A DNA stretch of 64,000 nt from an uncultured Geobacteraceae bacterium (GTDB lineage Bacteria; Desulfobacterota; Desulfuromonadia; Geobacterales; Pseudopelobacteraceae). This document shows, piece after piece, positions 1 to 64,000 of the stretch; position 1 is the first letter of the stretch, and every line of letters starts with the position of its first letter. The position numbers and the translations under genes are program-made. Location: NCBI GenBank assembly GCA_903862245.1, contig CAIOXL010000016.1:1-64000 (forward strand), read 5' to 3'. The notes beneath the pieces were generated by a model. It was not told where the DNA came from. It saw nothing but the letters and a program-made list of their open reading frames with translations, and made no database searches.

Positions 1-187
1 AACAGGGGAAATGTACCACAAAACAAGCAGCGAATCAAGGAAAAAATCACATATAACTAAATAATATTAGATACTTATGTTAACTTTGACCTTTGTGCGA
101 GGGCATCATGTTTTACTCTTATAAAAAATAAACCGTTTTATTGCAACTTTTTTTTCGAAGAAACGGAAATAAATTTAAATCTATTTT

Positions 188-2488
188 TCAGAGTCCTGTG
201 AAAGAATTTTTTTTGTTATCTAACAGATTTATTTTTTTCTTTTTTTTGGATTTCATCTTTTTCAGTGTTTCCCGAACCCGTTTTTCAGCTCTCAAAATCA
301 GAGTACGATGACTGCCTTCGACCAACCCCTCAAGAGGACTCCGCTGAACGTACCTGCCATCGGGTTGCATATCCCAGGAAGAGCGCTGATCAGCAAGATG
401 CGTGTCGAATATTAACCCCAACTCTTTCGCTAATTCCGGCGGCCCCACCGGGCAAAGAATTTCAACCCGGGCCTCCAGATTACGCTTCATTGCGTCGGCA
501 GAGGCGATAAAGTATTCGTCCGCACCGCCATTACGGAAATAATAAATTCGGGCATGCTCGAGGAATCTGCCAACCACGCTGACCACTCTGATATTCTCGG
601 AGAGACCTGCAATCCCCGGCCGCAGACGACAGGTATCGCGAACAACCAAATCAACCGTTACCCCTGCCATGGAAGCCCGGTATAATGCCCGCACTACATC
701 ACCATCTTCCAGTGCGTTTATCTTGAACCGAATTAATCCTTCCCCGCCAGCGCGGTGAATAATAATCTCATGTTCTATTTTGTCAAGCAATGTTTTTTTC
801 AGCATCCGTGGCGCCAGGGCGAGACGTGAATATTTACGTTTGAGCAGAAAGCCGGTCGTAAGAAAATTGAACAGTTCGGTGACATCCTCCGCGATCTCCT
901 GATCGCAGGTAAGTATCCCCACATCGGAGTACAGGCGGGCCGTATCAGCATGGTAATTGCCGGTTCCGATGTGCAGATAGCGCCGCAGTCCGTTATAATC
1001 CTGCCGCACCACCATGATGACCTTGCAGTGGGTTTTCAGACCGACAACACCGTAGGTAACGTGAACCCCCGCTTCCTCCATGCGCTCCGCCAGGCTGATA
1101 TTGGTCGCCTCGTCAAAACGGGCCTTCAGCTCGACCACTACCGCAACCTGCTTGCCGTTGTGGGCTGCCAGGATCAGGGCATCGATGATGCGGCTTTGGC
1201 GGGAGGTGCGGTAAAGGGTCATCTTGATTCCGCGCACTTTGGGATCGGTCGCCGCCTCGCGCAGAAAACGCTCGACCGAGGTGGAGAACGATTCGTACGG
1301 GTGCTGCAGTAAAATAGCGCCGGCCTCGCGGATAATATGAAAAATATTGCGCTGCGACTGCAGTTGCGGATGATCGACCGGGTGGTGCGGGGGGTCATGC
1401 AGGCGCGGAAAATCGAGCTGCGTCAATTCAAGAAGATCACGCTGGGCGAGGAGCCCGGGGACTTCAAACACATCCGTCGCCTCATCCAGTTCCAGCTCTG
1501 CGGCCAGCCGGCCACGATGTACCGGGTCCATGCCGCTGCCGATCTCCAGCCGCACGATCGGGGCAAACTTCCGCTCCTTCAGCTCCGATTCGATCATCTC
1601 CATCAGGTCGTCGGCTTCTTCTTCATCCTTTTCCGTATTGGCGTTCCTCGTCACCCGGAACAGCTCACATGACACCACCTCCATGCCGGGAAAGAGCATA
1701 TCCAGGTTGTTCATCATGACCTCTTCCAGACGAATGAAATGTTCCCCCTTGCCGATTCTGATAAAGCGGGGGGTTCCGGCGTTGACCGGCACCTTGATCC
1801 GCACCAGCGAACTCTGCCGCCCCCTTGCGTAGCGCAGCGACACCAGAAGATTAAGGGACAGGTTTGAAATAAAGGGAAACGGGTGGGCGGGATCGATTGA
1901 TTGTGGTGTCAGGAGCGGAAAGATATTCGAATAATAAAACTCCCTCAGCAGCTTCTTTTCCTTTGGGGTCAACTCGTCGTAGCACTCGATCAGGATATTT
2001 TTTTCTTCCAGCAGGGCGCGTATTGCAGCGAAAGCCTGCTCCTTGCAAGCTTCCATATCCCGCACTTCAGCATAACATTCTGTCACCTGCTGCCGCGCGG
2101 TGCGACCATCAAGCGACAATTCCCGCATACCTGCCCCGATCTGCTGCTTCAAACCGCCGATTCGCTTCATGAAAAATTCATCCAGATTGCCGCTGACGAT
2201 GGCAATGAATTTGAGCCGTTCCAGCAGCGGCGTGCGCTCATCCTCGGCTTCATGCAGCACGCGGCGATTGAACGACAGCCAGGTCAATTCCCGGTTCAAA
2301 AACCATTGGCTGTCGTACAGATCAAACTCCGGGGGGACAGACAGCGGCACCGGAAGCGGCACGACGCACTCCGCCGCCTTCACGGTTTTCTCTTTTTTCA
2401 GCTTGGGCGGCTTCGGGACAACAGCATTTTCCGCTCCGCGTTTTATTTTTTTTGGTGCCTGTTTCTTGCCGGACTGGTTCACTTTCAC
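188..2488 (-). CDS. ppk1: Polyphosphate kinase 1
   Basis: 766 aa ORF; PPK1 core (FLNRELTWLSFNRRVLHEAEDERTPLLERLKFIAIVSGNLDEFFMKR; HCKVIMVVR; LHIGTGNYH). Confidence 0.96.
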   Translation of the reverse strand: MKVNQSGKKQAPKKIKRGAENAVVPKPPKLKKEKTVKAAECVVPLPVPLSVPPEFDLYDSQWFLNRELTWLSFNRRVLHEAEDERTPLLERLKFIAIVSGNLDEFFMKRIGGLKQQIGAGMRELSLDGRTARQQVTECYAEVRDMEACKEQAFAAIRALLEEKNILIECYDELTPKEKKLLREFYYSNIFPLLTPQSIDPAHPFPFISNLSLNLLVSLRYARGRQSSLVRIKVPVNAGTPRFIRIGKGEHFIRLEEVMMNNLDMLFPGMEVVSCELFRVTRNANTEKDEEEADDLMEMIESELKERKFAPIVRLEIGSGMDPVHRGRLAAELELDEATDVFEVPGLLAQRDLLELTQLDFPRLHDPPHHPVDHPQLQSQRNIFHIIREAGAILLQHPYESFSTSVERFLREAATDPKVRGIKMTLYRTSRQSRIIDALILAAHNGKQVAVVVELKARFDEATNISLAERMEEAGVHVTYGVVGLKTHCKVIMVVRQDYNGLRRYLHIGTGNYHADTARLYSDVGILTCDQEIAEDVTELFNFLTTGFLLKRKYSRLALAPRMLKKTLLDKIEHEIIIHRAGGEGLIRFKINALEDGDVVRALYRASMAGVTVDLVVRDTCRLRPGIAGLSENIRVVSVVGRFLEHARIYYFRNGGADEYFIASADAMKRNLEARVEILCPVGPPELAKELGLIFDTHLADQRSSWDMQPDGRYVQRSPLEGLVEGSHRTLILRAEKRVRETLKKMKSKKKKKINLLDNKKNSFTGL

Positions 2489-2645
2489 ACGCCCTCCTGA
2501 AATTCAGAACACATTAACGAATGAGCCGGATTGTATCGTATCCATCTGATTTTGCAACTTGTTTGATCGCCGGTGCGGACGTATTTTCGACCAGCGCTGC
2601 ATCACGGTTTGCATCCCCACCTGCAACCATGCTACACCATACGGC

Positions 2646-4652
2646 ATGAAACGACTCAACCCGCCACAGCATCGCGCTGTCAAAACCATTGAAGGGGCCC
2701 TGCTGATCCTTGCCGGCGCGGGCTCCGGCAAAACCCAGGTGATTACCACCCGAATTGTTCACCTCCTGAAAGAGCAGCGGGTTCCGGCTGAAAACATCCT
2801 GGCGGTAACGTTTACCAACAAGGCCGCCCGGGAAATGAACGAACGGGTGGGCGGCATGGCCGGCGCTCTGGCCAAAGGCATCGTCATTTCCACCTTCCAT
2901 TCACTCGGCGTCCGTATTCTGCGGCGTGACATCCGGGCGCTCGGTTTTAAGCCCAACTTTTCCATCTACTCCACCTCCGATCAGGCCGGGGTCATCCGCC
3001 AGGCCGTTCGCGAACGGGACATCGACCCGAAGAAGATCGATCCGGACCGGATTCTCTGGAAGATCTCCGCCCTGAAAAACCGCCTGATCGGTCCGAAAGA
3101 GTTTACCCCGGACCGGCATGACCCGCTGGAGATTGCCACCGCCGCCGTCTACCCCCGCTATCAGGAACTGCTGAAGGGATTTAACGCCATCGACTTCGAC
3201 GACATCATCATGCTCGCCGTGCGGCTGCTGCAGACCACCCCGGCTATTCTTGGACACTGGCAGGAGTGCTTTCGCTACATCATGGTGGATGAGTATCAGG
3301 ACACCAACGCATCGCAATACCTGTTGATTTCGCTGCTGGCACAAAAACATGGCAACATCTGCGTCGTCGGCGACGACGACCAGTCGATCTACGGCTGGCG
3401 CGGCGCCGAAGTGCAGAACATCCTCAATTTTGCCCAGGATCATCCCGGCTGCGTAACCATCAAACTGGAGCAGAACTACCGTTCCACCGGAGCCATCCTT
3501 GATGCCGCCAACAGTGTCATAAAGAATAATCAGCTGCGGACGGACAAGGCGCTCTGGACAGCCGGCGGCAAGGGGCGGGAAATTGATCTGATTGTGGCGG
3601 AGAGCGAAGAGGACGAAGCGAACCGGGTCGTGGAGCAGATCATGCTGGAGCAGTACCGCGAAAAACTGCGCTGGTCCGATCTGGCCATCCTGTATCGTTC
3701 CAACGCCCAGAGCCGGGCCTTTGAGGAAAAACTGCGACTGGAGCGGATCCCCTACGTAGTGATCGGGGGGCAGCAGTTTTATGAACGGAAAGAGGTCAAG
3801 AATGCCATCGCCTACCTCAAGGTCATCGACAACCCCAGCGACGAGGCGTCACTGCTCCGCATCATCAACTTTCCCCGTCGGGGAATCGGCGACACGACAC
3901 TGATAAAGCTGAACCAGTGGTCCATGGACCATAACGTGCCGCTGTTTCAAACCATGGAGCGGGCGGGAGAAATCGGGGAAATATCCGCATCGTGCCGGAA
4001 GACGGTACTGGGGTTTCACGCCATGATGAAGGAGGTCATGGCCGGTTTCACCAACCACAACATGGGGTCGCAGGTCAATACCCTGTTCAACCGGCTGCGT
4101 ATCGAAGACGAGCTGTACCGGACCCTCAACGATGCCCCCCAGGCGCGCAAGCGGATTGAAAATATCGAGCAGGTAGTCAACTCGCTCGCCGCCTATGAAG
4201 CTCAAAATCCGCGAGGGACGCTGTCGGCATTCCTTGAACGGATTTCGCTCATGGATGAGGACAAGCCGGCCGAGGACGGCACAGAGCATGGCACCAACGC
4301 CGTCACCCTGATGTCGCTGCATTCAAGCAAGGGGCTTGAATTCAGCCACGTCTGGCTGGTCGGGATGGAGGAAAACCTGCTGCCGCACAAACGCTCCATT
4401 GAAGAGGACCCGACCGTGGCCGAAGAGCGCCGCCTCTGCTATGTCGGCATCACCCGGGCCAGAAAACATCTCACCATCTCCCGCTGCCTGACCCGCCGCA
4501 AATACGGCGCGGTGGAAGGGCGCATGCCGAGCCGTTTTCTGGCCGAGATTCCGGAGCACCTGTTGAATGGTGTTGCGACCGGTGGAGGAGACAATAGCGC
4601 AGAGCCGGAAGATCTGGCCGCAGATTTTTTTGCACGGATGCTGGCGGAGTAG
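2646..4652 (+). CDS. UvrD/Rep/PcrA-type ATP-dependent DNA helicase
   Basis: ORF 2559..4652; likely start at 2646 (MKRLNPPQHRAVKTIEGALLILAGAGSGKTQ). SF1 motifs GAGSGKT, DEYQDTN, GDDDQSIYGWRGA, NYRS, TLMSLHSSKGLEF. Confidence 0.93.
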   Translation: MKRLNPPQHRAVKTIEGALLILAGAGSGKTQVITTRIVHLLKEQRVPAENILAVTFTNKAAREMNERVGGMAGALAKGIVISTFHSLGVRILRRDIRALGFKPNFSIYSTSDQAGVIRQAVRERDIDPKKIDPDRILWKISALKNRLIGPKEFTPDRHDPLEIATAAVYPRYQELLKGFNAIDFDDIIMLAVRLLQTTPAILGHWQECFRYIMVDEYQDTNASQYLLISLLAQKHGNICVVGDDDQSIYGWRGAEVQNILNFAQDHPGCVTIKLEQNYRSTGAILDAANSVIKNNQLRTDKALWTAGGKGREIDLIVAESEEDEANRVVEQIMLEQYREKLRWSDLAILYRSNAQSRAFEEKLRLERIPYVVIGGQQFYERKEVKNAIAYLKVIDNPSDEASLLRIINFPRRGIGDTTLIKLNQWSMDHNVPLFQTMERAGEIGEISASCRKTVLGFHAMMKEVMAGFTNHNMGSQVNTLFNRLRIEDELYRTLNDAPQARKRIENIEQVVNSLAAYEAQNPRGTLSAFLERISLMDEDKPAEDGTEHGTNAVTLMSLHSSKGLEFSHVWLVGMEENLLPHKRSIEEDPTVAEERRLCYVGITRARKHLTISRCLTRRKYGAVEGRMPSRFLAEIPEHLLNGVATGGGDNSAEPEDLAADFFARMLAE

Positions 4653-4694
4653 GGTTCGACTTCTGCTGTCTTGTTTTCCGTATCCCGGCCCGGT

Positions 4695-6551
4695 TCATTC
4701 GGACTTTTTCCCGCCGATAATTTCGTCCACCCGCACCCCGTCCAATGTTTCTTCCACCTGCAGCGCCTCGGCAAGCAGATCAAGTGTGGCACGGTTGGCG
4801 CGGAGCAACTCGTCGGCCTGCTGCTCCGCCGTGCTGATAAACGAGGCTATTTCCTGGTCGATGCGCCACGCCATTTCCTCGGAGAAGGTTTTCTCCTCGG
4901 CGAGCTTCATCCCCAGAAACGGGTGTTCCTCCCCCCGGCTGAAGGTTACGGCCCCTATTTTTTCGCTCATCCCCCACTGGCAGACCATCTTCTCCGCCAG
5001 GTCGGTAACAACTTTCAGATCGCTCTGGGCGCCGGTGGACACCTCGCCGAACACCAGCCGCTCCGCTACCCGCCCCCCCATGGTCACCGTCAGCCGCTTC
5101 TCCAGATAGCTCTGGGGATAATGGTGACGATCGTCCTCCGGGAGCTGCTGGGTCACTCCCAGCGCCATGCCATGGGGAATGATCGTCACCTTGTGGATCG
5201 GGTCGGTGCCGGGGAGCAGTCTGGCCACCAGGGCGTGTCCCGCCTCATGGTACGCGGTGATCCGCTTCTCTCCGGGCGAAATGAACATCTTCCGCTCCCC
5301 CCCCATCAGAATTTTGTCCTTGGCCTTCTCCAGATGCACCATAGTAACCTGGGCAGCATCCTCCCGCGAAGCGAGGATGGCCGCCTCATTCACCAGGTTT
5401 TCCAGATCAGCGCCGGTCATTCCCGGCGTACCCCGGGCAACGACCCCCAGATCGATCCCCGCTGCCATGACGATCTTGCGCACATGGACCTGGAGGATTT
5501 TTTCGCGGTCGCGCCAGTCGGGGCGCTCGATCACCACATGCCGGTCGAAGCGCCCGGGACGGAGCAACGCCGGATCGAGCACGTCGGGACGGTTCGTGGC
5601 GGCCAGAACGATGACTTCTTCGTGCTGGTCAAAACCGTCCATCTCCGACAGCAGCTGATTCAATGTCTGTTCCCGCTCATCATGTCCACCGCCAAAGCCC
5701 GCCCCGCGGCTGCGTCCCACCGCATCCAGTTCGTCGATAAAGATGATGCTGGGAGCGGCCTTCTTGGCGTTGGCAAACAGGTCGCGCACCCGGCTGGCAC
5801 CGACCCCGACGAACATCTCGATGAACTGTGACGCGGAGATACTGAAAAAATTCACCCCCGCCTCTCCCGCCACCGCCCGGGCCAGGAGGGTTTTGCCGGT
5901 CCCGGGTGGGCCAACCAGCAGCACCCCCTTTGGCACCTTGCCGCCGATCCGCTCAAACTGCTTCGGCTTGCGCAGGTAGTCAACGATCTCCTTCAGCTCC
6001 TGCTTGCTGCTTTCCATGCCGGCCACGTCATCGAACGTCACGGAGATCTTCTTCAGGGGCATATAGGTTTTTGCCCCCGATTTGGCAAAACCGCCCAGCA
6101 TCCCGCCCGCGCCCTGATTCCGCATGGAACGCAGTCCGACAACCCAGATGGCGATGATGATCAGCCAGGGTGCAAGACTGATCAGCGCAGTGATAAAGAG
6201 AGACGACTCCATGGATGTGGCCGTTACCTCGACAGTGTGTGCCGTCAGGTCCGGCATCAGGGTCTGATCGGCAATGGGTGGCAGGACGGTGTTGAACGCG
6301 CTGACCTCCCGCACGACGGTTTTCCCCTGGACCTGTTCACTCACCTTGACCTTCGCCCGAAACTCACCTCTGACAGTGGTTCCCTTGATACTGATTTTTT
6401 TGACGTTGTCAGCCGCTATTTCGCAGCGGAAACGGCTGTAGCTGATCTCCGCACTCTGGGGTCCTCGCTGGGTAAGGTAGGCAAAATACCCGTTGAATAC
6501 GATGATGGCCAGCATGATGACAAGTAACTTTTTCCAGAAAGGTTGGGACAT
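4695..6551 (-). CDS. ftsH: FtsH-family AAA+ membrane zinc metalloprotease (first of two in window)
   Basis: ORF 4695..6803; probable start [23 protein letters not shown] at 6551. Walker [12 protein letters not shown] region, HEAGH zinc motif, two N-terminal TM segments. Confidence 0.93.
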
Positions 6552-6718
6552 GGGAGCAGCCTCGCGCAAAATATGTTTGGTTACTGTAGTTATACCGCCA
6601 TACAGAAATATGGCAAGGTGCGGCAGGAGATTGATATTACTCGGGTTGAAAACTGTGGTAGCATGCCGCATTATCCGTGGCGAAATTTCATAAAAACCGC
6701 ATTCATCTGGAGACCCGC

Positions 6719-8821
6719 ATGGCCTCACCGAAAGATACCGCCGCGTACGTCGCAAGCCTGATGGCACTGGACAAAGCAACCCTGCCGGCTGACGGCGGCA
6801 CACGCTTTAACCGCCTCATTTTCGCCCGCAGCCCCTACCTGCTGCAGCATGCCGAAAATCCGGTCCAGTGGTACGAATGGGGAGCAGCCGCGTTCGACGC
6901 CGCCCGCAGAGAGAACCTGCCGATCCTGCTTTCCATCGGTTACGCCACCTGCCACTGGTGTCATGTCATGGCCCATGAATCGTTTGAGGATGATGAGGTT
7001 GCCGCCCTGCTGAACCGCCATTACATCTGCATCAAGGTCGACCGGGAGGAGCGCCCCGACATCGACGATTTTTATATGGCCGTAGCCCAGACGCTGACCG
7101 GAAGTGGCGGCTGGCCGCTGAACATCTTCATGACCCCGGACAAACAACCGTTCATGGCCATAACCTACCTCCCCAAACGGGGACGGAACGGCATGAGCGG
7201 CCTGATGGAACTGCTGGCCAATATCGCCACACTCTGGCGGCAGCGACCGGACATGATTGAAAAGAACTGCCGCGGGATCATGGAAGCTCTGACGGATGCC
7301 CGGCAGCGGCGGGAGGATGCAGGTTCCCCGGATGTGACCGCCGCTTCAGGGAAGGCTCTGGCGCAGCTGCAGAAAATTCATGACCGGGAGAATGGCGGGT
7401 TTGGCACCGCTCCGAAATTTCCGATGCCGATTTACCTGAGCTGGCTGATTGGCCAGGGGGGTGATGACCGCCCGGAGGTGACGGAGATGGCACTCCGGAC
7501 CCTGCGGAAGATGCGGGGGGGCGGTATCTGGGACCACCTTGGCGGAGGGCTGCACCGCTATTCCGTTGACAGCAGCTGGCTGGCGCCGCATTTCGAGAAG
7601 ATGCTGTACGACCAGGCCATGCTGGCCCGGGTGGCAATCGAGGCGTATCTAATATCCGGGGATCGTTTTTTCCGCACCATGACGGAGGAGATTTTCGCCT
7701 TTGCCGAGCGGGAGCTGCAAACGGCCGGCGGCGCTTATTGCTCTGCGCTGGATGCCGATTCAGAGGGAATTGAGGGGAAATTCTACCTGTGGGACAAGAG
7801 TGAAATTGACGACTGTCTTGGCCCGGACTCTGCTCTGTTCTGTCGCTTCCACGGGGTGACCGGCCGGGGCAATTTCGAGGGGCACACCATCCTTGTCGCT
7901 CCGACCTTGCTGGCCGGATTCTGCCGCCGCGAGCGGGTTGACCACATCAGTACCGGAGAGTTGCTGGAGCGGTGCCGCGCAAAACTTCTGGAGCGGAGGG
8001 AAGAGCGCATCCGCCCGCTCAGGGATGACAAAATTATCACCTCCTGGAACGGACTGATGATCGGGGCGCTCGCCACCGCAGGAATTGTCTGCGGCGAGCA
8101 GGAGTACATTACCAGCGCCGCCCGTGCGGCGCACTTCATCCTCGGCGCTCTCCGCCGTGCCGATGGCAGGCTGCTGCGCAGTTATCTGAACGGAGCATCG
8201 GACGTACCGGCTTTTCTGGAGGATTACGCGTTCCTGACCGGCGGACTGCTGGACCTGTATGAGGCGACCCTAGACGAAAAGTGGCTGAATGAAGCACGGC
8301 AGTTGGCAGATGAAATGCTGCGCCTGTTCCGTGATCCGGACTCCGGCGAGTTCACCCTGACCGGCCACGATGCGGAGCAGATGCCGGCCCGGGTGTCGTC
8401 CGACCACGACGGTGTAACGCCGTCGGCCCTCGGCCGCACCGCCCATGTACTCTACCGCCTGGCATGGATTGACGACCGGCCGGAACTGCGTGAATCGGCG
8501 CGCAGGGCGCTGGATGGCATCATGGGTGACATTCAGGACAACCCTCTGGGGCAGTTGGGCGCCCTGCAAACTCTCACGCTGCTGGAAACGGAGCCGACCA
8601 TCGCCACGTTCGCCGGAGCCACCCATACGGCTGAAGCATTCATCCTTAACGCAGCCCTGCGCAGTCATACCATCAACGCTCTGATCGTCCGGTGTGAAAA
8701 ACAGGGCGCTCCTCTCTCTGTTACCCTCTGCCTGCCCGGCACCTGTTACCCGGCAGTTTCCACCCCCGGTGAACTTGAGCGACTGTTCCGACAGAATGGC
8801 GGAGTGGCCGGGGCAAGGTGA
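6719..8821 (+). CDS. Thioredoxin-fold DUF255 / YyaL (SSP411-like) protein
   Basis: ORF 6677..8821; [25 protein letters not shown] and [16 protein letters not shown] are typical of the family. Start at 6677 or 6719. Confidence 0.9.
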
Positions 8822-8921
8822 CGGGAGCGGTATCCCATGGAATTGTGGTTTGCCAGCGGCTCATCCGTTATGCTATAGCATCAGGTATTCATTCACCCCA
8901 TCATCAGGAGCTCACAAACCT

Positions 8922-9242
8922 ATGCTGACCGGAAAACAGAAACGCCACCTGCGGGCCCTTGGACATAAACTGAAGCCGCTCATCCAGATCGGCAAAAAAG
9001 AGATTGAAGAAGCTCTGGTTGCTGAAACAAATATGTCCCTTGACCATCACGAACTGATCAAGGTGAAACTCCTTGAAAGCTGCATGCTGGACAAACATGA
9101 AGCATCAGAAACCCTGGCCGAAGCCTGTCAGGCCGATGTTGCCCAGATTCTGGGCAAAACATTCCTCCTCTACCGCGCGGCAACACCACCCGTAATTGTT
9201 CTCCCCAAGGCGGATGCTCCGGTGAAATCAAATCCGGCATGA
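8922..9242 (+). CDS. yhbY: YhbY/CRS1 (CRM-domain) ribosome-associated RNA-binding protein
   Basis: MLTGKQKRHLRALGHKLKPLIQIGKKEIEEALVAETNMSLDHHELIKVKLL from internal start at 8922. Confidence 0.9.
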   Translation: MLTGKQKRHLRALGHKLKPLIQIGKKEIEEALVAETNMSLDHHELIKVKLLESCMLDKHEASETLAEACQADVAQILGKTFLLYRAATPPVIVLPKADAPVKSNPA

Positions 9243-9901
9243 CCATCCGGGCCGTTTTTTTTGACCTTGACGGCACTCTGGTGGATTCTCTGCCGGACCT
9301 GACCGATGCGGTCAATCATATCAGGAGCCTCTTTTTCCTACCGCCGCTGACAGAATCGGAGGTGCGCCTGAAAGTCGGCAAGGGGGCACGGCATCTGGTG
9401 CAGCAGGCGCTTCCCGACGCGGCAGGCACCGATATTGACCGCGCGCTCACCCTGTTTCTGGACTTCAACAGGGAGCATATCGCCGACAAGAGCCGGCTGT
9501 ATCCCGGCATTTTGGAAGTACTGCAAGAGCTTGCCGCCCGCGACATCAAGATGGCGGTGATCACCAACAAGAATGAAGAACTGAGCAGGCTTTTGCTGCA
9601 GACCCTCGGGGTTTCCCCGTTTTTTGCCGGCATCGCCGGTGGAGACACCTTCCTCGAGAGAAAGCCGTCCCCCCTCCCCTTGCTGTACAGCGCGGCAAAC
9701 CTGGGTGTGGCTCCGGCGGAGTGCCTCATGGTCGGCGACAGCATCAACGACATTCAAGCAGCACGGCAGGCCGGCATAACCTCAATCGGCTGTACCTGGG
9801 GGTATGGCAGTATGGAGGAAGTGAGCGACGCTGACAGCTTTGCCGGGACGCCTTTGGCATTACTCGCGTCACTTGCTGCCGCTTCAGGAAGCGGACCGTG
9901 A
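9239..9901 (+). CDS. gph: HAD-family phosphoglycolate phosphatase
   Basis: AVFFDLDGTLVDSLPDL, ITNKNEE, KPSPLPLL, MVGDSINDIQAARQAG. Confidence 0.9.
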   Translation: MTIRAVFFDLDGTLVDSLPDLTDAVNHIRSLFFLPPLTESEVRLKVGKGARHLVQQALPDAAGTDIDRALTLFLDFNREHIADKSRLYPGILEVLQELAARDIKMAVITNKNEELSRLLLQTLGVSPFFAGIAGGDTFLERKPSPLPLLYSAANLGVAPAECLMVGDSINDIQAARQAGITSIGCTWGYGSMEEVSDADSFAGTPLALLASLAAASGSGP

Positions 9902-11637
9902 ACGGATGGACCGGCATCATACTCAGGGTTGACCTGACAACCGGAACGTCTACGCGTGAAGAACTCCCCCCCGCCATCCTGGAAGAGTATCTCGGCGGAC
10001 GCGGGCTGGGTGTCCGCCTGATGCGTGATGCCTTTCAGCTCGATCCGTTCGATCCCCTCATGCCGCTGATCTTCGCCGGCGGCCCGCTCTGCGGCACACC
10101 GGCACCGACGTCCGCCCGCCTTTCCGTTGTGTCCCGTTCGCCGTTGACCGGTACGATTTACGACTGTTCCGCCGGGGGACGTTTTGCCTGGCGGCTGAAA
10201 GCGGCCGGCGTGGATGCACTTTTCATTACCGGGAAAAGTCCCCGGCCGGTCGTTCTGGCCATTACTCCCGACCGTGTGGAACTGGTGGAAGCGGGTCCGC
10301 TCTGGGGGGGGGACATCCCGGCGACGGTGGCGGCACTGAAGGAACGTGGGAGCGTAGCCGCCATCGGCCCGGCCGGAGAAAACGGCGTCCTGTTTGCAAA
10401 CATCATGATGGGCGAAGGGAATTCGGTCGGCCGCGGCGGCCTGGGCGCGGTTATGGGGAGCAAAAACCTCAAGGCGGTTACGGTACAGGGTCAGGGTACA
10501 ACCACCATCGCCGACCCGGAACTGTTTGAAACTGCCCGGCAGAGCATCATGCGGCTGTTCAAGGCGTCTCCGGTTATCTTCGGCCCCCTGGGCATCGCTG
10601 AATTCGGCACTCCGGTGCTGGTTGACCTGATGGCCCAGCGGCGCATGGCCCCGACTGAAAACTTCCGCAAAACTTTTTTTGAACATTCCGCCAATTATTC
10701 CGGGCCGACCATCAAGGATGCCTGCGGTGCCAAGAAAGACGGCTGCTACGGCTGTCCGATCCAGTGCAAGAAATCGTCAACAGCCGGCAAGGCTCTTCCG
10801 GAATATGAAACGGTTTCCCATTTCGGCGCCCTGAACAATGTGACGTCACTGCGCGCCATTATTGCGGCGAATGATCTGTGTAATGAGCTGGGCATGGACA
10901 CCATCACGGCGGCAGCCACTTTGTCGGCCTGGGGGGAGATCAAGGGGAGTTTTCCAACCGCCGGAGAGATCCCGGGGCTGCTGAAGGATCTGGCCCTGCG
11001 CCGGGGTGACGGCGCACTGCTCGCACTCGGCTCCCGCCGTCTGGCGGAAACTCTGGGGCAGCCGGGACTGTCCATGAGTGTAAAATCGCTGGAACTGCCG
11101 GCATACGACCCGCGCGGGGCATACGGCATGGCGCTGGCCTACTGCACCAGCAACCGGGGCGGCTGTCACCTGCGTGCCTACCCAATCTCTCACGAAATTC
11201 TGCGCAAACCGGTCCCGACCGACCGTTTCTCCTTTTCCGGCAAGGCACGTATTATCAGCATTGCGGAAGATACCAACGCCGCCGTCGATTCACTGGTGGC
11301 CTGCAAGTTTGCCTTCTTCGGCGCCAGCCTGGAAGAGTACGCCGAGCTGTTGACCGCGATCACCGGCAGGGCATATTCACCGCAGCGACTGAAGGAGATC
11401 GGCCGGCGGATCGTGCAGACCGAGCGCTTCTACAACTGTGCCAATGGGTTTACGCGGAGCGATGACAACCTGCCGGAACGGTTCTTCACCGAAGCGGGGA
11501 GTAGCGGCGACGGCATTGAAATTCGTCCCATCGACCGGGTGCGCTTCGAAGAGGAACTGGATAAGTACTACCGCATCCGCGGCCTGAACGGCAATGGCTG
11601 CTTTGACGACGGAGGTTTTCTGGAGAAGCAGCCGTGA
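9898..11637 (+). CDS. Aldehyde ferredoxin oxidoreductase family protein
   Basis: 579 aa; LGGRGLGVRLM, GPLCGTPAPTSARLSVVSRSPLTG, GCYGCPIQCKK Fe-S ligand motif, C-terminal DSLVACKFAFFG. Confidence 0.93.
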   Translation: MNGWTGIILRVDLTTGTSTREELPPAILEEYLGGRGLGVRLMRDAFQLDPFDPLMPLIFAGGPLCGTPAPTSARLSVVSRSPLTGTIYDCSAGGRFAWRLKAAGVDALFITGKSPRPVVLAITPDRVELVEAGPLWGGDIPATVAALKERGSVAAIGPAGENGVLFANIMMGEGNSVGRGGLGAVMGSKNLKAVTVQGQGTTTIADPELFETARQSIMRLFKASPVIFGPLGIAEFGTPVLVDLMAQRRMAPTENFRKTFFEHSANYSGPTIKDACGAKKDGCYGCPIQCKKSSTAGKALPEYETVSHFGALNNVTSLRAIIAANDLCNELGMDTITAAATLSAWGEIKGSFPTAGEIPGLLKDLALRRGDGALLALGSRRLAETLGQPGLSMSVKSLELPAYDPRGAYGMALAYCTSNRGGCHLRAYPISHEILRKPVPTDRFSFSGKARIISIAEDTNAAVDSLVACKFAFFGASLEEYAELLTAITGRAYSPQRLKEIGRRIVQTERFYNCANGFTRSDDNLPERFFTEAGSSGDGIEIRPIDRVRFEEELDKYYRIRGLNGNGCFDDGGFLEKQP

Positions 11638-12053
11638 AGCTGTTCGGATGGTTCACAAAGGGTTCACCCCCGCCCGACCCCGGCGGCAACAAGGGAACCG
11701 GCATGCTGGGCGAGGAGGTGGCGGCACAGTTCCTGACCTCCCACGGCTACCGGATTCTGGAACGGAACTTCCGCTGCAAGGTGGGTGAAGTGGATATCAT
11801 CGCCCGTGACCCGAAGGATACGACTCTGGTCTTTGTCGAGGTAAAAACTCGGCGGGGGCTTTCATACGGAGTACCGCAGCTGGCGGTGACCCCGTTCAAG
11901 CAGCGCCAGATTTCCAAGGCGGCGCTGACCTGGCTTGGGAAAAATCGCCTGCATGATCACAACGCACGGTTTGACGTAATTGCCATTCTGCTGCATACTG
12001 AGCGCCCGCATGCCATCGATCACATCAGAAACGCCTTTGACCTGGCCTATTAA
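11634..12053 (+). CDS. YraN/UPF0102 family nuclease-like protein
   Basis: GEEVAAQFLTSHGYRILERNFRCKVGEVDIIARDPKDTTLVFVEVKTRR. Confidence 0.92.
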   Translation: MKLFGWFTKGSPPPDPGGNKGTGMLGEEVAAQFLTSHGYRILERNFRCKVGEVDIIARDPKDTTLVFVEVKTRRGLSYGVPQLAVTPFKQRQISKAALTWLGKNRLHDHNARFDVIAILLHTERPHAIDHIRNAFDLAY

Positions 12054-12064
12054 AAGGAGTCGCC

Positions 12065-12913
12065 ATGGATTTCACTGTTGTTCTGGCCCAAATAAAACCG
12101 AAGCTCGGCTGCGTTGCCGATAACCTGGCCGCAGTTGGAGAGCGGATAGCAGCGGCGAGGGAAGCCGGAGCCGACCTGATTGTGTTTCCCGAACTGGCAC
12201 TGTCCGGCTATTTCCTGAAAGATCTTGTGCCTGATGTGGCACTGCGGGTCGATTCCGCAGAAATCCAGCACCTGGTGGAACTTTCCCGGGGTATTTCCAT
12301 CGCCATCGGTTTTGTGGAAGAGACCGATGACTACCATTTTTTCAATTCGGCGCTGTACCTTGAGGACGGCGCGATCCGCCACCTGCACCGCAAAGTGTAT
12401 CTGCCGACCTACGGCCTGTTTGACGAGCAGCGCTACCTGGCGCGCGGTGAAGCGTTTCGGGCGTTCGATACCAAGTTCGGGCGTTTCGGCATGCTGATTT
12501 GTGAGGACATGTGGCACCTGTCAGCTTCCTATATTCTTGCCATGGACGGCGCCACAACACTGCTCTGCCTTTCCAGCAGCCCCTCTCGCGGCATTGAGGG
12601 CGAGTCGCTCGGCTCGGCATTGGCCTGGCAGAAACTGGTGTCGACTACGGCCATGTTTCTCAACTGCCGGGTGCTGTACAGCAACAGGGTCGGCTTTGAA
12701 GACGGTGTCAATTTCTGGGGAGGATCGGAATACGTTGCGCCGTCGGGTGAATCAATCGTGCGCGGTGAGCTGCTGGAGGAGGATTTCGTCACCGCCAGAG
12801 TCCATGAAGGGGCTCTGCGGCGTGAACGCATTTTTTCACCGATGATGCGCGACGAGAACCTGTTCGTGACGTTGCAGGAACTGCAGCGCATCGCACAGGA
12901 AAGGGGGCGGTAA
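12065..12913 (+). CDS. Carbon-nitrogen hydrolase (nitrilase-superfamily glutaminase-like subunit for NAD synthetase)
   Basis: 282 aa; Glu-Lys-Cys triad in [26 protein letters not shown]; immediately precedes nadE. Confidence 0.88.
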
Positions 12914-13734
12914 TGTCGGAATTACTCGCCAATACGGAGTTATTGAGAAAGCTTCTCGTCGGTTTCGTCCGGGACGAGGTTCGTAAGGTCGGCGTCAGTA
13001 AGGTAGTACTGGGGCTTTCGGGCGGCATCGATTCGGCACTGGTGGCGTTTATCGCCGCAGAGGCACTCGGCCCGGAAAATGTCCACGCCATCTGCATGCC
13101 TTACAAAACCAGCAATCCGGAGAGCGAACAGCATGCCCGCCTGGTGGCTGAGGCGTGTGGTATCAGATTTTCCGTGGTGCCGATTACCGCCATGGTAGAC
13201 GCCTATTTCGAGAAGTTCCCTGACGCGGACAACATGCGGCGCGGTAATAAGATGGCCCGTGAACGGATGACGGTTCTTTTTGACCACTCGGCCCTGCTGC
13301 GCGCACTCGTTCTCGGCACCAGCAACAAAACAGAACTACTGCTGGGATACGGCACTCTGTACGGCGACATGGCTTCGGCCCTGAATCCGATCGGTGACAT
13401 TTACAAAAGTCAGGTATGGCAGCTCTCCGCAGCAATGGAAGTGCCCCGTGAAGTTATTGAAAAACAGCCTTCTGCCGATCTCTGGGCCGGCCAGACGGAT
13501 GAGGAAGAGCTCGGTTTCTCCTACCGTCAGGTTGATGAACTGTTGTTTCGCCTGGTGGATAAGCGCCTGACACGGCAGGAACTGGCGGCAGAGGGTTTTG
13601 GCGGTGAGTTTGTCGAAACAATCTACGCCAAGATCCAGAATTCCCACTTCAAGCGGCGTCTGCCGGTTATTGCCAAGGTATCGAACCGGACCATTGACCG
13701 CGATTTCAGGTATGCACGGGACTGGGGAAAATGA
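12913..13734 (+). CDS. nadE: NAD+ synthetase
   Basis: [24 protein letters not shown]-loop, [34 protein letters not shown]. Confidence 0.94.
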
Positions 13735-14066
13735 GGAATAACTCCAACAGCACGCTCGTCTACTCATCTGAAACGGGACGGGTAAAACCGGGAACAGCCG
13801 GGAACAAACCGGCTTCCCCCCCGGCAGACGGCATCGTGCGTCTGCGGCGGGAAGTCAAGGGGCGCGGCGGCGGCACCGTTATTGTGATCAGCGGTATCCC
13901 CCGTTCTGCGCCGGAGATCAAGGAGCTGGCGGGAATTCTCAAAAAGAAATGCGGTTGTGGCGGTACGGTAAAGGATGGCGTTATCGAAATCCAGGGAGAC
14001 CACCGTGATGCGCTGTCAACCGAACTACAGGCACGCGGCTTCACGGTGAAACTGGCGGGCGGCTGA
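13731..14066 (+). CDS. SUI1/YciH-family translation initiation factor-like protein
   Basis: [58 protein letters not shown]. Confidence 0.88.
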
Positions 14067-14104
14067 CAGAACAGGATGTATACCACACGTAACTCAATAA
14101 TTTC

Positions 14105-14133
14105 TTGACCTCCCCATGATTATCACCTATCTT
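14105..14133 (+). promoter_or_regulatory. Candidate sigma70 promoter for tRNA-Leu (TTGACC-N17-TATCTT)
   Basis: -35-like TTGACC and -10-like TATCTT with 17-nt spacing, about 65 nt upstream of the tRNA. Confidence 0.4.
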
Positions 14134-14197
14134 TGCAAATCTTTTTATCCCGGAAAACAGTGACCATGAATCAATCGCTTCATGGTTCAAGACAGTT

Positions 14198-14282
14198 GCG
14201 AGAGTGGCGGAATTGGCAGACGCACCAGACTTAGGATCTGGCACCGTAAGGTATAGGAGTTCAAGTCTCCTCTCTCGCACCA
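14198..14282 (+). tRNA. tRNA-Leu (TAG), CCA encoded
   Basis: GCGAGAG...CTCTCGC acceptor stem, anticodon arm CCAGA-CTTAGGA-TCTGG, long variable arm, T arm GGAGTTCAAGTCTCC, terminal ACCA. Confidence 0.96.
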
Positions 14283-14358
14283 TCCAGATTTCCCGATGTT
14301 TGTTCCAATGTTATTCACATGCAAACATTACATTTCACTATAGAAGAGGATAGCTACC

Positions 14359-15669
14359 ATGCAGGTTCACGTCGAAGACATCAGTCCGGTTCAGAAAAAA
14401 ATCACGATCGAAATCCCCGCTGAACGGGTTAATGAAGAGATCGAAAAAGCGTATTCGGCAATCCAGAAGAAAGCCAAGCTCCAGGGGTTCCGCCCTGGCA
14501 AAGCGCCAATGCAGCTCATCAAGCGGACCTACAGTGACGCCATGCGTGATGATGTCATGCGCCGTTTATATCAGCAGACCCTTTACCAGGCGATGGATGA
14601 GCACAAGGTCGAGCCGCTTGATTCCCCAGTTATTGAAAGCGACATCCTTGAAGCGGGCGTCCCGTTTAAATACAGCGCCCTTTTTGAGGTCATGCCGCAG
14701 ATACTGCTGAACGAATATTCCGGCCTGACGGCACTGAAAGAAACCTATGTTGCCAAGCCGGAAAATGTTGAAAACGAGCTGAAACGGATGCAGGAAAACA
14801 TGGCTCAGCTAATTCCGCTTGCTGAAGATGCAGCGGTTGAAAACGGCTGCACCGTCTCTGTTGATTACACAATTACGGTGGAGGGATCGCCGGAAGAAAA
14901 CAGCGGCGCCCAGACCGCAGAGGTTGAAGTCGGTGCCAACCGTCTGATCCCCGGTTTTGAAGAGCAGTTGATCGGACTGAAAGCGGGAGAATCAAAGGAA
15001 TTCACTCTTGATCTTCCGGCCGGAGGTGACAATGCGGAGCCCACCGGGAAGAAGGGGCTTTTTTCGGTTACCGTAAAGGATGTAAAACGTAAAGAGCTCC
15101 CTGAGCTGGACGATGAGTTTGCCCAGCAGTTCGGCGAATTTACCACCATGGATGAACTGCGCGCCAAAATGGTTGAATACCATGATAAAAACGAAAAAGA
15201 CCGCATTGAAAACGAGTTCAAGGAGCGTGTAATACAGGCTCTTATCAAAAAGAATCCACTTGATGTTCCCGAGTCAATGGTGAAACGTCAGCTGGACCAT
15301 ATGTTCGAAAATCTTAAAAACCGCCTGAAGAGCCAGCAGATGTCGCTGGAAATGATGGGGCTTGACGCAGAAAGTTTCCGCGCACGCTTTCGTGACGACG
15401 CTGTTGACAAGGTCAAAGGCGGCCTGCTGTTAATGGCTCTGGTGGAGAAAGAGAATGTGTCGGTATCTGACGAAGACCTGACGGCACATTATGAAAAGAT
15501 TGCCGCCGGTAATGCGGAGATGCTTGACCGCATCAAGGAATATTACAGTTCCAACCCGAATGCCAAGGGCTCGATCATCTCGGAAATCAAAGAGGACAAG
15601 GCAATCTCTCTTCTGATTGAGAGCGCCATTGTCACTGAAGTGACTGCAGAGCAGCTAAAAGCCGCCTGA
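14359..15669 (+). CDS. tig: Trigger factor
   Basis: 436 aa; ribosome-binding GFRPGKAP motif, FKBP-like and C-terminal domains; upstream of clpP-clpX. Confidence 0.96.
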
Positions 15670-15679
15670 GGAGAACACC

Positions 15680-16279
15680 ATGTATATCCCAATGGTTGTA
15701 GAGCAGAGCGGCAGGGGTGAACGGGCGTATGACATCTATTCTCGTCTGCTTAAAGAGCGGATTATTTTTCTTGGCGGAGCTATTGATGACTCAGTGGCAA
15801 ACCTTATCATCGCTCAGCTACTGTTCCTTGAAGCTGAAGATCCGGATAAAGACATCCATCTGTACATAAATTCGCCGGGAGGCGTTGTCACCGCAGGTAT
15901 GGCCATTTTTGATACAATGCGCTACATCAAGGCTCCGGTATCTACCATCTGCGTCGGGCAGGCTGCTTCAATGGGAGCGATCCTGCTGACAGCCGGTGAA
16001 AAGGGAAAACGCTACAGCCTCAGCCACTCCAGGATCATGATTCATCAACCCCTGGGCGGTTTCCAGGGTCAAGCGACCGATATCAGCATCCATGCGAAAG
16101 AGATTCTACGTATGAAAGATGAGTTGAACGGGATTCTTGCAGAACTGTCAGGTCAGCAAAAAGAAAAGGTTGAAGCCGATACCGAACGTGATTTTTTCAT
16201 GTCTGCCGAAGATGCAAAAGAATACGGCCTGATAGACGCGATCTTCACCCGTAAGCCGCACACTGGAGACATACTATGA
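15680..16279 (+). CDS. clpP: ATP-dependent Clp protease proteolytic subunit
   Basis: [33 protein letters not shown]; catalytic GQAASMGA and MIHQPLGG. Confidence 0.98.
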
Positions 16280-17532
16280 GTCGTCGAGATACCACACAGG
16301 AGCACCTTACCTGCTCTTTCTGCGGCAAGAACCAGGATGACGTAAAAAAACTTATTGCCGGGCCGGCCGTATTTATCTGTGATGAATGCATTGAGCTTTG
16401 CAATGACATTATTGCAGAAGAGATGAAGCTGGAAGAAACAACCGGGCCGGACATGAAGAAACTGCCCAAACCGCGCGAGATCAAGGATATCCTTGATGAA
16501 TATGTAATCGGTCAGGAAGTAGCCAAGAAAGTACTTTCCGTCGCGGTATACAATCACTACAAGCGGATTGAATCCGGCGGTAAACCGGGTGATGTGGAAA
16601 TGCAGAAGAGTAATATTCTGCTGCTCGGCCCAACCGGCTCTGGCAAAACACTTCTTGCTCAGACTCTGGCACGTATCCTTAAAGTACCATTTGCCATGGC
16701 AGATGCAACCAACCTTACTGAGGCTGGCTATGTCGGTGAAGATGTCGAAAATATCATTCTCACACTGCTGCAGGCAGCGGATTATGATGTGGAACGGGCC
16801 CAGAAAGGGATCGTCTACATCGATGAGATTGACAAGATTGCCCGCAAGTCCGACTCACCTTCGATTACCCGGGACGTTTCCGGCGAAGGGGTTCAGCAGG
16901 CACTGCTCAAAATCATAGAAGGTACCATCGCCAGCATACCGCCCAAAGGCGGCAGAAAACACCCGCAGCAGGAATTCATGAAAGTGGACACCACAAATAT
17001 CCTCTTTATTTGCGGTGGCGCCTTTGCCGGCCTGGAAACAGTGATTCAGCAGCGAATCGGCAAGAAAACTCTTGGTTTTGGTGCTGATATCAAGAAGCGT
17101 GACGAGAAGAAACTTGGCGAGCTTCTGAAGAGCCTGACCCCCGAGGACCTTCTGAAATACGGGTACATCCCCGAGTTCATCGGCCGTCTCCCCATGCTTG
17201 CCACCCTGACCGAACTGGATGAGGAAGCGTTGGTTCAGATTTTGAAAGAGCCGAGAAATTCGCTGGTGAAGCAGTATCAGAAGCTTTTTGACCTTGAGAA
17301 AGTCCGGCTTCGCTTTACTGACGGCTCACTGGTTGCAATCGCTAAGGAAGCTCTTAAACGTAACACCGGAGCACGCGGTCTGCGCGCAATCCTGGAAAAT
17401 TCAATGCTGGATATAATGTATGAAGTGCCGTCGCAGTTGAACGTTCAGGAAGTTGTGATAAATGAGGATGTCATCTATCACAAAGAAAAACCGATTATCG
17501 TCTACGATCAGGAGATGAAAGAGGCAGCCTGA
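16276..17532 (+). CDS. clpX: ATP-dependent Clp protease ATP-binding subunit
   Basis: Zinc finger [54 protein letters not shown]. Confidence 0.98.
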
Positions 17533-17629
17533 CATCATCTTAATTACAGAGTATTTGGTTGATATTATCACGTTAATGATAAAAACAGGCTCAACAGCCC
17601 ATAATAAGCGTGTTTGCACGAAAAAATAC

Positions 17630-17658
17630 TTGACACAATTTGAGGACATCTGTTAGAA
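17630..17658 (+). promoter_or_regulatory. Candidate sigma70 promoter for the HU gene (TTGACA-N17-TTAGAA)
   Basis: Consensus -35, 17-nt spacer, near-consensus -10; 43 nt before the GTG start. Confidence 0.5.
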
Positions 17659-17700
17659 AGTGACTCGATTTGTGTGTTAATAAAAAACCGGAGGTGTAAC

Positions 17701-17994
17701 GTGACAAAAGCAGAATTGATTAGTTCAGTAGCAGAGCAAGCTGGCCTTAAAAAAGTAGAAGCAGAGAAAGCCGTTTCCGCATTTATTGCCAGTGTAACTG
17801 CAGCTCTTAAAAGCGGAGACAAGCTGAGCCTCGTCGGTTTCGGTACATTCTCTACTGCTAAGCGTGCTGCCCGTAAAGGTCAGAATCCTCAGACCGGTAA
17901 AAAAATTGATATTCCTGCTGCAACTGTTCCTAAGTTCAAGCCAGGTAAAACCCTTAAAGAAGCTGTAAACGTTGCTCCTAAAAAGAAAAAATAG
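17701..17994 (+). CDS. hup: HU-family DNA-binding protein (GTG start)
   Basis: MTKAELISSVAEQAGLKKVEAEKAVSAFIASVTAALKSGDKLSLVGFGTFSTAKRAARKGQNPQTGKKIDIPA; GTG at 17701 preceded by GGAGGTG. Confidence 0.95.
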   Translation: MTKAELISSVAEQAGLKKVEAEKAVSAFIASVTAALKSGDKLSLVGFGTFSTAKRAARKGQNPQTGKKIDIPAATVPKFKPGKTLKEAVNVAPKKKK

Positions 17995-18013
17995 TTCTTT
18001 GTAAAACTGTTGA

Positions 18014-18090
18014 GGGGTTGTAGCTCAGTTGGTTAGAGTGCCAGCCTGTCACGCTGGAAGTCGCGGGTTCGAGCCCCGTCAACCCCGCCA
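18014..18090 (+). tRNA. tRNA-Asp (GTC), CCA encoded
   Basis: GGGGTTG...CAACCCC acceptor stem, anticodon arm CCAGC-CTGTCAC-GCTGG, GCCA end. Confidence 0.97.
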
Positions 18091-18096
18091 GAATAC

Positions 18097-18172
18097 GGGC
18101 GAATAGCTCAGCTGGGAGAGCGCCAGCCTTACAAGCTGGATGTCACAGGTTCGATCCCTGTTTCGCCCACCA
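18097..18172 (+). tRNA. tRNA-Val (TAC), CCA encoded
   Basis: GGGCGAA...TTCGCCC acceptor stem, anticodon arm CCAGC-CTTACAA-GCTGG, ACCA end. Confidence 0.97.
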
Positions 18173-18180
18173 AAACGAAA

Positions 18181-18209
18181 GCCTGCCATTTTTTGGCAGG
18201 CTTTTTTTA
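18181..18209 (+). terminator. Rho-independent terminator after the tRNA pair
   Basis: GCCTGCCA-TTTTT-TGGCAGGC stem followed by TTTTTTT. Confidence 0.9.
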
Positions 18210-18253
18210 TCGAATAACATCCGAGTGCTTTTGCATAATAAGTCGGGGTGATT

Positions 18254-19147
18254 ATGGTACTTGTCACAGGTGCCAACGGATTTATCGGGAAAAAACTTGT
18301 GCAGGCTCTTCTGTTACACGGGGTATCGGTCCGCTGTATGGTGAGAACGCCCGATTCCGCCCGATTCCCATCAGGTGTGGAGATGGTTGCTGCTGACCTG
18401 CTTAAGCCCGAAACGCTTCCGTCTGCCGTGGCACATATTGATACCGCCTACTATCTTGTTCATTCTATGGGGGGTGGACGGGAAGGATTTGAGCGACGAG
18501 ACCGGGATGCCGCCAATAATTTCGTCGCCGCGGCGGAAAAGGCAGGGGTCAGACGGGTTATTTACCTCGGAGGATTGGGGGAAACCGGTGAGGGACTTTC
18601 AGAACACCTGCGCAGTCGCCTCGAAGTTGCAGAAATCCTCAAGGGGGGCTCCTTTGCCACCACATTTCTGAGAGCGGCCGTTATTATCGGAGCAGGGGGA
18701 GCATCCTTCGAACTGGTACGCAGCCTGGTTAAACGCCTGCCGGTCATGATCACGCCGCGATGGGTAAACACCCGGTCCCAACCCATAGCTGCGGAGGACG
18801 TGATCTCATATCTGGTGGGTTGTCTCGGCGACGAGCGGACCGCCGGGAAAACTTTTGATATCGGCGGCCCGGACATCATTTCGTACAGAGATATGATGCT
18901 CCGTTTTGCAGCGCTCCAGGGGAAACATCTCTGGATTATACCGGTGCCGCTGCTTACTCCGCGACTCTCTTCCTACTGGGTCGCACTGTTCAGCCCGGTC
19001 CCCCCATCAGTGTCAATGCCTCTGATTGAGGGGTTGGCTAATGAAGTCGTCTGCAGAGAAGACAGTATCCGCACATTGATTCCTATCCGCCTGACACCGT
19101 ATGATGAGGCTATTAAACGGGCACTCATGGAAGATGATCGTGACTGA
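18254..19147 (+). CDS. NAD(P)-binding protein, NDUFA9-like atypical SDR family
   Basis: MVLVTGANGFIGKKLVQALLLHGVSVRCMVR Rossmann motif; YYLVHSMGGG. Confidence 0.85.
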   Translation: MVLVTGANGFIGKKLVQALLLHGVSVRCMVRTPDSARFPSGVEMVAADLLKPETLPSAVAHIDTAYYLVHSMGGGREGFERRDRDAANNFVAAAEKAGVRRVIYLGGLGETGEGLSEHLRSRLEVAEILKGGSFATTFLRAAVIIGAGGASFELVRSLVKRLPVMITPRWVNTRSQPIAAEDVISYLVGCLGDERTAGKTFDIGGPDIISYRDMMLRFAALQGKHLWIIPVPLLTPRLSSYWVALFSPVPPSVSMPLIEGLANEVVCREDSIRTLIPIRLTPYDEAIKRALMEDDRD

Positions 19148-19162
19148 CATCGAACGAAAAAC

Positions 19163-19768
19163 CTACCCCAGCTTCAACTCATCCAGGGATAGCCGGTAGC
19201 CCGGAAGAAGCTTCTCAAGGAAGTAGACCACCTCGGGAAGGCTGCTGGCAGACAGCTGTTCAAAATGTTCTGCTTCGGCACGGCGGAACTCGTGATTTCC
19301 ACTCTTTCCTTCCTCAATACATTTCGTCAATGCGGCAATTTTGTCGGCAGCCTTCACCAGCTTTACGTACTCTTCCTGATCATCAAAAAAGAACAACGGC
19401 TCGTACTCACTGGCCAACTCAGGCGGCAGCATCGCGAGGAGCTTCCTGCGCGCCGTATCCTCTAGCTGGTGGAATGACTGTTTGAAATCAGGATTGAAAT
19501 GTTTGACCGGCGTCGGCATATCTCCGGTAAAAATTTCGCTGGCATCATGAAATATTCCGTACAGTGCCGCACGTGAAGCGTCAAGCGTGCCATTAAAATA
19601 GGTATTGCGGACCATAGCCAATGCATGCGCAATAACAGCAACATCAAGACTATGTTCCTGAATATTTTCCGGCACGGTGTTGCGCATCAGCCCCCAGCGA
19701 CTGATGTAGCGCATACGCGATAGAAACGCGAAAAAATCATACTGCTCCGTGGTTGCAGCTTCTTTCAT
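19163..19768 (-). CDS. HD-domain 5'-deoxynucleotidase (YfbR-like)
   Basis: ISRWGLMRNTVPENIQEHSLDVAVIAHALA, YGIFHDASEIFTGDMPTPVK. Confidence 0.9.
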   Translation of the reverse strand: MKEAATTEQYDFFAFLSRMRYISRWGLMRNTVPENIQEHSLDVAVIAHALAMVRNTYFNGTLDASRAALYGIFHDASEIFTGDMPTPVKHFNPDFKQSFHQLEDTARRKLLAMLPPELASEYEPLFFFDDQEEYVKLVKAADKIAALTKCIEEGKSGNHEFRRAEAEHFEQLSASSLPEVVYFLEKLLPGYRLSLDELKLG

Positions 19769-19770
19769 TG

Positions 19771-20913
19771 TTACACTCTTTCGTACGGCTCAAATAGCCG
19801 CTTATATTCGTCCAGCGCGAATCGATCGGTCATACCGGCAATGTAATCACAGACCACTCTATGAAGCCCGAAACGTTCCAGACGCAACTGATATTTCGGC
19901 GGGAGCAGATTTGGATAGTGCAGGTATGTTTCGAAAAGACGGGTAATAAAGATTTCTGCTTTTACCCGCATTTTGTCTACCTTGTAATGGCGGTACAGGT
20001 TTTGGAACAGAAAGCTCTTGAGCGCCAGATTCTGTTCGGTGATATCATCAGCAAAATGAACCACGGTACGGTTCTGGCACCGAAGATCATCCAGTGAAAC
20101 TATGCCCAGTTTTTCAATATTCGCTGATGAAGTTGTACAGATATCGGTGATCAGCAAGCCTATCAGCGCACTGATTGTCTGGTAGACGAGACGTTTGTCG
20201 TCAATAGCGGGGTGTTTTTTGCGCACACTGGAACAGACCTCGCGCCACAGATCTACCTGTTCCAGCATATCGAGTGTTATGTAACCCGATTTAAGACCGT
20301 CATCGATATCATGGTTATTGTATGCAATCTCGTCGGCATAGTTAATTATCTGCCCCTCAATTGAGGGGACTGTGCCCGGAAGGAATTCTGCCATTATTTC
20401 GCTGGCGGCATCATACGGTGTTGAATGTTTTATTATTCCTTCGCGCACTTCCCAGGTAAGATTTAGGCCGTTGAATCCCGGATATCTCTCCTCAAGTTCT
20501 TCAACAACTCGAAAAGATTGCATATTATGTTCGAATCCGCCAAAACCCTGCATCAGTTTATTCAGAACGGTTTCACCGGTATGCCCGAACGGCGTGTGCC
20601 CCAGATCATGGGATAACGCCAGTGCTTCGGTTAGTTCTTCATTTAACCGGAGTTTGCGGGCAATGGCCCTTCCTATCTGCGCGACCTCAAGAGAGTGTGT
20701 CAAACGGGTACGATAATAATCTCCTTCATGATTTACAAAGACCTGCGTTTTATACTCAAGCCGCCTGAACGCTGCACAATGAATAATACGATCCCTGTCA
20801 CGCTCAAATGCCGGACGATTGTCCCGATGCTCTTCCGGGTGTTTTCGGCCACGTGAAGCGGCACTGGTACAGGCGTACCCCGCAAGGTCATTTCGTTCAG
20901 TTGACTGATTCAT
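19771..20913 (-). CDS. dgt: Deoxyguanosinetriphosphate triphosphohydrolase family
   Basis: RDRIIHCAAFRRLEYKTQVFVNHEGDYYRTRLTHSLEVAQIGRAIAR, HDLGHTPFGHTGE, INYADEIAYNNHDIDD. Confidence 0.94.
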   Translation of the reverse strand: MNQSTERNDLAGYACTSAASRGRKHPEEHRDNRPAFERDRDRIIHCAAFRRLEYKTQVFVNHEGDYYRTRLTHSLEVAQIGRAIARKLRLNEELTEALALSHDLGHTPFGHTGETVLNKLMQGFGGFEHNMQSFRVVEELEERYPGFNGLNLTWEVREGIIKHSTPYDAASEIMAEFLPGTVPSIEGQIINYADEIAYNNHDIDDGLKSGYITLDMLEQVDLWREVCSSVRKKHPAIDDKRLVYQTISALIGLLITDICTTSSANIEKLGIVSLDDLRCQNRTVVHFADDITEQNLALKSFLFQNLYRHYKVDKMRVKAEIFITRLFETYLHYPNLLPPKYQLRLERFGLHRVVCDYIAGMTDRFALDEYKRLFEPYERV

Positions 20914-20955
20914 TCATCACCTGTTCTCCACCATGATTTAGGCCGCAAACGCTGC

Positions 20956-21498
20956 TCAAAGATTGGAACCGTGAGACTTCTTAGAGTGTTGTTTCTTGCC
21001 GCTCCCTTTTTTTTTGGCCGTTCCTGCGATCCGTAAGACATCCGGCAACTGCATCTTCCAGACACCTTCCTGATATGTTAGCCTGAATTCGCGGGTAGCC
21101 GAGGAGGCGGAACCGGCAGTGCCCTCTAACCCGATTTTGGCATATATCGTTGCTTCCAGGCCGTTTTCATCCACGACCCTGAAGTTTTCCATTTTTTGCC
21201 AGCAGCAGGCGGGGCGGGTTGTTGACCCGCGCATTTTTTTCACGAATGTTTCGCGAGAGGTAGTACCACGGGTCGCTAACTGTTCAAAGAGTTGTTCATA
21301 TCGCCCCGCACGCCAGATATCAAGCGTGTCTGACATCGATTTTTCGATGAGGAATTCTGTTTCAGAAGCACCCCCTGCCCCGGCACCAACCAGAATGAAC
21401 AGCATTGCAACAGAAGCTGCAAACCAAGACCTGATATCCATAAGCGCACTCCCCCGAAAAAATGAGCGTATCCTAGTGGAAATGACAATTGTGCGCAA
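20956..21498 (-). CDS. Secreted/lipid-exposed hypothetical protein with N-terminal signal sequence
   Basis: Intact ORF in co-directional context with hydrophobic N-terminus (MDIRSWFAASVAMLFILVGAGAGGASE) and basic C-terminus. Confidence 0.6.
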   Translation of the reverse strand: MRTIVISTRIRSFFRGSALMDIRSWFAASVAMLFILVGAGAGGASETEFLIEKSMSDTLDIWRAGRYEQLFEQLATRGTTSRETFVKKMRGSTTRPACCWQKMENFRVVDENGLEATIYAKIGLEGTAGSASSATREFRLTYQEGVWKMQLPDVLRIAGTAKKKGSGKKQHSKKSHGSNL

Positions 21499-21654
21499 CT
21501 TCTAAAACGGGTTCCTCGACCAGATATTTTATAAGAGATTTTCACGATAATGGAAATGCGGCATTAATTTGAACTGGTGGTGATGTACGGGAGAGAAACG
21601 ACAAGAGACGCAGGGGCTATGGTTGCAACCACCCGCATCTCTCATCTACTTAAC

Positions 21655-22674
21655 CTAAAGCGTTCTGCCGTCCACCTCTGCGAACAACCGCAGTTTCTGC
21701 ATCATCACCTCGAATTTGGCCGGTTTCAGTGACTGGGCGCCGTCTGAGGAGGCGTGTTCCGGATCCGGGTGAACCTCGACGATCAATCCGTCAGCACCCG
21801 CTGCCGCTGCTGCATAGCACATGGGGGCCACATAATGATGATTACCGGTGCCATGGGAGGGATCGATGATAATCGGCAGATGGGTTTTACCTTTGAGAAC
21901 CGGAATTGCTGACAAATCAAGAGTGTTGCGAGTCGCGGTTTCAAACGTGCGTATTCCCCGTTCACAGAGGATGACAAGCTGGTTTCCCTCGCTCATGATA
22001 TATTCGGCACTCATAAGAAGTTCTTGGATCGTCATTGCCATGCCCCGTTTCAGCAACACCGGCTTTCCGAGCTGACCGACTTTCTTCAGCAGCGCGAAGT
22101 TTTGTGAATTGCGGGCCCCAATCTGCAGAATATCGGCGTAATCGGCAACCATTTCGGCAGTTTCAGGGTTAATGACCTCCGTTACGAAGGGGAGACCGGT
22201 CAGTTCACGTGCCTTGGCCAACAGCCTCAATCCTTCTTCCTCAAGCCCCTGAAAAGAATACGGTGATGTGCGCGGTTTGAATGCGCCACCCCGGAGTATA
22301 TGAGCACCGGCCTTTTTCACGGCAAGAGCGGATTCAAGAATCTGTTCTTCGCTCTCAACTGAGCAGGGGCCGGCCATTACGATCATCTGTGTGCCGCCAA
22401 TAACAACGTTGTCACTTATCCGCACCACACTCGACTCCTTTTTCACCTCAAGTGAAGCCAGCTTGTAGGGTTGCAGAATCGGAACAACATTTTCCACACC
22501 ATGGAGCGACTCCAGAGCCTGCAGAGCTGACTTGCCGCGCTCATCGCCGATTGCCCCGATCACGTCACGCGTGGTTCCATGAATCACATGCGACGTATAG
22601 CCCAGCTCTTTGATCCGCCTGAGAACTTCATCCCTGTCTCTTACTGCCGCCCCCGCCTTCATTACTATAATCAT
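21655..22674 (-). CDS. aroF: 3-deoxy-7-phosphoheptulonate (DAHP) synthase with N-terminal regulatory domain
   Basis: ORF to 22752; likely start [26 protein letters not shown] at 22674. [36 protein letters not shown]. Confidence 0.93.
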
Positions 22675-22695
22675 TTCCTGATCCTTTCCCACAAA

Positions 22696-22730
22696 CAGCC
22701 AAGGCCGGAAGTTCCTCCCGGCCTTGGCTG
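22696..22730 (-). promoter_or_regulatory. 13-bp perfect hairpin between the attenuator terminator and aroF start
   Basis: CAGCCAAGGCCGG / CCGGCCTTGGCTG with 9-nt loop; 22 nt upstream of the ATG; no poly-U follows. Confidence 0.7.
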
Positions 22731-22750
22731 AACTGAAAACAACAGACAGC

Positions 22751-22783
22751 AAAAAACCGGGGAGACTCGCGTCTGCCCCGGTT
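22751..22783 (-). terminator. Attenuator terminator (3:4 hairpin) in the aroF leader
   Basis: Minus strand AACCGGGGCAGACGCGAGTCTCCCCGGTTTTTT: GC-rich stem followed by U run, before the coding sequence. Confidence 0.85.
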
Positions 22784-22809
22784 CGTGGTTTGTGTATTAG
22801 CTTCCTCGC

Positions 22810-22896
22810 TTACACCTCTACCCGGGCAGACGGTCTGAAATAAAAACCGTACCAAAAGATAAAATCAAAAGCGATGCGGAAACTGTGTGCGTTCAT
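22810..22896 (-). CDS. Phe/Tyr/Trp-rich leader peptide of the aroF attenuator
   Basis: MNAHSFRIAFDFIFWYGFYFRPSARVEV*; 10 of 28 residues are Phe/Tyr/Trp; downstream sequence supports alternative RNA structures. An in-frame upstream ATG at 22914 is an alternative start. Confidence 0.75.
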   Translation of the reverse strand: MNAHSFRIAFDFIFWYGFYFRPSARVEV

Positions 22897-23024
22897 AGGT
22901 AGGTACTTAACCATATGGGCAGCCCTGTTGTCAAGGGGGTAATGATGATGTATGTCCGGCTGAACTTGACTCTCTGCAGAGCCTGTGTTAGCTTTTTCCC
23001 TGATATTACAGACAGGGGTACTAC

Positions 23025-24500
23025 ATGTTTTTCCCACCATGCGATACATTTTATGCGCTTGCCGAAAAAGGTAATCTGATTCCGGTCTATCGGGAAATCA
23101 TGGCAGACATGGATACACCCGTATCTGCGTTCAGAAAACTTGACGACGGCCATTTTTCATACCTGCTTGAAAGTATTGAAGGGGGTGAAAAATGGGGGCG
23201 CTACAGCTTTCTTGGCTCTGCACCATCGGTGGTCATTCGTTCAAAGGGGAATACGGTTGAAACAATTTCAGACGGAATATCTGTCTGTCAGGAATCGCCA
23301 GATCCGCTTGCATGCATAAAAGAGCTACTTGCTCAGTACACGCCGGTTGAGGTTGATGGACTCCCCCGTTTTTTTGGTGGTGCAGTCGGCTATCTTGGCT
23401 ATGATATGGTTCGACATTTCGAATCGCTTCCGTCGAATAAACCTGCACTGCTTGATGCCTATGATTCGTATTTTCTTATAACAGACTCCATCGTCATTTT
23501 CGACACCATGCGTCAAAAAATAAAAGTGGTTTCAAATGCCCACATAACAGCTGACATATCACCAGCCGAGGCATATGCCCGGGCTGTTGAAAAAATAGAC
23601 GCCATCATTCTCCAGTTGCGTGCTCCGCTGCCACATTCGAAAGGTTCAATTCCGAAAAAGCCGGTTCAATTTATTTCCAACATCTCCCGTACAAGCTTTG
23701 AGGATGCGGTCGAGAAAGCTAAAAAATATGTAACGTCGGGCGACATAATTCAGGTTGTACTCTCGCAACGGTTCAGCGGCGAACTCACCGCCGACCCGCT
23801 TGATATTTACCGGGTGTTGAGGACGCTCAACCCATCACCGTACATGTTCTTTCTTCGCCTTGACGACACGATAATCGCCGGTGCTTCTCCTGAGGTCATG
23901 GTTCGCAAAGAGGGTGAGCAGGTCGAGTTACGCCCGATAGCCGGGACGCGCCCCAGGGGAGCAACACCTACGGACGACGAGAAACTCGCAGAGGAACTGC
24001 TTGATGATCCAAAGGAACGTGCAGAGCATGTCATGCTTGTGGATCTTGGCAGAAATGATCTGGGACGCGTCTGCACAACCGGTTCTGTCAGCGTCTCGGA
24101 ATTAATGCTCATTGAGCGTTACTCTCACGTCATGCATATTGTTTCAAACGTTCAGGGACAATTGCTGCCCGACCGGGATGCCTTTGATCTGGTGAGAGCA
24201 ACGTTTCCTGCAGGGACCTTGTCTGGCGCACCAAAAATCCGGGCAATGCAGATAATAGACGAGCTTGAACCGGTTCGCCGGGAGGTATATGGGGGGGCGG
24301 TCGGCTATTTTTCTTTTTCAGGAAACATGGATCTCGCCATTACAATCCGCACTCTGGTGATTAAGGATGGGAAGGTTCACCTGCAGGCGGGAGCCGGAAT
24401 AGTCGCCGATTCCGATCCGGCCGCAGAATGGCAGGAAACTGTCAACAAGGGAATGGCTGTCATGCGGGCGGTGGAAATAGCTGAGAGGGGCTTGATATAA
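23025..24500 (+). CDS. trpE: Anthranilate synthase component I
   Basis: 491 aa; [67 protein letters not shown]. Confidence 0.94.
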
Positions 24501-24501
24501 A

Positions 24502-25074
24502 ATGCTTTTGATGATTGATAACTATGATTCATTCACATTCAACATTGTCCAATATTTTGCACAACTGGGCGAGAGCGTACAGGTACACCGCAATGACAAA
24601 ATCTCGCTTGAAGAGATAGAGGCGCTGAATCCCGAGCGACTTGTTATTTCTCCCGGCCCCTGTTCTCCGGAAGAAGCCGGAATTTCAGTTTCAGCAATCA
24701 AACACTTTGCCGGAAAAATCCCCATACTTGGGGTCTGCCTCGGGCACCAGTCTATTGGGTACGCATTTGGCGGCAAAGTGCTTCAAAGCGCATCACTCAT
24801 GCACGGCAAAACTTCGCCTATTTTTCACAACAACCTTGAATTGTTTGCCGATCTGCCGAACCCTTTTCTGGCTACTCGCTATCATTCCTTAATTGTAGAC
24901 AGCCCTTCGCTCCCGGAGTGTCTGGAAGTAACAGCATGGGTAGAGAATGGTGAAATCATGGGGCTGCGTCACAAAGAACTGCCGATCTGGGGAGTGCAGT
25001 TCCATCCTGAATCGATTTTGACTGAACGAGGCATGGACGTATTCAGGAATTTTTTGGTCATAACAGGCCGCTGA
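24502..25074 (+). CDS. trpG: Anthranilate/aminodeoxychorismate synthase glutamine amidotransferase component II
   Basis: [58 protein letters not shown]. Confidence 0.94.
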
Positions 25075-25187
25075 CTCCCGGGGTCCTCTCGAAACAGTCT
25101 GGTATACCGCCATTTTTCCGTTGACTTTTCTTAGCAGTAATTGCTAGAGTGACTATTCAATTAAGAATAAATTCAGGAGGAAGAAGC

Positions 25188-25481
25188 ATGAAGTGTCAGA
25201 CCGTACTTGCAGGTACCGAGTGTACCTTTTGGGGAAAACAGGGGTGCATATTTCCAGATGGTTCCTGCCAGACTATTGCCGAAAATTGTGAAGGGTGCGA
25301 GCGCGTTGTGGCCGGAAGCATTGGCCAGGTCTGTAGCGCATATCCTGCTCCAGCGAAGAAATGGATCGGCGGAATCTGCAACTTTGCCTCCCACGTAAAA
25401 ATTGAAATCAAGGTTGATGACGCAAAAGTCAACCCGCTCAAGGCATCAAAAAAAGCTGCCGGTGCCAAGAAGAAGAAATAA
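25188..25481 (+). CDS. PxxKW-type cysteine-rich small protein
   Basis: MKCQTVLAGTECTFWGKQGCIFPDGSCQTIAENCEGCERVVAGSIGQVCSAYPAPAKKWIGGICNFASH...; 9 Cys and a PAKKW motif; preceded by AGGAGGAAG. Confidence 0.8.
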   Translation: MKCQTVLAGTECTFWGKQGCIFPDGSCQTIAENCEGCERVVAGSIGQVCSAYPAPAKKWIGGICNFASHVKIEIKVDDAKVNPLKASKKAAGAKKKK

Positions 25482-25510
25482 TACCGTTACGTATTGCGAT
25501 AGTATTAATC

Positions 25511-25540
25511 AAAGGGGGAATTTCATTCCCCCTTTTTTAT
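25511..25540 (+). terminator. Rho-independent terminator
   Basis: AAAGGGGGAATTTCATTCCCCCTTTTTT. Confidence 0.9.
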
Positions 25541-25556
25541 TTTCGGAGGTACCCGT

Positions 25557-26003
25557 ATGGCGTTTGCCACCCTCACCTGCCCTTCCTGCAGATCAACTGT
25601 CAGACAGTACAAGAACCCGTTCCCTACTGTAGATATAATCATAGAGATGGAAAGTGGCATTATACTGATAGAGAGGAAGAACGAACCGTTGGGGTGGGCT
25701 TTGCCGGGGGGATTTGTAGACTATGGTGAGTCACTTGAATCTGCTGCGATTCGGGAGGCGCGGGAAGAAACATCTCTGGAAATTTCAAACCTGCGATTAG
25801 TGGGATGCTATTCCGACCCACATCGTGACGCCCGGATGCATACCATTTCAACAGTGTATGCCGCAACGGGACACGGTATTCCTCACGCTGCTGATGATGC
25901 GATGAATCTGGCCATCTTCAGCTTGGATTCACTGCCTGGGCAACTCTGTTTTGACCATGCCCGCATCATTGCAGAATATGCAGCGACGAGAGCCCACTGT
26001 TAA
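25557..26003 (+). CDS. NUDIX hydrolase
   Basis: Nudix box GGFVDYGESLESAAIREAREETSLE; GGAGGT SD upstream. Confidence 0.92.
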   Translation: MAFATLTCPSCRSTVRQYKNPFPTVDIIIEMESGIILIERKNEPLGWALPGGFVDYGESLESAAIREAREETSLEISNLRLVGCYSDPHRDARMHTISTVYAATGHGIPHAADDAMNLAIFSLDSLPGQLCFDHARIIAEYAATRAHC

Positions 26004-26027
26004 ATACGACCTCACTTCGGAAAACTG

Positions 26028-26855
26028 TCAGTCCCGTGGTGAGGTAAAATGCAACACCGGAACAGCATCAATCAGACGACATTCAAAACACTTGGTGTAA
26101 TAAAGCATCAAACCGGCTTGAGCCCCCTGGTCAAGCTGATATGAAATACTATCCCGCCAGTACGCCAGCAATCGGTCCCGCCCCATCCAGTCGATCTCTT
26201 TCGTATGTGTCAGAATTTCATCAAGATGGCCGGGTACCGCTTCTTTTGCTTTAATCAACTGGTGTGCCAGATTTTTCAGTTCCGCCCCTTCCGCTACCTC
26301 ATTTCGACAGAGCCAAAGAGCGAAAACAAACGGGAGACCGGTCCATGTGTGCCACAATTCCCCGAGGTCATACACGAATACATCGGGTTTTTCCAAGGAT
26401 CTTCGTAACGCTGAATCACCGATAAGAAGAATTGCAGATGAATCACCGTCCATGCAAGTTGAACCTGCACGTGTAACTTCATAGGTGCATGAACAGGAAA
26501 ATCGCTTGGCAAGAAGTATTTTCAGCAGGTTGACTGAGGTGGCCGATTCGGAACTGAGCAGAATTTTACGGTTATCCAACTGATCAATGGGAACTCTGGA
26601 GAAGAGCAGCACGCTTGCGACCGCACCGATGCTCGAAATGGAAAGTTCCGGCATAATTTTGTAGCGCTCAGGGTGATAGGCATATTCAATGGAGGACGAA
26701 GGGCACACATCAATTTCACCCTCCAGAAGCATCTGATTCAACTTGGCCGGGACTCCTCGAACAAACTCATACCCCGTACAGGGAAAATATTTTCGCAGCA
26801 TATGGAACAGCGGAGTACAGTTTGCGTACTCAATTTGGCCGATTTTCAACATCAA
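26028..26855 (-). CDS. mqnA: Chorismate dehydratase, futalosine menaquinone pathway (MqnA)
   Basis: KIGQIEYANCTPLFHMLRKYF, EIDVCPSSSIEYAYHPERYKIMPELSISSIGAVASVLLFSR. Confidence 0.88.
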   Translation of the reverse strand: MMLKIGQIEYANCTPLFHMLRKYFPCTGYEFVRGVPAKLNQMLLEGEIDVCPSSSIEYAYHPERYKIMPELSISSIGAVASVLLFSRVPIDQLDNRKILLSSESATSVNLLKILLAKRFSCSCTYEVTRAGSTCMDGDSSAILLIGDSALRRSLEKPDVFVYDLGELWHTWTGLPFVFALWLCRNEVAEGAELKNLAHQLIKAKEAVPGHLDEILTHTKEIDWMGRDRLLAYWRDSISYQLDQGAQAGLMLYYTKCFECRLIDAVPVLHFTSPRD

Positions 26856-28384
26856 TGGGTCGCAGAGTACAGCTTATCAGCATCACCCTCAACCACGCGG
26901 ATGCCCTCGCGCTCCAAAAGTTCGCCAGTCACCTGCCAAAATGTGGTCAGGGCATTGGCATACCCGACAATAGCTTTTATCTGATTGCTTTTGGAAACGG
27001 CCAGATCATTTTCCACATCCAACACATCTTTGGTCGTTGCCAAGCCGACCTCATTTTTGCGCATAAACGAACGCAACCGCTCTTCCGCGAATACTTTGCC
27101 ACGGTCAGTGACTTCTAGCTGTTTATAACCAACGACAACGCCGCGAATCGCAGCCTTGACTTCTTTTGTCGAACTTTCCTCCAAGCTGCGCAACTGCAGG
27201 GATGTCTGTTCTGTTTTTAACCTGCTTTTACGATAGTCATTTTCGGCCACGCCGTTCCCAAGCGGATAGTCTAACTTGAGCCCGACACTCCAGACCGGGT
27301 AATCAAAGGTGATAACCTTATCAATGTTTCTTTGGTATGCACTATCAAGCCCGGTCAACTGCACTGCGGCTGTCAAATTTAGATCAGGACGAATTTTATT
27401 ATTCAGGTTTTTTGTCTGGAGCTCGGCAAGTTCCAGATTGCGTTTCTGCTCACGTATATCCGGGCGGTTCAATGCCTTTTGAATTGCATCACTTTCTACG
27501 GTAGCAACAAGATCACGCGGCGGGAGATCAGTTGTTTTAAGTTCGCCTACTTTGGCATCCATCTGAAGCAGAAGCCTAAGAACATCAACCTGATCGTTTA
27601 CAGCCCGCTCAGCATCTATGAGCTCTTTTTCCCTGGTTACTGCACCATATTCTGCGTTGAGCACCTCCATCGCAGGGAGTACCCCGGCTTTGACTCGCGC
27701 CTGAGTTTCGGAAAGAATCCGGCGTGCAAGTTCAAGGGAAACCTTTTTTACCTCACGTTCCTCACGCAGACTATAAAGCTTGTAATATTCATTGCGAACC
27801 TGGGCAACAGTTGCAAGGAGACGGGAATTGAACCGTTCAAGTGAGGCAAACTTGGAAAACCGGGAAATATTGATGGCAATCTCGGTTGCCTCGCGACCAG
27901 CGTTTTTCAGGAGCGGCTGGCTGATACTTGCCCCCAAACCGGTCTGCCAACTGCTTGAATAATCGATTATACTGCTGTTGCTATTAGTATGGCTGTTATT
28001 GAACTTGAGAGCAACCGTACCTCCCGTCCAAAAAAGTTGGCTGAGGGAGGAATTAATATCCAGAGTCTGGAATTTGGTAGCTTGAATGCCGGTACTGGAT
28101 GTAGCCGTAGCAGCCGCAGAATCGGTGTAGTTGGTTTGAAGAGTAAGCAGGGGGTCATAAATTGACCGGTTCCGGTTAATCTCTGCCTCATATTGGGCCG
28201 GGTTGTAAAGTTCAGCCCGAACATCCAGATTCTTCTCGACAGCCATGCGTATGGCCTCGTTAAGAGTAAGCGACAGCGGCGCATCAGAAGAAAAGGCCGC
28301 AGCAGGCAGTATCAGCATTGAAAGTGATAACAGTATTGGCAGGCGCACGAATGATTTCCTTTCAAATAAACAGGGCGGGATCAC
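26852..28384 (-). CDS. TolC-family outer membrane efflux protein
   Basis: Signal peptide, SLTLNEAIRMAVEKNLDVRAE, two repeats with long coiled-coil character; overlaps mqnA by 4 nt. Confidence 0.9.
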   Translation of the reverse strand: MIPPCLFERKSFVRLPILLSLSMLILPAAAFSSDAPLSLTLNEAIRMAVEKNLDVRAELYNPAQYEAEINRNRSIYDPLLTLQTNYTDSAAATATSSTGIQATKFQTLDINSSLSQLFWTGGTVALKFNNSHTNSNSSIIDYSSSWQTGLGASISQPLLKNAGREATEIAINISRFSKFASLERFNSRLLATVAQVRNEYYKLYSLREEREVKKVSLELARRILSETQARVKAGVLPAMEVLNAEYGAVTREKELIDAERAVNDQVDVLRLLLQMDAKVGELKTTDLPPRDLVATVESDAIQKALNRPDIREQKRNLELAELQTKNLNNKIRPDLNLTAAVQLTGLDSAYQRNIDKVITFDYPVWSVGLKLDYPLGNGVAENDYRKSRLKTEQTSLQLRSLEESSTKEVKAAIRGVVVGYKQLEVTDRGKVFAEERLRSFMRKNEVGLATTKDVLDVENDLAVSKSNQIKAIVGYANALTTFWQVTGELLEREGIRVVEGDADKLYSATH

Positions 28385-28423
28385 TGAATGACCCCGCCCT
28401 TATAGCATACTTTATGTCAGAAA

Positions 28424-28810
28424 TTAATCCCTGTTTTCAATGTAGTCAGCATAGTCTTCAGCCGACAGCAGATTTTTCAACTCTTCAGGGTCGTCAAGCG
28501 AAACTTCTACCAGCCAGGCCCCGTCATACGGGTCATCGTTAAGCAGTTCAGGGTTGTCCAGCGCTTCATTGTTCACACTTTTTACCGTACCACTAAAAGG
28601 AGCATAAATCGAAGCGACCGTCTTTTGGGCTTCAATAGAGCCAATTGAATCATCCTGCTCTATCTCATCCCCTTCCTCAGGCAATTCAATACCGCTGACC
28701 GTACCCAATTCTTCCTGGGCAAAGTCAGTGACACCGATAACTGCCGAACCATTTTCAATCCTGACCCATATATGCTCTTTGGAATATTTCAACTCATCTG
28801 GAAAGTCCAT
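28424..28810 (-). CDS. gcvH: Glycine cleavage system H protein
   Basis: LKYSKEHIWVRIENGSAVIGVTDFAQEELG, SIEAQKTVASIYAPFSGTVKSVN lipoyl-Lys region. Confidence 0.93.
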   Translation of the reverse strand: MDFPDELKYSKEHIWVRIENGSAVIGVTDFAQEELGTVSGIELPEEGDEIEQDDSIGSIEAQKTVASIYAPFSGTVKSVNNEALDNPELLNDDPYDGAWLVEVSLDDPEELKNLLSAEDYADYIENRD

Positions 28811-28815
28811 GACTT

Positions 28816-30156
28816 CTACTCCAGCACTATTCGTTCAAGGAAAGAGGTATCGATATCGCCTTCTATAAAGTCTTTATGAGCCATAATGCGTTTATGGAAA
28901 AAGATAGTTGTCTTTATCCCTTCGATCCGATACTCGTCAAGTGCACGAGCCATCCGTTTGATCGCTTCCTCACGGGTATCAGCATGAACAATCAGCTTAC
29001 CTATCAGCGAGTCATAGTTCGGTACAACAGAATATTGATCATACACAAACGAGTCAACCCGGACACCAAGGCCACCCGGTGGATGATACGCCGTAATTTT
29101 CCCAGGACAGGGAGTAAACTTGAACGGATCTTCTGCGTTGATCCGGCACTCGATAGCGTGCCCTCTGATCTGGATATCTTCCTGTTTGTAGCGAAGCGGA
29201 ATACCGGCAGCAGACCTGATCTGCTCGCGAACAAGATCCACACCGGTTACCATTTCGGTCACCGGATGTTCTACCTGTATACGCGTATTCATCTCCATAA
29301 AGAAGAAGTTATTCTGTTTGTCCACCAGAAATTCGACAGTACCGGCACTGTTGTAACCGACGGCTGAAGCGGCTCTTACGGCAGCCTCGCCCATGGCTTT
29401 ACGAATTTCAGGCGTGACAACCGTTGAAGGTGCTTCTTCGATCAGCTTCTGGTGGCGACGCTGTATAGAACAATCCCGTTCCCCCAGATGAATCACGTTG
29501 CCATGTTTATCACCCAGTATCTGAATCTCAACATGTCGTGGTTTTTCGCAATAACGTTCGATATACACTTCCGGATTGCCGAATCCGGACTGGGCTTCAG
29601 CTCGTGCGGTTGCAAAGGCATTGGGCAGAGTTGCCTGCGAATGGACAATCTTCATTCCGCGTCCGCCACCGCCAGCTGTAGCCTTGATTATAACCGGAAA
29701 ACCGATTTCCTTTGCGACTTTAACAGCTTCCTCAACGGAATGAACACCCTCTTTGGTACCGGGCAGAATTGGCACTCCCTGTTTGATAACGGCCTGACGT
29801 GCACTGATCTTATCGCCCATGATCCGCATACTTTCAGCAGTCGGTCCAATGAAGGTAATGCCGCATTTCTCGCATACTTCGGCAAACTTCGCGTTCTCAG
29901 ACAGAAAGCCGTAGCCGGGGTGAATCGCCTCGGAATCAGTTAGCTCTGCTGCGCTGATGATTGCGTTAAAATTAAGATAACTCAGGGCACTGGGGGCGGG
30001 CCCGATACAAACGCTCTCGTCTGCAAGCTTGACGTGCAGCGAATGGATGTCTGCCTGGGAATAGACGGCAACCGTCTTGATACCCAATTCCTTGCAGGCC
30101 CTGATAATTCTGACGGCAATTTCACCGCGATTGGCAATAAGTACTTTATGAAACAT
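28816..30156 (-). CDS. accC: Acetyl-CoA carboxylase biotin carboxylase subunit
   Basis: [59 protein letters not shown]. Confidence 0.97.
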
Positions 30157-30183
30157 GACGGCGAACCCCGCTCTGAAATTAAA

Positions 30184-30657
30184 TTATAGTTTCTGGATTA
30201 CAAACAGTGGATCACCATACTCTACAGCCTGTGCGTTCTCTTTGCAAATTTTCACTATTTTGCACTTGCACTCGGCCTCAATCTCATTCATCAGCTTCAT
30301 TGCCTCAACGATACAGAGGACCTGCCCCTTCTCGACAACCTGGCCAACAGAAACATAGGCCGCGGCTTCAGGGCCTGGCGCTGCGTAAAATGTGCCGACA
30401 ATGGGAGAATTCAGAGTGTCGCCGGCTTCTACAGCCGGAGCTGCTGCAGCCACGGGAGCGGCGGCAGCAGCGGGAGCAGGAGCAGCCTGGTAACCGGGAG
30501 CAGCATATTGCTGTACTGCCGGGGCCGCATAAGTGACAAATTCAGGCTTGTGACCCCGTTTAATAATAATCTTCTCGTCTGAATTATCCATTTCGAATTC
30601 AGTAATGTCAGTTTCTGTTACAAGTTTTATGAGCAACTTCAGATCTTTAATATCCAT
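30184..30657 (-). CDS. accB: Acetyl-CoA carboxylase biotin carboxyl carrier protein
   Basis: MDIKDLKLLIKLVTETDITEFEM, Ala/Pro linker, biotinylation motif VEAMKLMNE. Confidence 0.96.
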   Translation of the reverse strand: MDIKDLKLLIKLVTETDITEFEMDNSDEKIIIKRGHKPEFVTYAAPAVQQYAAPGYQAAPAPAAAAAPVAAAAPAVEAGDTLNSPIVGTFYAAPGPEAAAYVSVGQVVEKGQVLCIVEAMKLMNEIEAECKCKIVKICKENAQAVEYGDPLFVIQKL

Positions 30658-30729
30658 TTCAGTTCATCTCCTTTTCACGTACCGTCTGATAGTGGTGCAT
30701 CTAAATTACTTTTGTACATCGCTCTAAAT

Positions 30730-31800
30730 TTACAGGAACAATAACTGTTTATCCGCGTTGGTGATGACACGACCTCCGTCACCGGTAACAACAACAGTAT
30801 CCTCAATCCGTACTCCACCAAAACCGGGAATATAAATACCCGGCTCGATCGTAATAGCCATCCCCTCTTCCAGTACGGCTGTGCTTCGTGGGGAAAGCGA
30901 CGGCATTTCGTGAATTTCCAAGCCTATGCCATGCCCCAATCCATGCCCGAAATATTCGCCGTATCCTTTGCCGGAAATGTATGAACGGGCAACATCATCA
31001 AGCGCCCTGCAACTGATGCCAGGCCTGACCGCCTCGATAGCGAGATCATGAGCGGCTCTGACGACCGAGTGTATTTCAATGGCACGAGCATCCGGTTTAC
31101 CGCACGCAACGGTGACCGTTTCATCAGAATGATACCCGTTTTTCAGCGCACCATAATCAATTGTGATGAGTTCACCTGACGTGATAATTTTGTCACTGGC
31201 CCTGCCGTGCGGCATGGCGCCCCGTACACCTGAAGCTACAATGAAATCGAATGCTTTGCCGTCTGCACCACGCCGCCGCATTTCAAGTTCAAGTGCCAGG
31301 GCTATGTCAAGCTCACAAATACCCGGTTTAATATGTTCAAGCACAGAAACAAGCGCTGCAGAAGAAAGGGCAGCGACCAGCGCAAGTTGCTCAATTTCTG
31401 AACTGTCTTTACAGATACGGATTTCATCAAGCTCAGAGCCCAGCTCAATCAGATCGACTCCCGGCAATTTATCCGACAACCGCCGAAAAGCACTTACCGT
31501 CGTGTGAGCCGCTTCAAAACCAATACGGTCAAAACCATGCTCATCTGTCAAAGCAGCAATAGTATCAATACGGATTGCCGCGCACTCTCTGATCTCAGCA
31601 CCGGTTACTTCTACAGCCGCCTGTGCCGTATAACGGGAATCACACAAAAACCATGCATGATCCTTCGACACCAGCAACGCCCCTTCAGTACCACTGAAAC
31701 CGCACAAATAGCGAATGTTCCTGAGGTCCGTAATTAACAGCGCTTTAAGCGAATAATTTTCAAAGAATCGTGTCAGACGAGAGCGCCTGTTTTTTAGCAT
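30730..31800 (-). CDS. Xaa-Pro aminopeptidase (M24 family)
   Basis: ITIDYGALKNGYHSDETVT, GHGLGHGIGLEIHEMPSLS, GMAITIEPGIYIPGFGGVRIED. Confidence 0.92.
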   Translation of the reverse strand: MLKNRRSRLTRFFENYSLKALLITDLRNIRYLCGFSGTEGALLVSKDHAWFLCDSRYTAQAAVEVTGAEIRECAAIRIDTIAALTDEHGFDRIGFEAAHTTVSAFRRLSDKLPGVDLIELGSELDEIRICKDSSEIEQLALVAALSSAALVSVLEHIKPGICELDIALALELEMRRRGADGKAFDFIVASGVRGAMPHGRASDKIITSGELITIDYGALKNGYHSDETVTVACGKPDARAIEIHSVVRAAHDLAIEAVRPGISCRALDDVARSYISGKGYGEYFGHGLGHGIGLEIHEMPSLSPRSTAVLEEGMAITIEPGIYIPGFGGVRIEDTVVVTGDGGRVITNADKQLLFL

Positions 31801-31868
31801 AAATGAAACCCTGACTACAAACTGTTTTTACGTAAAGACTCAATACTGACAAAATACCCGCAAGATCC

Positions 31869-32306
31869 TCACGTATTTTTCACATAATTGAATAATGCCC
31901 GCAGGCCAAGCAGGTAGCTGTCATGGCCAAAGCCGCAGATCTGGCCAATAGCAACCGGGACAACAACACTTGTATGTCGGAATGACTCTCTGCGGTGAAT
32001 ATTGGAGAGATGGACCTCGACACAGGGGAGACCGACAGCCGTCAGAGCATCCCTAATTGCAATACTGGTGTGGGTATAGGCTGCCGGGTTAATCAGTATG
32101 CCGTGACAGTCGTGTGCAGCAGCCTGAATGGCGTCAATCAGCGCTCCTTCACCGTTGGACTGAAAAAAAGAAAGCTCGCACCCCAGCACTGCAGCCAGCT
32201 CTTCCAATGAAGAATTAATATCTGCAAGCGTTTTGCTGCCGTATATGCCCGGCTCACGAACGCCGAGCAAATTCAGATTAGGTCCATGCAGTACCAGAAA
32301 TTTCAT
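31869..32306 (-). CDS. aroQ: Type II 3-dehydroquinate dehydratase
   Basis: [68 protein letters not shown]. Confidence 0.96.
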
Positions 32307-32308
32307 GG

Positions 32309-32671
32309 TTAAGAAAGCTCCCTCAGTATTTCAAATGATTTATGCCTCAGCAGGTAGCGGCCCTTGCCTATATTGCCGTCATGTTTGAGAATGAGAACCG
32401 CAAAATAATCATCCGTGAATATCCTCACCGCAACATTGATACGGGCGGTTGCGATGGAAACTTCTTCCAGGTTGCCCATTTTAATACTATCAACCGCACT
32501 CTTTATTTCCCCAAGCACCGCAGCACATTCAGCAGACAGAAGCGGTATGTCAATCTCAGTACGCTCAACAGAAACTTCATCAATCACAACTCCGTCGCAG
32601 GCCATAATCATTGCGGCCAGCGAACCGTCTACGTTCCGGACAATGTCGTCCAGTATTCCTCTTAACGACAT
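32309..32671 (-). CDS. Roadblock/LC7 domain protein
   Basis: [36 protein letters not shown]...; start at 32671 within ORF 32309..32701. Confidence 0.8.
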
Positions 32672-33645
32672 GACTTGATCTTTCTTACATTTTCCAGCCA
32701 TCCATCTAAAACGGAGATTGCCTTATCCGCATTCCCCTGTAAATAACTATCCGTAAAACCGTACCCCCGGGACTCATCAGCAGGTGTACTCAGATTTTTA
32801 AAAGCCGGCAATTTTTCAGGTTCCGAAGGCATGCTGAATATAGTATCAACTGACTCTATCTCTGTTTCCACTTGATCTTCAAGAGCATCGTCAATTTCTT
32901 CAATATCTTCAGGTGACGCATCTTCGAGCTTTTCAAGTTCGGCAATACGCACTGCAATACTCAGGTCATCCGGGTTTCCGGTCAGAATCGTACGATATAT
33001 CTCAAGCGCTTTAAGGGTAAATCCCTGTGAGACATATAACTCAGCAAGAGTACTGGTAGTGAGAGGATCGGTGTGTGCCCGGAATTCGGCAGGAGCCGGC
33101 TTGAATCGGGGCACTGCCTCTGACTGGTCCTCATCAATAATTTCAGGCTCCTCGAGAATCTCAAGGTCTTCAATTACCGTTTCATCATCAGTATCGCCAT
33201 CTGCTTCAAAAGGGTCTTCCGTTACACCAGCAGATCGTTCCAGAGATTCAAGTTCAATCCGGCACTCTACATCATCCGGCGCAAACTCCAGCGCGGTCCG
33301 GAAAGCCAGAGCGGCCCCTTCCTTATTACCTGCCTCGGCCAGGAGGCGCCCCAGCAGTTTCTGGGAAGCGACGTCCTCAGGAAGTGCCTCCGTAACCACT
33401 TGTAATGCTGTCATCGCTTCAACAGTAAGACCACTGGCATAACAGGCCTGAGAAAGGACGCGTTGACCGGCCATATAGCGGGGGTGCGTGAGTACCCCCT
33501 GGCGTGCAACGTGAAGCGCATCCCCGACCAGTCCCACCTGAAGATAGACTTCCGCCAACCGGGCGAAGCAGAATGACTCCGGCACCCTGGCAAACTGCTC
33601 CTCAAGGTTTTTTATGTCAGTCCAGAATGAAGCCGAATCCTGCAT
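32662..33645 (-). CDS. Tetratricopeptide-repeat protein
   Basis: Repeated TPR-like helices (FCFARLAEVYLQVGLVGDALHVARQGVLTHPRYMAGQRVLSQACYASG; LAELYVSQGFTLKALEIYRTILTGNPDDLSIAVRI). Start MQDSASFW at 33645. Confidence 0.82.
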   Translation of the reverse strand: MQDSASFWTDIKNLEEQFARVPESFCFARLAEVYLQVGLVGDALHVARQGVLTHPRYMAGQRVLSQACYASGLTVEAMTALQVVTEALPEDVASQKLLGRLLAEAGNKEGAALAFRTALEFAPDDVECRIELESLERSAGVTEDPFEADGDTDDETVIEDLEILEEPEIIDEDQSEAVPRFKPAPAEFRAHTDPLTTSTLAELYVSQGFTLKALEIYRTILTGNPDDLSIAVRIAELEKLEDASPEDIEEIDDALEDQVETEIESVDTIFSMPSEPEKLPAFKNLSTPADESRGYGFTDSYLQGNADKAISVLDGWLENVRKIKSCR

Positions 33646-33647
33646 GG

Positions 33648-34727
33648 TTACGCCTCCAGCCCGCTCAGCAGCAGCAGCTCCTCGGGAGTATGGTGCGTCA
33701 TTTCGTACATGCCGATGCCCCGGTTGCAAATAAAGGTAAGGCTGTCACCTTTAGATTTTTTATCTGCAGCAACGGAATTCAGCAGTTGCTGACGGTCATA
33801 AAGCGGAGTTTCAACCGGGAGCCCGTACCGGCTGATGAGAGCATAAATCCTGGACACATCATTCTGGCTGCACATACCTTCAGCAGCCGAAACTCTGGCC
33901 GCCAGCACCATGCCTATCGCAACAGCCTCACCATGAACGAGACCACGATAGCCGGAGAGAGATTCAAAGGCATGCCCGAATGTATGGCCATAATTCAGGA
34001 TAGCACGCAAACCGGATTCCTTTTCGTCGGATTCTACTACCCGCGACTTCAAAATACAGGATCGGTGGATGATCTCAATGAGGAGTTCCGGCTCCATCGC
34101 AAGTATCCCGGTTCTGTTAGCCTCCATAAACTCAAAGAACAGGTGGTCAAAGATCACCCCGTATTTAATAACCTCCGCAAGTCCGGCGCGGAACTGACGT
34201 TGGTCGAGTGTGGCGAGTGTATCTACATCAATCAACACCAATCGGGGCTGATAAAAGGCCCCGATCAGATTTTTCCCCCTCGGGTGATCAATACCGGTCT
34301 TACCACCAACACTGCTATCCACCTGAGCCAATAGCGTCGTCGGTACCTGAACAAAAGGAATCCCCCTCATCCATGTTGCAGCGGCAAAGCCAGCCACATC
34401 CCCCACTACACCGCCGCCAAGAGCAACCACGAAGGAGCTGCGGTCAACTCCGGCTGCTCCAAGGTCATCATAGATCCTGTTCAGCGAAGCACTGTTCTTG
34501 TATTCCTCCCCGTCCGGCATCTCTATCCGGGCTACGGCAAAACCGGCCGCTTCCAGAGACTCTTGAACAGCAGTGCCATAATGGGCCGTCACGGTCGGGT
34601 TGGAAATCACCGCAGCCACCCCCTTCATCCCGACAGCCCGGCATCGCTGTCCGAGCGAAGCAAGGGAGCCGCGCTCTATAACAATTTCATAGCTGTTTTC
34701 GGCAAGATTAACGGGCAGAATACTCAC
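33648..34727 (-). CDS. aroB: 3-dehydroquinate synthase
   Basis: ALGGGVVGDVAGFAAATWMRGIPFVQVPTTLLAQVDSSVGGKTGIDHPRGKNLIGAFYQP. Confidence 0.97.
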   Translation of the reverse strand: MSILPVNLAENSYEIVIERGSLASLGQRCRAVGMKGVAAVISNPTVTAHYGTAVQESLEAAGFAVARIEMPDGEEYKNSASLNRIYDDLGAAGVDRSSFVVALGGGVVGDVAGFAAATWMRGIPFVQVPTTLLAQVDSSVGGKTGIDHPRGKNLIGAFYQPRLVLIDVDTLATLDQRQFRAGLAEVIKYGVIFDHLFFEFMEANRTGILAMEPELLIEIIHRSCILKSRVVESDEKESGLRAILNYGHTFGHAFESLSGYRGLVHGEAVAIGMVLAARVSAAEGMCSQNDVSRIYALISRYGLPVETPLYDRQQLLNSVAADKKSKGDSLTFICNRGIGMYEMTHHTPEELLLLSGLEA

Positions 34728-35244
34728 TCGAAAACTCCTCTAAAAGCCGCAGAATCTCTGCCGCAACATCTTCCACGGATTTCCCATCCGTGTCAATTCT
34801 AATATCGGCGTCGGCATAATATTGTTCGCGCTCATCCAGCAGCACTGCTGCGCGCTCTGCGGCACCTTCCCCAGCCAGCAGAGGCCGGTCACTGCACCCC
34901 TTCAAACGGACCAACAGCTGCACCAGCGTCACCTTCAGGTTGACAACCACCCCCCGCCTCCTCATCAGGGTACGATTGTGGGGTGAGATCACCGCTCCGC
35001 CCCCGGTGGCAACAACAGTATCCCGGTCTGCCGACAGGATTTTCTCCAGCTGAGCACTTTCAAGCCGGCGAAACAGCTGTTCTCCATCACGGGCGAATAT
35101 ATCGTTAATGGTACGCCCTGCCGTAGCGACAAGTACAGCATCAAGATCCACAAACCTCCTGGCGAGACGCTCCGCTATAATTTTACCGACAGAGCTTTTA
35201 CCGCTTCCCATAAACCCAGTCAGAATCAACGGCCGCTCAAGCAT
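34708..35244 (-). CDS. aroK: Shikimate kinase
   Basis: [44 protein letters not shown]. Start [10 protein letters not shown] at 35244. Confidence 0.95.
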
Positions 35245-36397
35245 TCCGGATCTGCTCCCTGTATCCTTCAAGATTTCTCCGTATTTCAACGATTGAATCA
35301 CCCCCGAACTTCTCCAGAAAAGCGTTGGCTATTTCGATTGCCACAACCGCTTCTGCAACCACCAGCGCCGCAGGGACCGCGCAGGTATCCGATCGTTCAA
35401 CCGTTGCCTCAAATGGCTCGTGGGTTCGCATATCCACCGACCGAAGCGGTGAGTAGAGGGTGGGGATCGGCTTCATGGCAGCCCGTACGACAACAGGTTC
35501 GCCGTTTGACATTCCTCCTTCGATTCCCCCGGCATTATTGCTGTGACGTTGATACCCGTCCTTGTAGAATATTTCATCATGAACGCGGGAGCCAGGGCGG
35601 CGGGAGGCTTCAAAACCAATGCCCACCTCTACCCCCTTGATAGCCTGCACACTCATCAGCGCCATTGCCAGCCGGGCATCCAGTTTGCGATCCCACTGCA
35701 CATAGCTCCCAATGCCGGGAGGCACGCCAATAACCTGGACTTCGACAACCCCTCCCAATGTATCTCCTCCTGACTGAGCGGCGTCTATTACCCGCTTCAT
35801 ATCTATTTCAGCAGTCGGGTCGCAGCAGAACGTTTCCGATTCTGCCGCGATTTGCCAGAGCGTTTCCAGCGACTCCTGCGGAGTGATCGTGCTGATCCCC
35901 CCAAGCTCGACAACAAAACCACCCACCCTGATACCAAACTCCGCCAGCAGCGCCTTTGCCACTGCTCCAACGGCGACACGAACGGCTGTTTCACGGGCAC
36001 TGGAACGTTCCAATACGTTGCGCGCATCACTATGGTGGTACTTCATCACACCCGAGAGGTCCGCGTGACCTGGGCGCGGCCTGGTTACCGCGATGGAATC
36101 ATCACGAAACTCCGGAAGTATCGACATCTTCTCGGACCAGTTTTCCCAATCCCGATTTTTCACGGCAATTGTCACCGGGGCCCCGATAGTCTCGCCCCAG
36201 CGCACACCGGAAAGCAACCGGGCTGTATCTTTTTCTATCTTCATCCGGTCACCACGGCCATAACCCTGCTGCCGCCGGGCCAGATCATGATTCAACGGTT
36301 CAACAGAAATATGTATGCCGGCCGGCAGCCCTTCTATAATTGCACATAGCTGGGGGCCGTGTGATTCACCCGCCGTCAGATAACGAAATACGCGCAC
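35237..36397 (-). CDS. aroC: Chorismate synthase (probable GTG start)
   Basis: [66 protein letters not shown] at 36397 spaced 6 nt from GGAGG; ORF extends to 36433. Confidence 0.95.
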
Positions 36398-36403
36398 AAA
36401 AAA

Positions 36404-36430
36404 CCTCCACTTGGTAGAATAAAGTGGAGG
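36404..36430 (-). promoter_or_regulatory. Hairpin followed by U6 that contains the aroC Shine-Dalgarno
   Basis: Minus strand CCTCCACTT-TATTCTACC-AAGTGGAGG-TTTTTT-GTG: 9-bp perfect stem. Confidence 0.75.
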
Positions 36431-36477
36431 CAAAGTAGCATTTATGACGAGATAACAGCAAGATAAAAGAGGCTACA

Positions 36478-37365
36478 TCAGTAGTACTCCTCCTGATATG
36501 ACGGGACCTCATCGAGATAACCGGTCCGTTTAGCGGCACGTTCAATGGCTGAATCTACATCGGCGAGCAATCGTTCCCGATCTTTAGGATAGCTGCCGGC
36601 CAGGTTGAGAAAATTTGACACATGATTCGAACGAAGGATTGTTTTGGTCGGGTGCAGATTACTGAGCAATTCACGTATTTCCAGCATCAGTTCACGACGG
36701 GTACATTGCTGAAGCGTGCGGACAAATTCATCGTTATGCCGGTGAAACAGTGTCAGCAGGGAAAAATATTCCGGGTTTACCTGATTAACCCACGCTGCAG
36801 TTGCCCGGGCATGGAGCAGACTTCGGCCCCGCCCTGCCAGACCGAGAATCGCCGTAACTGAAAGCTTCATCCCAGCTCCGCGGGCAGAAAGTGCCAGATC
36901 TGCCATCTGTTTAGACTCAAAACCTTTATTAACCGCCTGAAGCGTCACGTCATCACCTGACTCCAAACCGAAATACAGAATTTTGAGACGTCTGGAACGC
37001 AACTCTGCCAACTGCACAGGGGTTTTGCTTACCAGACTGTTGGGAGAAGCATAAGAGGCGATTCGATTAAGTCGGGGAAAGGTCGCCGCCAGAGCATCAA
37101 GAATAGTACAGAGGGAGTCAAATGGATACACCAGCGCATCACCATCTGCCAGAAATACCCGTTCAATCCGATCACGGTAGACCGCAGGGATTTCAGCGAT
37201 TTCTTCAAGTATTTCACGCAGAGGCCGGATATGGAAGTTCTTGCCCTTATACATCCCGCAGAACCTACACGTATTTTGAGAGCAACCAATTGTAATTTGA
37301 AATATAAGACTTTGCGCTTCACTGGGAGGACGAAATAGCGGCTCAATGTAACGTGGCATGGTCAC
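36478..37365 (-). CDS. Radical SAM protein
   Basis: FQITIGCSQNTCRFCGMYKGKNF cluster motif, VFLADGDALVYPF, LYFGLESGDDVTLQAVNKG. Confidence 0.88.
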   Translation of the reverse strand: MTMPRYIEPLFRPPSEAQSLIFQITIGCSQNTCRFCGMYKGKNFHIRPLREILEEIAEIPAVYRDRIERVFLADGDALVYPFDSLCTILDALAATFPRLNRIASYASPNSLVSKTPVQLAELRSRRLKILYFGLESGDDVTLQAVNKGFESKQMADLALSARGAGMKLSVTAILGLAGRGRSLLHARATAAWVNQVNPEYFSLLTLFHRHNDEFVRTLQQCTRRELMLEIRELLSNLHPTKTILRSNHVSNFLNLAGSYPKDRERLLADVDSAIERAAKRTGYLDEVPSYQEEYY

Positions 37366-37384
37366 AGTTCCTTACAATACACGT

Positions 37385-37822
37385 TCAGAATTTGATATCC
37401 AGCCCGATACCAATGGATTGCGGCGGATTTCGGGAATCGCCACGCTGCTGCTCGGGCGATATTGAAAGGTATTTGTAGTCCATTTTTAACGAGGAATTGC
37501 CATCCAGAAGATAGCTGAACCCGAACTGGGCAGCCACTCCAGTCTGAACTTTTGTAATGTCACCGGACTTGGTATCCGGTTGATATGAGTAGGCGATCCC
37601 CGTACCCATGTACGGCAAAAAGTCCTTGGAGATTTTGAAACCGTATTTAGCCGTCACAGCGCCCGGTGCCGGGGCTTTGGCATCAGCGGGAGCCTGCGTA
37701 AGATTTCCGGCTCCCAGCGAAAATTGACGGTACAGTTCCTCAGCAGGGGTCGACGTTGCGTTCAGCAACACTACCCAGCACACGAGGAGAACAGACCGTA
37801 TACCTTTGTGAAATAATTCCAT
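37385..37822 (-). CDS. Small predicted outer-membrane beta-barrel protein
   Basis: N-terminal signal sequence, alternating amphipathic strands, terminal Phe (GIGLDIKF). Confidence 0.6.
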   Translation of the reverse strand: MELFHKGIRSVLLVCWVVLLNATSTPAEELYRQFSLGAGNLTQAPADAKAPAPGAVTAKYGFKISKDFLPYMGTGIAYSYQPDTKSGDITKVQTGVAAQFGFSYLLDGNSSLKMDYKYLSISPEQQRGDSRNPPQSIGIGLDIKF

Positions 37823-37864
37823 TTCAAGAGCCCGGAGAGTACGGAACCCAGTGACACACCATCG

Positions 37865-38713
37865 TCAAGATGACTGAGATGTTCTTGCCAGAGTCCGTTC
37901 ATGAAGAATTCGTGCATAATCTATCTCGCGCATAACTCCTTTTACATCAGCTGGACGATCGGACTGTATAAACAGCCCTGAAAGTTCGGAAGCCGGGGTC
38001 AGTGATCCGCTGGCATATAGTTTCCAGATCTCTCTCCCGTAGTCTGTAGAAGCCAGTTCAGGGGCAAATTGGGCAAAATAGGCGGTAATGTTTTCTACGT
38101 CACGTCCGAGCATGCTGCAGGCATTGTTATTTCCGGCAGCATTAACAGCTTGGGGTAAATCAATAATCACCAGACCGTCGCAACCGACAAGAACATTATA
38201 CTCAGACAGATCACCATGAATAAGCCCTGAACAGAGCATGAGAACAATATTTCTTATTATCTCCCGATGATATTCACGAGCCTGAGTCCCCGTCAACCGA
38301 AGGTCATTAAGCCGCGGAGCGGGCCTTCCACTGTCATCAACAATGAACTCCATCAACAGGACGCCGTCAATGTAATTGTACACATGCGGTACCCTTACAC
38401 CTGCCTCTGAAAGGGTCCTCAGGGCTTCAACTTCAGCATTTTTCCAGGCATTTTCAGCTTCCTTGCGGCCGAACTTCGTATTCTTCTGTATGGCCCGAGC
38501 CTGCCGGCTGCTGCGTCCCTTTCTACCTTCCTGATACTGCGCCAACTGACTGAAACTACGCATACTGGCATCTTTATATACCTTGGCGCAGCAGAGTTCC
38601 CCTTTTGACTGGACAACATAAACATCTGCTTCCTTACCGCTCATCAGGCGGGAAACAACTTCATCGACTAATCCATTACGGACCAGCGCATCAAAGCATT
38701 CAGGAGTTTTCAT
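37865..38713 (-). CDS. RIO1-family serine/threonine kinase-like protein
   Basis: LMSGKEADVYVVQSKGELCCAKVYKD, LIHGDLSEYNVLVGCDGLVIIDLPQAVN. Start at 38713 or 38773. Confidence 0.88.
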   Translation of the reverse strand: MKTPECFDALVRNGLVDEVVSRLMSGKEADVYVVQSKGELCCAKVYKDASMRSFSQLAQYQEGRKGRSSRQARAIQKNTKFGRKEAENAWKNAEVEALRTLSEAGVRVPHVYNYIDGVLLMEFIVDDSGRPAPRLNDLRLTGTQAREYHREIIRNIVLMLCSGLIHGDLSEYNVLVGCDGLVIIDLPQAVNAAGNNNACSMLGRDVENITAYFAQFAPELASTDYGREIWKLYASGSLTPASELSGLFIQSDRPADVKGVMREIDYARILHERTLARTSQSS

Positions 38714-38872
38714 ATGCAACGGGTGGAAATGCACTCGGACTGATACATTTATTATTCCTTTATGGAGTAACACTACAATCGAATTGAATGAGAATATATT
38801 TCTGCTGACAGTCTATCATTAGTGACGCGATGTCGGCAAGTCAGATAAATATTTTTCAAGACTTCGTTTAAA

Positions 38873-38910
38873 CACGAAAGGCCCGATGTCTATGCACCGG
38901 GCCTTTCGTG
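38873..38910. terminator. Strong inverted repeat, likely bidirectional terminator
   Basis: CACGAAAGGCCCG ... CGGGCCTTTCGTG long stem between kor operon and RIO kinase gene. Confidence 0.65.
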
Positions 38911-38969
38911 TAATACAATTTAATTCATGCAACCGGTTTATCGGTTGCGCTTCAACCCCTAACGGATTA

Positions 38970-39515
38970 CTAGGCGCTTGCCGCCAGAGCCCTGTCATAA
39001 CCGATGCTGAAAGCTTTTCTGTTCAGTTCAATAAACGCTTCCGGAACACTTGAAAGAACTGCTTTTTCAGCATTTTCACGGCTAACCTGCCCCGTCAGGG
39101 CAACCATTGCCCCGAGAGCTACGATGTTGGCAACAATTTCACGGCCGACATCGGTTTTAGCAGTGTTAATGATAGGGAAAGAGACAACTTTAAAGTTCCC
39201 TTTTGGCAGATTTTTGACGAGATCGGAATCTACAAGAAGAATACCGCCATCTTTCAGGTCGTGCGTATACTTGTCGCACGCTTCCTGGGTCATGGCCAGC
39301 AATGCATCAACCGTAGTAGCCTTAGGGTAGTCAATAGGGCCGTCTGAAATAATAACTTCCGATTTTGATGCGCCGCCGCGGGCTTCAGGACCGTAGCTCT
39401 GCGACTGTACAGCCTGCTTCCCTTCGTAAATCGAAGCAGCCTTGGCCATGATGATCCCGGCGGTGATCAGCCCCTGCCCACCTGCACCGGAAAACCTGAG
39501 TTCATATCTTGACAT
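38970..39515 (-). CDS. korC: 2-oxoacid:ferredoxin oxidoreductase gamma subunit
   Basis: MSRYELRFSGAGGQGLITAGIIMAKAA, QSYGPEARGGASKSEV. Start at 39515 inside ORF to 39626. Confidence 0.92.
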   Translation of the reverse strand: MSRYELRFSGAGGQGLITAGIIMAKAASIYEGKQAVQSQSYGPEARGGASKSEVIISDGPIDYPKATTVDALLAMTQEACDKYTHDLKDGGILLVDSDLVKNLPKGNFKVVSFPIINTAKTDVGREIVANIVALGAMVALTGQVSRENAEKAVLSSVPEAFIELNRKAFSIGYDRALAASA

Positions 39516-39543
39516 GAATATATCGCTCCTTTTCCTGTAATTG

Positions 39544-40365
39544 TTACTTGGCAGCCGTGGCGCGCTCGATAACTTTAGCGTACTCGGCAGTATACTCAGG
39601 CTTGGTTTCGTCCTTGTAGAGAACACCGGTCAGAACCTTGCCCTGCAGTTGTTCAGCAGTCATCTTTTCGGCCGCCTTGACTGGCACCGCGACCTCTTTA
39701 AGGCGATTCATCATTTCAATGACAGACTTGTATTTGTTACGGCGACCATAGGTGGTTGGGCAGTCATCCAGAATTTCAACAACAGAGAATCCTTTGTGCT
39801 GAATTGCTTCCACAATCAGTTTGTCGATCTGATTGGCATGGAAAGCAGTACCACGGGCAACAAAAGTTGCACCGGCGCCAATTGCCAACTTGGCAATATC
39901 AAAGCCGGGATCGGGGTTTCCGTAAGGAGTGGTGGACGCCTTATGGCCGGTTGGAGTGCAGGGAGAAAACTGTCCGCCTGTCATTCCGTAGATATAATTA
40001 TTCATGATGATGTAGGTCATGTTGATGTTGCGGCGGCAGGCATGAATGAAGTGGTTACCACCGATTGCAGTACCGTCGCCATCACCACCAACCAGAATCA
40101 CATTCATTTCCGGCTTGGCCAACTTAACGCCTGTTGCAAATGCAGCAGCACGGCCGTGGGCAGTGTGCAGCGTACAGCAGTCAATATATCCGGGAAGACG
40201 CGACGCACAACCGATTCCGGATACAAGCGCCGTCTCCTCTTTCTTCAGTTTCAGAGTATCCATGGCGCGGATTAACCCCTTCATGACGATGCCGTGGCCG
40301 CAGCCTGGGCACCAGATGTGGGGCAACTTGCCGGGACGTAAATATTTTTCGTATTCAAAAGCCAT
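39544..40365 (-). CDS. korB: 2-oxoacid:ferredoxin oxidoreductase beta subunit
   Basis: IWCPGCGHGIVMKGLIRAMD, GIGCASRLPGYIDCCTLHTAHGRAAAFATG, GGDGDGTAIGGNH TPP motif. Confidence 0.94.
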   Translation of the reverse strand: MAFEYEKYLRPGKLPHIWCPGCGHGIVMKGLIRAMDTLKLKKEETALVSGIGCASRLPGYIDCCTLHTAHGRAAAFATGVKLAKPEMNVILVGGDGDGTAIGGNHFIHACRRNINMTYIIMNNYIYGMTGGQFSPCTPTGHKASTTPYGNPDPGFDIAKLAIGAGATFVARGTAFHANQIDKLIVEAIQHKGFSVVEILDDCPTTYGRRNKYKSVIEMMNRLKEVAVPVKAAEKMTAEQLQGKVLTGVLYKDETKPEYTAEYAKVIERATAAK

Positions 40366-40367
40366 GG

Positions 40368-41501
40368 TTATTTAACCTCCTTGATCTTATCGAGGATCTG
40401 GTCCGGATTGATCGGTTCACCGTCAACACGGAAAATTCCGAGAACCGGAGCTTTGCCCTGGGCACAACGCTCCAGTTCGAGCGAGCACATCCCCAGATTC
40501 ATCTCAGGAATAACAATTCCCTTGACCCTTCCCGCCAACGCTTTGATCTGTTTGTCAGGAAACGGCCAGAAGGTTTTGATGCGGAACATGCCAGCCTTGA
40601 TACCCTGTTCACGGGCAATATTGACTGCATAACGGGCAGAGCGGGAAGTGGAACCGTATGCAACAACCAGTACTTCAACATCGTCAAGCAGGTATTCCTC
40701 AAAAGTGACGATATCATCGATGTTTGCATCAACCTTGCGGACCTGGCGTTCTTCTTCAGCCTGAACGATCTCAGCTTTGGTAGTCGGAAAACCATCCTGC
40801 ATCTTGTTGAGGCCGGTTACATGGAACTTGTAGCCGGAACCGAATGCGGCCAGTGGCGGTACATCGCCGAAGCTGGTGTCGTACGGTTTGTATTGTTCTG
40901 GTGGAACAGTCGGTGATTTACGTGGAACAACTTCAATTTCACCCTGCTCCGGGAAAACAATCCTCTCACGCATATGAGCCACGATCTCATCGGGCATAAC
41001 CATAACCGGAGTACGATATTTTTCGGAAAGGTTGAACGCACGGATAACCTCTTCATAGGTTTCCTGAACGGAAGCCGGAGTCAGGCAGATAGCCGGGTGG
41101 TCACCGTGAGTGCCCCACTTGGCGCACATAACGTCAGACTGGCTTGGTCCTGTGGGCATACCGGTAGAGGGTCCACCACGCATAACGTTGTACACAACAC
41201 AGGGAATCTCGGCAATGCATCCGTAACCGATAAGCTCCTGCTTCAGAGACAGACCGGGGCCGGATGTGGAGGTAAGCACCTTCGACCCGGCAAGAGATGC
41301 GCCGAGAATGGCAGCCATGGCGCCGATCTCATCTTCCATCTGGATGAATTTCCCGCCGATCTTTGGAAGTTCGATAGACATAACCTCGGCAACTTCGGTC
41401 GAGGGGGTGATAGGGTAACCGCCGAAGAAGTTGCAACCGGCGTATAATGCGCCGTGTGCAGCAGCTTCGTTACCCTGAAGAAACGCTACTTTTTTGGACA
41501 C
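40368..41501 (-). CDS. korA: 2-oxoacid:ferredoxin oxidoreductase alpha subunit
   Basis: FLQGNEAAAHGALYAGCNFFGGYPITPSTEVAE, TSTSGPGLSLKQELIGYG, GGPSTGMPTGPSQSD. Confidence 0.95.
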   Translation of the reverse strand: MSKKVAFLQGNEAAAHGALYAGCNFFGGYPITPSTEVAEVMSIELPKIGGKFIQMEDEIGAMAAILGASLAGSKVLTSTSGPGLSLKQELIGYGCIAEIPCVVYNVMRGGPSTGMPTGPSQSDVMCAKWGTHGDHPAICLTPASVQETYEEVIRAFNLSEKYRTPVMVMPDEIVAHMRERIVFPEQGEIEVVPRKSPTVPPEQYKPYDTSFGDVPPLAAFGSGYKFHVTGLNKMQDGFPTTKAEIVQAEEERQVRKVDANIDDIVTFEEYLLDDVEVLVVAYGSTSRSARYAVNIAREQGIKAGMFRIKTFWPFPDKQIKALAGRVKGIVIPEMNLGMCSLELERCAQGKAPVLGIFRVDGEPINPDQILDKIKEVK

Positions 41502-41521
41502 TGTTCATTCCTCCTGTAGAT

Positions 41522-41719
41522 TTATTCGGTTATGACTTTGATAGCAAAATCGGGACAGCGCAATTCGCACTGCATACATTTAATACATGCTTCAAGGTTC
41601 TTTACTGAAGCATAGAAGCCCTTCATTTCAAGCACGTCTTTGGGACAGAACTCAACGCAAATATGACACCCCTTGCAGTACTTCTCAATAATCTCAATTT
41701 TTGGCAATGTTTTTTCCAT
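41522..41719 (-). CDS. korD: 2-oxoacid:ferredoxin oxidoreductase delta (2x[4Fe-4S] ferredoxin) subunit
   Basis: CKGCHICVEFCPKDV ... CIKCMQCELRCPDFAI. Confidence 0.93.
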   Translation of the reverse strand: MEKTLPKIEIIEKYCKGCHICVEFCPKDVLEMKGFYASVKNLEACIKCMQCELRCPDFAIKVITE

Positions 41720-41779
41720 CTTAGGAAGACTCCTTTATCCGTATTAAAAGGTGGTAAATACAGGCTCCAAAATGTAGCA

Positions 41780-41811
41780 AAAGAAGGGGGGGAAAGCCCC
41801 ACCCTTCTTTC
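41780..41811 (-). terminator. Probable intrinsic terminator after mdh
   Basis: AAAGAAGGG/CCCTTCTTT long GC-rich stem with T-rich 3' side on minus strand. Confidence 0.6.
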
Positions 41812-41840
41812 GCCGGTTCCCAGAAACCTGGAATCAATCA

Positions 41841-44278
<2,438 letters not shown>

Positions 44279-44342
44279 CTAGCTCACTTCGCAACGCAAG
44301 ATACAGAATAAATTATAAAAGAGCTTTGGATGCGCCCGCCTG

Positions 44343-46613
<2,271 letters not shown>

Positions 46614-46770
46614 CTACAAAAGTAATATCGTCACCTGTAGTTCTGAATCTGCAACAGATGCTCTTTCGGTGACACGTGCTGATTTATGTGCGATCAGAAC
46701 AGTAAAATAATGCAGCTTTTTTTGGTGAAACTATATGTTATCACGCCACTTTATAGCCATGATAAAAATC

Positions 46771-46787
46771 TTGTATACAGTATACAA
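46771..46787. promoter_or_regulatory. Perfect 17-bp palindrome TTGTATACAGTATACAA, candidate repressor operator
   Basis: 8-1-8 perfect inverted repeat in the region upstream of the monomeric icd, next to a TTGACA on the minus strand. Confidence 0.6.
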
Positions 46788-46855
46788 AAGCCGGTTGGCT
46801 GTCAAGGAAAAATCGGCTTAAGTCATTGGGTTACGGCAGTTACAGATAGACGGCA

Positions 46856-47551
46856 TTACTGGTTTTTCTTACTGGAATAACGACGGGCCTCAACAGCTTC
46901 ATCACGACTGAAATTTCGTGGTATGACAAATACCTGACCAGGCCAGAGACGCTTGGGATCGCGAATCTGGTCGCGATTAGCCCTGTAAATAAGGGGCCAG
47001 AGCGTTGAATCATTGTATATTTCAGCCCGTGCGGAAATCTGGGGCAGTGTTTCACCGCGGCGTACAGTATAGGAAGTCGGTAGTGACTGCGTAAGCTCTT
47101 TGTATTTTTTCTGAGCTGATTGATCAACATCTGGCGGCCGGCCTGACTGCTGCATTCTCAAGCGCATTTCGGCTTCCGCTGCAGCATGAAGCAACCGTTC
47201 TTCTTCCATTTTTGCAGCGAACTCTGCAGCACGTCGCTGTTTTTCAGCCTCCAGTCGTTTTACGTGCTGCAGAACCTCTGCCTGCAGCATCTCAGCCTTC
47301 TGAAATGCCAACTGGTAATACTCATCTGCAGCCGCATCATCTTCCCTGACGTGATAGAGCGCTTCACCATGCTCAAATGTTTCCAGCAGACTCCGGTATT
47401 CCTGGGGAAACAGCCCGGGGGCCTCACGGCGACCGAGGTCTTCAACCAGAGGTGCCACCTTGCTGCGCCAGGAAGGAACCGTTGTTGTACACGCCGTCAG
47501 AACTGCCCCAAGCAGCACTATGCAAACAGCCTGGCGACAAGCGGCAAACAT
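46856..47551 (-). CDS. LysM-domain lipoprotein-like envelope protein
   Basis: N-terminal lipobox-like VLLGAVLTACTTT, coiled region, C-terminal LysM YTVRRGETLPQISARAEIYNDSTLWPLIYRANRDQIRDPKRLWPGQVFVIPR. Confidence 0.85.
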   Translation of the reverse strand: MFAACRQAVCIVLLGAVLTACTTTVPSWRSKVAPLVEDLGRREAPGLFPQEYRSLLETFEHGEALYHVREDDAAADEYYQLAFQKAEMLQAEVLQHVKRLEAEKQRRAAEFAAKMEEERLLHAAAEAEMRLRMQQSGRPPDVDQSAQKKYKELTQSLPTSYTVRRGETLPQISARAEIYNDSTLWPLIYRANRDQIRDPKRLWPGQVFVIPRNFSRDEAVEARRYSSKKNQ

Positions 47552-47553
47552 GG

Positions 47554-49338
47554 TCAGCCCTGTTTTTCGGCCAGCCGGATACCCAGTTCACGAAGCTGCT
47601 TTGTGTCAACCGGCGAAGGAGCCTCGGACATCATACAAGTACCCTTCTGTGTTTTTGGGAACGCAATAACGTCCCGGATTGAATCACTTCCGGTCAGCAG
47701 CATTATCAAGCGATCCATACCAAACGCGATGCCACCATGGGGAGGTGTGCCAAATTCAAGTGCGTCAAGCAGAAAGCCGAACTTGCTGCGGGCATCCTCA
47801 ACGGACATTCCCAACAGCTTGAACATCAGCGACTGAACATGCTCCTGATGGATTCTGATTGAACCGCCTCCGATCTCATTACCATTCAACACAAGGTCAT
47901 ATGCCTTGGCGCGACAGCGCCCGGGGTCAGACTCAATAAAATCAAGGTCCTCGTCCATTGGAGCGGTAAAGGGGTGATGCACCGCACACCAGCGTTTATC
48001 GTCCTCGTCCCACTCAAGTAACGGGAATTCCGTAATCCAGACAAAACGATAGTCATCCTTACTGGTGAGCTTGAGCAGGTTCGCCAGGTGGTTGCGCAGT
48101 TTGCCGAGCGAATCGTTGACGACCTTCGGCTTGTCGGCTACGAAAAACAGCAGATCGCCCTCTTCGGCACCAAAGGCACCGTTCATGACAGCAATTTCTT
48201 CAGCGGTAAAAAACTTGGCGATCGGAGAATGCCATTCACCATTTTCAATTTTGACGTAGGCCAGCCCTTTGGCACCGTAAATCTTGACGAATTCCGTAAG
48301 GTCATCGATTTCCTTGCGGGAAAACCGGGCACATCCCTTGGCGTTGATCCCCTTGATGATTCCCCCTTTTGAGGCAACATCAGCAAAAACCTTAAAACCG
48401 GAGGCTTTGACGATATCCGTCAGGTCGCACAATTCCATACCAAAGCGAAGGTCAGGATTATCGACACCAAAACGCCGGATCGCCTCAGCATAGGTGAGCC
48501 GTTCCACCGGCAACTGAACCGTAACACCCTTTGCCTCGGTAAAAATGCGGGCGATCAGCCCCTCCATAACCGTTATGATGTCCTCCTGGTCAATGAAAGA
48601 CATCTCGCAGTCAATCTGGGTGAATTCCGGCTGGCGATCAGCGCGAAGATCTTCATCACGGAAACAGCGCACGACCTGAAAATAACGGTCAAAACCGGAA
48701 ATCATAAGGATCTGCTTGAAAATCTGGGGCGACTGCGGCAGCGCATAAAAATGTCCCTGATTGATGCGGGACGGCACCAGGAAGTCACGTGCCCCTTCCG
48801 GAGTCGATTTGGTAAGAAATGGGGTTTCAAGCTCGATAAAACCGTTATCGGTCAGATATGAACGGGTCAACTGAGCAACCTTGGAGCGCAGGATAAGATT
48901 ATACTGCAGCTGAGGGCGGCGAAGATCAAGGTACCGGTACTTCAGCCGGATGTTTTCATTGATATCACTGTGTTCATCCAGCATGAACGGAAGCGGCTTG
49001 GAGCGATTGAGCAGTTTGCATTCCAGCACCTGGATCTCAACCCCCCCGGTTTTCATGTTCGGGTTGACGGTCCCCTCCGGTCTCGGAATAACCGTTCCCC
49101 TGACCGCCAGCACAAATTCACTGCGTACAGATTCGGCAACAGCATGCCCGGACGGGTTGACTTCCGGATCAAACACAATCTGGGCTATCCCCTCCCGATC
49201 GCGCAAATCGATAAAAATGAGTCCGCCATGGTCGCGACGCCGCAGCGCCCATCCCATCAAAATGACCTCTCTGCCGATATCTTCTGTCCGCAGGTCTCCG
49301 CAGTAATGCGTCCGTTTCCAGTTCCCGAGAAAATCCAT
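47554..49338 (-). CDS. aspS: Aspartyl-tRNA synthetase
   Basis: [88 protein letters not shown]. Confidence 0.97.
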
Positions 49339-49364
49339 AGTATCCTCCAATCTTAATATGTCTG

Positions 49365-50030
49365 TCAGTTAATCAGTCTGCCGATATTACCGATCCGTGG
49401 CCTGAACTTTTCATGGTCCCACGACCAGTACTTGATAAACGCCAACCCCTTGATCTGATCGCGCCGGACAAACTTCCAGAACCGGCTGTCGTAAGAGCGA
49501 TCACGGTTGTCGCCCATTACAAAGTACGAATTCGGCGGCACCGTAACCGGGCCGAACGTATCTCGCGGATTCATCTCCTTAGGGATAAGATCCTTCTCCT
49601 TATGCACTTCATGGGGGTTTTCATACAGTTTCCCATTGACGTAGACTTTTTTGTCCTTCCCCTCCACCACATCTCCGGGGGTACCGATCACGCGTTTGAT
49701 AAAATCCTTGCTCGGATCCTCCGGATATTCAAAAACGATCACGTCGCCCCGACGCGGGTCACGAATCGTAAGAATCCGTGTATCGGTAAAAGGGATTTTA
49801 GTGCCGTACATAAACTTGCTGACCAGCAAATGGTCACCGATTGCCAGCGTATCTTCCATAGAGCCAGACGGAATTTTGAACGCCTGGACGAGAAACGTTC
49901 GAATTACCAACGCGAGTAATATCGCAATTGCGATGGACTCGGCATATTCGCGGATCAGCCCCTTCTTCTTGAACGGCTCCATTTTCACGGAATCGGATTC
50001 TGCCTGAGTTGAATTCTTCTGTTCTTCCAT
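49365..50030 (-). CDS. lepB: Signal peptidase I
   Basis: [66 protein letters not shown]. Confidence 0.96.
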
Positions 50031-50056
50031 GCGGGTTCCTTTATATTGGTAGTCGG

Positions 50057-51853
50057 TTAGTCAACCTTCAGAATTGCCAAAAATGCTTCCTGCGGCAACT
50101 CCACGTTACCGACATTCTTCATCCGTTTTTTGCCCTCTTTCTGTTTCTCCAGCAACTTGCGCTTACGGGTAATATCCCCGCCGTAGCATTTTGCCAGAAC
50201 ATCCTTGCGCATCGCCTTGACCGTCTCACGGGCAATGATCTTGTTGCCTATGGCGGCCTGAATAGCCACCTCAAACATCTGCCGTGATATCAGCTCCTTC
50301 ATCTTGGCAACCAGGTCCCGACCACGGAAGTACGCTTTTTCCCGGTGCAGAATAAGAGACAGTGCATCAACCACTTCTCCGTTTATCATGACATTCATGC
50401 GTACCAGATCACTGCGCCGGTATTCCAGATGTTCGTAATCCAGGGAAGCGTACCCTTTTGTGATTGACTTGAGGCGGTCATAAAAATCCAGAACAATTTC
50501 ATTCAGCGGCAGTTCATAGATGATCATGACACGCGTCGGAGTCAGGTACTTAATCTCACGCTGAACACCCCGCTTGTCCTCGCAAAGCGCCAGCACGCCG
50601 CCGACATATTCATTGGGGACATGGACATGGGCAAGAATAAACGGCTCTTCCAGATACTCCGTACTTTGCAGCTCCGGCATCTGATTAGCACTCTGAATGG
50701 AATACACGTCGCCATTCATCTTATGCACCCGATAGACAACCGTCGGTGCGGTGGTGATCAGGTCGAGCCCGAATTCCCGCTCCAGCCGCTCCTGAATAAT
50801 TTCCATGTGCAGAAGGCCAAGGAACCCGCAACGGAAACCGAAACCGAGCGCCAATGAGGTTTCCGGATCGAAGGAGAACGATGAATCGTTTAATTTAAGC
50901 TTGGACAGGGCGTCCCGCAGCTGTTCGTACTGGACGGTGTCAATCGGATACAAACCGGAGAACACCATCGGCTTGACCTCCTTAAACCCCTCCAGCGCGC
51001 GCTCACAGCGACGGTGCAGCAGTGTGACCGTATCACCGACCTTGGCATCCGCAACGTCCTTGATGCCGGCAATGACAAAACCGACCTCACCGGCAGCCAA
51101 CTCCGCCACCTCGACCATCGAGGGGGCAAAAACGCCGACTTTAAGCGCCTCGAAGGAGTTGTTGGTCGACATCAGCTGAATCCTGTCGCCTTTTCTGAGC
51201 GTACCGTCAAAAATACGCACCAGAATAATGACCCCCTGATACTGATCGTACCAGGAATCAAACAGCAGTGCTTTGAGCGGCGCTCCCGAATCACCTTTCG
51301 GAGCCGGTATCTTTTTGACAATCTCCTCAAGGATTTCGTGGGTACCGATACCCTCCTTGGCACTTGCCAGCACGGCATCATGAGCATCAATACCGATGAT
51401 GTCCTCAATCTCCTGTTTGACCCGTTCGGGGTCAGCTGCGGGCAGATCGATCTTGTTCAGTACCGGAAAGACCTCCAGATTGATGTCTAGAGCGAGATAC
51501 ACATTTGCCAGGGTCTGCGCTTCAACCCCCTGAGAGGCATCGACTACCAGCAGGCCACCTTCACAGGCGGCCAAAGAGCGCGACACTTCATAGGTAAAAT
51601 CGACATGGCCGGGAGTATCAATAAGATTCAATACATAATCGTCACCAGCATCAGAGCGGTAATTGAGCCGAACGGTCTGGGCCTTAATGGTAATGCCCCG
51701 CTCCCGCTCCAGGTCCATTTTGTCAAGGAACTGATTCTGTTTCTCCCGATCTGAAACCGTACCGGTGTATTCAAGCAGGCGGTCTGCCAGGGTAGATTTA
51801 CCATGGTCAATATGGGCAATAATGGAGAAATTTCGAATTCTGCTGATATTCAT
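50057..51853 (-). CDS. lepA: Elongation factor 4
   Basis: [81 protein letters not shown]. Confidence 0.97.
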
Positions 51854-52117
51854 GGAATCCTTCGTCTACGGAAAATCGGACTGTGAAGGATAAATAAAGA
51901 TGGCGGGAAAGTAAAGGGGAAAAGGGTTTGGGGCGGTCGCACTGGACGACGATATTCGCACTTGACAAGCGGCCGCAGAATGAGGCTTATTTTAGCAGTG
52001 CAACCTAACAAAATTGACAGCTCGCTTCCACAGGTTCTGACACAAAAAGGAACGACACGTATTTCACTCTCCAGACCACCTCATACACCGGAACCACTCC
52101 GGGATCACGACTACTGG

Positions 52118-52573
52118 ATGCGGCAGGCAATCGCCGAAGCCGGCAAGGCACGGGCACGGAATGAAGTGCCGATCGGCTGTATTATTGTCCGCGACGGCAA
52201 AATCATAGCGCGCGGCCATAATCTCCGTGAAACAACACAGGATCCGGCCGGACATGCCGAACTGATTGCCATACGAAAAGCCGCCCGGAAACTTGGTTCC
52301 TGGCGGCTTCTTGACACGATCCTGTATGTTACTCTGGAACCCTGCATCATGTGTATGGGGGCTGTTCTACTGGCCCGTATTCCCACGGTGGTGTTCGGCT
52401 GTTATGACCCCAAGGGGGGAGCCGCCGGCTCGCTCTACAATCTTTCCGCTGATCCCCGCCTTAATCACCGCGTCGCGCTGCTGCCTCAAGTTCTTGAACA
52501 GGACTGTTCCCGGCTCCTGAGTGACTTCTTTGCTGAATTACGCAAGCGCAAGCGAAGTGGACGCCTTACCTGA
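52118..52573 (+). CDS. tadA: tRNA-specific adenosine deaminase
   Basis: GHAELIAIRKAARKLGSWRL, TLEPCIMCMGAVLLARIPTVVFG. Start MRQAIAEAGKA at 52118 likely (ORF opens at 51962). Confidence 0.9.
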   Translation: MRQAIAEAGKARARNEVPIGCIIVRDGKIIARGHNLRETTQDPAGHAELIAIRKAARKLGSWRLLDTILYVTLEPCIMCMGAVLLARIPTVVFGCYDPKGGAAGSLYNLSADPRLNHRVALLPQVLEQDCSRLLSDFFAELRKRKRSGRLT

Positions 52574-53933
52574 CCCTCCCCATCTTCTCGAACTCTTCAG
52601 GCGTGTTCACATTCAGAAATGATGCCGGCTGGCCGCCCAAGTCCCGTACCTCTCTGTAGGGCACCAGTCGGGTGCGCAATCTGGCCAGGATATCCTGAAT
52701 CTTAAATTCTCCCTGTTGAATAGCACAGTCAAAGATATCCTGACAGTGTGATGCATAGAGCGCATGCAGTGGTTCCTGCCCCCCCTCACTGAACGGAATC
52801 ACCGCATCCGCCGCCTCTGCACGACGGTCACACAAATACCGGATGATGGTCGGGTCAAGGAACGGCATATCACAGGCGGTTACGAATGTATGGGGCGTGC
52901 TGCTGTGGACCAGTGCCGAGTGCAGCCCGGCAAGCGAGCCGTGGCCGGGATAGATGTCCGGAACCTTGCGACAGGGGAGAAAGTCATACTCATGCGGCGA
53001 GTTGGTAACAACGATGATATCGTGGAACAGCTGTGCCAGTGTGCGGTAGGTACGGGAGATCATCGGGATACCGTCAACATCAAGCAGTGCTTTGTTCCGC
53101 CCCATACGCTGTGATGCCCCTCCGGCCAGAATAACCCCGGTCACCCCTTCTATTTTTGCCCGATCAGGAAAATCCTCTATCACCTCCGGATGACTGTACA
53201 GAGTGAATGATCCGCCCCGCACGTACCCTATCAGGCATATTCCGGCCTGACGGCAGAGCTTGATCGCCATATCCGTGGGAGATGTCCGTGAGGCAATAAG
53301 AGTGATGCCCATGAGTGACGCCTTGGCAACCATTTCTGCCGAGACTCTCCCGGAGGTCACCAATTCGGCTCCGGATATGTCGATTCCGGCAAAAAGGGCT
53401 TCACCGGCCATCCTGTCGAAGGTGTTGTGCCTGCCAAGATCTTCAGCGTACAAAATGACGCTGCCGTCACGCCCGATGGCCGCAGAATGAATACCGCCAT
53501 GGGATTGATAGTGCGCAGCTTTTCTGGCTAACTCATTCATAAGCGAGAAGATCCGGACCGGAGATCGGCGCACCGGCGGCGGATTACCGGCACTGACCGC
53601 CGGGAGCGTGAACGTGATGCCGGTGCCGCAGCCCGAGGTCAGCACCGGCATCAGCCGTTCCGGCAGCTCCCCCTTGATTCTGATGTTTGCCGTGCCGAAC
53701 TCCTGGCATACGGAGAACATTTCAAAATCATCCAGTGACGACACAAACCCCTGCAGGCGCAGGAAGCCGGCCACCAGAAAGCGTAGATCGTGGGGAGAGC
53801 AGACCAGGGTGGCAATCTCACGCCCGTTTACCACCAGCAGTAACGGAAACTCGTTGACCACGGCCGCAGATATTGCCTCCAGCGCATCATCGCGCCAGGC
53901 AAAACAAGTTTCAGTGTGGCTGTCAGTTTTCAT
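52566..53933 (-). CDS. Fused FdhD sulfurtransferase-like / MobA molybdopterin guanylyltransferase protein
   Basis: N-terminal half FdhD (HDLRFLVAGFL, SGGIHSAA-like HGGIHSAAIG, EDLGRHNTFDRMAGEAL, VTSGRVSAEMVAKASLMGI); C-terminal half MobA (GVILAGGASQRMGRNKALLDVDGIPMISRTY, TACDMPFLDP, FLNVNTPEEFEKM). Confidence 0.92.
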   Translation of the reverse strand: MKTDSHTETCFAWRDDALEAISAAVVNEFPLLLVVNGREIATLVCSPHDLRFLVAGFLRLQGFVSSLDDFEMFSVCQEFGTANIRIKGELPERLMPVLTSGCGTGITFTLPAVSAGNPPPVRRSPVRIFSLMNELARKAAHYQSHGGIHSAAIGRDGSVILYAEDLGRHNTFDRMAGEALFAGIDISGAELVTSGRVSAEMVAKASLMGITLIASRTSPTDMAIKLCRQAGICLIGYVRGGSFTLYSHPEVIEDFPDRAKIEGVTGVILAGGASQRMGRNKALLDVDGIPMISRTYRTLAQLFHDIIVVTNSPHEYDFLPCRKVPDIYPGHGSLAGLHSALVHSSTPHTFVTACDMPFLDPTIIRYLCDRRAEAADAVIPFSEGGQEPLHALYASHCQDIFDCAIQQGEFKIQDILARLRTRLVPYREVRDLGGQPASFLNVNTPEEFEKMGRVR

Positions 53934-53953
53934 ACTCTCCGGCTCCGGTGATT

Positions 53954-53985
53954 AAAAAAAAGGGGGAAACGTAAGTCTCCCCCCT
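53954..53985 (-). terminator. Intrinsic terminator after lysC
   Basis: Minus strand GGGGGAGACTTACGTTTCCCCCTTTTTTTT. Confidence 0.75.
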
Positions 53986-54018
53986 GACAAAACTAAGTTA
54001 CGCCGCCCGCCCTATGAA

Positions 54019-55233
54019 TCAGTCGGCCAGGCCAAACGATTCGTGCATGACGCGTACGGCCAGTTCGGTGTATTTTTCGTCAATAACTACCGAAATTTTG
54101 ATCTCCGATGTAGAAATCATCTGGATATTGATGCCGTTCTGGGAGAGAGCACTAAACATCTGTGTTGCCACACCGGCGTGGCTCCGCATCCCGAGGCCGA
54201 CGATTGATATTTTACTGATATTTTCATCGGAAAGGACCTGCTTGGCCTGAATTTCCCGGGCAACTTCGTTCGTGATCAGAAGCGCCTGCTTCAGATCAGC
54301 CTTGGTAACGGTAAAGGTGAAGTCGGTCATACCGCCATCGCTGACGTTCTGCACAATCATATCCACCGAGATAGCGGCATCTGACAGCGGTGTAAGGATT
54401 TTTGCGGCAATACCAGGTTTGTCGGGTACTCCCTTAACAGCAATTTTGGCCTCATTCTTGTCGTATGCTACCCCTGAAACGAGTATTCCTTCCATATCCT
54501 TATCCTCCCTGGTAACCATCGTACCGGTATTTTCATTAAGGCTTGAGCGGACGTGCACGTCCACGTTATATTTTTTGGCAAACTCTACCGACCGGATCTG
54601 CAGCACTTTGGCTCCCAGACTGGCAAGTTCAAGCATCTCGTCATAGGAGATTTTTTCAATTTTTCGCGCCTCTTTACACACATTTGGATCGGTAGTGTAC
54701 ACCCCGTCAACGTCAGTATAAATCTCGCAGACATCTGCCTTGAGCGCTGCTGCGATAGCAACTGCGGAGGTGTCGGAACCGCCGCGTCCCAGCGTTGTGA
54801 CATTGCCGTCGGCATCAATACCCTGGAAACCGGCCAGAACGATAATAGTGCCCTCTTTGAGATCGGCACGGATATTCGTATCACCGATGCTCTCAATCCG
54901 GGCTTTCGTCGCGGTGGAGTCGGTAATGATCGGTACCTGCCACCCTTGATAGGATTTTGCCTTGTACCCCTGGGACTTCAGATACATGGACAGCAGCCCG
55001 ATGGTCACCTGCTCGCCGGTTGCCACCAGTACATCATATTCGCGGCCGTCCGGTATTTCACACATTTCATTGGCAAGCGCAACCAGCTTGTTGGTTTCGC
55101 CCGACATGGCGGAAACAACAACAATCACGTCATTTCCGGCGTCATAGGTTTTGATGATGCGTTTGGCAACATTCTTAATGCGATCGGGTGAGCCGACCGA
55201 GGTGCCGCCGTACTTCTGTACTACTAGCGCCAT
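54019..55233 (-). CDS. lysC: Aspartate kinase
   Basis: MALVVQKYGGTSVGSPDRIKNVAKRI, TLGRGGSDTSAVAIAAAL, tandem ACT region. Confidence 0.97.
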   Translation of the reverse strand: MALVVQKYGGTSVGSPDRIKNVAKRIIKTYDAGNDVIVVVSAMSGETNKLVALANEMCEIPDGREYDVLVATGEQVTIGLLSMYLKSQGYKAKSYQGWQVPIITDSTATKARIESIGDTNIRADLKEGTIIVLAGFQGIDADGNVTTLGRGGSDTSAVAIAAALKADVCEIYTDVDGVYTTDPNVCKEARKIEKISYDEMLELASLGAKVLQIRSVEFAKKYNVDVHVRSSLNENTGTMVTREDKDMEGILVSGVAYDKNEAKIAVKGVPDKPGIAAKILTPLSDAAISVDMIVQNVSDGGMTDFTFTVTKADLKQALLITNEVAREIQAKQVLSDENISKISIVGLGMRSHAGVATQMFSALSQNGINIQMISTSEIKISVVIDEKYTELAVRVMHESFGLAD

Positions 55234-55284
55234 ACTGCTCTCCTTGGTGGAAAAATATTGAGGGCGGAATCCGAAGACTCAGCT

Positions 55285-55800
55285 CTATACCAGATATCCT
55301 GCCGTCGGGTCAAAGATTTTTTTGCTGCGGAGGTTCGCCGCCAGCAGTTCAAGAACGCCGTCCGACTGTCGCCCGGAGCTGGTTATGGTAATGGTGCGCA
55401 GGTCATCTCCCCCATGTTCGAACAGGAGTGTCAGTACATCGGGCGGCAGCAGTTCCGAAAGTCGCTCGGACCATTCAACCACACAGACCCCATCACCATA
55501 AAAAAACTCCTCGAAGCCAAGTTCGACGATGTCGTCATCGCCGGTCAGCCGGTAAAAATCAAAATGGTAGACCGGTGTGTCGCCCGGATAGCAATTCATG
55601 ATGGCGTATGTCGGGCTTGCAACCAGGCCGCTGCTCTGGGGTGCCAGCGACGCCACGACTCCCCGGGTCAGACAGGTCTTCCCGCCGCCGAGGGTGCCAC
55701 GCAGGGCCAGAAAGGCACCGGGCCGGAGCAGCGAACCGATGCAGGCTCCCAGCTCTTCCGTAGCACCTGCCGAGCCGGATGTGATCCGCAGCCCCGGCAC
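55285..55800 (-). CDS. tsaE: tRNA threonylcarbamoyladenosine biosynthesis ATPase
   Basis: ALRGTLGGGKTCLTRGVVASL, VASPTYAIMNCYPGDTPVYHFDFYRL, VVEWSERLSELLP. Confidence 0.92.
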   Translation of the reverse strand: MPGLRITSGSAGATEELGACIGSLLRPGAFLALRGTLGGGKTCLTRGVVASLAPQSSGLVASPTYAIMNCYPGDTPVYHFDFYRLTGDDDIVELGFEEFFYGDGVCVVEWSERLSELLPPDVLTLLFEHGGDDLRTITITSSGRQSDGVLELLAANLRSKKIFDPTAGYLV

Positions 55801-56249
55801 TACCGGTTCATAGAGCGGATGATATCAATGCGCGACACCATGCCGACCAGTTTTTTGCCTTCAACAACCGGGAGTGCGTGCAGCTTTCTGCTGCTCATTA
55901 TTTCTGCGGCGCTGCTGACAGTATCTGCGGGGCTGATGGTGACAATATCTCTGGATGCCAGTTCTGCAGCTGTTTGTGCGGTGATTTTATCCAGCTCCCG
56001 CTGCAGGGTGCCTTCACCACCAAGGGGAATAACCCAGTCAAAAAGCGAAATAACCGTCGGGATATGCAGCGGACGGTCCTGCTCGATCAGATCGGATGCG
56101 GTAACAATTCCGGTCAGGTTTCCGGCGTCATCAACGATCGGAAGGGTACCAAACCCCTTTTTTTCAAAAATTCCGGCCATTTCACGCACGGTGCTGGTCC
56201 CTTTTATCGAAACCACGGTACGGGTCATAATATCTGCAACAGTCAACAT
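55800..56249 (-). CDS. CBS-domain pair protein
   Basis: [53 protein letters not shown]; second CBS motif LHALPVVEGKKLVGMVSRIDI. Confidence 0.92.
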   Translation of the reverse strand: MLTVADIMTRTVVSIKGTSTVREMAGIFEKKGFGTLPIVDDAGNLTGIVTASDLIEQDRPLHIPTVISLFDWVIPLGGEGTLQRELDKITAQTAAELASRDIVTISPADTVSSAAEIMSSRKLHALPVVEGKKLVGMVSRIDIIRSMNR

Positions 56250-57796
56250 GGTAATTCTCCTTTTAACTTTTTGTACGCATAGGGAATCATTTCAAGAACA
56301 TCGGTGGCGGTCATGCCGGCCTCCCCTTTCAGAGCCGCAACCATATCTGCGGCAAAGCCGTGGATGAACACGCCCAGACAGCAGGCATCCCAGGCTGAAT
56401 ACCCCTGCCCCGCAAGGGACGTTATAACTCCGGTCAGCACGTCACCCATGCCGCCGGAAGCCATCCCCGGATTGCCGCTGCCATTAATGGCCACAGCTCC
56501 CTCAGGAGAAGCAATAACAGTTCGAGCCCCCTTGAGAATCAGGAAGACTCCGTGGCTGCGGGCAAACTCCCGGGCGACTGAAATGCGGGACGCTTCCACA
56601 TCGGCAACGGAGGTGCCCTGCAGGCGCGACATTTCACCCGGATGCGGCGTGAGAATCACCTGCCCGGACTTTTTCCGCTGCAATACGGAGATATCACCCG
56701 CCAGGGCGTTCAGGGCGTCTGCATCAAGCACCAACGGCACGGTGACAACCGCCACCACACCCTGCACAAAGGCATCTGTCCCTGGGCAGCGGCCAAGTCC
56801 GGGTCCAAGCGCCACGGCATCCTTGCCGGCCAGCAGCTGTACAACTGCCGGAAGCGAACTGTCGGTCAGATATCCCCTGCCTGAATCGGGCAACGGCGAG
56901 GTCATAGCCTCGGTGGTTTTGAGTTCAAGAATGCTATGGACACGTTCCGGCACCGCCACAGTCACCAGACCGGAGCCCGCCCTGACAGCACTATTCGCTG
57001 CCAGCGCCGCTGCGCCGGTTTTTCCGGTAGAGCCGGCCAGAATCAGACAATGGCCGAACTCCCCCTTATGGCCTTGACGATCACGCCGCCTCAGCAGGGG
57101 AGCCATCGTCGCCTCATCCAGAAACTCATACCCCGGTGCCGCTGCCATAAGTTCCTGTGGAATCCCGATATCAGCCACCACCAGACGGCCGGTGTACTCC
57201 GCCCCCGGATAAAGCATCTGGCCAAGCTTGGCCAGGGCAAAGGTAACGGTACTATGCGCCCTGACGGCCGCTCCCAACACCCGCCCGGTAGTGCCGTGAA
57301 CTCCTGACGGAATATCAACCGCAACAATCGGCCGACCGGACCCGTTCATCAGTCCGATCGCTTCCAGGTGCACGCCACTGACATCACTGTTCAAACCGGT
57401 ACCGAACAGGGCGTCCACAATCAGGTCCGTCTGGAAGATCTCCTCCCTGTACAGGGCGGTCAATCGCCCTTCGGCTGTGCAGCAGTGGACCTCCACCCCG
57501 GAAAGCAGTTCCAGATTCAGCGCGGCATCACCAGCGACCTGGGCACGCTCTGCCAGGAGTATCACGGTAACATGCCATCCCTTCAGGGCCAGCAGACGGG
57601 CAATAACAGAGCCATCACCGCCATTGTTACCCTTTCCTGCCATGATCGTACAGCGCCCGGTCGATCCGAACCCGGCGATAATTTCATCAGCACAACTCCG
57701 CCCGGCATTCTCCATCAGCAGCAGACCGGGGATAGCGCACTCTTTGATCGCCCGCCTGTCAAGTTCCTGCATGGTTTCTGCGGTAATGATCTTCAT
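56243..57796 (-). CDS. nnr: Bifunctional NAD(P)H-hydrate epimerase / ADP-dependent NAD(P)H-hydrate dehydratase
   Basis: [61 protein letters not shown]. Confidence 0.95.
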
Positions 57797-58173
57797 TTTG
57801 ACTCCAGAACCACCAGCGCAACAGCATTGCCCCCGTCATGGGATAACGACAGATGTAGGCGTACCAGTTCATGTGCCTGAAACCGCTCGGCGGCCTTACC
57901 GTAAAGCAGCAGATCCGGTTTGCCCAGATCGTTATTCGACACCTCCATATCCTGCCACGAAATGCCATCCCGCAAACCGCTGCCGAGCGCCTTTAAAAAA
58001 GCCTCCTTCGCAGCAAAACGCGCGGCCAGACAGGATGCAGCGTCTTTCCGGCTCCCGCACCGGGAACGCTCATCCGGCGTAAAGAGGCGCTCGATCAGGG
58101 CCGTATTGCCGGCATCAAGAAAACGTTGAAAACGCTCCACTGCCACGATGTCAGTGCCGATGCCGAAGATCAT
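57793..58173 (-). CDS. acpS: Holo-[acyl-carrier-protein] synthase
   Basis: [64 protein letters not shown]. Confidence 0.95.
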
Positions 58174-58892
58174 GCGTACTTGAGCAGTTCAACCATATCG
58201 CGCACCGCACGGTCCAGACCGACCAGCATGGCGCGGGCGATGATGGAGTGACCGATATTATACTCCTCAATCCCCCCCAGTGAGGTGATTGCCTTGATGT
58301 TCGTGTAATTGAGCCCATGACCGGCGTTCACCCCGATCCCGACCTTGCGCGCCAGCTTGATCGCCGTATCGATGTTTTCAAGCTCGTGCTGCTGTTCACC
58401 CCAGTCTGCCGCGTCGGCATAGGCACCGGTGTGAATCTCGATATAATCGGTACCGGTTTTTTTCGCCGCCTTGATCTGTTCCTGATTGGGGTCAACAAAA
58501 AGGCTGACAATGATGCCGCCGTCCTTGAGCCGTTTGACCGTATCGGCAAGCTGCTTGGTATTGACAATGACGTCAAGCCCCCCCTCGGTTGTCAGCTCCT
58601 GACGTTTTTCCGGTACCAGTGTTACCTGCTCCGGCTTGACGGTGAGCGCTATCCGCACCATCTCCTGGGTGGCGGCCATCTCAAGGTTAAGCTTGGTCTT
58701 TACGGTGCGCCGGAGGATTTCCAGATCGCGGTCCTGAATGTGGCGCCGGTCCTCACGCAGGTGGATTGTTATTCCTTCGGCACCGGCCATCTCACCGATG
58801 GCAGCGGCGGTCACCGGGTCAGGTTCAGTCCCGCCCCGCGCCTGGCGGACAGTTGCAATATGATCAACATTAAGTCCCAGCTTTGCCATCAC
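58170..58892 (-). CDS. pdxJ: Pyridoxine 5'-phosphate synthase
   Basis: [56 protein letters not shown]. Confidence 0.97.
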
Positions 58893-60247
58893 TTCTCTCC
58901 AATATGTTTTTTTACCAGATCGCAGATTTCGTTGGCCCAGGTCGTAATCTCGTACTTGTCCTGCCCTTCGATCATGACCCGTAAAAGCGGCTCTGTGCCG
59001 GAATAGCGGATCAGCACCCGTCCCTCATTGCCCAGCTTTGCTTCGACTTCCAGAATCTTGGCGGCGATCTCCGGCACAGAACGGATATCGCGTTTTTCCC
59101 TCACCCGGGCATTGACGAGGACCTGCGGCAGTGGAATCATGATCTCGGCCAGTTCGGAGAGCGGCTTGTCTTCGCGCCGCATAACGGCCAGAAGCTGAAG
59201 CGCCGAAAGAATTCCGTCCCCGGTCGTATTGTAGTCCAAAAATATCATATGGCCGGACTGTTCACCCCCCAGATTATACCCCCCCGCGCGCATCGCCTCG
59301 ACCACGTACCGGTCACCCACATCGGTCTTGATGATTTTACCGCCGCACTTACGCAGTGCAATATCAAGCCCCATGTTACTCATAACCGTCGCCACAAGCG
59401 TCTTCTTCCTGAGCAGTTTGCGTTTCAGCATATCGCTGGCGCAGATGGCCATAATATGGTCGCCGTCAACTTCGTTGCCGAATTCGTCGCATACGATGAC
59501 ACGGTCGGCATCGCCGTCCAGTGCAATGCCGATGTCGGCCCGGTGCAGCTTGACCGCCTCACTGATGACGGAGGGACAGGTCGAACCGCACCCGGCATTG
59601 ATATTGGTGCCGTTCGGCTTGACCCCGTACGGAATGACTTCCGCCCCCAGTTCTTCGAATACGGCGGGGGCAACCTTGTAGGCGGCGCCATTGGCACAGT
59701 CCAGGACGATTTTCAGGCCGGAAAGGTCCATCTCCTGGGGAAAGGTGTTCTTGAGAAAAACAATATAGCGGCCAGCGGCATCTTCAATACGGTACGCCTT
59801 ACCGACTTCCGTCGCCGTCGGCCGAAGGGCATCAATTTTTTTTGATTCGATAAGTTTCTCGATTTTCAGTTCCAGTTCATCCGGCAGCTTGAAACCATCG
59901 GCTGAGAAGAATTTTATGCCGTTGTCCTGAAACGCATTGTGCGAGGCGGAGATGACCACACCGGCATCGGCACGCATGGATGACGTAATGTTGGCAATGC
60001 CCGGAGTCGGCAGCGGACCGACCTGCAGAACATCCACCCCCATGGAACAGATGCCCGCAACCAGGGCATTTTCCAGCATATAGCCAGACAGGCGGGTATC
60101 TTTTCCGATCACGATACGGTGACGGCGCTTTCTCCCCCCCTTGAAAATATAGGCTGCCGCCCGACCCAACTGCATCGCCATTTCCGTCGTCATGGGATGG
60201 ACATTGGCAACACCGCGAACGCCGTCAGTTCCGAATAGTTTTTTCAT
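58889..60247 (-). CDS. glmM: Phosphoglucosamine mutase
   Basis: [66 protein letters not shown]. Confidence 0.97.
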
Positions 60248-60274
60248 ACTCAGTGGTCTCCTCTGGATACAAAG

Positions 60275-61063
60275 TCAGTGTTCCGGTGTGGTGATACCCC
60301 TGGGGGCGCGCCGCCCTTCGATCGCCTTGCGGGAAAGACGGCGAATTTCTGCCGGATCAGCGTCATAGGTGATTTTTCCTTCGTGAACGATTGAAATCTT
60401 CCCGGTTTCCTCCGACACAACCAGAACCAGAACATCGGTCTGTTCTGATATGCCGAGCGCGGCACGGTGGCGGGTGCCAAAGCTCTTGGCAATGTCCGGG
60501 TTCTGTGAAAGGGGCAGGATGCAGCCGGCGGAGATAATCTTGTCCCGCTGGATAATAACCGCTCCGTCATGGATCGGTGAATAGGGGAGAAAAATAGAGG
60601 TGAGCAGTTCGCTGGTCACCTTGGCATCAATATCGGTGCCGACCTGAACCAGGTGATCAATGGACATCTGGCGGATGATGACAATGAGGGCGCCGATCCT
60701 TCGTTCGGCAAGTTCATACAGCCCTTTGGACAGCTCATCAACGGTTGACGTCAGGTCAAGACCGGCACTGTCACCCGGATGGTGACGCTTCCAGAAGGAG
60801 AAAAGAGCCCGTTTTATATCACTTTGAAAGATGACTGCCGCAATAACCGGTAGAGAGGAAAGGAGCAGGTGGAAAAAGGAAGAGGTGGAGGAAAGACCGA
60901 ATGAGCCTGTACCAAACTCCGCCAGATACAGTGCGGTAGTAAGTGCAAGGAGACGGAGAGCAGCTTCTTTTTTGAGAATCAGCGAACAGCCGTAGACGAG
61001 AGCGACAACAAGAAGCCTGTCAAACAGGGCAAGCAGGGTAACACTGTCGAAAACTGGAGCCAT
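60275..61063 (-). CDS. cdaA: Diadenylate cyclase (c-di-AMP synthase, CdaA type)
   Basis: IGALIVI, SPIHDGAVIIQRDKIISAGCILPLSQN, GTRHRAALGISEQTDVLVLVVSEETG; N-terminal TM helices. Confidence 0.93.
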   Translation of the reverse strand: MAPVFDSVTLLALFDRLLVVALVYGCSLILKKEAALRLLALTTALYLAEFGTGSFGLSSTSSFFHLLLSSLPVIAAVIFQSDIKRALFSFWKRHHPGDSAGLDLTSTVDELSKGLYELAERRIGALIVIIRQMSIDHLVQVGTDIDAKVTSELLTSIFLPYSPIHDGAVIIQRDKIISAGCILPLSQNPDIAKSFGTRHRAALGISEQTDVLVLVVSEETGKISIVHEGKITYDADPAEIRRLSRKAIEGRRAPRGITTPEH

Positions 61064-61095
61064 ACTTCCCCTTTGAAATTGGTGTTCAGCTGCAT

Positions 61096-62301
61096 TCAGC
61101 TTTGCATAACAGCATGCGCCATATCGGCCACATCACGCATCGCCCGGACATCATGCACACGGAGGATGGACGCGCCATGGGAGACAGAAAGGGCAACAGC
61201 TGCGGCTGTTCCGAAGAGGCGGTCATCGGTCTGTTCCCGTCCCAGAACCGTACCGATGAATGACTTGCGGGACGGCCCGATCATAACCGGCAGACCGAAA
61301 CCGGATAACTCCGCCAGACGCCGCACCAGTTCCAAATTACCTGACGCGCTCTTGCCGAAGCCGATACCCGGGTCAAGGGCGATGCAGGAATCAGCGACAC
61401 CGGCTTCCCGTGCCCGCTCCAGCGAGCTGTTCAGACCGGCTGTTATGTCAGCCATCAGGTCATCATACCCGGTATCCTGCTGCATATTCTCCGGTCTGCC
61501 CCTGGTGTGCATCAGCACAACACCGGCTCCGCTCTCTGCTGCCAATCCGGCCATGTGCGGATCAAAATTACAGCCGCTGATATCGTTTATGATTTCCGCA
61601 CCCGCCGCAAGAGCCCGCGCGGCAACGGCACTTTTCCAGGTATCAACAGAGATGGCACACGACAGGGTTCCGGCAAGCCGTTCAATAACCGGCATGATAC
61701 GCCTCAGTTCCTCATCGGCCGGCACTGCGGCTGCACCGGGGCGGGTACTTTCACCGCCGATATCAATGATGTCCGCGCCTTCCGACTCCATCTGCAGCGC
61801 CTTTTCACACGCCCGGTCCGGGTCGCTGCAGCGCCCGCCATCGGAAAACGAATCCGGGGTGAGGTTCAGAATCCCCATAATCAACGGGCGCCGAAGCGAC
61901 AGCAGGCGCCGTGATGTTTTCCACCCGGAAGGGACTGAGTCAGCCCGCGCCAGCAGCAGCTGGAGCTCACCGGCCAGTTCCGGCAACCCGAACGGTTGCG
62001 CTTTGAGCTTCCGGCAGAGCCGTGCCAGCTGTTTTGCCGTGCCGATCAAAATACAATCGGTCCGGTCAATGCTGCAGGCAACGGTACCTCTGGCGACGGC
62101 GGCATCCCCCCCCAGAGAAAGCATCTCCTGTTTGAGAATATTGGCCTGCCGGCATTCCAGCCGGGACAGGGCAACGCAGAGCGTCGCCATCTTGGAAGAC
62201 ATCTCAACGATGCCGCAGCGGTCGACCCCGATACGTTCCAGTTCACGCTCGGCATGGCCGGGCGTGGCAACTGAAAGTAACCGGGGGGCAAAGCGTGCCA
62301 T
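61096..62301 (-). CDS. folP: Dihydropteroate synthase with ~135 aa N-terminal extension
   Basis: Core RRPLIMGILNLTPDSFSDGGRC, DIIDIGGESTRPGAAAV, IALDPGIGFGKSASGNLELVRRL, GPSRKSFIGTVLG. Confidence 0.93.
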   Translation of the reverse strand: MARFAPRLLSVATPGHAERELERIGVDRCGIVEMSSKMATLCVALSRLECRQANILKQEMLSLGGDAAVARGTVACSIDRTDCILIGTAKQLARLCRKLKAQPFGLPELAGELQLLLARADSVPSGWKTSRRLLSLRRPLIMGILNLTPDSFSDGGRCSDPDRACEKALQMESEGADIIDIGGESTRPGAAAVPADEELRRIMPVIERLAGTLSCAISVDTWKSAVAARALAAGAEIINDISGCNFDPHMAGLAAESGAGVVLMHTRGRPENMQQDTGYDDLMADITAGLNSSLERAREAGVADSCIALDPGIGFGKSASGNLELVRRLAELSGFGLPVMIGPSRKSFIGTVLGREQTDDRLFGTAAAVALSVSHGASILRVHDVRAMRDVADMAHAVMQS

Positions 62302-62303
62302 GA

Positions 62304-64000
62304 TTACGCTTGTATGTCGGTGTCTGCCGCTGCCGGTTCAACCGGTTGCGACACAGCCGGTTCCGGAGTGACCAGCGAGCCAGAGGCGATAATTTCATCA
62401 ACCTGGTCACCGGTCAGATTTTCTTTCTCGATCAGACACTCGGAAAGGTTGTGGAGCGTCGTGACATTGTCGCGCAGCAGACCGAGGGCGCGCTCATAGG
62501 ATTCATCAACGATGCGTTTGATTTCGTCATCAATGTGCTCGGCGGTCTTTTCACTGAAATTTTTGTGCATGGCCATCTCGCGGCCAAGGAAAATTGATTC
62601 GTCTTTCTTGCCGAACGACAGCGGCCCCATTTTGTCGCTCATACCCCATTCACAGACCATCTTGCGGGCCATATCCGTAGCGCGCTCGATATCGTTGCCG
62701 GCTCCGGTGGTAAAGGTACTGAAAATCAGATTTTCTGCGGCCCGTCCCCCCATGAGGACAGCAATACGTGCCAGCAGGGATTCGCGCGAATAGCTGTGTT
62801 TGTCTTCGATCGGAAGCTGCATGGTAACGCCAAGCGCCCTGCCACGGGGAATAATGGACACCTTGTGAATCGGGTCGGTGCCGGGAATCATCTTGGCCAC
62901 CAGGGTATGTCCCGCTTCATGGTAGGCGGTACTCTTTTTCTCCTCATCGGAGATCACCATGCTGCGACGTTCAACACCCATCAGCACCTTGTCCTTGGCG
63001 CTGTCAAAGTCACTCGGTTCGGCAACGGTTTTATTCAGGCGCGCTGCCAGCAGGGCCGCTTCATTAACCAGGTTGGCCAGGTCGGCGCCGGAGAAACCGG
63101 GCGTACCACGGGCGATCAGCGCCAGATCAACCTCAGGTGACAGCGGTACCTTTTTGGAGTGAACCTTCAGAATCATTTCGCGCCCCTTGACATCAGGACG
63201 GGGGACGACTACCTGGCGGTCAAAACGGCCCGGGCGGAGCAGTGCCGGATCAAGAACGTCAGGGCGGTTTGTTGCGGCGATCAGGATAACCCCTTCATTG
63301 GATTCAAAACCATCCATCTCCACCAGCAACTGGTTGAGGGTCTGCTCCCGCTCATCATGCCCTCCTCCCATGCCGGCACCACGGTGACGGCCGACCGCAT
63401 CGATTTCATCAATGAAAATGATGCATGGCGCGCTCTTTTTCCCCTGCAGAAACAGGTCGCGCACCCGGCTGGCACCAACACCGACAAACATCTCCACAAA
63501 ATCTGATCCGGAGATGGAAAAGAACGGCACGCCCGCTTCACCGGCAACAGCACGGGCAAGAAGCGTTTTTCCGGTTCCCGGAGGTCCCACCAGCAGCACC
63601 CCTTTGGGAATTTTCCCCCCCAGTGCCGTGAACTTCTTCGGCTCTTTCAGAAAGGCGATAATCTCTTCCAGCTCTTCCTTGGCTTCTTCAATACCGGCAA
63701 CATCTTCAAAGGTGATCTTCCCCTGAGACTCGGTCAAAAGCTTGGCGCGGCTCTTGCCGAAAGACATGGCCTTCCCGCCCCCCATCTGCATTTGCCGCAT
63801 GAAGAAGATCCAGACGCCGACGAGCAGAATCAGCGGGAACCAGGAAATAAATATGGAAAACCAGGAGAACTTTTCTTCTTCCGGTTTGGCATTGATGGCA
63901 ACCTTTTTCTCCAGCAGTTTCTTCGTCAGATCAGCGTCGGAATACGGCTTATAGGTATGAAACTCCTTGCCGTCCTTACCGTCGAATTTCCCGGAAATAT
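62304..64000 (-). CDS. ftsH: FtsH-family ATP-dependent zinc metalloprotease (5' end beyond window)
   Basis: [51 protein letters not shown]; frame continues upstream of the listed ORF start (63800) to the window edge. Confidence 0.95.

Follow-up and report, generated by a model that had tools for sequence, protein, structure and literature searches.

A predicted ribosome-mediated attenuator with aromatic control codons upstream of aroF in Geobacterales

The leaders pheL-pheA and trpL-trp of Escherichia coli follow a four-region logic in which a ribosome at the stop codon of the leader peptide favours termination. The leader described here resembles them in its control codons and in an antiterminator that shares a strand with an intrinsic terminator, but the E. 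coli leaders are each devoted to a single amino acid and precede other target genes. In E. coli, TyrR and TrpR repress aroF and aroH, which encode DAHP synthases (PMC11802643). The closest known system is aroR-aroF of Corynebacterium glutamicum, where an aromatic-codon leader precedes a DAHP synthase gene and the ribosome stalls; its Phe-Tyr-Phe leader responds to Phe and not to Tyr (PMC11802643, PMC4046766; for the attenuator, Neshat et al. 2014 as described in PMC11802643). The likeness is a functional analogy with a system of another phylum, and it has limits: the present leader contains Phe, Tyr and an invariant Trp, and its RNA core is common to other operons. The trpL gene of Sinorhizobium meliloti likewise encodes an amino-acid attenuator leader peptide (peTrpL; PMC7298713), but one devoted to Trp only that also acts in trans.

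Closer to the organism studied here, the text of PMC545781, which deals with regulation in delta-proteobacteria, speaks of attenuation for THI-elements alone. The Merino database gives a predicted attenuator upstream of the aroA'-aroB' supraoperon of Desulfovibrio vulgaris (Table 7 of PMC1173090, available as an excerpt); within that excerpt the entry is a predicted attenuator only, without a leader peptide, a common core or a Geobacter locus. Since core-type aromatic leaders precede ADH synthase (aroA') genes in the phylum, as reported below, the D. vulgaris attenuator plausibly belongs to the same family. The leader core itself is described neither in Rfam nor in the open-access literature searched: at gathering score, the 4227 Rfam families matched only tRNAs in the window, a relaxed threshold gave nothing relevant to the leader, Pfam and NCBIfam HMMs assigned three leader peptides to no family, and the literature held no description of this leader for Geobacterales or the phylum.

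The leader locus and its conservation

The window analysed is a stretch of 64,000 nucleotides from an uncultured Geobacteraceae bacterium. On its minus strand, a promoter-like region with TTGACA is followed by the leader ORF, by a GC-rich hairpin and its T6 (22783-22751), by another hairpin and by aroF. The features are:

22929-22934, minus strand: -35-like TTGACA of the predicted leader promoter (TTGAC spacing conserved in relatives)
22905-22913, minus strand: extended -10-like TGG-TTAAGT (from the sequence; similar TGN-TTTAGT/TTAAGT in relatives)
22810-22896, minus strand: leader ORF, 28 codons and TAA (kept in 89 of 90 genomes)
22869-22884, minus strand: strand A of helix A:B, codons 5-10 (minimum free energy (MFE) fold; coevolution)
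22844-22850, minus strand: 5' arm of hairpin 1:2, ACGGTTT
22830-22836, minus strand: 3' arm of hairpin 1:2, AGACCGT
22820-22831, minus strand: region 2, GTCTGCCCGGGT, 5' arm of the antiterminator, pairing with region 3 (phylum-wide covariation)
22799-22811, minus strand: strand B, beginning inside the stop codon and reaching 11 nt past it, pairing with strand A
22771-22782, minus strand: region 3, ACCGGGGCAGAC, pairing with region 2 or region 4 (covaries with both)
22755-22766, minus strand: region 4, GTCTCCCCGGTT, 3' arm of the terminator (coevolving arms)
22751-22756, minus strand: U-run of the intrinsic terminator (from the sequence)
22696-22730, minus strand: second hairpin H2, between terminator and aroF (conserved in relatives)
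21655-22674, minus strand: aroF, DAHP synthase of the PRK08673 / DAHP_synth_1 type with a ferredoxin-like N-terminal domain (domain matches)

The leader ORF (22896-22813, with TAA at 22812-22810) encodes MNAHSFRIAFDFIFWYGFYFRPSARVEV, in which nine of 28 codons are aromatic: Phe at positions 6, 10, 12, 14, 18 and 20, two Tyr and one Trp. It reaches eight aromatics per 12 residues, whereas the other short ATG ORFs (516 in the window) have five at most, and the fold energy of the leader RNA lies 4.2 SD below that of dinucleotide shuffles. An earlier note on this DNA had reported the sequence, the ORF, the pairings and the terminator, and all lie at the positions it gave; its counts of Tyr and Trp are also right, while its seven Phe are in fact six. 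The downstream gene, which the note took for a DAHP synthase, encodes a 339-residue product that matches NF006421, PF00793 and the ferredoxin-like N-terminal domain PF18152. Divergent from aroF, the anthranilate synthase pair trpE and trpG, assigned by sequence, starts at 23025. The genome has a second DAHP synthase gene, 56% identical (G000:C49:7195-8181), directly 3' of a gene resembling a Crp/Fnr-type regulator; a leader is absent from its upstream DNA (L266).

Orthologues of aroF were gathered from named genomes and from 141 genomes of the order, and the upstream DNA was read for 90 of the 141. An aromatic leader of the same kind precedes the orthologous aroF in 89 of these 90 Geobacterales genomes. 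In the lone exception (L116), aroF lies directly 3' of another gene and has no leader.

TTGAC lies 35-38 nt upstream of the leader ATG in 99 of 108 leaders. Together with the extended -10-like element, this spacing would place the transcription start at about the leader ATG; a sigma-70 consensus scan made no call at the leader promoter. Because the start would fall near the ATG and the window contains no Shine-Dalgarno sequence ahead of it, the leader mRNA is probably leaderless. The trpL mRNA of S. meliloti is leaderless.

Competing helices and the position of the ribosome

The pairing of region 2 with region 3, as traced in the earlier note, is almost perfectly kept. Across 63 leaders, 503 of the 504 cells for the eight core pairs of helix 2:3 are paired; four of the pairs show double changes, and no shuffle out of 500 reached the covariation score, in permutations that ignore shared ancestry. 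The helix is also found in the phylum loci read with model R1 (below) and a few more outside the training set, where 98.1% is paired and double changes occur at six of the eight pairs; here again 0 of 500 shuffles were as good, shared ancestry being ignored in the same way. The arms of the terminator formed by regions 3 and 4, the other pairing traced in the note, coevolve as well (z -10.5 against -1.8 for the control, from permuted duplex energies that ignore shared ancestry), and this hairpin with its T6 constitutes an intrinsic terminator between the leader ORF and aroF. When 60 cores are aligned, region 3 shows covariation with region 2 and also with region 4, which is the signature of two alternative folds that use one common strand. 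The antiterminator is mutually exclusive with the terminator via this shared strand.

The small hairpin 1:2 of the earlier note is likewise present, with 96% of cells paired in 63 leaders and CG, UA and GC combinations at one pair. The blocking of region 2 that the note ascribed to it does not hold, since the hairpin shares only two bases (22831-22830) with region 2 and does not exclude 2:3. We therefore rejected hairpin 1:2 as an anti-antiterminator on geometry.

A third helix, A:B, is present in the MFE fold of the leader RNA and pairs 22884-22878 with 22805-22799 and 22874-22869 with 22811-22806. Among the 21 leaders alignable here, 83% of its cells are paired, compared with 36-56% when the strands are slid. 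The duplex energies of natural combinations are better than those of permuted ones at z -9.8 (shared ancestry ignored), compared with z -3.0 and -3.7 in controls with one strand reversed. Because A:B encloses region 2 and leaves region 3 outside, A:B and 2:3 are incompatible except as a pseudoknot. On this sequence evidence, A:B is likely the anti-antiterminator that keeps region 2 from region 3.

To relate these helices to the ribosome, the RNA was folded in silico up to region 3 with the ribosome footprint masked. With the A-site at codons 14-16, helix 2:3 formed at -29.5 kcal/mol; it formed at -24.3 kcal/mol with the A-site at codon 18, was weakened at codon 19 (-19.1 kcal/mol) and was lost at codon 20. 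A ribosome at the stop codon covered region 2, and no 2:3 formed. In this model, the effective stall positions are codons 14-18 (Phe, Trp, Tyr, Gly, Phe). The earlier expectation that stalling frees region 2 agrees with the foldings for these codons. A ribosome stalled at Phe20 already covers region 2. That a ribosome at the stop codon permits 3:4 is consistent with the covered region 2. When region 4 was included in the folding, the terminator was always more stable than 2:3, so read-through would depend on 2:3 forming first, that is, on kinetics.

We conclude that the leader is very probably a ribosome-mediated transcription attenuator that governs aroF by sensing when charged aromatic tRNAs run short. 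Transcription would begin at or beside the leader ATG. With charged Phe, Tyr and Trp tRNAs at hand, the ribosome would reach the stop codon and cover region 2, regions 3 and 4 would pair, and transcription would stop before aroF; in untranslated or released RNA, A:B would trap region 2 and termination would follow likewise. A ribosome stalled at codons 14-18 would block A:B and cover hairpin 1:2, leaving region 2 free, and if 2:3 then formed before region 4 was synthesized, RNA polymerase would continue into aroF. The sequences show the ORF, its conservation and the covariation of 2:3, 3:4 and A:B; translation, stalling, the start site, the kinetic order and the choice of amino acids sensed among the three are inferred. 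Ribosome-mediated attenuation was also the reading of the earlier note, and it is sustained by the kept aromatic codons, by the exclusive and covarying 2:3 and 3:4 pairings, by the U-run ahead of a DAHP synthase gene and by ribosome positions that suit it in the foldings. The parallel it drew with the E. coli pheA and trp leaders fits too, with A:B as the blocking helix of the four-region logic.

The second hairpin, H2, may be a second terminator, a relay or a stabilizer of the mRNA. In a rival reading the decision falls at H2, which would act as a second terminator or a translational gate until region 4 pairs with its 5' arm when 2:3 forms, the first hairpin being merely part of the relay. 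H2 is conserved, its 5' arm is complementary to region 4 and the two coevolve (z -5.5, control -0.3, shared ancestry ignored). This reading also draws on the Geomonas-type leaders (L019, L020, L150, L156, L159, L163, L165 and L170), which keep the peptide and region 2 and have a first hairpin without a U-run and a T-rich stretch 3' of the second hairpin instead. The missing U-run of these leaders counts against the main attenuator model. However, the first hairpin carries a textbook U-run in the window and in most relatives, the U-run after H2 in the window is poor, and an H2 relay would add to the main attenuator model more than replace it. We consider a decisive H2 unlikely.

An RNA core shared across the phylum

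A covariance model built from aroF leaders (R1) matches 82 of 297 genomes of the phylum to which the genome of the window belongs. Among the 52 loci read, 49 stand ahead of a gene for aromatic metabolism or for a binding protein, namely 32 DAHP synthases, six ADH synthases, seven PaaK-type ligases, three periplasmic binding proteins and one aminotransferase. The DAHP synthases are of several types, two being class I-alpha and two being, or much resembling, fusions with prephenate dehydratase. A second model (R3), restricted to the core with the aromatic codons left out, matches 161 of the 297 genomes, and 46 of 60 further matches read precede a recognizable gene. These comprise seven DAHP synthase, ten ADH synthase, five shikimate kinase, ten binding-protein, one PaaK, five iorA (indolepyruvate ferredoxin oxidoreductase alpha), two trpE, five trpD and one leuA genes. 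HMM searches matched nine representatives of these classes, several of them as fragments or with scores under the curated cut-off, and the remainder was assigned by sequence reading. The one binding protein compared with NCBIfam had no match there, and some weak R1 or R3 matches look false (L219, L223, L355). An exact match to GTCTGCCC-N28-58-GGGCAGAC is present in 45 genomes, compared with about nine when the pattern is reversed as a control.

Most leaders ahead of iorA, trpE and trpD are rich in Trp, for example MGSRILNLWWWWWGKKRGGVCP, and that before leuA is Leu-rich (MFSFTTTTILAGALLTLLPGLALLRLLVKAACPPFLGRR), with a second case in L235. These Trp and Leu leaders were unused in model-building and their codons fit the function of the gene, which supports a common core with exchangeable codons. 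We favour, with moderate confidence, a phylum-wide attenuator chassis in which a homologous core, GTCTGCCC ... GCCRTGGGCAGAC ... CCCAYGGC-U-run, has been copied to many operons and its control codons exchanged. On this reading mixed Phe, Tyr and Trp codons stand before genes for DAHP synthase, ADH synthase, shikimate kinase, phenylacetate-CoA ligase and binding proteins, Trp codons before iorA, trpE and trpD, Leu codons before leuA, and perhaps Ile or Leu codons elsewhere.

The core also bears on what is conserved in the leader, RNA or peptide. In 35 leaders of 28 codons, eight residues are invariant (F12, W15, G17, F18, F20, S23, A24 and R25), as might be expected if the nascent peptide FWYGFYFRPSAR were an arrest peptide of the TnaC or SecM kind that stalls the ribosome by itself, its sequence being sensed rather than tRNA charging, perhaps with binding of a free amino acid. 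Yet the region-2 codons (21-25) are nearly frozen in Geobacterales with their third positions included, and across the phylum translation of the region-2 motif GTCTGCCC uses each of the three frames (19, 5 and 18 cases, as VCP, GLP and SA). Since different lineages read it in different frames, selection there acts on the RNA and not on the peptide; the frame changes rule out peptide-level selection behind the RPSAR conservation. The Gly and Pro codons of the invariant stretch are accounted for by the 1:2 pairing, and leader peptides of the phylum vary widely in sequence but keep their aromatic codons. An arrest peptide is thus very unlikely. Least probable of all is control of the terminator and hairpins by a protein or small molecule (a TRAP-like protein, T-box or riboswitch) with the ORF secondary, which would suit the strong leader structure but is at odds with the lack of an Rfam match among 4227 families at gathering score or a relevant one below it, with a conserved aromatic ORF that spans region 2, and with same-core leaders that have Trp codons ahead of trp genes or Leu codons ahead of leu genes.

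Several groups of core leaders deserve separate mention. Aromatic-type leaders precede PaaK-type phenylacetate-CoA ligase genes in L184, L195, L199, L203, L206, L214, L227 and L344, and Trp-rich ones precede iorA in L305, L323, L338, L340 and L342; together they suggest a regulated route by which aryl acids are salvaged to make aromatic amino acids. Genes for periplasmic binding proteins of the branched-chain amino acid family follow core leaders in L188, L192, L200, L302, L307 and L322, and further in L324, L327, L328, L336, L346, L352 and L357. Some of these leaders have clear aromatic codons, and the proteins are candidates for uptake of aromatic amino acids or aryl acids. Four Ile- or Leu-rich leaders with core and terminator (L332, L339, L321 and L358) are not followed by any evident biosynthetic gene within the DNA read; are they orphan attenuators or trans-acting RNAs? 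In the genome of the window, weak core matches mostly resemble plain terminators. One of them (L361, C27:1229-1299), before an aminotransferase-like gene and overlapping a short Ala-rich ORF, MMNTIRAYAERAITAAADTAAGLPIVC, is possibly another attenuator. In another phylum, records titled Rokubacteria (L066, L068, L073, L076 and L080) have short aromatic leaders, carrying the GTCTGCCC or GTCCGCCC motif, before DAHP synthase genes, with a U-run after the second hairpin and none after the first.

For Geobacterales, the attenuator would provide a specific mechanism for control of the gateway enzyme of aromatic biosynthesis, a single switch with codons for all three end products. The wider set would place the pathway genes in one predicted regulon with ADH synthase as an alternative first step, with PaaK and IorA as likely means of aryl-acid salvage, and with transporters. 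If the chassis reading is true, one RNA core read in three frames and furnished with differing control codons would make an unusually clear example of attenuators evolving in modular fashion.
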